Source: Planctomycetaceae bacterium (GTDB taxonomy: Bacteria > Planctomycetota > Planctomycetia > Pirellulales > UBA1268). From it: DNA of 43,527 bases. Shown piece by piece: positions 1 to 43,527 of this stretch. The position numbers and the translations under genes were made by a program. Location: positions 1 through 43,527 of the forward strand of contig JAIXPT010000440.1 of assembly GCA_027486095.1 (NCBI GenBank). The letters are read 5' to 3'. Each line of letters opens with the position of its first letter. Within the stretch, counting starts at the first letter, position 1. Below the pieces are notes generated by a model. It saw nothing but the letters and a program-made list of their open reading frames with translations. It was not told the origin of the DNA and made no database searches.

Positions 1-603
1 CGTGTTTTCGTCGCGGATGATCTCGCCGAGCGACCAGCCCCCGTCGGCCTGCTCGGTCTGCGGGGCGGCCTGGTGCACGTGGATCGCCTTCTTGATGATT
101 GGCAGCTTCTTGCGGGCCAGGCCGAGCATGCGCGCCACTTCTTCCTGCGTCGGCGTGCGGCCGAGCACGTCCACGAGCCGGGCCGTGGCCCGCCGCCACT
201 TCGAGAGCAGTTCGACCATGTAGGCCGGAATGCGGATCGTCTTGCCCGAGTTGATCAGCGCCCGCTTGATCGACTGCTTGATCCAGTAGCTGGCGTAGGT
301 GCTGAAGCGGGTGCCGACCTTCGGGTCGAACCCCTCCACCGCCCGCAGGAGCCCGAGATTGCCCTCCTCGATCAGGTCGGGCAGCGGCAGGCCGCGGTTG
401 GCATAGCCACGGGCGATGTTCACCACGAGCCGCAGATTGGCCCGCACCATGTGGTCGCGGGCGGCGGCATCCCCCTTGGCGATCGCATAGGCGAGCCGCT
501 TCTCGTCGTCGGCATTCAGGAGCGAGGTGTCGTTGATCTCACGGAGGTAGGTCTCGAGCGGGCTCTGGACGGCGGACGAAGGCTTGCGCGGCTTTTCGGG
601 CAT
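1..603 (-). CDS. RNA polymerase sigma-70 factor, RpoD/SigA type (C-terminus beyond window)
   Basis: Reading the minus strand from the ATG at 603 gives 201 uninterrupted codons to the window edge. The ORF track omits it because no stop lies in the window. The protein starts MPEKPRKPSSAVQSPLETYL; PLETYLREIND is the region 1.2 signature. Region 2 follows, with LVVNIARGYANRGLPLPDL (2.1-2.2), a GNLGLLRAVEGFD core-binding segment and FSTYASYWIKQSIKRAL (2.3-2.4). The start of region 3 (TPTQEEVARML) follows, and the rest is outside. There is no long region 1.1, so it resembles short primary-like or group 2 sigma factors. It would bind core RNA polymerase and direct promoter recognition. The two plus-strand ORFs drawn over it (2-223 and 73-654) are shadows. 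Confidence 0.95.
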   Translation of the reverse strand, partial: MPEKPRKPSSAVQSPLETYLREINDTSLLNADDEKRLAYAIAKGDAAARDHMVRANLRLVVNIARGYANRGLPLPDLIEEGNLGLLRAVEGFDPKVGTRFSTYASYWIKQSIKRALINSGKTIRIPAYMVELLSKWRRATARLVDVLGRTPTQEEVARMLGLARKKLPIIKKAIHVHQAAPQTEQADGGWSLGEIIRDENT

Positions 604-771
604 GGAACGTCGCTCTCTTCAGGCAATCAAGAATGGCAAGAATGGATGGACTGAACGCACCACGAGATATCGGCGGGTCTGGCGGGCAACTGGACAGACG
701 GGAGAAGCAGGGCGGCGCGTGCGGGCTGGCACGGTCGTGCGGGCTGGAGAAACACGTCGCCTTTGCCCCTT

Positions 772-798
772 TCGAATCAAGCCTGCTCGAATCAAGCC
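772..798. repeat. Short tandem direct repeat TCGAATCAAGCC
   Basis: The 12-base word TCGAATCAAGCC occurs at 772-783 and again at 787-798, a 15-base period. The second copy contains the stop codon of the metallophosphoesterase gene. It could be simple slippage at the gene's 3' end. No function is evident. Confidence 0.6.
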
Positions 799-1652
799 AG
801 CGCCCACTCGAAGCACACGAGCTCCGGCGCGGCTCCGAGCCGCACCGGAATGAGCGACGTGCCGATGCCGCGCGAGACATACATGGGCGGCCCCGCCTTG
901 CGATACCAGCCGGCGACGTAGCCGCCGCTCCCCGAGGGCAGCGCGAGCGCCACGCCCCAGGGCGCCACCTGCCCGCCGTGCGTGTGGCCGGCGAGCACGA
1001 GATCCACCGGGTGATCGGCCGGCATCGCGACGACGTCGCGCGAGAGCGGGCAGTGCGCAAGCACGAGATGATTCGGGGTCGGCGGGGCGTGGTGGAGCGC
1101 CGCCGCGGCGTCGGGCCTGCCGCTGCGCAGGTCGTCGAGGCCGGTGATCCGCACCCGCGTGCCCGCCGCGGCGAATTCGACCGAGCGGTTCACGAGCAGC
1201 TCGATGCCGTGGCTCTCGTAGAGGCGGTCGAGGGCTTCGCGCGGCACCCCGGCCTCGTATTCCCAGTTGCCGAGGATCGCGAACCGGCGCGGGCCGGCGG
1301 GGCATTCACGCAAAAACGTCTCCAGCTGCCAGAGATCGCGCCGGTGGTCGATCATGTCGCCCGTGAACAGGATCGCGTCGGGCCGGGCGTCATGCAGCCC
1401 CTCGAGCAGGCGTGTCTCGAGGCGGCCGATGCGGTGCAGATGGAGGTCGCTGACCTGCAGCATGCGCAGCCGTGCATCGGGCCGGGAGCCGCGGCTGGCA
1501 AGCGCGTGGGTGGTCGTCTCGAGCCGCTGGGGCGTGATCACGAGCCCGTCCACGGCAGCGGCCGTCGGCAGCCCCACGGCCGCGAGCCCACCGGCGGCGA
1601 GCCAGCGGCGGCGGCTGATGCCCGCGGTCGCGCAGGGCGCCGGATCACTCAT
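792..1652 (-). CDS. Exported metallophosphoesterase (YaeI-like)
   Basis: 286 residues. The calcineurin-like phosphoesterase motifs occur in order: QVSDLHLH (metal-binding D and H), LFTGDMIDH, ILGNWEYE (the usual GNHE with His replaced by Trp), LVLAHCP and LAGHTHGGQ. This is the layout of the YkuE/YaeI subgroup, which acts on phosphodiester or pyrophosphate bonds, often of lipid-linked substrates. The N-terminus has SRRRWLAAGGLAAVG, a twin-arginine-like motif followed by a hydrophobic stretch, so export by Tat is likely. Its ATG overlaps the stop of the upstream hydrolase by four bases (ATGA), indicating translational coupling. The substrate cannot be told from sequence. The Asn-Trp in place of Asn-His in the third motif deserves attention, because that His normally helps protonate the leaving group. 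Confidence 0.88.
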   Translation of the reverse strand: MSDPAPCATAGISRRRWLAAGGLAAVGLPTAAAVDGLVITPQRLETTTHALASRGSRPDARLRMLQVSDLHLHRIGRLETRLLEGLHDARPDAILFTGDMIDHRRDLWQLETFLRECPAGPRRFAILGNWEYEAGVPREALDRLYESHGIELLVNRSVEFAAAGTRVRITGLDDLRSGRPDAAAALHHAPPTPNHLVLAHCPLSRDVVAMPADHPVDLVLAGHTHGGQVAPWGVALALPSGSGGYVAGWYRKAGPPMYVSRGIGTSLIPVRLGAAPELVCFEWALA

Positions 1653-2809
1653 GGCGGGCTCGAGCCGGTAGCCCGCACCCCGGGGCCGAGCGTGCGGTCG
1701 AGAAATTCGACGAGCGCCCGGCCGGCCGGCGTGCCACGGTCGAGCGCGGGACGGTGGGCCGTGCCCGCGAGGATCACAAGCGTGCTATCCACGCCGACGG
1801 CCCGCAGCGCCGCATCGAGGGCGACGCTCTGCGCCGTGGGGATCGTCTCGTCGCGATCGCCGTGCACGACAAGGCAGGGCGGATCATCGGCCGACACATA
1901 CGAGAGCGGGCTCGCCCGTTGGGCGGCTTCGCGAAATTCCGCGAGCGGCCCGCCGACGAGCAGGCTCGCCGGCGACGAGGGCCGGTCGTGCGCAGGCCCG
2001 AGCGACGTGAGGTGGGTGGGCGCCGCCACCGTGCCCACCGCCGCCACCCGCGCGTCGGCCGGGGCCGCGAGCCCCACGAGCGCGGCCAGATGGCCACCGG
2101 CGCCCGCGCCCAGCACGGCGATCCGCTCGGGGTCGATGCCCCACACCTGCGCCGTCCGCCGAATCTCGTCGAGCGCCGCGCGGCAGTCGTCGAGCTGCGC
2201 GGGAAACGTGGCCGAATCGGAGAGGCGATAGCCGATGCTTGCCACGGCATAGCCCTCGTCCGCAAGCCACCGCACGGGGCAGTCGGCCCGGGAGCCGTCC
2301 CGCCAGGTGTCGCCGTGAATCCACACCACGAGCGGCATGCCACCGCCCGAACAGCCCGCCGGCAGGTACATGTCGAACCGCTGGCGGGCGTCGGCCGTGG
2401 GCAGCGAAGGCTGGTCGCGATGCACGAGGAGCGCGGCGCGGGGCGGCCCGTCTGCGGGCCCCCCGAACGGCGATTCGAGTGTCGAATCGACATGGAGCGC
2501 GGCGGATGGCGAGCGCGCCATGAGCCCGTCGGGCACGGCGAGGCCGCTCTCGGGCAGCGCGGCGGGCGCCGCCACACCCACGGGCAGATCGTCGAGCGGC
2601 ATGCGCCGCCGCGCGGCGGCCCGCCGCTGGGCCCGCCGCGAGGGACGCCGGGCAGGGGCCGCCTCCGCCTCGAAGGGCGCGTCGGCCGTGGCCCGCGGAT
2701 CACCCCGCCAGGCGAGTTCTACCGCCGCCCAGTCGCGCTCCATCGCCGCGGCCAACGAGCTGCCGCAGACAAGGGCCGCGGCGAGGAGCACACCGGGAAG
2801 CAGTTTCAT
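1649..2809 (-). CDS. Secreted alpha/beta hydrolase-fold protein lacking the nucleophile Ser
   Basis: 386 residues. A signal peptide (MKLLPGVLLAAALVCGSSLAAA) is followed by about 110 residues of Arg/Ala/Pro-rich low-complexity sequence. An esterase/BD-FAE-like domain then runs from about residue 125: VVWIHGDTWRDGS gives the HG oxyanion region, YAVASIGYRLS is a typical strand, HGDRDETIP carries the acid and GTAHRPA the catalytic His. The nucleophile elbow reads LGAGAGGHLAAL where family members have GxSAGG; the codon is GGC, so Ser has become Gly. The fold and other catalytic residues are kept, so it may be a binding protein or pseudo-enzyme. It starts 26 bases after the YidB-like gene and overlaps the metallophosphoesterase by ATGA, so these form one unit. 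No strong Shine-Dalgarno is visible at the chosen ATG. Confidence 0.85.
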   Translation of the reverse strand: MKLLPGVLLAAALVCGSSLAAAMERDWAAVELAWRGDPRATADAPFEAEAAPARRPSRRAQRRAAARRRMPLDDLPVGVAAPAALPESGLAVPDGLMARSPSAALHVDSTLESPFGGPADGPPRAALLVHRDQPSLPTADARQRFDMYLPAGCSGGGMPLVVWIHGDTWRDGSRADCPVRWLADEGYAVASIGYRLSDSATFPAQLDDCRAALDEIRRTAQVWGIDPERIAVLGAGAGGHLAALVGLAAPADARVAAVGTVAAPTHLTSLGPAHDRPSSPASLLVGGPLAEFREAAQRASPLSYVSADDPPCLVVHGDRDETIPTAQSVALDAALRAVGVDSTLVILAGTAHRPALDRGTPAGRALVEFLDRTLGPGVRATGSSPP

Positions 2810-2835
2810 CGGAGCACCGGCTCGGGGGCGCCGGG

Positions 2836-3267
2836 CTAACGACGGGCCTGGAGTTGGCCCGACGGCGTGAGCTCGTCGATGATCTTCGGGATGTAGCGGC
2901 TGAGCACTTCGGCGAGCCGCTCACGGTCGATGTTGCGCTGCCGGGCGATCTGGTCGAGCTCACTGCCGCCGAACACATCCTCGATCTGCCGCCGGCTCAC
3001 CGGCTTGTTGGGGCCGGTGCGCACCCAGGAATCGACCTCGTCGCGCATCCCCTTCTCCTCGAACTGCTTGACGACGTCGGGCAGCTTCTGGGCCTGGCCG
3101 CCCCCGAAGATCTGCTTGAAGATCTCCGCCAGATCATCGGGCGAAGGCATGCCTGACGGGCCGGCCTGCGGGGCGCGGGGCTGCGGCTGCGGGGCGCGCT
3201 GGGGGGCCGGCTGCTGCTGCGCGGCGCCTTCGAGCACCTGCTTCAAGATCTCGCCGAGAATATCCAT
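2836..3267 (-). CDS. YidB-like (DUF937) protein
   Basis: 143 residues from the ATG at 3267 (MDILGEILKQVLEG). The longer 243-residue ORF in the track adds only shadow sequence upstream. After a Gln/Pro/Ala-rich linker (residues 18-45), the conserved part has an amphipathic helix (DDLAEIFKQIFGG), then DSWVRTGPNKPVSRRQIEDV and an end in IPKIIDELTPSGQL. This matches the YidB arrangement, in which a WxxxGxNxPVs motif precedes an alpha-helical bundle and PKxIDxLTPxG. The family has no established biochemical role. It is the first gene of a likely three-gene run with the hydrolase and the metallophosphoesterase. The family call is from recalled consensus. Confidence 0.8.
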   Translation of the reverse strand: MDILGEILKQVLEGAAQQQPAPQRAPQPQPRAPQAGPSGMPSPDDLAEIFKQIFGGGQAQKLPDVVKQFEEKGMRDEVDSWVRTGPNKPVSRRQIEDVFGGSELDQIARQRNIDRERLAEVLSRYIPKIIDELTPSGQLQARR

Positions 3268-3409
3268 CGTGGCTCTCCGTCGTCGGAAGAAGGGATTGGT
3301 CGGGAGCCGCAGCGGTGCAGGCTCCATTGATCGCAGTCTACGGGCGGGTGGGGGCCGGGGAAAGCCACTGGTCGATCGCGGCCGTGCTCCCGGCCATGCC
3401 GCCCACGCG

Positions 3410-4792
3410 TCAGCGGTCGAGCTGGGCGCGGAGCGTCGCCCGATCGACACCCAAGAGGCGGGCGGCAGCCGTGCGATTGCCCCCAGCCCGTTCGAGGGCC
3501 TCGTGGGCGAGGGCCGTTTCGACGATCCCGACGAGGCGTTCGTGGAGGTCGCCGGCCGCTGCCGCATTGCTCGGCCAGCGCTCCGCCACCCAGGCTTTCA
3601 CGACACCGGCAACCGATTCATCGGAAGCCGTGTTCGTCGCCGCTGCACCCGCAGCCGGCGCGGGCGGCAGGTGCTCCGGCCGCAGGGCGGCGCCGCGGGC
3701 GACGACGCATGCGTATTCGACGGCGTGCTCCAGTTCGCGGACGTTGCCGGGCCACGGCCGCGCCCGGATGGCGTCGAGAAAGGCGTCGGTGACGTGGGGC
3801 TGCGGCCCGGTGCACCGCGTGAGAAACCAGTCGATGAGGTTCGGCACGTCGTCGAGCCGTGCCGCGAGCGGCGGCATCGAAATCGGAAACACGTTGAGCC
3901 GGTGATAGAGATCTTCGCGGAACTCCCCGGCCGCGATCGCCGCCGCCAGGTCGCGATTGGTGGCCGTAATCACGCGGACATCGACGTGCCGGGATGCCGC
4001 CGAGCCCACCGGCGTGATCTCGCCCTGCTCGAGCACCCGGAGGAGCTTCACCTGCACCTCGGGGGGCGCCTCGCCGATCTCGTCGAGGAAGAGCGTGCCG
4101 CCGCCGGCCAGTTCGAAGAGACCCTGGCGATCGCCCGCGGCGCCGGTGAACGCGCCACGCACGTGGCCGAAGAGTTCGCTCTCGATCACGCTCGGTGAGA
4201 GCGCCGCGAGGCTCGTCGCGAGATATGGCCGATCGCGGCGTGGGCCGTGGGTGTGGATCGCGCGGGCAGCGAGATCCTTGCCGGTGCCGGTGGCGCCGGT
4301 CACGAGCACCGGCAGGTTTGTCGGGGCAACGAGCGCGATCTGCTTGAACACCTGCTGCATCGGGGCCGATCGACCGACCAGCCGCCAGGCGGGGGCGAGG
4401 CCGGCATCGACGATCGTGTCGCGTGCGTGCGGCACGTCGGCCAGTGCCCGGGCGACCACCTCTGCCACCTGCTCGAGATCGAACGGCTTCACGAGATAGT
4501 CGAAGGCACCGGCCTTCGTGGCCCGCACGGCCGTTTCGAGGTCACCAAAGGCCGTCATCACGACGATCCGCGCCGCGGGGGCGAGGGTCTTGAGCTCGGG
4601 GAGCGCCGCGAGGCCGTCGCGGCCCGGTAAACGGACGTCGAGAAGCAGCGCGTCGGGAGCGAACCGGCCGCAGGTGTCGAGGGCGGCCTCGACCGACGCA
4701 GCCACCTCTACATCGTGCCCCTCGTCGCCGAGCACTTCGCGCAGGCTCCAGCCGATGGCCGGCTCGTCGTCGATAATCAGGATGCGACTCAT
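3410..4792 (-). CDS. NtrC-family sigma-54-dependent response regulator
   Basis: 460 residues starting MSRILIIDDEPAIGWSL at 4792; the 599-residue track ORF is extended by shadow sequence. The receiver domain (about 1-120) has the acidic pair in IIDDEP, the phospho-acceptor Asp in LLLDVRLPGRDG, the Thr switch in VVMTAFGD and Lys in YLVKPF. The AAA+ domain (about 145-375) has Walker A GATGTGKD, the sigma-54 loop GAFTGA, Walker B GGTLFLDEIGE and a DVRVITATNRDL sensor. The C-terminus (about 430-460) is a Fis-type helix-turn-helix, GGNRTAAARLLGVDRATL. It should activate sigma-54 promoters when phosphorylated by the adjoining kinase, whose stop codon overlaps this gene's start by ATGA. No sigma-54 type GG-N10-GC promoter was recognised with confidence in the window. 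Confidence 0.95.
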   Translation of the reverse strand: MSRILIIDDEPAIGWSLREVLGDEGHDVEVAASVEAALDTCGRFAPDALLLDVRLPGRDGLAALPELKTLAPAARIVVMTAFGDLETAVRATKAGAFDYLVKPFDLEQVAEVVARALADVPHARDTIVDAGLAPAWRLVGRSAPMQQVFKQIALVAPTNLPVLVTGATGTGKDLAARAIHTHGPRRDRPYLATSLAALSPSVIESELFGHVRGAFTGAAGDRQGLFELAGGGTLFLDEIGEAPPEVQVKLLRVLEQGEITPVGSAASRHVDVRVITATNRDLAAAIAAGEFREDLYHRLNVFPISMPPLAARLDDVPNLIDWFLTRCTGPQPHVTDAFLDAIRARPWPGNVRELEHAVEYACVVARGAALRPEHLPPAPAAGAAATNTASDESVAGVVKAWVAERWPSNAAAAGDLHERLVGIVETALAHEALERAGGNRTAAARLLGVDRATLRAQLDR

Positions 4793-6198
4793 GTCGGCGG
4801 TTGTATCAGGTGCTGCTGCGACGATGCTGCCAGTGTCTCTGCTGGCAGCACGATCGCAAACCGGGTGTGGCGGGGTCCGCGTTCCCAGGAGAGCGCCCCG
4901 CCATGCTCCTCGGCCACGGCCTTCGCGATCGCCAGGCCGAGGCCGATCCCTTCGGGCTTGGTGGTCACGAACGGGTCGCCAAGCACGTCGTGAATGGATG
5001 CCGCCGGCCCAGGCCCCGAGTCTTCCACGGCCAGGGCGGCTTGACCGTGGGCCGCGGTGCCCGTGAGCCGCACCAGCCCGCCCCGGCCAGCCGCCTCGAT
5101 GCCGTTGAGCGCGAGGTTCACGAGTGCCGCCCGCAGGGATTCGGGCCGGCCCTCGAGGGTGATGCCGGTGGGAAGCTCGCATTCGAGCCGCACGCCGGCA
5201 TGCTCGCACCGCGGGGCGGTGAGATCGCGGACCGCCGCCAGCAGGTCATCCACGGCGACTGGGCCACGAGCCGCCTCGGTGGGGCGGCCGAGGGCCAAGA
5301 GGCCGCGCACTTCCTCCTCGACGATCGCCAACTGCCGCGCGGCGATCGCCAGACTGTCGTCTGCGCGCCCCGCTCCCGTGCCGCTACAGCGGCGGGCGTG
5401 GACATCGATCGCCAGCCGGGCCCCGGTGATGGCGTTGCGCAGTTCGTGGGCAAAACCGGCGGCGAGTTGACCGAGCAGTCGCTGCCGCTCGCCGGCGACG
5501 AGCGACGTGCGCAGCTCCTGGAGCGTGGCGCTCATCCGATTGACGCCCGCGGCCAAGCGCGCGACCTCGTCGGCACCGCTGCCGGCGGGCAATTGCTGGC
5601 CGAAGTCACCCGCCGCGATCCGCTCCACATGCCGCTCGACCGCCGTGATGCGCGTCGCCAGCGACCGCGTCATCCAGAGCGAGAGCGGCACGAGCAGGCC
5701 GAGCGTGGCGGCCGCGACGGCGAGCACGGGCCAGACGGTCTCGAGGGCCGCGGCGAGCACGGGTTTCTCAGGGGTCAAGACAAGGACCGTCTCGGGGCGC
5801 ACACCCGTCGCCTGGGCACGGCCGAGGCGATAGCGCACACCACCGAAAGTGATCTGGCCAGCCTCGACGGCGGCGGCCCAGGTGGCGTTGCCCGTGTCGG
5901 CGAGGTGATCGGCCGGGAGGGAGCTCAGTCCGGCTTGCCGGCCCGCCGTATCCCAGACCACGAAGTGACTGCCGGTGAGCGCAAAGAGCGCGTCGAGCAC
6001 CGCGGGCGACAAGGCCACGCGCGTGCTCGCGAGCGCCGTGGCCACGCGGGCCTGCTGTTCGCGTGCCGCCGCCGCGGCCCGGCGGGTGGCCAGCCACGCG
6101 GAGAAGGCCACGTTCAGGAGCACGCCTGCCAGCACGAGGCCCACCACGGGCAGGACCAGCCGGGCGGTGAGCGATTCTCTTCGTGGGCTCCCAAGCAT
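4789..6198 (-). CDS. Membrane sensor histidine kinase, partner of the NtrC-type regulator
   Basis: 469 residues from the ATG at 6198 (MLGSPRRESL). The first membrane helix is at about 13-34 (VLPVVGLVLAGVLLNVAFS). A periplasmic sensing part of about 110 residues follows, then a second membrane helix (WPVLAVAAATLGLLVPLSLW), a HAMP domain with DEVARLAAGVNRM, and the dimerisation/phospho-acceptor helix QLAAGFAHELRNAITG with the phosphorylated His. The ATPase domain has the N box ALVNLALNGIEAAG, G1 VEDSGPGP and G2 GIGLGLAIAKAV. This is NtrB/AtoS-like. It is cotranscribed with the regulator (4-base overlap) and divergent from the ATPase pseudogene 110 bases away. The input signal is unknown; the periplasmic part resembles no domain I can name. 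Confidence 0.93.
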   Translation of the reverse strand: MLGSPRRESLTARLVLPVVGLVLAGVLLNVAFSAWLATRRAAAAAREQQARVATALASTRVALSPAVLDALFALTGSHFVVWDTAGRQAGLSSLPADHLADTGNATWAAAVEAGQITFGGVRYRLGRAQATGVRPETVLVLTPEKPVLAAALETVWPVLAVAAATLGLLVPLSLWMTRSLATRITAVERHVERIAAGDFGQQLPAGSGADEVARLAAGVNRMSATLQELRTSLVAGERQRLLGQLAAGFAHELRNAITGARLAIDVHARRCSGTGAGRADDSLAIAARQLAIVEEEVRGLLALGRPTEAARGPVAVDDLLAAVRDLTAPRCEHAGVRLECELPTGITLEGRPESLRAALVNLALNGIEAAGRGGLVRLTGTAAHGQAALAVEDSGPGPAASIHDVLGDPFVTTKPEGIGLGLAIAKAVAEEHGGALSWERGPRHTRFAIVLPAETLAASSQQHLIQPPT

Positions 6199-6307
6199 GC
6201 CCCAAGTGTCGCCGGAACGAGGGCCGGGTTCCACTCGCGGCGTGGCACTGGCCCGCCGTGGAGCGATAAGGTGTGTGGCCTTCGCGCTTTCAAGGCCGGG
6301 CGTTTCC

Positions 6308-8588
6308 ATGCCGTTCCCCGCCACGCTGCCGTTTTCAGCGACCGCCCATCGGGCCGTGAACGCCCAAGCCGATGCGCTGGTCATCGACGCCGCGGGGGCC
6401 GATGCGGCTGTGGCCTGCGCGCGGCTGGCGACCACGCCAGAGGGCCTCACCGCCGCGGAGGCTCGGCAGCGGCTCGATCGGCACGGGCCCAACACGATTG
6501 CCCAGTCGGCAGGGGAGGAGCCGCTCGCGCTCCTCTGCAAGGCGGCCCTCAATCCGCTCGTGCTGCTTCTCGCGATCCTCGGCGGCTCGTCGTTGGCCAC
6601 GGGCGACGCCGTCTCGGCTGCGATCATGGCGGTGATGCTTGCCCTCGGCGTGGGGCTGCGGTTCCTGCAAGAGTGGCGGGCGCACGCTCTTGGGCGGCAT
6701 GTCACGGTCGCTCGAGGCCCCCGAGCCGCCCACGGCGTTCGATGTCGGGCTCGAAAGGTTCACGTGGCTGATGGTGGGCGTCGTGGCGGTGATGGTGCCG
6801 CTCGTGTTCCTGATCAACGGCCTTACCAAGGGGAACTGGGGCGATGCGTTTTTGTTCGCGCTGGCCGTGGGCGTGGGGATCACGCCGGAGATGCTGCCGA
6901 TGATCGTGACGGTGTGTCTCTCGCGGGGGGCCCTCATGCTCGCCCACGAGCGCGTGATCGTGAAGCATCTCGACGCGATCCAGAACCTCGGCGGCATGGA
7001 CGTGCTTTGCACCGACAAGACAGGCACGCTCACGCTCGACCGCATCATCCTCGAGCGCCACTGCGACGTGCTGTTGCGCGACGATCCCGAGGTGCTGCGC
7101 TACGCCTGGCTCAACAGCCACTTTCAGACCGGCCTGAAAAACCTGCTCGACCGGGCGATCCTCGACCATGAGGAGCTGCGCGAACACGTGGCGAAGGCGG
7201 GCTGGGAGAAGGTGGATGAGATTCCCTTCGACTTCTCCCGCCGGGTGATGTCGGTCGTCGTTTCGGCGCCCGGTGGCACGCGGCTGCTCGTCTGCAAGGG
7301 GGCGCCCGAGGCGGTCTACGCCCGGTGCTCGGGGTTCGCGCTCGACGGGCGGGTGGAGCCATTGGGGCATGGGGCGCTCGAGCGGCTCGAGCGGGAGTTC
7401 GAGCGGCTCTCCGCCGACGGCTTCCGCGTGCTCGCGATCGCCTGCCGCGACGTCGAGGCGCAGCCCGCCTACGGCCGCGACGACGAGCATGATCTCGTGC
7501 TCCGCGGCTACGTGGCGTTTCTCGACCCGCCCAAGGATTCGGCGGCCGCGGCTCTGGCGGCGCTTCGTGCCGGCGGCATCGCCGTGAAGGTGCTCACCGG
7601 AGACAACGAACTCGTCAGCCGGAAGGTGTGCGGCGCCGTGGGGATCGATGCCGGCGCCGTGCTCCTTGGCCGCGAGGTGGACATGCTCGACGACCAGGCG
7701 CTCGCGGCCGCAGCCTCGCGGGCCACGCTCCTGGCCCGGCTCTCGCCCCAGCAGAAGGAGCGGGTCGTGCATGCGCTCAGGCGGGCTGGCCACGTGGTCG
7801 GGTTCCTCGGAGATGGCATCAACGACGCGCCGGCCTTGCGGGCCGCCGACGTCGGGATCTCGGTCGATTCGGCGGTGGACATCGCCCGGGCGAGCGCCGA
7901 CTGCGTGCTTCTCGAGAAAGACCTCGAGGTGCTCGAGGCGGGCGTGCGGGTGGGCCGGAAGGTGTTCGTGAACATCCTCAAGTATGTCCGCATGGGGGCG
8001 AGCTCGAACTTCGGCAACATGCTGAGCGTGTTGGGGGCGAGCGTATTCCTGCCGTTCGTGCCGATGACGCCGCTCCAGATCCTGACGAACAACCTGCTCT
8101 ACGACTGCTCGCAGGTGCCGATCCCGACCGACGACGTCGATCCGGAACTCGTGGCCCGGCCGCGGCCCTGGTCAGTCGGGCAGATCTCGCGGTTCATCCT
8201 GCTCGTGGGGCCAGTGAGCTCGCTCTTCGACTTCACGACGTTCGCCGCGCTCTGGTTTCTCTTCGGCTGCGCCGATCCTGAGCGGACGGCGGTCTTTCAC
8301 ACCGGCTGGTTCGTGGAATCGCTCGTCACGCAGACATTCATCATCCACGTGATCCGCACCGATCGCATGCCGTTTATCCAGAGCCGGGCGAGCACGGCGC
8401 TCGTGGCGACGACGGCGGCCGTGATCGCCGCGGGCATCTGGCTCGCCGACTCGCCGCTCGGCCGGAAGTTTGGCTTCGTGCCGCTGCCCTGGTCCTACTG
8501 GCCGTTTCTACTCGCGACCGTCGTGGCCTACGCCACCGCGACTCACCTCGTGAAATCGTGGCTCGTGCGGCGGGGCTGGATCGACTGA
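6308..8588 (+). pseudogene. mgtA: MgtA-type P-type ATPase, actuator domain deleted and frame shifted
   Basis: Two overlapping frames make up one broken gene. The first (ATG 6308) encodes the N-terminal part and membrane helices 1-2, ending with recognisable LGVGLRFLQEWRA near 6680. The second frame picks up at RTLLGGMSRSL and TAFDVGLERFTWLM (helix 3), then GVGITPEMLPMIVT, the phosphorylation loop CTDKTGTLT, HLDAIQNLGGMD, VLTGDNE, GDGINDAPAL and the C-terminal helices to 8588. In intact Mg2+-importing ATPases these two pieces are separated by the whole actuator domain with its TGES loop, roughly 150 residues. That domain is absent and the join is out of frame, so no functional pump can be made. 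The rest is well preserved, suggesting a recent deletion or an assembly error. The Mg2+ substrate is inferred from the helix 4 and TWLNSH-type motifs. Confidence 0.85.
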
Positions 8589-8688
8589 CGCGAAGCACGC
8601 CCGGTCTCCTGCAACGTACCCGGACGCTATACAAGGTTTACAAACCGTTTGCGTACGGCACGACTTATTGCGTTTCCATGAATACTCC

Positions 8689-8716
8689 TTGCATACATTA
8701 GCAAACGTTCTATATT
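8689..8716 (+). promoter_or_regulatory. Likely sigma-70 promoter for the DUF1559 operon
   Basis: TTGCAT at 8689-8694, a 16-base spacer and TATATT at 8711-8716, in a locally AT-rich stretch 60 bases before the chosen start codon. Upstream lie an inverted repeat GGTTTACAAACC (8635-8646) and the pair CGTTTGC (8646-8652) / GCAAACG (8701-8707), possible operator elements. CTATACAA at 8627-8634 resembles the sites in front of other genes in the window. Confidence 0.5.
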
Positions 8717-8776
8717 TATTCGCAGAGGGCGAGCGCGGTGGTAGTGGCACTTGGAACTGGCGCGGGGAGCGGAGCC

Positions 8777-9943
8777 ATGAGCAGGCTGGAGCGGCCGGGA
8801 GATGGGGAAAAGCGGTGGTGCGGCTTGGGCCGGCGATCTCTTCCGGGTTTCACCCTCGTGGAACTGCTTGTCGTGATCGCCATCATCGGCGTGCTCGTGG
8901 GCCTCTTGCTGCCCGCGGTGCAGGCGGCGCGGGAATCGTCCCGGCGGAGTTCGTGCTCGAACAATCTGCGCCAGATGAGCCTCGGCGTGCTCAATTTCGA
9001 ATCGGCCAAGGGCCGGTTTCCAGCGGGGCTGCGGGATCCTTTCTTTCTCACGGTCGGCAGTACGCCGACCTACCTCACGAATCGCGCCCGGTTCAGCTTC
9101 ATCACACTGATTCTACCCTTCATGGAAGAGGTGGCGCTCGGCGATCAAATCACGTCGTATCTCAAGGCAAGCGGGAACGCGGCCCCATGGAACACGGGGC
9201 CCTTGGGTGGGATCGGTTCGCCATTCGTCGTTCAGCCCAAAGCCCTGCTCTGCCCCTCGGAGCGGACGGTCTTCACCAATGCGGCGGAAGCGAGGCCGAC
9301 GAGCTACCGTTGCAACCGCGGCGACATCTTCACGGCCTCGGATCTAAAGTATCAAAGGCGGGGGCCGTTTGGTACCGGCTTCGACCGAGACACCTACTCG
9401 TTGACGCCGATCAAGGTCGCTGCCATCCCCGATGGCTTGTCGAAGACGGTGATGCTCGGCGAAGTGATCCTGGGAGATCTGTCTTCGTCACGCAGCGCGG
9501 GCACCGGTCTGCAGGCGTCGCTCGCCTCGACGGATGCTCCCGGCACCTGCGCGAGCCTGCTTGCGACCGATCAATACAATCCCGTCTTCGGCGTCGGTTT
9601 CAACGATCGGACGGCGGGCCGAAAGTGGGGCGATTCACTGGTCTTCTACACGGGGTTCAACACCGCGACGGGTCCAAACACACCACGGTGTGGCGCCAGC
9701 GAGAACCTTCACATCGTGCCGGTGAGCAGCTACCACGCCGCGGGAGCGCAGGTTTCGATGTGTGATGGAAGTGTGCGATTCATCTCGGATTCAATCGACG
9801 CGGGTGATCCGACCGTGGCTCAGCCCAGCGTGACGACGGATGCCGGCACGGGCGTCCAGTTTTACACGGGCCCGAGTCTCCGCGGCGTGTGGGGCGCGAT
9901 GGGGACGATCGCGGGCAGCGAGCCAATCGCCACCGGAGAATGA
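8777..9943 (+). CDS. DUF1559 pilin-like planctomycete protein
   Basis: 388 residues from the ATG at 8777 (MSRLERPGDG), preceded by purine-rich GGGGAGCGGAG; a GTG at 8738 is also possible. The N-terminus is a type IV pilin/pseudopilin signal, [16 protein letters not shown], with the prepilin peptidase cleavage expected after Gly and Phe as residue 1. It continues [21 protein letters not shown], the standard DUF1559 opening. The C-terminal H-X9-DG motif is YHAAGAQVSMCDGSVRFI. This family is greatly expanded in Planctomycetes and is presumed to be assembled or exported through a type II/IV pilus-like machine; its function is unproven. The next gene is a lipoprotein, the usual pairing for this family. 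CDS and downstream genes probably form one operon. Confidence 0.93.
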   Translation: MSRLERPGDGEKRWCGLGRRSLPGFTLVELLVVIAIIGVLVGLLLPAVQAARESSRRSSCSNNLRQMSLGVLNFESAKGRFPAGLRDPFFLTVGSTPTYLTNRARFSFITLILPFMEEVALGDQITSYLKASGNAAPWNTGPLGGIGSPFVVQPKALLCPSERTVFTNAAEARPTSYRCNRGDIFTASDLKYQRRGPFGTGFDRDTYSLTPIKVAAIPDGLSKTVMLGEVILGDLSSSRSAGTGLQASLASTDAPGTCASLLATDQYNPVFGVGFNDRTAGRKWGDSLVFYTGFNTATGPNTPRCGASENLHIVPVSSYHAAGAQVSMCDGSVRFISDSIDAGDPTVAQPSVTTDAGTGVQFYTGPSLRGVWGAMGTIAGSEPIATGE

Positions 9944-10008
9944 TCGGCCCAGCGGCGTGTGGCTCCGGCCGCCGCGGTCAAGTGTTCATCACCATGGAGG
10001 ATTCAACC

Positions 10009-10512
10009 GTGTCCGGAAACCTGCCGCAGGATGGCGGTCGTTGGGTTCGATTCGTCGTCGCGGCGACGATCTTGGTCGGTGTGGTCGGGTGCGGCACCTC
10101 GGGCCCAGACACCCAGGCCGTTCAAGGGACCGTCACCATCGACGGCGCACCGCTCGAAGGCGCCACGGTCTATTTTTCACCGACGGGTTCGGGAGGCGCG
10201 CCGGCAGCGGGACAGACCGGATCCGGTGGAGTCTTCCGCCTGACGACGGTGGTCGCCGGAGCGCGGGGTGGCGGTGGGGCGGTGGCGGGCGACTATGCTG
10301 TGGTGATCCAAAAACGCGAGATGCCGGCCGTGGCCGAACTCTCCACGGATGATCCGCGCTACGGCGGCGACCGGCCCTCCACGGAGTCATCGAAGGCGAT
10401 CAAGGAGCTCGTGCCGGTGGTCTACGGCGATGCCAAGACATCGCCCCTCCAGGCGACCGTAAAAAAAGGCGTGAATGCGTTCACGTTCGAGATCGAATCG
10501 AAGGGGAAATGA
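10009..10512 (+). CDS. Carboxypeptidase-regulatory-like lipoprotein paired with DUF1559
   Basis: 167 residues if translation starts at the GTG at 10009. I chose that start because GGAGG (9996-10000) sits eight bases before it, whereas the ATG five codons upstream overlaps that ribosome site and has none of its own. The lipoprotein signal is FVVAATILVGVVGCGTSG with a lipobox-like VVGC. The mature part opens AVQGTVTIDGAPLEGATVYF, a transthyretin/carboxypeptidase-regulatory-like beta-sandwich repeat, and continues with GDYAVVIQK and EIESKGK at the end. This type regularly follows DUF1559 genes in planctomycetes; it would be anchored in a cell-envelope membrane. Its stop overlaps the next gene's start (ATGA). 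No enzymatic residues are visible. Confidence 0.85.
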   Translation: MSGNLPQDGGRWVRFVVAATILVGVVGCGTSGPDTQAVQGTVTIDGAPLEGATVYFSPTGSGGAPAAGQTGSGGVFRLTTVVAGARGGGGAVAGDYAVVIQKREMPAVAELSTDDPRYGGDRPSTESSKAIKELVPVVYGDAKTSPLQATVKKGVNAFTFEIESKGK

Positions 10513-12803
10513 CCCGCAGTGTCTGGAAGCGATGGATGTGCTGGGGCGGGCCGCGAGCAGCCCGCGGAGCGTCGGGAGGCCATGCACTGCCGACCACGAT
10601 GTTCGTCGCCTGCCTCGCGATATTCGTGATCGCAGGCGAAGCGGTTGCGGCGGAGGAATGGATCGACTCGCAGGGTGCCCGCCTCATCGTGCATGCCGAC
10701 GATGGCCGCTGGCTCTCGCTTCGCTGCGAGCCTGGCGGCAGAACCCAAACGATCGCAGAGCCCATGGTCGTCGATGTCGATGGCGACCGCATCGGCGGAC
10801 GATACGAGCAGGCTGTCGTCAAGGATGGGGAGCTGCGCTGCGAAGGATCGCTGCGGAGCCGCCGTGGCACGACGTTCATCTTTCGCGACCGGTATCGCCC
10901 CACGTCGCGACATGCCTTCGACATGGAGCGTGAGGTCGAGGTCGCTGAGGTCAATGCCGGCGACACCGCCTTCAACAGCCTGTTTCAGATCGACCTGGGG
11001 CGGGAGGCTGCCTTCGGCGGGCACGACTATTTCGTGCCGGGATTGTGGTATCGGACGAATTTCTCGCTGCCCGTCGCCGGATTGCTGGCGTCGGATCCGA
11101 ACGACCGGTATTTCCTGTTTCGGGAGGATCGGCTGCCCTTGCCGGTGGTGGCGGCCCGCGACCGCGAGCGTGGCGACACGGTGACGCTCACGCATGTGCA
11201 GGCCGATCCGACCACGTTTGCCGGTGATCAGGGGCCCGATCGCGTTATTGATGAGCGGCTCCAGTTCGGATCGTTGGGCGTGATTCGCCACGACCGGCTT
11301 GCGCTGGCGTTCATGTTTCCCGGTTCGGAGGGTGAAAAGACGCGGGCACCGGGCGCCAAGAAAAAGGGATGGGCGCTACGGAGCCACCCGGTACGGGCCG
11401 GCTTTTTGCACCGTTATCGACTGATGCTGAGCGCGACGACGACTGCCGCCTATCGCGATGCGGTCGAGCATGCCTGGAAGCAGGCGTTCGCCCGCTATCA
11501 ACCGAAACTGCGGCGGGTCGATCTGCCGCGCGCCTGCGCCGGGCTCATCGAAACGCTCGACCACTATTTCGTGGGAAAGTCGGATGGCTACGACGCACCG
11601 GGCTTTCCCTTTTCCGTCTACCTGCCGGGTGGTGATGTCCGGGCCTACAACTACCAGATGGGATTCGTCGGTCGGCAGATCCCGAATGCCTTCTTTCTGA
11701 TCCACGAGGGCATCGCCCACTCGCGGAACGACTGGCGTGCCAAGGGCACGGCGATCGTCAATTTTTGGGCGCAGGCAAGCCTGTGTGCGGACGGCTGGCC
11801 ACGCACCTGGTACGACCCTGCCCGCGAGCCGGGCAAGAAAGGCCGCTGGCGACCCAGCGACAACCGGCATGGCGGCATGGCGATGCGCGTCGCCGCCACG
11901 GGGATGGAGGGGATGCTGTCGGCCTGGCTGGCGATGCGGGATGTGCAGAACGATCGGCCGGCGTGGCTCGGGGCGTGCCGCCGATTCGGCGACTGGCTCG
12001 TGAGCAATCAGAATGAAGACGGCAGCTTCTTTCTCGCCTATGGCCCGCTGAACGCCGAAGGCCGACGTGAGCCGACGGAGGCGAGCAAGGCTGCGAGTAG
12101 CAACCCGATCCGGTTTCTCGTCGCGCTGTACCACGCCACCGACGACGAGCGGTATCTGCAGGCAGCCCGGAGTGCCGGTGAATACTGCCTCGAGCACTCC
12201 CATCAGCCCTACTTTTACGCCGGCAGCGTCGTCGATAACCCGGTGACTCCCGACCGGGAATCGGGCCAAGAGGCCATGTCCGCGTATCTGGCGCTCCGCG
12301 ACGCCACGAAAGAGAAGCGCTGGCTGGACGCCGCCGTGCAGGCTGCGCGTTACACCGAAACGTGGATGATGGCCTACGAAGTGCCGGCGATCCCCGACGG
12401 CCCGCCGGGCTTCCCCGCCGACCGCAGCATCGTCGGCCAGACGGTGATCGCCACCGGCCATTCGGCTGCAGATCTCGGGCTCGCGTTTTCCGCCTACGAC
12501 TACTATCGGCTCTATCTCTTCACGGGCGACGAGCACTTCTTGGACATCGCCCGGCTCTTGCTGCACAACACCAAGCAATCGCTGAACTGGGACGGCTCGC
12601 TCTATCCGGATCTCCCGCGGGGACTGCAGCTCGAGGCGTTCTCGGTGACCATGCCCCGGCGGAAAGGCGTGATGGAATGCCTGAGCTGGAACTACGCGGC
12701 CCACCTCGATCCGTTGATGAGGCTCAAAGATCGCTTCGGCGACATCGACCTCGACATCATCGAGAAACTGCCCATTGATGAACGCCGCAAGCTCAACGAA
12801 TGA
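10509..12803 (+). CDS. Large secreted six-hairpin glycosidase-like protein
   Basis: 764 residues, start ATG overlapping the lipoprotein stop by four bases, with AAGGGG just upstream. An N-terminal hydrophobic segment (TTMFVACLAIFVIAGEAVAAE) is a plausible signal peptide, though about 27 residues precede it. Residues about 50-320 are beta-rich; about 330-745 are helical repeats with aromatic and acidic clusters (YNYQMGFVGRQIPNA, WRPSDNRHGGMAMR, SNQNEDGSFFLAYG, YFYAGSVVDNP, MPRRKGVMECLSWNYA). That pattern of paired helices around Trp/Asp/Glu-rich loops is typical of the alpha/alpha six-hairpin glycosidase superfamily. I cannot assign a GH family or substrate. Position at the end of the DUF1559 operon and next to the gal operon suggests polysaccharide degradation outside the cytoplasm. 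Confidence 0.65.
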   Translation: MTRSVWKRWMCWGGPRAARGASGGHALPTTMFVACLAIFVIAGEAVAAEEWIDSQGARLIVHADDGRWLSLRCEPGGRTQTIAEPMVVDVDGDRIGGRYEQAVVKDGELRCEGSLRSRRGTTFIFRDRYRPTSRHAFDMEREVEVAEVNAGDTAFNSLFQIDLGREAAFGGHDYFVPGLWYRTNFSLPVAGLLASDPNDRYFLFREDRLPLPVVAARDRERGDTVTLTHVQADPTTFAGDQGPDRVIDERLQFGSLGVIRHDRLALAFMFPGSEGEKTRAPGAKKKGWALRSHPVRAGFLHRYRLMLSATTTAAYRDAVEHAWKQAFARYQPKLRRVDLPRACAGLIETLDHYFVGKSDGYDAPGFPFSVYLPGGDVRAYNYQMGFVGRQIPNAFFLIHEGIAHSRNDWRAKGTAIVNFWAQASLCADGWPRTWYDPAREPGKKGRWRPSDNRHGGMAMRVAATGMEGMLSAWLAMRDVQNDRPAWLGACRRFGDWLVSNQNEDGSFFLAYGPLNAEGRREPTEASKAASSNPIRFLVALYHATDDERYLQAARSAGEYCLEHSHQPYFYAGSVVDNPVTPDRESGQEAMSAYLALRDATKEKRWLDAAVQAARYTETWMMAYEVPAIPDGPPGFPADRSIVGQTVIATGHSAADLGLAFSAYDYYRLYLFTGDEHFLDIARLLLHNTKQSLNWDGSLYPDLPRGLQLEAFSVTMPRRKGVMECLSWNYAAHLDPLMRLKDRFGDIDLDIIEKLPIDERRKLNE

Positions 12804-12823
12804 CCGCCCCTGAGCGGCGGCGA

Positions 12824-14662
12824 TCAGCGCACGAGCCCGGCGTCTTCGTGCATCTTCCGGAGCGCTTCCGCCGGAATCTTCAGCACCTTGCGGTCGTAGG
12901 TCAACAAGCCGTTGATCTCACTTTCCACGTCGGTCGTCTGCGTGTAGACCCCGGCACTCACGCCCTTTTGCCGAAGTTCACCCAGCAGGCGGATCGACTC
13001 GCCGTAGCGGGCTTTGAACTCCTCCATGTCCTTCGGCATGCCGCCATACACGAAGTACTGCGCGTTTTCGTCCATCACATGCCCCGAAACCTTCCAGCCG
13101 TGGCCGCCGAATTCGCCGACCACCTTCACGAAGGCGTCGTAGGCGGGGATGTGGAAGGGAAACACCGGATGTGGATAGCTGTGCATGTCGGCGATGTGAC
13201 CCACCGGAAAGAAGTTGCCGCCGCTGGCGATGTTCACGAGTCGGGATGGGTCATATTCGGTCGTCCAGGTGCCGACTTCGACGGTGCGATGCTGCCCCCA
13301 GGCCTCGTTGAAGGGCGTCCAAATGACGATGCACGGGTGTGATCCGAGCTGATCGATCATCCCGCGCAGCCCGTCCATCCAGAGCGCGTGCGCCTCGTCG
13401 GGCCACTCTGCGTCTTTCGGGTCGTCGGGGGCGGGGCGGTTGGCCTCCTTGTTGCGCTCGGGATCGAGCCAATGCCACTTCGGGTTCGGCCCGCCTGAAA
13501 CCTGATCCTGCCAGACGAGCATGCCCAGCCGGTCGCAGAGGTGGTAATAGCGCCGCGGCTCCACCTTGATGTGCTTCCGCACCATGTTGAAGCCCGACTG
13601 TTTGAGGAAGTTCAGTTCAAACAGCATCGCCTCTTCGGAAGGAGGCGTCAGCAGCCCGTCCGGCCACCAGCCCTGATCCAGTGGCCCCAGGTGAAACACC
13701 TCCTGGCCGTTGAGCGTGAATCGCCACTGTCCATCGGCATCCTTCACGCGGCCGACTTCCCGAATGCCGGTGTAGGAGGTGACCCGGTCCAACGTGTTTC
13801 CCTGGGCATCGCGCAACTCCACTTCAAGGTCGTAGAGCGTCGGCTCGGCCGGCGTCCACAGCCGCGGGTTGGCCACCGTCAGCGTGTCGCTCCCCTCGGC
13901 CACGAGCGCTCCATCGAGGAGCAGGCGGGCATGGATCGTGCCGGCGCCGACGATGTCGGGCCGGAGGCGGACGGTGCCATCCACCGACGTGGAAATCTGC
14001 AACGCCCGGATGAAGTTTTCCGGCACCTCCTCCAGCCATACCGTCTGCCAGATGCCGGAACACCGGTGGTAGAAGATTCCCTTCGGGCTCAGGCTCTGCT
14101 TGCCCACCAACTGGTAGGAATAGCGGGCGTTCGTGCGATCGATGACCTTGACGACGATCTCGTTGGAGCCCGTCTTCACGAGCGAGGAAATGTCGAAGCT
14201 GAAGGCCAGGGTGCCGCCCGTATGGTCGCCCGCCTCCTTGCCGTTGACCCACACCTGGGTGCGGTAATCGACCGCCTCGAAATGGAGCAGGAGCCGATCC
14301 TGCGGCGGGGCTTTCAGGTCGAACGTGCGCCGATACCACAGGGCTTCGTTGGGCTTGAGATCCCGGCCGACGCCGGACAGCGGAGCCTCGATCGCGAAGG
14401 GCACGAGAATCTCGCCGGCCCAGGGGCCGGCGGCAGTGGCGGAGTCCGGCGTGATCGCATACTGCCATAGCCCGTTGAGGTTTTGCCAACGCTCGCGCAC
14501 GAGTTGCGGCCGTGGATAGTGCGTCCAGGCATCCTGCGGCGTCAGTTTCTCGCCCCAGGGTGTCATGAGCGGGGAAGGAGCAGGCTGCCAGGCGAGAACG
14601 GGCGCACCGCCCAGGGATGCGAGGGCGATGGCCGCACATGCGGCTCTGAGAAATGCTTGCAT
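12824..14662 (-). CDS. Secreted glycoside hydrolase family 2 enzyme (beta-galactosidase-like)
   Basis: 612 residues from the ATG at 14662, which gives a clean signal peptide (MQAFLRAACAAIALASLGG...VLA). The ORF track starts nine codons earlier at MPFSPL without a ribosome site. The GH2 domain order is visible: a sugar-binding jelly roll (LWYRRTFDLKAPP, VNGKEAGDHTGG), an immunoglobulin-like domain (about 250-330), and a TIM barrel with GFNMVRKHIKVEPRRYYHLCD and LVWQDQ. The acid/base Glu is in WTPFNEAWGQ and the nucleophile Glu in VVGEFGGHG. Retaining beta-glycosidase activity is expected; beta-galactosidase is the natural guess because it is the last gene of a Leloir operon, 51 bases after galE. 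Beta-glucuronidase or another beta-glycosidase cannot be excluded. Confidence 0.85.
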   Translation of the reverse strand: MQAFLRAACAAIALASLGGAPVLAWQPAPSPLMTPWGEKLTPQDAWTHYPRPQLVRERWQNLNGLWQYAITPDSATAAGPWAGEILVPFAIEAPLSGVGRDLKPNEALWYRRTFDLKAPPQDRLLLHFEAVDYRTQVWVNGKEAGDHTGGTLAFSFDISSLVKTGSNEIVVKVIDRTNARYSYQLVGKQSLSPKGIFYHRCSGIWQTVWLEEVPENFIRALQISTSVDGTVRLRPDIVGAGTIHARLLLDGALVAEGSDTLTVANPRLWTPAEPTLYDLEVELRDAQGNTLDRVTSYTGIREVGRVKDADGQWRFTLNGQEVFHLGPLDQGWWPDGLLTPPSEEAMLFELNFLKQSGFNMVRKHIKVEPRRYYHLCDRLGMLVWQDQVSGGPNPKWHWLDPERNKEANRPAPDDPKDAEWPDEAHALWMDGLRGMIDQLGSHPCIVIWTPFNEAWGQHRTVEVGTWTTEYDPSRLVNIASGGNFFPVGHIADMHSYPHPVFPFHIPAYDAFVKVVGEFGGHGWKVSGHVMDENAQYFVYGGMPKDMEEFKARYGESIRLLGELRQKGVSAGVYTQTTDVESEINGLLTYDRKVLKIPAEALRKMHEDAGLVR

Positions 14663-14713
14663 GGTTGTCACCAGGGGTGAAAAGGGCATGTGGAAGGAGA
14701 GAAGCCGGAGGAC

Positions 14714-15694
14714 TCAGGGGGTGCCGTAACCGTGGGGATGCTTTTGATGCCATCGCCAGGCAGACGCGATGATCTCGCGCAGGCCGGGGTAGCGGGGCTT
14801 CCAGCCGAGCTCGGCCTGGATCTTGCTGCTGGCAGCCACGAGGGCCGCGGGATCGCCGGCACGTCGCGGTTGCACGTGCGCCGGAATCGGATGCCCGGTG
14901 ATCTCCCGGGCGGTGTCGATCACCTGCCGGACCGAAAAACCGGAGCCGTTGCCCAGGTTGTAGGTGCGGCTGCCGGAATCGAGCGCTTCGACCGCCAGAA
15001 TGTGCGCGTGGGCGAGATCGAGGACGTGGATGTAGTCGCGGACGCACGTGCCATCCGGCGTCGGATAGTCGTCTCCGAAGATCGCGATCGAAGCGCGTTT
15101 CCCGAGCGCCACCTGCAAGACCAGCGGGATCAGGTGCATCTCCGGATCATGGTCTTCCCCACGCTCCTCCGAAGCCCCGGCCGCGTTGAAATACCGCAGG
15201 CATGCAAACCGCAGGCCGTGCGTTTTCCCGAGCCAGTGCAGGGCCCGCTCCAGAAAGTGCTTCCCTTCGCCATATGGGCTACCGGGAGTGATGCACGCGG
15301 TCTCCGCGATGGGCTGCGACTCGGGCTCGTCGAACAGGTTGGCCGTCGAGCTGAGGATGAAGCGGGGCACACCCGCATCGACCATCGCCTCGAGGAGGTT
15401 GAGCCCGTTCGACACGTTCTCATGCAGGTATTTGAACGGCCGCTGCATCGATTCGCCGACCAACGAATACGAGGCGAAATGCATCACGGCATCGGGGCGA
15501 TGCCGCGTGAGGGCGGCGGTGATCGTGGTGCGGGCGGCCAGATCTCCCTCGATGAAGGCAGCTTGGGGGTGCACCGCGGCGCGGTGCCCCTGATACAAGT
15601 TGTCGAACACGACCACGTCGTGACCCCGGGCCACGAGCTGCTCGACGGTGACGCTGCCGATGTAACCGGCTCCGCCGGTGACGAAGATCTTCAT
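14714..15694 (-). CDS. galE: UDP-glucose 4-epimerase
   Basis: 326 residues. The Rossmann dinucleotide motif TGGAGYIGS opens the protein. The short-chain dehydrogenase pair follows as SSTANLF and YGEGK (Tyr-xxx-Lys catalytic pair), with RYFNAAGA and [15 protein letters not shown] downstream, both hallmark GalE segments, and [11 protein letters not shown] near the end. It interconverts UDP-galactose and UDP-glucose using bound NAD in the cytoplasm. Its ATG overlaps the galT stop by four bases. Length is typical for a bacterial GalE. Confidence 0.96.
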
Positions 15695-16737
15695 GGGGCA
15701 ACGTCGAGGTGGTGGATGTCGGAGCAGGCCCGCAGCCGCTCGGCGGCATGTTCAGGCGTGATGTCGCGCTGCGATTCGCCGAGCATCTCGTAGCCGACCA
15801 TGAATTTCTTGATCGTGGCAGACCGCAGGAGCGGGGGATAGAAGTGGGCGTGCAGCTGCCACCAGCCCTGCGAGCCGGCGGTGGCCGGTGCCGCATGCCA
15901 GCCCATCGAATAGGGAAAGTCGCACGCAAAGAGATTGTCGTATCGGGCGAGCAGGCTCTTGAGGATCTCGGCCAGGGTCGTGCGCTCATCGGCCGTCAGA
16001 TCCGCGAGCGTGGCGATGTGCCGCCGGAGCGGCATGAGGAGGATCTCGTAGGGCCACACCGCCCACCACGGCACGACCGCCACCCAATCGGCGTTGCCGA
16101 ATACGACACGGTCGCCGCGGCTCGCTTCCAGCTGCGCGTAGTCCAGCAAGAGCACGCTGTCGTGAGTTTCCGTCCAGCGTCGTTGGGCGGCGTCTTCCTT
16201 CAAGCCCTCGTTGGGGATGAAGTCGCTGGCCCAGATTTGGCCGTGGGGATGGGGGTTTGAGCAGCCCATGGCCGCGCCCTTGTTCTCGAAGATCTGCACC
16301 CACGCATGCCGCTCGCCGAGCGAGCGGCTTTCGGCGATCCATGTGTCCACGACGCCCCGGATGGCGCCCACCGGCATCCGCGCGAGCGTCAGATCGTGCC
16401 GCGGCGAAAAACAGATCACCCGGCATTCGCCATGAACGGCCTGGCTCGCGAGGAGGTGGCCCCCGTCGGCATCGAGACCCCTTGCGGCGGCTATCTGTGG
16501 TGTCGGGAGCAGAGCGGCGAAATCATTGGCAAACACATACGTGCCCGTGTAGGGCGGATTGCGTTGCCCGCCCGCCCGCTCGTTGCCGGCGCACAGATAG
16601 CACGCGGCATCGTGCGGCGGGCGCTCTTCGCCTGCAGCCGCCTCGACCTTGCCCTGCCAGGGCCTCTCTGCACGGTGCGGCGAGACCAACACCCATTCAC
16701 CAGACAGACGGTTGAAGCGGCGATGCGGATGGTCCAT
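15691..16737 (-). CDS. galT: Galactose-1-phosphate uridylyltransferase
   Basis: 348 residues. The active site HPHGQIWAS contains the HPH motif whose second His is uridylylated. An N-terminal zinc-site-like [39 protein letters not shown] and a C-terminal [10 protein letters not shown] also match the family. It transfers UMP from UDP-glucose to galactose-1-phosphate. It sits between galM (39 bases upstream) and galE (4-base overlap). Start [22 protein letters not shown] agrees with the usual family N-terminus. Confidence 0.96.
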
Positions 16738-16776
16738 GGAATCTCAGCCCACGAGAAGGCGTGCCTGCTTCAGTCG

Positions 16777-17901
16777 TCAACGGGTGCCGAAGCGAAACAC
16801 AGTCACGCTCTTCTTCACGTCACCGGGGCGTAGGATCGTGGAGGGAAAGTGTTTCTGGTTTGGGCTGTCCGGGAAATGCTGCGTTTCCAAACAGAAGCCG
16901 TTGCGGAAGCGATACGTCTCACCACGCTTGCCGGTGAGGGTGCCATCCAGGAAGTTGCCGCAGTAAAACTGGATCCCGGGTTCGGTGGTGAACACGTCCA
17001 TCGTGCGGCCGCTGCTCGGCTCACGGACGCTCGCCGCGAGTGCGAGCTGCCCGGTGGGGCCGTCCAAGACCCAGTTGTGGTCGTAGCCGCCGCCGAAAGC
17101 CAGCTGCTGGTCGGGATCATCGACCCGTGCCCCGATCGGCTGGGCGGTCGTGAAATCAAACGGCGTCCCTGCGACCGGCGCGAGCTCGCCAGTCGGGATC
17201 AGCCCCGCATCCACCGGCGTGTACTCCGCGGCGACGAGTTTCAATTCATGGCCGAGAATGTCACCCGTGCCCTCGCCGCGGAGATTGAAATACGAGTGCT
17301 GCGTGACGTTCACCGGAGTGGCCTTGTCGGCCCGCAGTTCGTAGCTGATCTGCCATTCGTTGGCGTCTGAAAGCAGGTAGGTGACGGTCGCCGAGAGGGC
17401 CCCGGGGTAGCCCTCTTCGCCATCCTTGCTCGTGTAGCGGAGCCTGAGGCCTTGGGCGCCATCCTGCACGATCCCCTCGCCGGCCCACACCACCTTGTCG
17501 AATCCGCGGAGCCCACCGTGGAGCGCGCACTTGATTCCGCCCGGAGCGTTGTTGAGCGCGAGTGAGTAGTCCTTGCCATCGAGGCTGAATTTCCCGCCGG
17601 CGATGCGGTTGCCATAGCGGCCGACGATGGCGCCGAAGTAAGGGGAATCCTTCTCGTAGTCGGCGAGCGTGCTGTATCCCAGCACCACGTCGGCACGCGT
17701 GCCGTTGCGATCCGGCACCTCGAGGCTCAGGATGATCCCGCCATAGGTCATCGCCCGCAGCCTGAGCCCCTGGGAATTCGTGAGCGTGTAGACCTCGACG
17801 GGCGTGCCATCGGCCGTCTTCCCGAACGGCTCGGGCTGGGGTGGTTCGACGGCGCGTGCGGTGGCACCAATGAGCATGAGGATGGCAAGGATTCGTTTCA
17901 T
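16777..17901 (-). CDS. galM: Exported aldose 1-epimerase (galactose mutarotase)
   Basis: 374 residues from the ATG at 17901, with GGGAG eight bases upstream; the longer track ORF (16777-18768) is a shadow extension. A signal peptide (MKRILAILMLIGATARA) precedes the mutarotase domain: GGIILSLEVPDRNG, VLGYSTLADYEKDSPYFGAIVGRYGNRIAGGKF, NNAPGGIKCALHGG (catalytic His region), VTQHSYFNLRGEG, GGYDHNWVL and EPGIQFYCGNFLDG with the catalytic Glu near the end. It interconverts alpha and beta anomers of galactose or glucose. A signal peptide implies action outside the cytoplasm, before uptake by the symporter encoded immediately upstream in the operon (20-base gap). Confidence 0.93.
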   Translation of the reverse strand: MKRILAILMLIGATARAVEPPQPEPFGKTADGTPVEVYTLTNSQGLRLRAMTYGGIILSLEVPDRNGTRADVVLGYSTLADYEKDSPYFGAIVGRYGNRIAGGKFSLDGKDYSLALNNAPGGIKCALHGGLRGFDKVVWAGEGIVQDGAQGLRLRYTSKDGEEGYPGALSATVTYLLSDANEWQISYELRADKATPVNVTQHSYFNLRGEGTGDILGHELKLVAAEYTPVDAGLIPTGELAPVAGTPFDFTTAQPIGARVDDPDQQLAFGGGYDHNWVLDGPTGQLALAASVREPSSGRTMDVFTTEPGIQFYCGNFLDGTLTGKRGETYRFRNGFCLETQHFPDSPNQKHFPSTILRPGDVKKSVTVFRFGTR

Positions 17902-17921
17902 GGAAGTGGCTCCCGGGGGAC

Positions 17922-19520
17922 CTACCAGAACACGGCATAGAGCGCTGCCAAGACGCCCATCACGAGGACCGAGCCCACCGCGAAGCCGCCGCCGGGGCAG
18001 AAGTCGTCGCGGTCCCAGCGCAGGGCTTTGGTGTCGTCGCGCGTGCTGGCGGTGGCGAGGCTGATCGCGATCATGAGCGCGGTGAGAAGTAAAAAGACGT
18101 AGCCCATGCGATCGAGGAACGGCATGTCGGGCGTGAGATACTTGAATCCCGCCGAGAGGGGAATCGTGGCGAGTGCCACGGCCAACGCCGCCGGAGCGGT
18201 GGCCCCCGGCCAGAAGAAGCCGAGCAGGAAAATCACGCACACGCCGGGACTGATGAAGCCGGTGTATTCCTGGATGTATTGGATGGCCTGGTCGAATTTG
18301 CCAAGTTGCGGGGCCAACAAGACGGCGATCCCGCACGAAACCAGGATCGCGTAGCGGCCGACGCGGATCAGCGTTTCCTCGCGGGCCAGGGGGTTGAAAT
18401 ACCGCTTGTAGATATCGAGCGTGAAGATCGTGGCGATGCTGTTGGCCTTGCCGGCCAAGGAGGCCACGATCGCCGCGGTCAGGGCCGCGAACGACAGGCC
18501 CTTCAAGCCCGTCGGCAGGAGCGTGATCAAGGCTGAGTAGGCCTTGTCGGGCTTCACCGTGCCGGCGGCGTCGAGTATTTCGGTGCGGAACAAACCTTTT
18601 TGATGGAGCACAAACACCGCGATTCCCGGCACGACCACGATCAGCGGCATGAGCACCTTCATCGCGGCGGCAAAGAGAATGCCTGCTCGCGCCGTCTTGA
18701 GATCGGCCCCGAGCGCCCGCTGGGTGATGTATTGATTGCATCCCCAGTAGCTGATGTTCGCGATCCACATGCCCCCGAACACGGCGCCGAGCCCAGGCAG
18801 GTCTTTGTAGTGCGGATTCGCCTTGTCGAGAATCATGTGGAAGTGCCCCGGGGCCTGTTCACGGAGGAGCAGAAGCCCCGCCACAACGCCCGCCTGCCCG
18901 AATTGCTGTGCGACCAGATCAAGCGCGATCACGGTCGTGGCCAGCCCGCCGAGCACCAGCACGACCACCTGGATCACGTCGGTGTAGCCGATGACCTTCA
19001 TGCCCCCGAGGGTGATGAGGATCGCGAAGATTGCGAGAAACAGCACGCTGGGCATGAATCCGAAGCCGGAGAGGTTCACCACCGTGAGGGCGCCGAGATA
19101 GAGGATGCTCGTGAGATTGATGAACACGTACACGAGCAGCCAGAACACCGCCATGATGGTGGCGACGAGCTGCCCATACCGCTGCTTGAGAAACTGCGGC
19201 ATCGTGAAGATCCGGTTTTTCAGGTACCCGGGAATCAGGAACAACGCCACGAGGATCAGTGTGGCGGCCCCGATCCACTCGTAGCCGGAAATCGCCAGCC
19301 CCAGCGCGAAGCCGGCCCCGCTCATGCCGATGAACTGCTCGGCCGAGATATTCGATGCGATGATCGAAGAGCCGATCGCCCACCAGGTGAGCGATCCTTC
19401 GGCAAGAAAGAAATCATCGGCCGACGACGATTCGTTTTTCTTGCGGTAGTAGATCCAGAGGCCGTAGCCCGCCACGACGACGAAATAGGCGAGAAAGACG
19501 AGAAAGTCTGCGGGATGCAT
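17922..19520 (-). CDS. Sodium:solute symporter, SGLT type (sugar import)
   Basis: 532 residues with about 14 hydrophobic helices. SSS-family segments are obvious: FFLAEGSLTWWAIGSSIIASNISAEQFIG (helix 2, with the Na+-site Ser and Asn/Ser-rich turn), GYEWIGAATLI, KNRIFTMPQFLKQRYG, YWGCNQYITQRALGA, and AALTAAIVASLAGKANSIATIFTLDIYK (helix 8 with the second Na+-site residues). These are close to the Vibrio Na+/galactose transporter in motif content. The position between galK and galM supports galactose or glucose as substrate. It is placed in the inner membrane. Confidence 0.92.
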   Translation of the reverse strand: MHPADFLVFLAYFVVVAGYGLWIYYRKKNESSSADDFFLAEGSLTWWAIGSSIIASNISAEQFIGMSGAGFALGLAISGYEWIGAATLILVALFLIPGYLKNRIFTMPQFLKQRYGQLVATIMAVFWLLVYVFINLTSILYLGALTVVNLSGFGFMPSVLFLAIFAILITLGGMKVIGYTDVIQVVVLVLGGLATTVIALDLVAQQFGQAGVVAGLLLLREQAPGHFHMILDKANPHYKDLPGLGAVFGGMWIANISYWGCNQYITQRALGADLKTARAGILFAAAMKVLMPLIVVVPGIAVFVLHQKGLFRTEILDAAGTVKPDKAYSALITLLPTGLKGLSFAALTAAIVASLAGKANSIATIFTLDIYKRYFNPLAREETLIRVGRYAILVSCGIAVLLAPQLGKFDQAIQYIQEYTGFISPGVCVIFLLGFFWPGATAPAALAVALATIPLSAGFKYLTPDMPFLDRMGYVFLLLTALMIAISLATASTRDDTKALRWDRDDFCPGGGFAVGSVLVMGVLAALYAVFW

Positions 19521-19554
19521 GAGGACCGGTGCCGGTGGCTGGAGAGGTAACCGA

Positions 19555-20706
19555 TCAGGAAATCGGGGTGGCCCCGCCCATCGGCCGCGTGACGAACGCG
19601 AGGGGATCGATGCCGGTGCGATCGCGATATTCCCGCTCGAAGTCTTTCAGGATCCGCGGTGCTTCGCTGCTCTCGACGAGCGCCACCGCGCAGCCCCCGA
19701 ACCCACCGCCCGTCATGCGGCAGCCGAAGACCCCGGGGATGTGTCGCGAAAGCTCAACGAGGAGATCGAGCTCCAGGCACGAGACTTCGTAGTCGGTAGC
19801 GAGCGACGCGTGGCTGCCATACATCTGCTCGCCGGCGGCCTGCCAATTACGGGCCTGGAGCGCGTCGACGAACGACAGCGTTCGCTCATGTTCTGTCACC
19901 ACATGCCTCGAGCGGCGGTGCTCGATGTCCGGCAGCGCATCTGCAAGCCGGCGCCACTCGGCGACGCCGAGATCGCGAAGGGAGCCCACCCCCATGAGCC
20001 GCGCAGCCGATACACACTCCGCGCGACGCTTCGCGTATTCGCCGTCGGCCAGGCTGTGCTTCACGCCGGTGTGGATCACGAGCAGGGCGACCTCATCGGC
20101 GGGCAAGGGCACGTGAACCATGTGCCGGGTTTGGCAGTCGAGCAAGAGGGCGTGGCCGGGCTTGGCGAAGGTCACGGCGAACTGGTCCATGATGCCGCAG
20201 GGCACGCCGGCGAATTCATGTTCCGCCCGCTGGCAAAGGAGCGCCTTGTCCTCGAGCGAAAGGGTTTTTCCGCAGAGCACCTCGATGGCCGTCGCGGTGC
20301 AGACCTCGAGCGCCGCGCTGCTCGAAAGCCCGGCTCCGGGCGGGAGCGTCGCCGAAATCCGGGCGTTGAACCCGGGGATCACCCAGCCGAGGCGTTGGAA
20401 GCCGGCCACGACACCGCCCGGATAGGCGGCCCACGATCCCCGCAGCGGCAGTGGCGCAAGCGGCCGATCCAGATCGACACTGATCTCCGGGTGATCGGTC
20501 CGATCGCTCTTGAGAACCATGAGCCGATCGGACCGACGCACGACGTCGCAGCGGACATGCCGGTCGATCGCCATCGGCAGCACGAGGCCGTCGTTGTAGT
20601 CGGTGTGTTCCCCGATCAGATTCACTCGCCCGGGTGCGACGACCGAGAACTCGGGCGGTGCGGAACGCCTCGGGGCGGTCGTCTCGGCGAGATCAGCTAT
20701 GCTCAT
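19555..20706 (-). CDS. galK: Galactokinase
   Basis: 383 residues from the ATG at 20706, with AAGGAG eight bases upstream; the track ORF runs farther upstream in shadow sequence. The galactokinase signature is APGRVNLIGEHTDYNDG, the GHMP ATP-binding motif is LPPGAGLSSSAALE, and the third motif is MTGGGFGGC. Catalytic Asp lies in CGIMDQFAV, and Arg in GRVNLIGEH. It phosphorylates galactose at C1 with ATP, the first step after uptake. It lies 34 bases ahead of the symporter gene and 31 bases after the secreted binding protein. Confidence 0.96.
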   Translation of the reverse strand: MSIADLAETTAPRRSAPPEFSVVAPGRVNLIGEHTDYNDGLVLPMAIDRHVRCDVVRRSDRLMVLKSDRTDHPEISVDLDRPLAPLPLRGSWAAYPGGVVAGFQRLGWVIPGFNARISATLPPGAGLSSSAALEVCTATAIEVLCGKTLSLEDKALLCQRAEHEFAGVPCGIMDQFAVTFAKPGHALLLDCQTRHMVHVPLPADEVALLVIHTGVKHSLADGEYAKRRAECVSAARLMGVGSLRDLGVAEWRRLADALPDIEHRRSRHVVTEHERTLSFVDALQARNWQAAGEQMYGSHASLATDYEVSCLELDLLVELSRHIPGVFGCRMTGGGFGGCAVALVESSEAPRILKDFEREYRDRTGIDPLAFVTRPMGGATPIS

Positions 20707-20737
20707 CGATAGGCTCCTTCCCGCCACCCCCGGCCCG

Positions 20738-21295
20738 CTACTTCGCGGGCGACTTTTCCGCCAGCCCGACATCGATGGACTGCCCGCCGGCGGTCTGCTT
20801 GCAGTGCACGGCAAGCAGGTTGCTCCCCTTTTTGAGGGCGGCCTTGGCTTCGGGAAGCAGGGGAACTTCGACGTATTCGGTGACGAATCCCTTGACCTTC
20901 GCAGCCAAGACGCCATTCACATACACTTCCGCGTCTTCGTCGTGATGCATGAGCAGGAAAAGAGCACCTTCGGGGACGTGATCGAGCGTCACGCTGCGAC
21001 GGAGCCAGATGTCGTCCGTCAGCCATTCGGTACGGATCGTGGCACCCGGGCAGTACTTTTCGCCAAAGCCACTCTCACCGGTCTTCCAACCACTGTCGTC
21101 GTAGTCGGGTTTGGTCCATTCCCCCGCCGGCGGCGCGAGCGTGTAGCGCCACGTGGCCGCGGCGGTTTCCGCAGTCGGGATGATCTCCTGGGCGACTTGC
21201 GCGGTGGCGTCGGACGCCCATGCCAAGGCGCCGCAGGCCAGGATGGCGGTAAGCCCACGACGGGCGGAGAGGCGCGCGAAAGAAACGCGGTTCAT
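20738..21295 (-). CDS. Secreted galactose-binding-like domain protein heading the gal operon
   Basis: 185 residues from the ATG at 21295, with AAAGGA upstream; the track ORF start 16 codons earlier is probably not used. A signal peptide (LTAILACGALAWASDATAQ) is followed by one beta-sandwich resembling the sugar-binding domain of GH2 enzymes or the galactose-binding fold: WRYTLAPPAGEWTKPDYDDSGW, TDDIWLRRSVTLD, LLMHHDEDAEVYVNGVLA and LKKGSNLLAVHCKQT. No catalytic domain follows; the gene ends there, so it is a free-standing binding module. It is the promoter-proximal gene of the galactose operon. It could capture galactosides at the surface, or be the remnant of a larger glycosidase. Confidence 0.75.
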   Translation of the reverse strand: MNRVSFARLSARRGLTAILACGALAWASDATAQVAQEIIPTAETAAATWRYTLAPPAGEWTKPDYDDSGWKTGESGFGEKYCPGATIRTEWLTDDIWLRRSVTLDHVPEGALFLLMHHDEDAEVYVNGVLAAKVKGFVTEYVEVPLLPEAKAALKKGSNLLAVHCKQTAGGQSIDVGLAEKSPAK

Positions 21296-21334
21296 GAGAT
21301 GGTCCTTTCGATCGGTGTACGAGCGGTGTGGCAA

Positions 21335-21363
21335 CGTATACACCCCACATTCATGATTGTTAA
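21335..21363 (-). promoter_or_regulatory. Sigma-70 promoter of the galactose operon with GTATAC palindrome at -10
   Basis: On the minus strand TTAACA (21363-21358), exactly 17 bases, then TATACG (21340-21335), about 40 bases before the first start codon of the operon. The -10 hexamer is embedded in the palindrome GTATAC (21336-21341), which may also serve as an operator core. Confidence 0.6.
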
Positions 21364-21437
21364 GAACATTTACGAACTGGTCAAGGGCCTGGGTTTCGGA
21401 TTCGAAAGCCGGACGCCCTCCGGCGGTGTGGCATCGG

Positions 21438-22670
21438 TCACTGCCGGGGAGCGGCCTTTCGAGGCCTGCGGCCGGGTCGGGAGCTGGCGACCGACCGCAG
21501 GGGCATGCTCGGGGCGGAGTGCGCCTCCGTGATACGACGCATGATCGCGGCGATCGCCCCCTGCCGCTTGCTCGATCGAGTCGGGATGATCGTGCATTCG
21601 GCGAGCAGGGGCGTCAGCGTTCTCTGGCGCACCCGCTCGAGCACCTGATCGAAGCGCTCCTTGTGTTGAATGAGCAGCCTGCCATGCACGAAGATCGTGG
21701 TGGGATTAAAGGTGTTGATGACCGTGGCGATCGCGATGGCGAGGTATTCGGCCACGACATCGATCTCGTGCTGGAAGTCGCCGGGGCGTTCGTCGAGCGA
21801 GGCGGCGACTTCCGCGATCGAGACCGGTTTGGCGAGGCGGTCACGCACCATGCGCACGAGCGCCGCGTCGGTGGCGAGCGTCTCCAGGCAGCCGCGATTG
21901 CCGCAGCCGCAGCGAATGCCGGTCGGATCAGCCGTGTTGTGCCCGATCTCGCCGGCCATGCCGCTATGGCCGGAGAGAATCTGGCCACCCACCACGACGC
22001 CCAGTCCCAAGCCCTGCGTGACGTCGAGCATGGCGAAGTCGTCGAGCGTGCGCGCGTCGCCATACGTGCGCTCTCCCAGGCAGAGGGCCCGCACCTCGTG
22101 AACGAGAACACAGCCGATGCCCAGGCGTTGCTCCAGGTCGTGGGCAGGATTCTGGTGGTCGAGAAGATGGAGGTTTGGGCAGAACACCACCTGTTGCAGC
22201 CGTTCATTGACGAGGCCCGGAACGCTGACGCCCACGCCGCGACATGCCGCGGAGGACCGGGAAATCAGAAACCGTCCGTGTTCCTCGAGGCGGTCGAGCA
22301 GGTCGGCGTAGGTGTTTGGGGTCGGAAAGCGACGCGTCTGCTGTTCACTGACCCGGCCATCGAGGCCGGCCGCGGTCACGCAGGAGGTATCGGCGTCGAT
22401 GACGACGCCGAGCACCATGGCGGATTGCGTGGCCATCCGCACCAGCTTGCCCGGCCGCCCCAGGGCTCGCTTGCCCGAGTCGTATTCCTCGACCAGACCC
22501 CGCGCCAGGAGCGATTCGATGACCTTCGAAACCGTGGGTGGCGTCAGGCCCGACACCCGGGCGAGCGCTGCCCGCGACGAGGGCGCCCCGCGCTGCAGCA
22601 CTTCGAGCAACCGCCGTTCGTTCATGCGGCGCAACAGTGCCGGCTCGACTCGCTCCGATTTGTGCCGCAT
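21438..22670 (-). CDS. ROK-family transcriptional repressor (NagC/XylR type)
   Basis: 410 residues from the ATG at 22670 (MRHKSERVEP), preceded by AGGAG at nine bases. The N-terminal winged helix is NERRLLEVLQ...SRAALARVSGLTPPTVSKVIESLLARGLVEE. The ROK sugar-kinase-like domain follows: VLGVVIDADTS, VGVSVPGLVN, TQGLGLGVVVGGQILSGHSGMAGEIGHN and the zinc-binding CGCGNRGCLETLA. Such proteins repress sugar genes and are released by a sugar or sugar-phosphate ligand. The kinase motif DxGxT is replaced (DADTS), as usual for regulators. It lies directly upstream of the gal operon on the same strand (142-base gap) and downstream of secreted hydrolase genes, so either or both are candidate targets. The last 25 residues are Arg/Pro-rich and unremarkable. 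Confidence 0.92.
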   Translation of the reverse strand: MRHKSERVEPALLRRMNERRLLEVLQRGAPSSRAALARVSGLTPPTVSKVIESLLARGLVEEYDSGKRALGRPGKLVRMATQSAMVLGVVIDADTSCVTAAGLDGRVSEQQTRRFPTPNTYADLLDRLEEHGRFLISRSSAACRGVGVSVPGLVNERLQQVVFCPNLHLLDHQNPAHDLEQRLGIGCVLVHEVRALCLGERTYGDARTLDDFAMLDVTQGLGLGVVVGGQILSGHSGMAGEIGHNTADPTGIRCGCGNRGCLETLATDAALVRMVRDRLAKPVSIAEVAASLDERPGDFQHEIDVVAEYLAIAIATVINTFNPTTIFVHGRLLIQHKERFDQVLERVRQRTLTPLLAECTIIPTRSSKRQGAIAAIMRRITEAHSAPSMPLRSVASSRPGRRPRKAAPRQ

Positions 22671-22811
22671 GTCCGATGCTCCTGCGAGTGGCGATGAATG
22701 CGACCGCGTGCGGTTGCAAAGAGCACCAGGCGGACTGTCAGGATTGTAGCCCGCGCGAAACGTGGCCGTCATGCCGGGGCAGGATGGCCCGGAGCCGCAC
22801 GGATCGCCTGG

Positions 22812-24155
22812 TCAGCGGTCTACGAAAAACGGCCAGTTGTCGATGCACCCGGAGCCGTGTCCGTCGCGCACCGTCACGAACAGCCTGTAGGGCCCGGGCT
22901 CGGTGGGCGTGCAAATCCTGGCCATTCCCTTGTCGTCTGACTCGAGTACGCACTCGTCGATCAATTCCGGCTCGGCTTCGGCATCTCCCCCCTCCTTGCG
23001 ATCGACGTTCTCCCGGCGCACCTCCCAGGCGTAACTGAGCTCATCTCCCTCGGGATCACGGTAGGAAGCGGTTACGGTGAATGCGGTGTCGCCCGTCACG
23101 CGGCGTCCTGCCAACGGCACGTCGGTGGTGCCGAGCACCGGCGCGCGATTCGCGGGCCACCGCCCGGTCCAGGCCTGCGTCACGGCATCGACCGTAATCG
23201 TCTTTTCGCCGGTCGGCAGCAGCATCCCGAACCAGCTCGCCGTCGCCTCCTGCTTGCTACCCCAGAGAAAGGCATACGCGCCGAGGCATTGCCGCGTGTC
23301 CGACAAAATGTCCGTGGTGGTCACGTTGTAGGTGGCTGCTTTGCGGCGGCTGGTCGGCTCCAGGGGCGCGTTCCACGTGGTCTCTTCCGCCTCCCACGGG
23401 CCCGGGAGCCCGTATTCGGTGATGCAGTAGGGCTTCGTCCAGCCCATCCTGCGCAGGGCGTCTCCGATGCCCGCCGCTCCGGAGTAGGCATTGACGCCGA
23501 GGATGTCGATCGCCGGGGCGTGGTCACGAATCGCCCGCACCTTGGCGGGATTCACGTTGGCCACGACCGTCATCACCGGATGATGTGGATCGAGCGACTT
23601 CACGGTCTTCGCAAGTCGGCCCACCTCGGCCCACACGGCGGCGGAATCGCCGCGGCCCGTCGGGCCCTCCATCTCGTTGCCGAGCCCCCAGCAGAGGAGG
23701 CCTGGGAAATCCCGGAGGCGGCGCACGTCCTCCGCGACGGTGGCCCGCTGCCGTGCGAGCATTGCATCGTCGTCATAGCGGAAGCCATGCCGCTCATGCC
23801 CGAGCCAGAGCCCGACGGTGACGGCCAGGCCGCGGTCGTGGGCCCGCTCGATGAGCGACCGCCCGTCCACCTCCGCGAGCGCCGAGGCGGCATCCCAGGT
23901 GCGGAGCGCGTTGCCGCCGCAGGCGGCGAGCATGTCGAGCGCCGCGGTGCCGCCGACGCCGTGGACCACGAAGGGTCGGCCATCACGTATGAGCCGCCAG
24001 CCGCCGTCGGCGCCTTGCTCGACGCGCACGACGGATCCCGGCTCGGCTGCCGGCGAACACGCGCACACACCCGTGGCGAGCGCGGCCGCGATCACGACGG
24101 CGCGTGGCCACATGCATGCCGGCCGCGCGATACCCCGGCTAGTCGAGTTTTGCAT
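22812..24155 (-). CDS. Secreted TIM-barrel glycosidase-like protein (GH2-C/GH5-like)
   Basis: 447 residues. The N-terminus has a hydrophobic export signal ending ATGVCACSPAAE, possibly a lipoprotein signal; an internal ATG at 24113 (MWPRAVVI) would give a cleaner signal. The barrel begins WRLIRDGRPFVVHGVGG and NALRTWD, typical of GH2/GH5 barrels. The acid/base Glu is in CWGLGNEMEGP and the nucleophile candidate in YCITEYGLPGPW. A C-terminal domain (about 345-447) resembles a PKD/immunoglobulin-like fold: FTVTASYRDPEGDELSYAWEV. The start overlaps the end of the preceding gene by 17 bases. Substrate is unknown; related proteins are often annotated as beta-mannanase/glucanase-like. Family assignment is moderate. 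Confidence 0.72.
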   Translation of the reverse strand: MQNSTSRGIARPACMWPRAVVIAAALATGVCACSPAAEPGSVVRVEQGADGGWRLIRDGRPFVVHGVGGTAALDMLAACGGNALRTWDAASALAEVDGRSLIERAHDRGLAVTVGLWLGHERHGFRYDDDAMLARQRATVAEDVRRLRDFPGLLCWGLGNEMEGPTGRGDSAAVWAEVGRLAKTVKSLDPHHPVMTVVANVNPAKVRAIRDHAPAIDILGVNAYSGAAGIGDALRRMGWTKPYCITEYGLPGPWEAEETTWNAPLEPTSRRKAATYNVTTTDILSDTRQCLGAYAFLWGSKQEATASWFGMLLPTGEKTITVDAVTQAWTGRWPANRAPVLGTTDVPLAGRRVTGDTAFTVTASYRDPEGDELSYAWEVRRENVDRKEGGDAEAEPELIDECVLESDDKGMARICTPTEPGPYRLFVTVRDGHGSGCIDNWPFFVDR

Positions 24156-24633
24156 CGAATTCGAGCTGCTTGATGCGGCCGGCGGCTGCTTCGGCCGGTC
24201 GCCAAAACCACCCTTTGGGATCCCAGCATTGGCTGAATTTCAGTTCGTCGGCAAGTGTGCGGTAGGCCTCGATCGCTGCTGCGGTCTGCCCCGCCTTTTC
24301 GTGAACCTGCCCTTCGATAAAGAGGCAGGTGCCCACGTCGTTGAGGGCCCAGGCGTCGTGGGCCTTGTCGGTGGGAGCAAAGTCGGTGAGCGATTTCTGC
24401 TGCTTCACCGCTTCGGCCAGGTAGAGCTCGCGGCATTTACCGGTGTAGGCGAGCACGTGCTCGGCCGGCCCATCCGCGAGCGCCTTCCACGCCTTGCCGG
24501 TGAGCGTCGCAGACGTATGGTCGCCGAAGTCCTGTGCGCATGTGGTCAGGGCCACGAGCAGGCAGCTTGCGAGAGCAACCACGCAGGCAGAGCGGCTGCA
24601 CACGCCGCGGCAATCCGAGAACGAGCCAATCAT
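24139..24633 (-). CDS. Small secreted protein with one TPR-like helix pair
   Basis: 164 residues from the ATG at 24633, with GGAGGG upstream; the track ORF start at 24768 is upstream shadow sequence running through the dispersed SPERKRRD repeat. A signal peptide (SACVVALASCLLVALTTCAQ) is followed by a helical protein containing DVGTCLFIEGQVHEKAGQTAAAIEAYRTLADEL, a tetratricopeptide-like pair, then CWDPKGWFWRPAEAAAGRI. I recall similar DPKGWFW proteins in planctomycetes under the label beta-glucanase precursor, but no glycosidase motif is visible. It may be a partner of the following glycosidase-like gene, with which it overlaps by 17 bases. Confidence 0.65.
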   Translation of the reverse strand: MIGSFSDCRGVCSRSACVVALASCLLVALTTCAQDFGDHTSATLTGKAWKALADGPAEHVLAYTGKCRELYLAEAVKQQKSLTDFAPTDKAHDAWALNDVGTCLFIEGQVHEKAGQTAAAIEAYRTLADELKFSQCWDPKGWFWRPAEAAAGRIKQLEFDAKLD

Positions 24634-24704
24634 CGATAAGGGCCCTCCGGGTCGGTGCTGAGATGTATCTTCGCCTATTAAGCCTTGACGATTGCCGTCA
24701 TTCG

Positions 24705-24730
24705 GGTCCCGTCGCTTCCGCTCCGGGCTT
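24705..24730. repeat. Dispersed intergenic repeat, copy 1 (SPERKRRD type)
   Basis: GGTCCCGTCGCTTCCGCTCCGGGCTT is identical over 26 bases to 26101-26126; upstream flanks share TTGCCGT. It lies between two minus-strand genes. Read on the minus strand it gives SPERKRRD, a phrase I recall in many spurious small ORFs of planctomycete genomes, so it is probably a genome-wide intergenic element. CCCG and CGGG at its ends can form a short stem. Confidence 0.8.
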
Positions 24731-24764
24731 TTTGTTGTGAACGTAGGACCGGAATTTTCAAACA

Positions 24765-26018
24765 TCAATCAGGAAGCGTATCGAGAAGCTGGCGTGCCTG
24801 CTGGCAGTCTCCCGCGCGCAAGGCGGCCGCGGCCTGGTCGAGGAGCTCAGGGCGAGCAGTCCCCGACTTTCGCGCCCGGTAGAGCCGCTCAGGCAGACGC
24901 AGGTCGGCGGTGGTGTAGGGAACGTGCCGCCGCGCCTCCTGGACGACCTCCAGGAACACATGGCCGAATTCGCGGGTCGGCTCGATCATCGTGCCCTCGC
25001 CGTAGTCGTTCCACGTGACGAGCTGCACGATCGGCGACGACGAGGCGAGGGCCGCGCCGAGCGACTGCCGCAGCGTCTCGCCGCCCCGATGGGCGAGCAT
25101 CGGCCGCTTCTCTTCGTAGACGTCCTTGTAGCCCGGCCAGGCCGACACGATCACCTTGGACGGATGTTCCGCGGATGATGCAAACACGTCGGCGAGCCGC
25201 CGCCTCACCACAGGGTCGCCCGGCGCGTCCTGCCAGGGATCCCAGTGGATCCACGTGAATCCGCCGTCGGCCCCCGCCTTCCGCCAGAGGTGATGCAGCG
25301 CGAAGAATGCGGGGCGCTGCGGCAGCCCCGAGAACGCCGCGGCCCATGGTGCCTTGTCGGCGAAGTGGATCGGCCCGAAGTTCAAGAGCAGCGGCCTGCC
25401 ATCGAGCCGCACATAGTTTGATCCGCCAAACCAGTGTTCCGCCGCCCAGGCAAGATCGGCCCGCAGCCTGCCTTCGGCATCCGCTGGTTCGAGGAGTTTG
25501 CGATCCAGCAGCATGCCGACGGCCCGATCTTCGTAGCAGACGGCGAACTGCATTCCGTGCGCTGCAGCGGCGTCGAACAGGGCTCGGCTGGCTGCATGAA
25601 TGGCGGGGTAATCGAGGGCGTCTGCCGTGCCATACCAATCAACGATGACGCCGTCGATGCCCGCCAGCTTCATCTGCAGGAGGTGGCACTCGAGCAGCGT
25701 CGGGTCGGTGGAGTCGTAGGCCCCGATCAACGGATGGAAATGCGACCAGATGTCGGGCAGGCCATCGGGGCCGCTGCGTGACGGATCGTGACGATCGTCG
25801 AACCCCGTCCAGTGCTTGCCCCACTTCCCGCGAACGTCAGCCGACTCATACCAGGGCATGTAGTGAGCGAGCAGCAGCGCGGGGCGACCGGGTTCCTCGC
25901 CAACTGCATGGCGACCATGGCCGACGCACGCGGCCAGTCCGCACACCACCAGGCACAGACTCCAAACGCAGAGCGTGATGGTGTGGCACATCGCCGTGGC
26001 TGGTGCGGCCATGAACAT
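24765..26018 (-). CDS. Secreted GH99/GH71-like glycosidase
   Basis: 417 residues. The start at 26018 has GGAGAG seven bases upstream. A signal-type N-terminus (TLCVWSLCLVVCGLAACV) is followed by LLLAHYMPWY, the opening typical of the GH71/GH99-like superfamily. Other conserved stretches are DPTLLECHLLQMKLAGIDGVIVDWYG, GMQFAVCYEDRA, LLLNFGP, GFTWIHWDPW, KVIVSAWPGYKD and QLVTWNDYGEGTMIEPT, whose WNDYGEG is a hallmark of these enzymes. They cleave endo-alpha-mannan or alpha-glucan bonds in characterised members; the substrate here is open. The gene is divergent from the malonyl-CoA synthetase gene and shares a promoter region with inverted TATACAAA repeats. It is probably the first gene of the secreted trio ending at 22812. 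Confidence 0.78.
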   Translation of the reverse strand: MFMAAPATAMCHTITLCVWSLCLVVCGLAACVGHGRHAVGEEPGRPALLLAHYMPWYESADVRGKWGKHWTGFDDRHDPSRSGPDGLPDIWSHFHPLIGAYDSTDPTLLECHLLQMKLAGIDGVIVDWYGTADALDYPAIHAASRALFDAAAAHGMQFAVCYEDRAVGMLLDRKLLEPADAEGRLRADLAWAAEHWFGGSNYVRLDGRPLLLNFGPIHFADKAPWAAAFSGLPQRPAFFALHHLWRKAGADGGFTWIHWDPWQDAPGDPVVRRRLADVFASSAEHPSKVIVSAWPGYKDVYEEKRPMLAHRGGETLRQSLGAALASSSPIVQLVTWNDYGEGTMIEPTREFGHVFLEVVQEARRHVPYTTADLRLPERLYRARKSGTARPELLDQAAAALRAGDCQQARQLLDTLPD

Positions 26019-26043
26019 GGCGGACTCTCCGTGCCCAAAATTC

Positions 26044-26069
26044 TATACAAACAATGTTTGCTTTGTATA
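26044..26069. promoter_or_regulatory. Inverted repeat TATACAAA-N10-TTTGTATA in divergent promoter region
   Basis: Perfect 8-base arms at 26044-26051 and 26062-26069, separated by CAATGTTTGC. The right arm continues to GTATAC (26065-26070). It lies between the divergent starts at 26018 and 26230. TTTGTATAC resembles the TTGTATACAA-type sites bound by FCD-class GntR regulators. The TATACA/TATACT hexamers could alternatively be -10 elements of two divergent promoters. Confidence 0.6.
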
Positions 26070-26100
26070 CTGTCAGGTGTGGGGTGCTTGCCGTGACGCA

Positions 26101-26126
26101 GGTCCCGTCGCTTCCGCTCCGGGCTT
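26101..26126. repeat. Dispersed intergenic repeat, copy 2 (SPERKRRD type)
   Basis: Same 26 bases as 24705-24730. It lies in the gap between the two divergent genes, 30 bases downstream of the inverted repeat and about 100 bases before the ligase start. Same orientation as copy 1. Confidence 0.8.
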
Positions 26127-26229
26127 CGTGTGGCTGACGCATGATCGGACGTGGCGGTCATCAAGAATACGAAGGCGGCGTGGTGGAATCTTCTCGTTTT
26201 ATCGCGCGTTGCCGCCCGATGCACTGGCT

Positions 26230-27729
26230 ATGAAGATGCCGCCGATCGTCAGCCGCGCCTTCGCCCACGGCGATGCCATCGCGATCGATGACCAACTTGG
26301 CTGCTGGTCGTATCGCGACCTCGTCGCTGCCTCGGGAACTGTCGCCGCCGATCTGCTTGCCGGGCAGCGTGACCTCGCCGAAGCCCGCGTCGGCCTGGCG
26401 ATTCCCGCCGGTGGGCTGCATGTGGCGGGCCAGTGGGGCATCTGGCGGGCCGGCGGCGTGGTTGTGCCGCTCAGTCAGGCGGCCACCGCCGCGGAACTCG
26501 AGCAGTTTCTCGCCGACGTCCGCCCGCGATGTATTCTCGCCGACGCCGACCCCCGGCCCGAAGCTGTCGCGGCAGCCGGCCGGCTCGGCATCCCGATCGT
26601 GCGGGTGGCTCGAGAGGCGGTGCCGCGGGCTGCGGCCCTGCCGGACATCGAGCCGGGCAGGCGGGCGATGATCCTGTGCACGAGCGGCACCACGAGCCGG
26701 CCGAAGGGCGTGGTGATCACCCATGCCGGGCTCACGGCGCAGATCGAATCGCTCATCGAAGCCTGGCGGTGGAGCACCGACGACCGCATTCCGCTCTTTC
26801 TCCCGCTCTATCACATCCACGGCATCGTCAATGTCATGAGTTGCTGCCTGTGGGCCGGCGGCCGCCTGGAGGCGTTTCCGAAATTCGACGTTGAAACGAT
26901 CCTCCGCCGTGTCACCGACCGCCGTTACACGCTGTTCATGGCCGTGCCGACGATCTACGGCCGGATCATCGAGGCGCTGACCGCCTTGCCCGACGATGCC
27001 CGACGGGCCGCCACGGCCGGCTTCGGGTCGCTGCGGCTGGCGGTGTCGGGGTCTGCCGCGCTGCCGGCCACGGTGCACGCACGCTGGCACGAGCTCTGCG
27101 GGCAGCGGCTCCTCGAACGCTACGGGATGACCGAGATCGGCATGGCGCTGTCGCATCCCTACGAAGGCGAGCGGCGGGCGGGCACGGTCGGGCTGCCCCT
27201 GCCGGGCGTCGAGATCCGCCTCGTCGATGAGCAGGGCTATGTCCTGGCCGGCGAGAATGCCCCTGGCGAGATCCAGGTGCGCGGGCCCGGCGTGTTTCAC
27301 GAATACTGGGGCCAGCCCGACGCCACGCGCGAGTCGTTCGCCGACGGCTGGTTTCGCACCGGCGACCTCGCCGTGCTCGAGCGCGGGCAGTATCGGATCC
27401 TCGGGCGCCGCAGCGTCGATATCATCAAGAGCGGGGGCTACAAGCTCTCGGCGCTCGAAATCGAGGCTACGCTCCTCGACCATCCGGCAATTCGCGGATG
27501 CGCCGTCGTCGGCGTGCCAGACGACGAGTGGGGCGAAGCGGTGGCCGTAGCGGCCGTGCTCGAGCCCGGGCAGACGCTGGACGCGCCCGGGCTGCGCGGC
27601 TGGTGCCGCGATCGGCTCTCGCCCTACAAGATTCCGCGGCGCGTGGTGGTGGTGGAGAGCCTCCCGCAAAACGCGCTCGGCAAGACGAGCAAGCCCGCGA
27701 TCCGGGCGTTGTTCACTGATCGGGCCTGA
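26230..27729 (+). CDS. matB: Malonyl-CoA synthetase-like acyl-CoA ligase
   Basis: 499 residues from the ATG at 26230 (MKMPPIVSRAF); the 584-residue track ORF includes the promoter region and repeat. AMP-forming ligase motifs occur in order: P-loop CTSGTTSRPKGVVITH, LPLYHIHGI, ERYGMTEIGM, WFRTGDLAV, IIKSGGYKLSALEIE and the catalytic Lys in QNALGKTSK. The stretch SHPYEGERRAGTVGLPLPGVEIR matches the MatB/ACSF3 malonyl-CoA synthetase subgroup rather than long-chain ligases. It would make malonyl-CoA from malonate, ATP and CoA in the cytoplasm. Malonate transporter genes madL and madM with a GntR regulator lie about 12 kb away in this window, which supports the call. Methylmalonate is a possible alternative substrate. 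Convergent with the DUF1559 gene, 12 bases apart. Confidence 0.78.
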   Translation: MKMPPIVSRAFAHGDAIAIDDQLGCWSYRDLVAASGTVAADLLAGQRDLAEARVGLAIPAGGLHVAGQWGIWRAGGVVVPLSQAATAAELEQFLADVRPRCILADADPRPEAVAAAGRLGIPIVRVAREAVPRAAALPDIEPGRRAMILCTSGTTSRPKGVVITHAGLTAQIESLIEAWRWSTDDRIPLFLPLYHIHGIVNVMSCCLWAGGRLEAFPKFDVETILRRVTDRRYTLFMAVPTIYGRIIEALTALPDDARRAATAGFGSLRLAVSGSAALPATVHARWHELCGQRLLERYGMTEIGMALSHPYEGERRAGTVGLPLPGVEIRLVDEQGYVLAGENAPGEIQVRGPGVFHEYWGQPDATRESFADGWFRTGDLAVLERGQYRILGRRSVDIIKSGGYKLSALEIEATLLDHPAIRGCAVVGVPDDEWGEAVAVAAVLEPGQTLDAPGLRGWCRDRLSPYKIPRRVVVVESLPQNALGKTSKPAIRALFTDRA

Positions 27730-27741
27730 TCGCCGCAGCTA

Positions 27742-28818
27742 TTATTCGCCCGTCGGCTCCCCATTGGCCCGCGTGCAGAGAGATAGATACACGCCCTGGT
27801 CCATCGAATAGGGCAGGAATCGGACCGAGCCATCGACCATCGCCACGGCAAACACGTCGCCCGCGTGCTGCGAGCTGGCGCTGGCGATGAAGTTGTCCTG
27901 AATGATGTTGTATCCCGGTGAGGCGGAATTGGTGCCGGCGTCCGGATTGACGCTCCTGATCGTACCCAGCTCCGCCAGCGGATCGGAGGCGTTCTTCGGC
28001 GTCCAGGTGTTCGTGGCCTGATCGTATTCCACGTTCATGCCGGTGATCGTCCATGAGTAATTGCCCCACCAGAACGGCGGCCCATGTGCAGATTCGACGA
28101 TCATGACGGTCTTGCTCGTGCCGTCGAGGATCTTTTTGAAGCCCGTCTGGTTTTTGGCGCCGATGGGCCCGGCATATCGTCCCTGGTCGTCGTAGCCATT
28201 GGCGGTGCTCGCGGCGCCGATGTTCACCTTGTAGGTCACCCGGCCCCGATCCGGCTTCGTGTGGCTGGCCACGTCGAAGGGGCCGGAGTTGTTCGTGTAG
28301 ATCAGCGGATGTCGGCCATTCCAGGAGGGGCAGATGGCCCAGCGAATCGACTGGTTTACGAGCAGGTCGTTCGCGACGGCGGAGGTCCAGTTGGGCGCCG
28401 CCGCGCTGCCGTAGGAGTCGCGGGCCACGGTCAGGTTCGGGGGAAACTTGTCAAACACCGCAGTCTCTTCGGTGAATGGCAGAATCTGGGCCATCCAGCT
28501 CCATCCGGAACCGAAGTTCAGCAGCACGGCGTGATCCGTCGTGACCATGTTGACGATGCCGCCGCCATTGTTGCGGTAGTTCGCCCAGGGGAGCAGGTTG
28601 TCGCCTCCACGCACCTTCTTGTCGGCGTAGGAATGCATGCCGATCGCGCCCTGCTTGATGTTGTTGCTGCAGCTCGAGCGGCGGGCCGATTCGCGGGCCG
28701 CCTGCACGGCCGGCAGCAAGAGGCCGATGAGCACGCCGATGATGGCGATCACGACGAGCAATTCCACGAGCGTAAAGCCGTGAGCCCGATCCATGGGTTT
28801 GCGCAGGCACAACGTCAT
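27742..28818 (-). CDS. DUF1559 pilin-like protein in the beta-strand-repeat operon
   Basis: 358 residues from the ATG at 28818, five bases after the stop of the giant repeat protein; an ATG at 28794 (MDRAHGFTL) is an alternative. Type III (pilin) signal [41 protein letters not shown]. The middle is rich in Asn, Trp and Tyr. The C-terminal motif is [20 protein letters not shown], in which ten rather than nine residues separate His from Asp-Gly. Tight linkage to the upstream gene suggests co-expression, perhaps as envelope components. Its N-terminal 45 residues are nearly the same as those of the other DUF1559 protein here, while the rest differs. Confidence 0.92.
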
Positions 28819-28823
28819 GGGTT

Positions 28824-31800
28824 TCACGCCTTGCGGCGGCGGGCCATCCATGCACCGATTGCCCCGCCCACGCCGGCGAGGACGACCGCGCCCGGCTCGG
28901 GCACGACGACGAGCTGCATGACCTGGCCGCCATTCGCCGCCACGGTGGAGATCGTCACGCTCTTCGCGGGATCGTATTGCGTGAGCGTCTTGTAGTTCTG
29001 ACCGCCATACGAAAAGGTGCCGGCGGGATCCTGGACGAAGTAGGAGAACGCCGCACCCTGGATGCTCGCGAGAAAATCCACCTGGCCGGCCGTGAAGAAT
29101 CCACCGGTCACCGTCCCCGCTTCGGCGGCCGCCGATGTGAGGTAGAGGCTCACCGCATTCGCCGACGTGAGCGATGTCGTGAAGGGGGTGCCTCCCGTCA
29201 GCCAGAGCACGTCGTTGACGCTGTTTGTCGGGCTGCCGTAGGCCGGAGCCGTGCCGGTGAGCTCGAATGCGAACGCCATGCTGTTCAAGGGATCGACGCT
29301 CGTGGCCGTGAGGATTCCGGGCGAGTTGCCCGGCCCCACGAGGCCCGCACCGCTGATCGCGCCGACGCTGCCCGAGCCGGCGAGGATGGTGCCCGCCGCG
29401 GTCGCCACGCCGCCCGCAAGCGAGCCATTGACCACGAGCGAGCCGGCGTTCACGAGGGTCGAACCGGTGTAGGTGTTGGCCCCTGCAAGGGTGAGCGAGC
29501 CAGCGCCGTTTTTGGTGAGGCCGCCGGACGTGGCGTTGGCCCCGAGGATGCTGGTTCCGAGCGTCGCCGCGGTTGGATTCCCGAGTGCGGTGGCATCGCC
29601 GACGAGGGTGGCGGTGGGAGCCGAGGTGTAGCCGCGGCCTGGGTTGGTGATCGTGATGGCGGAGATCGTGCCGTTGGTGACCGTGGCGACGGCCGTGGCG
29701 CCAGTGCCGCCACCGCCGCTGAGCACGACGCCTGGTGCCTGCAGGTAGCCGCTGCCGGCGTTCGTGATCGGAACGCTCGTCACGCCATTGCCGCCCGCGG
29801 CGAGAATGGCGGCTGAGATGGTCACGGCATTGCCGTTGGTGTCGATCGTGGTGGTGCTTCCGGAGTTGACGAAGACCTGCAGCGTGCTCGGCAAGGTGAC
29901 GGCGCCCTGGGCCTGCAGCGTGCCGCCGTTCAAGTTCACGGTGTTCGCGCCGGAGCCGGCGACGTTGTTGGTGAGCGACGACAAGGCCAAGGTTCCGCCA
30001 TTGAGGTTCACGACCGCCGCATTGGCGCCGGTGCTCGTCATGGTGACGGCCCCGACACCGAGCACGCCGCCCGAGACATTCACCGCGGCGAGTTGTTGGG
30101 CCGAATAGCCTCCGATCGCGAGCGAGCCAAACTGGCTCGACCCGGATGTCTGGTTCACGATCGTGTAGGCGTTGTTCTTGGTGCCGACAAACAGCCCGCC
30201 TGACGATTGCGTGGCTGTGCCGGAAACGTTGAGCGTGGCCAGCGTGCGGGCGGCCCCGAAGTCGCCGAGGTTGAGGTCGCCCGCTACGAGCAGGGAGCCC
30301 CTGGCCGTCAGGGTGGCGTCTTCCACGTTGTTCCAGCCCCCGGCAAAATTCAGCACCCCGCCCGACTCCACGAGCACCGTGCCGCCGCCCGTGCTGAGCG
30401 TGGCCCCACCGCCGGCGTTGGTGAAGCCGGCGCTGCCGGTGATCGCGACCGTGCCGGCACCAGGGGCCGTGAAGAGCTTGCCGGTGTTCGCGAAGGTGCC
30501 GGAAAGCGTGAGGGTGCCGGCACCAAGCTTCGTGACGCTGCCTGCGCCGGAGATGGCCCCGGCATAGGTCGAATCATTGGAGCGGTTGAAGACGAGCGCG
30601 GCATTGTTGACGACATTGCCGACGAGGGCCCCGGATGAGCCGCCATTGCCCACCGAAACGGTGCCGGTGGAGATCGTCGTGGCGCCCAGATACGTGTTGT
30701 TGCCCGTAAGCGTGAGCGAGCCGGCGCCGCTCTTGGTGAGGCTGCCGGTACCGCTATCGAGTAGCGCCTGGGCGATCGTGATCGTGTTGCCATTGGTGTC
30801 GATGAGGGCGCCGCCTGCCTTCACGTTGGCGGCGGTGAGCCCCTGCAAGAACGTGGCGTTCGACGAGAGGGCGACGAGCGTGCCGCCGTTGAAGTTGAAG
30901 GTCGAAGACGCAGACCCGGTGCCGGTCGTATCAATCTGCTGCGTGCGGAGTGTGCCACCGTCGAGGTTCACGACGCCCGTGCCCTGGCCGTTCAGTGCAA
31001 TGATGCGCAGAACGTTGCCAGACGACGTGCCGGTGTCGATCAAACCATTGCCGGATACTGTCAGGGTGCCGTTGCTCCCGGGATCCGCACCGACCTGGAT
31101 CACGGAGTTGCTGTTCGTGAGGCGAAACGTGCCGGACGAGATCGTCATCTGGCCGGTGGACCCTGCGAGCCGGCCAATCGTCGGCAGCGCGGCGGCGTTA
31201 CTGAACGTCACCAAGCCGCCCGATTGATTGAGCGTGCCGCTTCCGCTCACTCCGATGCGGAAGAAGCCCCCCGACACGGCCACGGTGCCACCCGTAATGA
31301 ACACGGTGCCGGCACTGCCGGCGGGGTCACCGACGATGAGATTCGACGTCAGGGCTCCATTGCCGCCGAGCACGAGTGCTCCGCCGTTCACCGTCGTGGC
31401 CCCCGTGTAGGTGTTGTTGCCCGTGAGCGTGAGCGTGCCCGAGCTCAGCTTCGTGAGGCCGCCGACGTTGGTGTTGTCGATCGGGCCGGCAAGCGACACA
31501 TTCTGCCCGTTGGTGTCGAGGGCAATCGCAGCCGCGCTGTTCTTGAACCGGCTCGCCCAGTCCTGGCCGGCGCTGGCAGCGGTGTATTGCAACGTGCCGC
31601 CCGCAAGCGTGATGCTGCCGCCGGCCCCGAGGGCATTCGACTGACTGGCCGAAAGCACCCCACCCGAGATTGTCGTCGTGCCTGTATAGGTGTTGCTCGC
31701 AGAGAGCGTGAGCGTGCCGGCGCCAAGTTTGGTCAGGCCACCACCCCCGCCACCATCGAGGAGCCGCTGGGCGATCGTGATCGGGTTGCCATTGGTGTCG

Positions 31801-32879
31801 ATCCGGGCCCCGCCGGCCCGCACGTTGGCAGCGGTGAGCCCCTGCAAGTAGCTGGCGTTCGACGTGAGGGCCACGAGCGTGCCGCCGTTGAAGTTGAACG
31901 TCGAAGAAGCGGCCCCGGTGCCGGTGGTGTCGATCTGCCGCGTGCGGATGATGCCGCCGTCGAGATTCACGACACCCGTCCCTTGAGCAATCTGAGCGAC
32001 GATTCGTAATGTGGTGCCGGACGACGTGCCGGTGTCCACGAGCCCGTTGCCAGACACGGTCAACGAGCCACTGCCCGCTGCTCCAATCTGGAGTACCGAG
32101 TTGCTGCCCGTAAGCTGGAAGGTGCCGGAGGAGATCGTCATCGAGCTGGTCGATGTCAAGAAACGGCCGACCGTCGGCAGGACGCCAGGAGCAGTGAGCG
32201 TGATAAGACCGCCCGACTGGTTCAGGGTGCCGTTGCCGTCGGAGCCGACGCGGAAGAAGCCGCCGACATGCTCGATTGTGCCGCTTTGCATGAGCACCGT
32301 ACCGTTCGCATTGGCCAGATTACCTACATAAAAATTTCCATTCGTGGTGAGCCGGGCACTGTCCTTGACCACGAGCGTCGCACTATCGCCCGCCGATGAA
32401 GCAATCGCCGTGAAGCCCGCGCCTGTCGCCGCCACCACGCCGTTGCCAGCGAGTGTCGTCGTGCCACCGCGCAGCGTGGTCGTGCCGGTGAAGGCATTGG
32501 AGTTGGAGAGCGTGAGGGCTCCTGCGCCGATCTTCGTGAGGTTGAGCGTGCCCGAGAGGCCGCCTGCACCGGAGAAGGAATAATTCTTCGTGGCGTTGTT
32601 GATCGTCACCGTGCCGGCAGGGGAGACGGCGGCGGCCGTGGTGATGCCCGTGGTGCCCGTGGCCGTGTCGTCGAACGTCACCGTGGCGCCGTTCGAGAAC
32701 AAGCTCGCCGTGCCCGCCCAGTTGGCCGTCGTCGTATCCCAGGCGCCATTCGTGGCGCCCGACCACGTCAGCGTTTGTGCCGGCGCATAGTTCGTGAGCG
32801 CGAGTAGCGCGACCACGGCGAGCCACGAGCGACCACGCATGCGCGGCCACGGCGTCCCTGCGATCAGCATCCGAGACAT
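28824..32879 (-). CDS. Giant autotransporter-associated beta-strand repeat protein with PEP-CTERM tail
   Basis: 1351 residues from the ATG at 32879, with CGGGGAA upstream; the track start at 32900 is a TTG. A signal peptide ends NYAPAQ. The body is repeats of the PATR/PF12951 type, such as [35 protein letters not shown] and [12 protein letters not shown], predicted to form a beta-helix. Two copies of a roughly 195-residue block (FFRVGS...TTTISGG and FFRIGV...ATTIS) form an internal duplication. Two copies of a [17 protein letters not shown]-type module occur near residue 1060. The end, [26 protein letters not shown], is a PEP-CTERM sorting signal for membrane delivery and processing by an exosortase. 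Likely a surface or matrix protein. It is closely related to the next gene upstream. Confidence 0.92.
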
Positions 32880-32950
32880 GATGATTTCCCCGAGCGACAA
32901 TGATTTCGTTGAAATTCCACCCCGAACTAGCCCCAGCGAAGCATCCGCAA

Positions 32951-32979
32951 GTATTACTGCACTTCAAAACTGTATGCAA
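32951..32979 (-). promoter_or_regulatory. Sigma-70-like promoter for the giant repeat protein
   Basis: On the minus strand TTGCAT (32979-32974), 17 bases, TAATAC (32956-32951), about 70 bases before the start codon. The -35 region reads TTGCATACA, the same nine bases as the promoter before the DUF1559 operon at 8689. The surrounding 100 bases are conspicuously AT-rich for this genome. Confidence 0.55.
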
Positions 32980-32987
32980 CCAATATT

Positions 32988-35900
32988 TCAGGGTCGCAAG
33001 GATTGCGAAGAGAGCCCGACCGCAAACGTGTTCCGGCGATTGGACTTACGGCTGAAAAAGCGGCGGATTTCAGCGGCCAGATGGCCCGCCCCGAGCGCAC
33101 TCAGCACGAGGGCCCAGGCTCCCGGCTCGGGCACGACGATCACTGAGAGGCTGTTGCCACTGACCTGAAAGGTTCCCTCCAGGCCGGCGGCGAGATTCGT
33201 GGCGGTGAAATCGAGGGCCGCAAAATCGGTCGTGCCGCTCCAGGTCGCGAGCGTATAGATGGAGGGCGCACCGCCGCTCCAGCTGCCTCTGCCGCCGAAG
33301 TCGAAACGATACGCCCCGGCCGCGCCCTTGCGGAAGTCGCCGAGGATCGACACGAGATCGGCGGCCGTCGCGCCGGCGGCGAGATCGAAGAGGGCGACGG
33401 CGCCGCCGTTCCATGTGAGCGAGCCCGTCGTGAGCGTGCCGATGCCCGCGCCCGGGGCGAGCGTGCCCGAGAGCACGACCGAGCCGAGCGTGCCCGTGCC
33501 GCTGAGCACGCCGCCCACCGTGACCGGCGCCGAGGCGTTGATCGCTCCCTGCACGCGCAGTTCGGCACCGGCCGCCACGCTTACCGCCGATGTCGCCGCC
33601 AGCCTGCCGCCCGCAGCCACTTCGAGCATGCCCGCCTGCACGGCGGTGCTCCCCGAAAACGTATTCGAGCCCGAGAAGATCTGGTTGCCGAGGCCTGCTT
33701 TCACGAGCGATAAGGAGCCGCCTGCGGACGCACCGTCGCGCATGAGGCCGCTGAACGCTTGCGTGCCGGAGACATTCAGCGTGAGCACGCTGTTGGATCC
33801 CGCGGCGGCCTCGTTGGCCACCAGGCCGTGGCCGACGCCGGCGCTCGCGAGCCCGCCGATCGTTTCGTTTTGACCGTTGAGTTGAAACCAGCCCCGCTGG
33901 TTTGCCGCCGTGCCGCTGAGCGTGATCACGCTCGTGTCGGCGATCTGATTGCCTGCGGCCAGCCGCAGGATGTCGGCCCCGCTGCCGTCGCCGAGCTGGA
34001 TGTTCCCGCCGATGGCCTGCACGCCGGCCGTCTTCGCGAGCACGAGCGTGCCGCCCGTGATCGTAGTGACACCGCTGAAGGTGTTGGCGGCCGTGCCGGC
34101 GAGCGTGAGCGCGGTGGCGCCGGATTTCGTGAATCCGACCGAACCCGTGCCGTTGGCGAGGATCCCGGCATAGGTGCCCGACTGGCTGGACGAGGCCGTG
34201 AGCACGACGGCCCCGGAGCCGCTCGTCGTGATCGTGCCGGCCGTGCCGGTGAGCGATCCCACGAGCGGATTCGAGCCCGCGAGATCGAGCGTGCCGCCGT
34301 CGAGGACGAGGCCGCCGCTGCCGAGCGCGTTGCGATGGCCGACGCGCAGCGTGCCATAGCGGCCTATGGTCACACTCCCGGCATACGCGTGATTATCTCC
34401 CGCGAGCACGATCGCCCCTCCGTCTCCCACGGTGGTCGCCACCTGCGTGTTGGCGACCTCGGTGTTGTAGGAAGACCCGGTCGTGAGCGTCGTGAGAGAT
34501 CGAGTCGTAAAGGATCCCACGATCGAAAGCGCACCGCTGCCGCTCAACGCGCCGCTCACGGTGAGATCGCTCGCCGAGACGTTGCCCCAGGTCTGGTCGG
34601 CGGCGAGGGCTATCTTGGCGTTGACAGAGTGAGCGCCGGAGCCCTGCTGCACCGTGATGCCACCGCTGCCGATCGTGAGCGTGGCGGTGCCGCCGACCGA
34701 TACGCCGCCGGATGCCCCGGCGGTGAAATTCAGACCACGGATCGCCGTGTCGGCGTCGAGCGTCGTGACGACGGTGCCGGACGCATGGAAGAACACATCG
34801 GCGAGCATGAGCTTCACGGCGCCCGAGGGAGTGATGAACTGTGTCGCAGACGTTGCACCCAGCGTGGCCTGCCGGTCGAATCGGCCCGCCCGGTCGAGCG
34901 ACCAATTCGTGTTCGTGCCGCCGGTGACCGTGCCCCAGTTGCCGTTCACGTCGCCAGACCAATAGGCCGCGCCAAAGGTGATCGAGCGCTGGATGCCGTC
35001 GGCCATGGCGTTGTAGCCGGCCTGCGTCGGATGCACGCCGTCGCTCGCCAACACGGGGGTGCCGTCGTCGCCCGGGGTGAACAGGCTGTGTAAGTCGAGA
35101 AACCGCACGTCCTCGCCGGCGAGCACATGGCTGTAGACCACGTCTTCGACGTAGGGATTGAAATAGGTGTTGACGTGCGTGGAGACGTCGGAGCGATACA
35201 TGAGCGTGGTCGCGATCACCGCCGCATTCGGGCGGAGCGACCGGATTTCGGAGAGGATCGCGTCGTAGCGGTCGATCGGCCCCGAATTGCGGAAGTGGGT
35301 TTGTTGGAAGTCGTTGCCGCCGACGTTGAGCGGCACGTAGTCGGGGCTGTTGACGCCGGCGGTGTTGGAATTGGTGCCCGAGAGCCAAAACCCGCCGTTG
35401 TTGGATGCATTGCCGTCGTTGTGGTCGAGGTTCCAGAGAATCTGGGAGGTGGTGTAGCCCGAACGCCCCTCGTGCCGCGTCTGCCCGGCGTAATCCAGCA
35501 CGCTCGGGCCAGTCGCGGCAAACGCATGGCTCGTGGTAGCGCTGCCCACGAAGTTCGGCACGAACCGGCTGTCGTTCGCCAGGCTCTGGTAGAGCTGCGC
35601 GCGATAGCCGCCGCCGTTGTAGGACGCGATCACCTGGCCGTTTTTGGCGGTGCCTGAGGCACTGAGCCCGGCGGTGATCGAGGCCCCGAGGGGCATGATG
35701 GAGATGGTCGCGGCGGCGTCGGCGGCCCGCACGACGAGGGTTTCGGCGGTGCTCGAGTTGACGAGCCTGAGATCGAGAAACCCCGTGCCGCTCTTGGTGA
35801 TCATCCGCGTGGCCGGCACGGAGAGCGGCTGAGAGCCCTGGAACACGAACGTGCCGGTGAGCCCGCCGCCAGCCGAGGTGATCAGGGCGTAGGTGCCGGA

Positions 35901-37370
35901 GGTCGTCGCCGCCACCTCCACATAGTTTGTCCCGCTGATCACGGCTGAGGCGGCAGAGAGCGTGTTGCGGGCGGAGTTTCCGTCGAAACCGGTGAGCACC
36001 GCATTGGAGAGCGTGAGCCGGCCGGCCGACGGGGCGAAGCCGTTGAGATCGAGCGTGGCACCGGCATTGACGGTGAGGCCGCCGCCCGACCAGCCGAGGG
36101 CGCTTGCGTGCCCGAGGCCGAGCGTGCCCGTATCGATGGTGGTGCCGCCGCGATAGGTGCTCGAGCCCGAGAGCGTGAGCGTGCCGGCCCCGAGTTTGCG
36201 CAGGCTTCCGGAGCCCGAATCGAGGAGATTTTGGGCGATGGTGATGTCGAAGCCATTGGTGTTCACGAGGGCGCCGCCCGCCTTCACGTTGGCGGCAGTG
36301 AGCCCCTGCATGAACGACGTGGTCGATGAGAGGGCGACGAGGGTGCCGCCGTTGAAGTTGAACGTGGAGGTGGCCGCGACGCTGCCGCTCGCGAGCACGC
36401 GCCGCGTGCGGAGCGTGCCGCCGTCGAGATTCAGCGTGCCTGTTCCGGTGGTCTGCCCACCACCTTGGACGACGTTGAACCACAGCCCGCCGCCGGAGCC
36501 CGTGCCGGTCTCCACCACGCCGTTCCCGGAAATGGTGAGCGTTCCATTGCCTGCTCCAGCCAACTGTAGGTAGTCATTCGCGGTGGTGCCGGTGAGCCGG
36601 AACGTGCCCGAGGAAACCGCCAGCTGGCCGACGCTCCCCGCATTTCGGCCGATCGTAGGCAGCGTGTTACCGATGTTCGTGAGCCCGCCGGTCTGGTTCC
36701 AGATGCCGGTGCCGGAGGAGCCGATCCGGAAAAATGCCGAGGCGTTGCCATTGGGCGTCGAGGTGAACGTGCCGCCCTGCATGAGCACCGTGCCCGTCGC
36801 GTTGGCAGCATCGCCGAGATACACGATGCTGGTGGTGAACGCGGCATTGTCCTTGATCACGAGCGTGGCGGCATCGCCGGCGGTCGTGCCGACATTGAAC
36901 GAGCGACTGCTCGGAGACGGCGTCGTCGCGGTCACGATCGCATTGCCGGCGAGCGTCGTCGTGCCGCCGCGGAGCGTGAGCGTGCCGGTGAACGTGTTGG
37001 AGTTGGAGAAGGTGAGGGCGCCAACGCCGGTTTTCGTGAGGTTGAGCGTGCCCGAGAGGCCGCCTGCGCCGGAGAAGGAATAATCCTTCGTGGCGTTGTT
37101 GATCGTCATGGTGCCCGCGGGGGCGACGGCGGCGGCTGTCGTGATGCCCGTGGTGCCTGTCGCCGTGTCGTCGAACGTCACGGCGTCGCCGGCGGTGAAC
37201 ACGCTCGCGCCGCCAGCCCAGTTGGCCGTCGTCGTGTTCCAGGCGCCGTCCACCGTGCCGCGCCAGGTGACCGTGGCGGCGCGGCTAACGCCCGCCAGGG
37301 CTACGGCGGCCACCGCGCACAGGGCTCCCCGGGCACAGAAATTCACGGATTTGATCACCCACCACCGCAT
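32988..37370 (-). CDS. Giant beta-strand repeat protein with inserted SGNH hydrolase domain
   Basis: 1460 residues with a signal peptide (ALCAVAAVALAGVSRA). Residues about 35-150 are nearly the same as in the neighbouring giant protein ([28 protein letters not shown]), proving common origin. PATR-type beta-strand repeats ([19 protein letters not shown]) flank an inserted domain at about 552-798 with SGNH hydrolase blocks: IMPLGASITAG (block I, Ser present but the usual GDS is GAS), PLNVGGNDF (block III, GxND) and SDGVHPTQAGYNAMAD (block V, DxxH). SGNH enzymes are esterases or acetylxylan esterases. Repeats then resume to VVPEPGAWALVLSALGAGHL, a PEP-CTERM-like end followed by an unusual 30-residue Arg/Ser-rich tail. 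No strong ribosome site precedes the ATG, which lies only 11 bases from a TATACT hexamer. Confidence 0.9.
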   Translation of the reverse strand: MRWWVIKSVNFCARGALCAVAAVALAGVSRAATVTWRGTVDGAWNTTTANWAGGASVFTAGDAVTFDDTATGTTGITTAAAVAPAGTMTINNATKDYSFSGAGGLSGTLNLTKTGVGALTFSNSNTFTGTLTLRGGTTTLAGNAIVTATTPSPSSRSFNVGTTAGDAATLVIKDNAAFTTSIVYLGDAANATGTVLMQGGTFTSTPNGNASAFFRIGSSGTGIWNQTGGLTNIGNTLPTIGRNAGSVGQLAVSSGTFRLTGTTANDYLQLAGAGNGTLTISGNGVVETGTGSGGGLWFNVVQGGGQTTGTGTLNLDGGTLRTRRVLASGSVAATSTFNFNGGTLVALSSTTSFMQGLTAANVKAGGALVNTNGFDITIAQNLLDSGSGSLRKLGAGTLTLSGSSTYRGGTTIDTGTLGLGHASALGWSGGGLTVNAGATLDLNGFAPSAGRLTLSNAVLTGFDGNSARNTLSAASAVISGTNYVEVAATTSGTYALITSAGGGLTGTFVFQGSQPLSVPATRMITKSGTGFLDLRLVNSSTAETLVVRAADAAATISIMPLGASITAGLSASGTAKNGQVIASYNGGGYRAQLYQSLANDSRFVPNFVGSATTSHAFAATGPSVLDYAGQTRHEGRSGYTTSQILWNLDHNDGNASNNGGFWLSGTNSNTAGVNSPDYVPLNVGGNDFQQTHFRNSGPIDRYDAILSEIRSLRPNAAVIATTLMYRSDVSTHVNTYFNPYVEDVVYSHVLAGEDVRFLDLHSLFTPGDDGTPVLASDGVHPTQAGYNAMADGIQRSITFGAAYWSGDVNGNWGTVTGGTNTNWSLDRAGRFDRQATLGATSATQFITPSGAVKLMLADVFFHASGTVVTTLDADTAIRGLNFTAGASGGVSVGGTATLTIGSGGITVQQGSGAHSVNAKIALAADQTWGNVSASDLTVSGALSGSGALSIVGSFTTRSLTTLTTGSSYNTEVANTQVATTVGDGGAIVLAGDNHAYAGSVTIGRYGTLRVGHRNALGSGGLVLDGGTLDLAGSNPLVGSLTGTAGTITTSGSGAVVLTASSSQSGTYAGILANGTGSVGFTKSGATALTLAGTAANTFSGVTTITGGTLVLAKTAGVQAIGGNIQLGDGSGADILRLAAGNQIADTSVITLSGTAANQRGWFQLNGQNETIGGLASAGVGHGLVANEAAAGSNSVLTLNVSGTQAFSGLMRDGASAGGSLSLVKAGLGNQIFSGSNTFSGSTAVQAGMLEVAAGGRLAATSAVSVAAGAELRVQGAINASAPVTVGGVLSGTGTLGSVVLSGTLAPGAGIGTLTTGSLTWNGGAVALFDLAAGATAADLVSILGDFRKGAAGAYRFDFGGRGSWSGGAPSIYTLATWSGTTDFAALDFTATNLAAGLEGTFQVSGNSLSVIVVPEPGAWALVLSALGAGHLAAEIRRFFSRKSNRRNTFAVGLSSQSLRP

Positions 37371-37381
37371 AATTTAGGATA

Positions 37382-37387
37382 GTATAC
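37382..37387. promoter_or_regulatory. GTATAC palindrome in divergent promoter region
   Basis: TAGTATACAAA in the 77-base gap between the giant repeat protein (start 37370, minus) and the secreted hydrolase (start 37448, plus). On the minus strand it gives TTTGTATACT, whose TATACT could be a -10 element; a start so close would make the mRNA leader very short. As an operator it matches the other GTATAC sites in the window. Confidence 0.45.
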
Positions 37388-37447
37388 AAATCCGTAACTA
37401 GTGTCTACAGAGTGGCAAGCGGCGGATTTTTCAGGAGCGTTTCATCA

Positions 37448-38260
37448 ATGGTCGGATGGCGTCACACCGTAGTGCTCGCGGCACTTTCACTCGTGGGGGC
37501 GACGGCCGTCGGGGTCGAGCACCGCACGCTCACCGACATTCCCTACCGGGCGTCCGCCGACGGCTCCGACCGGGGGCCGGAGCGGTGCCGCCTCGACCTC
37601 CACCTGCCCGTCGATGCGAGCGGCTTTGCGACCGTGGTGTGGTTTCACGGCGGTGGGCTCACGAAGGGCAAGCGTGAGATTCCAAAATCGCTCCGCGGCC
37701 GGGGCTTCGCGGTGGTGGGCGCGGGCTATCGCCTGAGCCCGGGCGTCAAAGCACCCGTGTATATCGAGGATGCCGCCGCGGCGGTGGCTTGGACGTTTCG
37801 TTCGATCGCCGAGCATGGGGGAAGCCCGCGCCGCATCTACGTGAGCGGTCATTCCGCCGGTGCCTACCTGGCCGCGATGGTGGGGCTCGACACGAAGTGG
37901 TTGGCCGCCCATGGCATCGAAGCCAACGATCTGGCCGGAATCATCCCCTGCAGTGCGCAGTGCATCACGCACTTCACGGTGCGGGCCGAGCGCGGGATTC
38001 CCGACCGCCAGCCGGTGATCGATGAATTCGCCCCGCTCTTTCACGTGCGGCGGGATGCGCCGCCGCTGCTCTTGATCACCGGGGACCGCGACCGCGAAAT
38101 GCTCGGCCGCTATGAGGAAAACGCCTACCTGTGGCGCATGATGAAGCTCGCCGGGCACGAGCGCACTCGCCTGGTAGAACTCAACGGCGAGGATCACGGC
38201 AGCATGGCGGAAGCGGCCTTGCCGCTCGTCATCGATGCGGTGACAAACGCTCGGGAGTGA
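37448..38260 (+). CDS. Secreted alpha/beta hydrolase (esterase-like)
   Basis: 270 residues from the ATG at 37448, with AGGAG ten bases upstream; the track start is a GTG at 37412. A signal peptide (TVVLAALSLVGATAVG) is followed by an esterase/BD-FAE-type fold: VVWFHGGGLTKGKRE (oxyanion HGGG), VVGAGYRLSPG, nucleophile elbow VSGHSAGAYLAAMVG with Ser intact, acid in LITGDRDREM and His in GEDHGSMAE. Expected to hydrolyse esters such as acetylated polysaccharides or xenobiotic esters; the substrate is not determined by sequence. It is divergent from the giant repeat protein and convergent with madM (28-base gap). It contrasts with the hydrolase at 1649-2809, which lacks the Ser. Confidence 0.87.
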   Translation: MVGWRHTVVLAALSLVGATAVGVEHRTLTDIPYRASADGSDRGPERCRLDLHLPVDASGFATVVWFHGGGLTKGKREIPKSLRGRGFAVVGAGYRLSPGVKAPVYIEDAAAAVAWTFRSIAEHGGSPRRIYVSGHSAGAYLAAMVGLDTKWLAAHGIEANDLAGIIPCSAQCITHFTVRAERGIPDRQPVIDEFAPLFHVRRDAPPLLLITGDRDREMLGRYEENAYLWRMMKLAGHERTRLVELNGEDHGSMAEAALPLVIDAVTNARE

Positions 38261-38288
38261 GAGTTCCGAGCCAAGCCCCCTTGTGCCG

Positions 38289-39077
38289 TTACACCAGCCA
38301 GCGAATCACGGCGATCACGAGCGATGGCCCTGTCAGGCAGCCGAGGCCTGTGTAGAAAGTCGCCGTGAGAGCACCGTAGGGAACGAGCTTCGGGTCGGTG
38401 GCGGCAAGGCCTGCCACCACGCCGCTGGTCGTTCCCAAGAGCCCTCCGAATACCATGGCCGCCTCGGGGCGATCGAGGCCGATCCAGCGGGCCACGCACG
38501 GCGTGAGCACCATCACCATGATCGCCTTGACGAGCCCGGCGGCGACGGAGAGCGCGATCACGTCGCTGCTGGCGCCGAGCGCCGAGCCTGTCACGGGGCC
38601 CACGATGTAGGTGGCCGCCCCACCCCCGATCGTGGCCAGGTCGACAGGATCTCGATACCCGCAGGCATACGCGACGATGCCACCGACCGCGAAGCCGCCG
38701 CCGACACCGATGGCAAGGGCGAGCATGCCGCGGAGGCCTGAGCGGAGCAGCTCCTCGATCCGGGCGGAAAACGCCGTGGAAACGATGGCGAAATCCCGTA
38801 GCGCGGCGCCTCCAAGCACAGCCAAGCCCCCGCAGCCGTCGATGTCGGCAAGCCCGCGCTTGCCTCCGGTGATCCAGCCGGCGAGCGCAGCCAGTGCCAG
38901 ACCGATGGAAATCGCGATCGCCGAGGCGTGAATGCGACCACCCGTGAGCCTGCGGGAGGCGACTTCCGCCACGGCCAGGATGACCCCCACGACAAGCACG
39001 CCCGACAGAAGGGACTCCGCCCCGAGCAGGTTTACGAAACGGTCGAGAATGACTTGCATGCCATGACCACGGTGCAT
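38289..39077 (-). CDS. madM: Malonate transporter subunit MadM
   Basis: 262 residues, almost entirely hydrophobic helices. Recognisable MadM stretches include LTGGRIHASAIAISIGLALAALAGWITGGKRG, GLAVLGGAALRDFAIVSTAF, VDLATIGGGAATYIVGPVTGSALGASSDVIALSVAAGLVKAI and MVFGGLLGTTSGVVAGLAATDPKLVPYGALTATFYTGLGCLTGP. With MadL it forms the Na+-dependent malonate carrier known from Malonomonas rubra. The start could be the ATG at 39077 or at 39059 (MQVILDRF), neither with a strong ribosome site. It begins nine bases after the madL stop, so they are cotranscribed. Confidence 0.88.
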   Translation of the reverse strand: MHRGHGMQVILDRFVNLLGAESLLSGVLVVGVILAVAEVASRRLTGGRIHASAIAISIGLALAALAGWITGGKRGLADIDGCGGLAVLGGAALRDFAIVSTAFSARIEELLRSGLRGMLALAIGVGGGFAVGGIVAYACGYRDPVDLATIGGGAATYIVGPVTGSALGASSDVIALSVAAGLVKAIMVMVLTPCVARWIGLDRPEAAMVFGGLLGTTSGVVAGLAATDPKLVPYGALTATFYTGLGCLTGPSLVIAVIRWLV

Positions 39078-39086
39078 GAGAAAACG

Positions 39087-39461
39087 TCAGTCGATCGGCC
39101 GACTTCCGCCCGATGTCGAGCCACGGGTCAACAGAGGAACGGCGGCGAAACCGGCCAAGACTGCACAGGCGCCCGCAGCCACAGCGACGCCGCCGCCCCG
39201 CGTCGCCCCCCACACATTCTGCGTCGCCGCCATCGCCACGACGATCGGGATATACATGCCCGCCCAGTAGCCGACTCCCATCTCGAATGCCGGGGTGGCG
39301 AGCCCACGACGCCGAACGCCGGCCATGCCGAGCATCAGTGCCACCATCGCGACACCGACGCCCCCGATGTCACTGTCGATGCCGAGCCACTGCGCGAGAA
39401 AAAATCCGAGGCAGCGGCCCAGCAGCACGCACGCAGCCAGAAGCACCGTACCCCACACCAT
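39087..39461 (-). CDS. madL: Malonate transporter subunit MadL
   Basis: 124 residues, four hydrophobic helices. MVWGTVLLAACVLLGRCLGFFLAQWLGIDSDIGGVGVAMVALML and FEMGVGYWAGMYIPIVVAMAATQNVW match the small MadL subunit, whose partner MadM follows. GAGGAC upstream provides a ribosome site. The C-terminal 25 residues (LTRGSTSGGSRPID) are hydrophilic. It lies 84 bases after the GntR regulator on the same strand, indicating an operon of regulator, madL, madM. Confidence 0.86.
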   Translation of the reverse strand: MVWGTVLLAACVLLGRCLGFFLAQWLGIDSDIGGVGVAMVALMLGMAGVRRRGLATPAFEMGVGYWAGMYIPIVVAMAATQNVWGATRGGGVAVAAGACAVLAGFAAVPLLTRGSTSGGSRPID

Positions 39462-39545
39462 CGGATTCAGTCCTCAACGGTCTGACAAACCGCTCGCGAT
39501 CTACCCGACCGCCTGGGAAGTGAAAATCTTTCGTAAGGCGACCGA

Positions 39546-40262
39546 TCAGCGACGTGCCCGCTTCGACGCCCGCCGCTTCGCCGGCGTGTTCGCTTCGTGC
39601 ATGAGCGCGAGCGATGCCACGAGATCGCCATACCGCTCCCCCTGCACGATCACGTGGCTTCGCAGCCGCTGCGCCGCGAGTTCGCCATCACCCTCGGCCA
39701 GGGCATCGACGATCGCCTGATGCTCTGAATAGGAGTTTTTCAAGCGGTTGCGCAGCCGCAACTGCAGCCGGCGGTAGGGCCGCAGCCGGCGCTGGAGCGA
39801 CGAGGCCTGCTCGACCAGGAATGCATTGTGGCTGGCCGCGTAGATCAGGCGGTGGAAGTCTTCGTTATGTGCGAAGTAGTCGTCGATGCTTGCGGAGTCG
39901 CGGGCCTCCTCGCACCGCTCGTGGACGGCGGCGAGGGCGGCGTGCTCCTCGTCGGTCATGCGGCGGGCCGCCAGGCGGCCGCACATCGCCTCCAGTTCCG
40001 CCATCACCTCGAACATCTCGCACAGGCGATGCGGGCTCATCTCGGCCACGATCGCGCCCCGGCGCGGCCTGAGATCGATCATCCCCGAGGAACTGAGCTG
40101 GATGAGGGTCTCGCGGATCGGCGTGCGCGACACGCCAAACTCCTTCGCGAGCGCCACCTCGTCGAGCCGCGTGCCCGGGGCATAGGTGCCATCGACGATC
40201 CGCTCTTCGAGGGTTTCGCGGACGGCATGGGAACGCTTGGGGGCGACACGGGGGGCGGGCAC
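39546..40262 (-). CDS. GntR-family (FCD/FadR subgroup) regulator, probably of malonate genes
   Basis: 238 residues if it begins at the GTG at 40262; AGGAG lies eight bases before it, while the track start 27 codons upstream is a TTG without one. The winged helix is LEERIVDGTYAPGTRLDEVALAKEFGVSRTPIRETL, followed by LSSSGMIDLRPRRGAIV. The FCD ligand domain has FAHNEDFHRLIYAASHN, YSEHQAIVDAL and LRSHVIV, giving the Asp/His set that binds a metal and a carboxylate effector. FCD regulators commonly sense organic acids. With madL and madM downstream, malonate is the likely ligand, making it MatR-like. A GTATAC palindrome 100 bases upstream suggests autoregulation. The C-terminus is Lys/Arg-rich. 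Confidence 0.88.
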   Translation of the reverse strand: MPAPRVAPKRSHAVRETLEERIVDGTYAPGTRLDEVALAKEFGVSRTPIRETLIQLSSSGMIDLRPRRGAIVAEMSPHRLCEMFEVMAELEAMCGRLAARRMTDEEHAALAAVHERCEEARDSASIDDYFAHNEDFHRLIYAASHNAFLVEQASSLQRRLRPYRRLQLRLRNRLKNSYSEHQAIVDALAEGDGELAAQRLRSHVIVQGERYGDLVASLALMHEANTPAKRRASKRARR

Positions 40263-40362
40263 GGTGTGAATCTCCTGAGGCGGCACAGACCGGCCGTCAG
40301 GATATAGCGACACTGGCGAGATGGCAGGGGCGATCACACACAAGCTCCCGTGAGCCTAAAGT

Positions 40363-40368
40363 GTATAC
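40363..40368. promoter_or_regulatory. GTATAC palindrome upstream of the GntR-madL-madM operon
   Basis: AAGTGTATACGAAAA in an AT-rich stretch of the otherwise empty 286-base gap between the GntR start (40262) and the small ORF (40549). The core matches the centre of TTGTATACAA-type sites of FCD-class GntR proteins. A -10 role on the minus strand (TATACA) is possible but no good -35 was found. Confidence 0.5.
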
Positions 40369-40548
40369 GAAAATAATGTGTGCGCATATTCACAGGAACC
40401 ACGGCCGGGCCATCGAAACGCTGCGCAACACCGCTCGACATCGGCTCCGGCCAGACGCCTGGCATCCTCGGCAAGCCCGGCAGATGGGGCAAAAGTGAAC
40501 TCTGTGGCTGGACATGCGTAGAGTGAATCAACCACGGAGGGTTCAATC

Positions 40549-40707
40549 ATGGATGCCCACTTCAACGAGTATCTGGCGGCGGTGGCGGGGATGCAGAATC
40601 TCTACGGCGAATCCGCCTGCGATCGCGAGCCGGGTCCGTGCGGGGAGTCGCCAGACCCCCACGCCGGCGAATTGACAGCCCCGGCCCCATTGCCGATTCT
40701 TGCCTAG
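40549..40707 (+). CDS. Unrecognised 52-residue protein with strong ribosome binding site
   Basis: The ORF is too short for the ORF track. ATG at 40549 is preceded by GGAGG (40536-40540) with an ideal eight-base spacer, one of the best ribosome sites in the window. The protein starts MDAHFNEYLAAVAGMQNLYG and ends in LTAPAPLPILA; it has an amphipathic N-terminal half, two Cys (CDREPGPC) and a Pro-rich C-terminal half. No family is recognised. It lies 61 bases before the PEP-CTERM protease-like gene, which itself has a poor ribosome site, so it may be a leader peptide coupled to that gene or an independent small protein. Confidence 0.5.
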   Translation: MDAHFNEYLAAVAGMQNLYGESACDREPGPCGESPDPHAGELTAPAPLPILA

Positions 40708-40768
40708 AGACGGGGCGGGAAACACGGCGTTCGAGTTCGGTGGACTTCGCGCCGGCATCCCATCCTCC

Positions 40769-42166
40769 ATGGCAAGCACTGGTCTGAGTCTTTTGATGAG
40801 CCGCTCTTCAAGCGTTGTCGCTGCCGGCGTGCTCATGCTCGGGCTCGCGCCCTGGGCCGCCGCCATCGAGATCACGCGGACGCTCGATCCGAGCATCGAC
40901 ACCGTCGGCCAGCAGATTCTCACGGTGCAGACCTACACGAGCGGCACGACCACGGTGCTCGATCTCGGCATCTACGACACCGGGGCGGCGGTGGTCTCCT
41001 TCGCCGCCTATGCCAACGAATACTTCCCCCAGCCGCATCGCAACCCGGGCGGGGCAGGGGGCCAGGGAATCAACGGGCGGGTCGTCGGCGACGTGTCCCA
41101 GCCGGGCACGATGCTGGTAGGCGGCTTTCAGGATTTTACGATCGACGTGGATATCAACACGTTCATATTCGATGTCTCTGTGACGACGCCGCCCACTCGG
41201 GCCGTCCCCGGCATCCAGGCGTTCGTGGGCTCGCTCGACGGCAGCCCGAATCTGCCCACGCTCGCGGGCACACCCGTCCACAAGCCGAGCGCCGCCTTTC
41301 CCGGCGGCTCGGCCGCACGGGTGTCGTTTTCCGGGATCGATTTTGCCTCGTCGCTCGGGCTCACGGGGCAGCTCTTCATCCCCACGTTCGACCTCGTGGC
41401 GCCGGGGCAAACACTCGCCAAGAAAGAAGGGAGCACGCAGCCCGCGGTGATTCCGCTCGTGCCGCTCGGCCTCGATAATTACGGGAGCGAAGGCACGAAT
41501 ATCACGGTCGTGCCCAATCCCACGGTGCCGAACGTGGGCCTGGGGATGCCGGGGGTGGAGGGCGGCTCCACGCTCGTGACGGCCAGCAGCATGCTCTTCG
41601 ACACCGGCGCCCAGGTGTCGCTCATTTCGACCGCGCTCGCCTTCGGCCTCGGGCTCGACCTCGGCAATCCCGACACCACGATCTCGGTGAAGGGGGCCGC
41701 TGGCGATCCGATCGCGATCCCTGGCTTCACGCTTGGCGAGATCGTGTTGCCCGCGGCGATCGACGGGCCCGCCGCCGACGACACGCTGCGGTTTCTCGAC
41801 GTGCCGGTCTACGTCTACGACATCGGGGTGCCGGGGCTCGACGGCATCCTGGGGATGAATCTCTTCAATCAGGCCGACGAGATGCTCATCGACCTGATCA
41901 ACGGTCAGTTCGCCGTGTCGTTTTATGAAGCGCTGCCCGAAGGCTCTGGAGCCGACGGCCTGGCCAGCGTCAACGCGGCGTTCGAAGCGATGGGGATCTC
42001 GTTCCCCGTGTTTGCCGGCAGCGTCGCGCCAGCGCTCGGTCTGGGCCCGGTCGTGCCGGTGCCGGAGCCGGGCACCCTCGTCGCCCTCGCCGGCGCGCTG
42101 GCCGTGCTCGCATCGCGGCTGCCCCGAGGCCGCCGCTTTCGGCAGCTGCCAAAGCTCCCCGAGTAG
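40769..42166 (+). CDS. PEP-CTERM protein with two aspartic-protease DTGA motifs
   Basis: 465 residues from the ATG at 40769 (MASTGLSLLM); ATG at 40796 (MSRSSSVV) is an alternative, and neither has a strong ribosome site. A signal peptide ends WAAA. The aspartic-protease-type motif FDTGAQVSLIS lies near residue 289, followed by LDGILGMNLF, like the hydrophobic-Gly motif of pepsin/retropepsin lobes. An earlier YDTGAAVVSF lies near residue 72, so two DTGA motifs occur as in two-lobed pepsins. The end is VPVPEPGTLVALAGALAVLASRLPRGRRF, a PEP-CTERM signal, then QLPKLPE. Its final codons coincide with a 19-base copy of the tRNA-Asn end. Protease activity is an inference from motifs only. Confidence 0.78.
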   Translation: MASTGLSLLMSRSSSVVAAGVLMLGLAPWAAAIEITRTLDPSIDTVGQQILTVQTYTSGTTTVLDLGIYDTGAAVVSFAAYANEYFPQPHRNPGGAGGQGINGRVVGDVSQPGTMLVGGFQDFTIDVDINTFIFDVSVTTPPTRAVPGIQAFVGSLDGSPNLPTLAGTPVHKPSAAFPGGSAARVSFSGIDFASSLGLTGQLFIPTFDLVAPGQTLAKKEGSTQPAVIPLVPLGLDNYGSEGTNITVVPNPTVPNVGLGMPGVEGGSTLVTASSMLFDTGAQVSLISTALAFGLGLDLGNPDTTISVKGAAGDPIAIPGFTLGEIVLPAAIDGPAADDTLRFLDVPVYVYDIGVPGLDGILGMNLFNQADEMLIDLINGQFAVSFYEALPEGSGADGLASVNAAFEAMGISFPVFAGSVAPALGLGPVVPVPEPGTLVALAGALAVLASRLPRGRRFRQLPKLPE

Positions 42167-42169
42167 GAT
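42151..42169. repeat. Putative attachment site, left copy of 19-bp direct repeat
   Basis: AAAGCTCCCCGAGTAGGAT, identical to 43042-43060, where it covers the 3' end of the tRNA-Asn gene. This copy encodes the last residues and stop codon of the protease-like gene. The pair brackets the toxin-antitoxin segment, as attL/attR do for tRNA-targeted elements. Confidence 0.75.
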
Positions 42170-42190
42170 GCGTCACAACCGCCGTATCCT
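42165..42190 (+). terminator. Possible hairpin after the protease-like gene
   Basis: AGGATGCG and CGTATCCT form an eight-pair stem (one G-U) around TCACAACCGC immediately at the stop codon. There is no long T run afterwards, so intrinsic termination is uncertain. The 188 bases to the toxin gene hold nothing else I recognise. Confidence 0.35.
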
Positions 42191-42354
42191 TTGTGAAAAC
42201 AGGGAAGTCGGCAGAAAAGTGACTCAAAAAACGACTCACTCGGTTCGGGTCTGGAAGCCCGCAGGAGTTCGCAGGGAACCGCACGCTCGTCCGTCGCCGT
42301 TCCCGCCAGCCGCCTGGAAAACCATCAGCGACTGGTTGGGGGGAAGCAACGAGG

Positions 42355-42744
42355 TCAGTTCCAGAGGCGGGTGACCCCGTACTGATCAAACACCGTATCA
42401 GCACTCACGATTGGAATGGTTTCAACAAAGCATTGAGCCACAAGGAGCCTGTCAAAAGGATCTCTGTGGTGAAACGGCAAAGCCGTCTGCCTTTCAGCGA
42501 ACGCCAGCGTGATGGGTGACACCGTGACGCCGAGGTCTGCCAACGCCCGCTCCACCCATTGGCGATACGGCAGAGAAAGCGAAAGTTTTTTGAGGCTTGT
42601 CTTGATGGAGAGTTCCCAGATCGTCCCGACGCTTACCGTCACTTCAATGGCGGGGTTTTCAAGAACGGCTCTGGCACTGGCACCGAGCCTACTTGGGTCG
42701 TCCAACGCCCAGATCAAGGTGTGCGCATCCAGAAGATGCCTCAT
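42355..42744 (-). CDS. vapC: PIN-domain toxin (VapC type)
   Basis: 129 residues. PIN-domain acidic residues are all present: LLDAHTLIWAL (first Asp), TIWELSIK (Glu), RDPFDRLLVAQ (Asp), and VSADTVFDQYG (last Asp). PIN toxins cleave RNA, often tRNA or ribosomal RNA, using Mg2+. The ATG overlaps the antitoxin stop by four bases (ATGA), the standard antitoxin-first arrangement. It lies within the segment bounded by the 19-bp direct repeats. Confidence 0.92.
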   Translation of the reverse strand: MRHLLDAHTLIWALDDPSRLGASARAVLENPAIEVTVSVGTIWELSIKTSLKKLSLSLPYRQWVERALADLGVTVSPITLAFAERQTALPFHHRDPFDRLLVAQCFVETIPIVSADTVFDQYGVTRLWN

Positions 42745-42977
42745 TCCATGTAATCCTTGAAGTCCTCCAGCGGAGCATCAAAGTCGGGAGCCATGTAGAG
42801 GACGGTTCCCTTCATCGTTCCCAGTTGGCGGTGAGCCTTCTTGGGTATCGGTGGTGTCGGAACGATCCGAGCCACGGGCTGGTCGTTCTCTGTGATCACG
42901 ACCTCATCCCCAGGCGTGAGGCGATGGATGATGTCGGCCAGGCCAGACTGGGCTTCTTTGAGTGTCACTGTGGTCAT
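42741..42977 (-). CDS. Phd/YefM-family antitoxin
   Basis: 78 residues from the ATG at 42977 (MTTVTLKEAQ), with GGGAG upstream; the track start is earlier without support. The N-terminus MTTVTLKEAQSGLADIIHRLTPGDEVVITENDQPVARIVP is the Phd/YefM DNA-binding domain. The C-terminal part (MAPDFDAPLEDFKDYME) is acidic and should wrap the toxin. It would neutralise the adjoining PIN toxin and repress the operon. Confidence 0.92.
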   Translation of the reverse strand: MTTVTLKEAQSGLADIIHRLTPGDEVVITENDQPVARIVPTPPIPKKAHRQLGTMKGTVLYMAPDFDAPLEDFKDYME

Positions 42978-43041
42978 GGCAGAGTCTCCCAACCGGAGTC
43001 TACCAGCCACACGCCCCCTTTTGGCCCCACCGCTTCGCAGA

Positions 43042-43060
43042 AAAGCTCCCCGAGTAGGAT
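43042..43060. repeat. Putative attachment site, right copy of 19-bp direct repeat in tRNA-Asn 3' end
   Basis: AAAGCTCCCCGAGTAGGAT, the same as 42151-42169. Fourteen of its bases are the 3' end of the tRNA-Asn gene (acceptor stem and T-arm), the typical target of tyrosine integrases. Confidence 0.75.
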
Positions 43061-43117
43061 TCGAACCTACAACCTAGCGGTTAACAGCCGCTCGCTCTAC
43101 CGTTGAGCTATCGGGGA
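43047..43117 (-). tRNA. tRNA-Asn (GTT anticodon)
   Basis: Read on the minus strand the 71-base gene starts TCCCCGATAGCTCAACGG and ends TAGGTTCGAATCCTACTCGGGGA. The acceptor stem TCCCCGA/TCGGGGA pairs perfectly, the D-arm is AGCTCAACGGTAGAGC, and the anticodon loop CTGTTAA gives GTT. The T-arm is TAGGTTCGAATCCTA. CCA is not encoded. Asn identity is set by the anticodon. Confidence 0.96.
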
Positions 43118-43162
43118 TCGAGGCTTTCACCCTAGCCTATTTCGGGGCCGAAATCGAGCCGT

Positions 43163-43527
43163 TCAGCCTCCGCCCGGCGGCCGCTGCTTCTCGAGCAGCA
43201 CGCTGTTGCCCCGGGCGTTGTATTCGATCCGGGTCATGAACGACCGCATCAGCATCACGCCCCGGCCACTGGGCACCTCGAGCCGCTCGTCGAGCGTGCA
43301 GTCGGGTACGGCCTGCGGGTCGAATCCCGGGCCGGCATCGGTGATTTCGATCCGCGCGAGCGCCTCCGACACCGCGCACGACACCCGCACCGTCTTGGCG
43401 GGGTCGAGCTTGTTGCCATGCACGATCGCATTGACGATCGCCTCTTCCACGGCGAGATGAATGCCGAAGATGTCGGTCGGCTCCCAGCCATGGTGGCCGA
43501 GCTGCTCGAGCAGTTCTTCCATGATCA
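43163..43527 (-). CDS. RsbW-like anti-sigma factor / ATP-binding kinase (probably N-terminally cut)
   Basis: 119 residues from the ATG at 43522, only five bases from the window edge. The frame is open to the edge, and typical members have some 15-20 more residues, so the true start is likely outside. The GHKL ATPase motifs are AVEEAIVNAIVHGNK (N box), ITDAGPGFDP (G1) and PSGRGVMLMRSFM (G2). Such HATPase_c_2 proteins are serine kinases that bind a sigma factor or phosphorylate an anti-anti-sigma partner in partner-switching systems. The C-terminus YNARGNSVLLEKQRPP is typical. It lies 45 bases beyond the tRNA gene on the same strand. Confidence 0.88.
   Translation of the reverse strand, partial: IMEELLEQLGHHGWEPTDIFGIHLAVEEAIVNAIVHGNKLDPAKTVRVSCAVSEALARIEITDAGPGFDPQAVPDCTLDERLEVPSGRGVMLMRSFMTRIEYNARGNSVLLEKQRPPGGG

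Follow-up and report, generated by a model that had tools for sequence, protein, structure and literature searches.

A BD-FAE-type esterase gene that lost its nucleophile serine once and has been kept by purifying selection in one planctomycete family

We found that a gene for an esterase-like protein, located in a 43,527-nt stretch of planctomycete DNA (the window), belongs to a clade in which the nucleophile serine was lost once, in the common ancestor, after the split from the Ser-bearing lineage. The residue was never regained, and the Ser-less gene has been maintained by purifying selection. With a probability of about 0.6, the product is a selected exported pseudo-esterase that was kept, after the loss of Ser, as a non-hydrolytic ligand-binding protein. 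Esterase activity is very probably absent from the Ser-less protein. A bacterial BD-FAE clade without Ser was not described in any of the open-access literature searched.

The window protein and its active site

The protein matches the Pfam family BD-FAE (PF20434) over residues 146–335 with an E-value of 1.7e-46 and a score of 158.9 bits (curated cut-off 26.8); it also matches Abhydrolase_3 and Peptidase_S9. The Ser-Asp-His triad with a GxSxG elbow that characterizes PF20434 is incomplete: the Ser is missing, while the Asp and the His are there. The sequence-only reading had proposed just such a replacement of Ser by Gly in a site that otherwise kept its oxyanion HG, Asp and His, and we located each of these residues: Gly236, encoded by GGC, in the elbow GAGAGG, as well as His165-Gly166, Asp320 and His352 (Table 1). 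The esterase at 37448–38260, which that reading had offered as a contrast, does keep the Ser (GHSAGA).

The hydrophobic leader of the protein is MKLLPGVLLAAALVCGSSLAAA. The export leaders of the pseudo-esterase and of the adjoining metallophosphoesterase (MPE) were judged by eye, and start codons were picked by script.

The predicted structure has pLDDT > 90 over most of the hydrolase domain. The best structural match to the model in the PDB was Lip_vut4 (6nkf, E-value 2.9e-22), an esterase from a rumen metagenome, followed by BD-FAE (6tkx, 6xyc); by sequence, the best solved relatives were Lip_vut4, the GH43-CE protein 6mly and BD-FAE (6xyc, 6tkx). Lip_vut4, the best match in both respects (28% identity), keeps Ser in GDSSGG, and the aligned part begins after the Arg arm of the window protein. 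BD-FAE, a bifunctional feruloyl and acetyl xylan esterase, shares with the window protein the Pfam family, the fold and the cap motif; unlike BD-FAE, the window protein has no Ser nucleophile, reads HGD, and carries an extra Arg-rich N-terminal arm and clade-specific cysteines.

Table 1. Positions of the genes and residues discussed in the text (coordinates of the window)
Feature	Position	Strand	Remark
Sigma-70 factor	1..603	-	Cut by window end; conserved downstream neighbour
MPE, YaeI/LpxG-like	792..1652	-	Twin-arginine-type N-terminus; GNWE motif
Trp130 of GNWE	1263..1265	-	Position of proton-donor His in GNHD/E
ATGA overlap	1649..1652	-	Hydrolase stop (TGA) / MPE start (ATG)
Pseudo-esterase, BD-FAE-type alpha/beta hydrolase fold	1649..2809	-	386 aa; signal-like N-terminus
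His352	1754..1756	-	Formerly catalytic His, kept
Asp320	1850..1852	-	Formerly catalytic Asp, kept
Nucleophile elbow GAGAGG	2093..2110	-	Residues 234-239 (G234-A-G-A-G-G239)
Gly236, nucleophile position	2102-2104	-	Codon GGC
Cys177	2279..2281	-	Invariant in Ser-less clade
His165, oxyanion motif	2315..2317	-	HGD (H165-G166-D167) versus canonical HGG
Cys153	2351..2353	-	Fixed in Ser-less clade
Arg-rich tract RRPSRRAQRRAAARR	2606..2650	-	Residues 54-68; conserved; specific to Ser-less clade and sister
DPR motif	2693..2701	-	Residues 37-39; conserved; ahead of Arg tract
YidB-like protein	2836..3267	-	Just upstream; conserved neighbour in many genomes

Distribution of the serine loss

We searched 72 genomes from the same family as the window's genome; nearly all of the genomes used are metagenome bins. 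The orthologue lacks Ser in each of the 43 family genomes carrying the derived gene (43/43) and has Gly or Ala instead, in the elbow variants GxGAGG, GxGGGG, GxAAGG, GxAGGG, GxAAGA and GxGTGG; the hydrolase of genome G012, read directly, has GHGGGG. In genome G006 (genus g2), on the other hand, a sister gene with the same MPE adjoining it retains GSSAGG together with the Asp and the His, and GxSAGG or GxSAGx is kept in all same-family paralogues and all order-level and class-level homologues that we read. A loss shared by 43 orthologous genomes, against Ser in all paralogues and outgroups read, is beyond chance. A second Ser-less paralogue in the same genomes was considered and rejected, as every other paralogue read has Ser.

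It had been suggested that a Gly fixed across species would mark a selected pseudo-enzyme. The check came out positive, with no Ser in any orthologue of the derived clade and with purifying selection on the gene, except that the residue is Gly or Ala, so that what is fixed is 'not Ser'. In the same way, the reported conservation of Asp and His holds for a part of the clade, window protein included, and has decayed in the rest.

Phylogeny and selection

A maximum-likelihood tree of 55 proteins was built after the triad, elbow and oxyanion positions had been taken out of the alignment. The Ser-less proteins formed one clade (support 100/99) with G006 as its sister (100/100), and a quick tree gave the same single clade. 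The state of the Ser position changed once on the tree, as it did on each of the 200 bootstrap trees. Since Ser is present throughout the outgroup, loss is the more parsimonious direction.

For 14 pairs of Ser-less orthologues, including pairs in which the whole triad was lost, we obtained dN/dS of about 0.06–0.31, varying with pair and method; for the Ser paralogues it was about 0.12–0.21, where estimable. Several dS values were near saturation, therefore it is the closer pairs (0.08–0.31) that bear the argument for selection. In genus g3, where the oxyanion His and the catalytic His are lost as well, dN/dS was 0.15–0.22.

One could suspect a decaying pseudogene, a sequencing error or a strain-specific mutation, given that the window's genome is a MAG assembly, 77% complete, and that the gene is absent in some relatives. 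However, the loss is common to independent assemblies of many genomes, the reading frames are open over their full length, and dN/dS is far under 1. Presence of the loss across the family genomes rules out a strain mutation or sequencing error, and the dN/dS values rule out a decaying pseudogene; we give explanations of this kind a negligible chance.

The gene was lost in several lineages, even within the window's own genus (G004), and for this reason the pseudo-esterase is not essential.

What remains constrained and what decays

Parsimony counts of changes per alignment column were made on the tree for the Ser group and for two classes of Ser-less proteins: class I (genera g1, g5, g8 and g9; 19 sequences, the window's among them) and class II (g3, g4 and g10; 21 sequences). 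The triad positions had zero changes in the Ser group. Asp320 and His352 had zero changes also across the 19 sequences of class I, where 38% of columns were equally unchanged. In class II the triad decayed further: His352 changed 10 times, which ranks it above nearly every other column in variability; Asp320 changed six times and the oxyanion His five times. The residue preceding the nucleophile position, with 11 changes, was also among the most variable columns.

A different set of positions has been retained. Gly234, Gly238, Tyr194, His316, Cys153 and Cys177 had zero changes in both classes; after export the two cysteines may be joined by a disulfide. Specific to the clade and its sister are, among others, Asp37 and Arg39, positions 54, 59, 62, 63, 67 and 68 of the Arg tract, and further Cys153, Trp181, Trp223 and Arg293; position 55 of the Arg tract is specific to the Ser-less clade only. 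The cap motif of the BD-FAE family, LVGGPLPEFREAAQRASP, is among the most conserved stretches. As far as the alignments tell, the catalytic constraint is gone, and the constraint on the fold, the cap and the N-terminal arm persists.

Could class I proteins, including the window's, be enzymes of a non-canonical kind, in which the oxyanion pocket, together with the Asp-His pair, directly activates water or carries out a lyase- or transferase-type reaction? Asp320 and His352 are indeed unchanged in 19/19 class I sequences, and pseudoenzymes with migrated or new chemistry are on record (PMC10211241). Still, because so large a share of class I columns is just as unchanged, the invariance of these two residues is weak evidence for retained chemistry. 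Moreover, the oxyanion HGG is replaced by HGD, HGN or HGT, class II remains under selection having lost His, Asp and the oxyanion His, and the elbow offers no conserved Ser, Cys or Thr as a substitute. We regard this explanation as quite improbable.

Position 235 was rejected as a substitute nucleophile: it is Ser in 12/41 sequences, and the remaining ones have His, Gln, Ala, Arg, Lys or other residues (Ala in the window protein). The conserved serines 191, 279, 282, 300 and 306, all outside the elbow, were not taken for nucleophiles; Ser279 and Ser282 are part of a cap motif also found in the active relative 6nkf.

Proposed function

A binding role seems to us the better account of the pattern of conservation. 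We judge the pseudo-esterase to be a secreted binder because enzymes of the ancestral group use an exposed furrow to attack acylated polysaccharides, and because the fold and the cap have been kept while the catalytic groups drift. In BD-FAE the triad is Ser-Asp-His and the oxyanion hole is made by a Gly and the Ser; the active site lies exposed in a shallow furrow, and there may be a cleft that binds xylan (PMC8165983).

The starting point was a serine esterase of the BD-FAE type, encoded at one fixed site in the chromosome of a single planctomycete family. Its nucleophile Ser was lost once and the gene was then retained by purifying selection. In our proposal the intact alpha/beta fold, with its exposed former active-site furrow and its cap, would bind a ligand without cleaving it. 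The ligand would most probably be a glycan, acylated or acidic, belonging to the envelope or the surroundings, and the Arg-rich N-terminal arm might add contact with an anionic surface. A glycan is our leading guess for the ligand, and a tentative one.

Comparable proteins are on record. The C-terminal pseudo-esterase of PgaB is a relative of bacterial carbohydrate esterases that lost catalysis and binds glycan (PMC7828330); unlike the window protein, it belongs to an unrelated family (it is CE4-like) and is fused to an active domain. In a CE2 esterase an inactivating mutation increased the affinity for glycan (PMC7828330). Pseudoenzymes as a class are known, and animals have proteins of the alpha/beta hydrolase fold that lack a working triad: neuroligins, neurotactin and the C-terminal domain of thyroglobulin, which serve in adhesion or folding (PMC5943944) and which, in distinction to the window protein, belong to the cholinesterase-like group and not to the BD-FAE family.

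Alternatively, the product could be a structural or envelope protein with no specific ligand in the furrow, with the Arg arm acting, for example, in surface tethering or oligomerization. Few conserved features are as clade-specific as the DPR motif and the Arg tract, and BD-FAE crystals pack into oligomers via the N-terminal tail (PMC8165983). The high conservation of the cap motif, however, suggests that a binding site was retained, and we find this alternative improbable.

A more sweeping picture, which we find rather doubtful, is that of a lineage-wide switch from a secreted polysaccharide-type esterase to an envelope protein that acts like a lectin or has a different catalysis, with Ser-Asp-His, Asp-His-only and triad-less stages surviving in sister genera and with an adjoining phosphoesterase clade that has a lineage-specific Trp for the proton donor.

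The label 'alpha/beta hydrolase' or 'esterase' that databases would assign is probably wrong for the whole clade. We observed a clean series, from the intact triad to loss of the nucleophile to loss of the triad, at one chromosomal site and with a close sister that looks active. The gene is dispensable in a part of the family, and the evolutionary series is unusually clear; it allows one to ask what an esterase fold is kept for after cutting ends.

The partner metallophosphoesterase

Trp130 of the MPE does give GNWE instead of GNHE, as had been noticed in the window. All metal-ligand motifs of calcineurin-like MPEs (DxH, GD, GN, H and GHxH) are present, and the ligands themselves (D69-H71, G98-D99, G128-N129, H200 and G222-H223-T224-H225) are invariant in 32 family sequences. 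So is Trp130 in the same 32 MPEs, while order- and class-level homologues have GNHD; among the genomes searched GNWE seems confined to the family. We found no description of a GNWE metallophosphoesterase in the open-access literature searched.

Of the two proteins with altered active sites, the MPE is unlikely to be a second dead enzyme: its metal ligands are invariant, and every MPE of the family has the Trp. G006 has GNWE beside a hydrolase that retains Ser, and genomes lacking the hydrolase have it too; therefore the Trp change is older than the loss of Ser and independent of it. With all its metal ligands in place, the MPE probably still works as an enzyme, with altered chemistry. In LpxH the His of GNHD/E is changed to Arg in every species; LpxH is nonetheless active, and its Arg binds the substrate phosphate (PMC5016852); therefore losing this His need not abolish activity. 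LpxH and the MPE are alike in the family-wide replacement of the proton-donor His, but the MPE has Trp rather than Arg and an export-type leader, and LpxI covers the lipid A step.

The MPE matched the NCBIfam profiles YaeI and LpxG with 100.7 bits (cut-off 188) and 82.6 bits (cut-off 350), respectively, both scores being under the curated cut-offs; it differs from these proteins also in GNWE and in its place in a family-specific clade. LpxC and LpxI were both present in 8/8 genomes checked. We rejected the MPE as a substitute for LpxG or LpxH in view of the LpxG score under the equivalog cut-off, the twin-arginine-type leader and the presence of LpxC and LpxI; a role in lipid A synthesis is unlikely. 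No PDB relatives of the MPE were found by sequence, and a fold search returned Mre11, purple acid phosphatase and 5'-nucleotidase types with low TM-score, which is uninformative on substrate.

Gene neighbourhood and co-occurrence

The ATGA overlap of the two genes, claimed previously, was located in the window (Table 1). Much of the family shares one gene order, interrupted in places: histidine kinase, NtrC-type regulator, DUF1559 pilin-like protein, YidB-like protein, pseudo-esterase, MPE, sigma-70 factor, phosphoribosyltransferase, MnmA-type tRNA enzyme and FloA.

Such an arrangement could mean that the pseudo-esterase is a regulatory or chaperone-like partner of the MPE, forming a complex in which it presents substrate to the MPE or tunes it. 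The genes overlap in the window and adjoin in most genomes having both, both proteins have export-type leaders, and both active sites are altered. The distribution of the genes argues against it. Among the 34 family genomes at least 90% complete, both genes occur in 15 (G006 included), the pseudo-esterase only in six, the MPE only in seven and neither in six, with the caveat that the single gene of G044 is at a contig end. In genus g4 the pseudo-esterase gene leads directly into the sigma-factor gene and the MPE is gone; g6, g7 and G004, of the window's genus, have the MPE without the pseudo-esterase; in G014 and G015 the two genes are on different contigs. The pseudo-esterase and the MPE are often together and are not interdependent. 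The idea of a coupled two-enzyme system fares poorly, each gene being often kept without the other, and an obligate two-part system is unsupported. That the pseudo-esterase belongs to a functional unit with the MPE is unlikely, and the specific case of an MPE partner is more unlikely still.

Individual loci illustrate the rearrangements. In L135 (G004:C162), at 4039–5158, the pseudo-esterase gene is cleanly lost between the YidB-like gene, whose match ends at 4461, and the MPE gene. Both genes are present on separate contigs in G014 (L155, L154) and G015 (L055, L099); in G014 the pseudo-esterase retains the ancestral neighbours and the MPE is elsewhere. In L148 (G003), at 5034–6635 on the minus strand, the pseudo-esterase frame is longer than usual (534 aa as called) and overlaps the MPE gene, which is read from the same strand but in a different frame; this may reflect a late frameshift or an error of assembly.

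The matches flagged for an internal stop mostly reach the query end, and the stop was taken as the natural one and not as recoding. We also observed a split P-type cation ATPase gene at 6309–8588 (plus strand): the Cation_ATPase_N part ends near 6710, and the rest is in another frame from ∼6700, where the match to the actuator domain is limited to its last half (positions 87–180 of the E1-E2_ATPase profile). A frameshift combined with an internal deletion, or else an error of assembly, would seem to account for the split.
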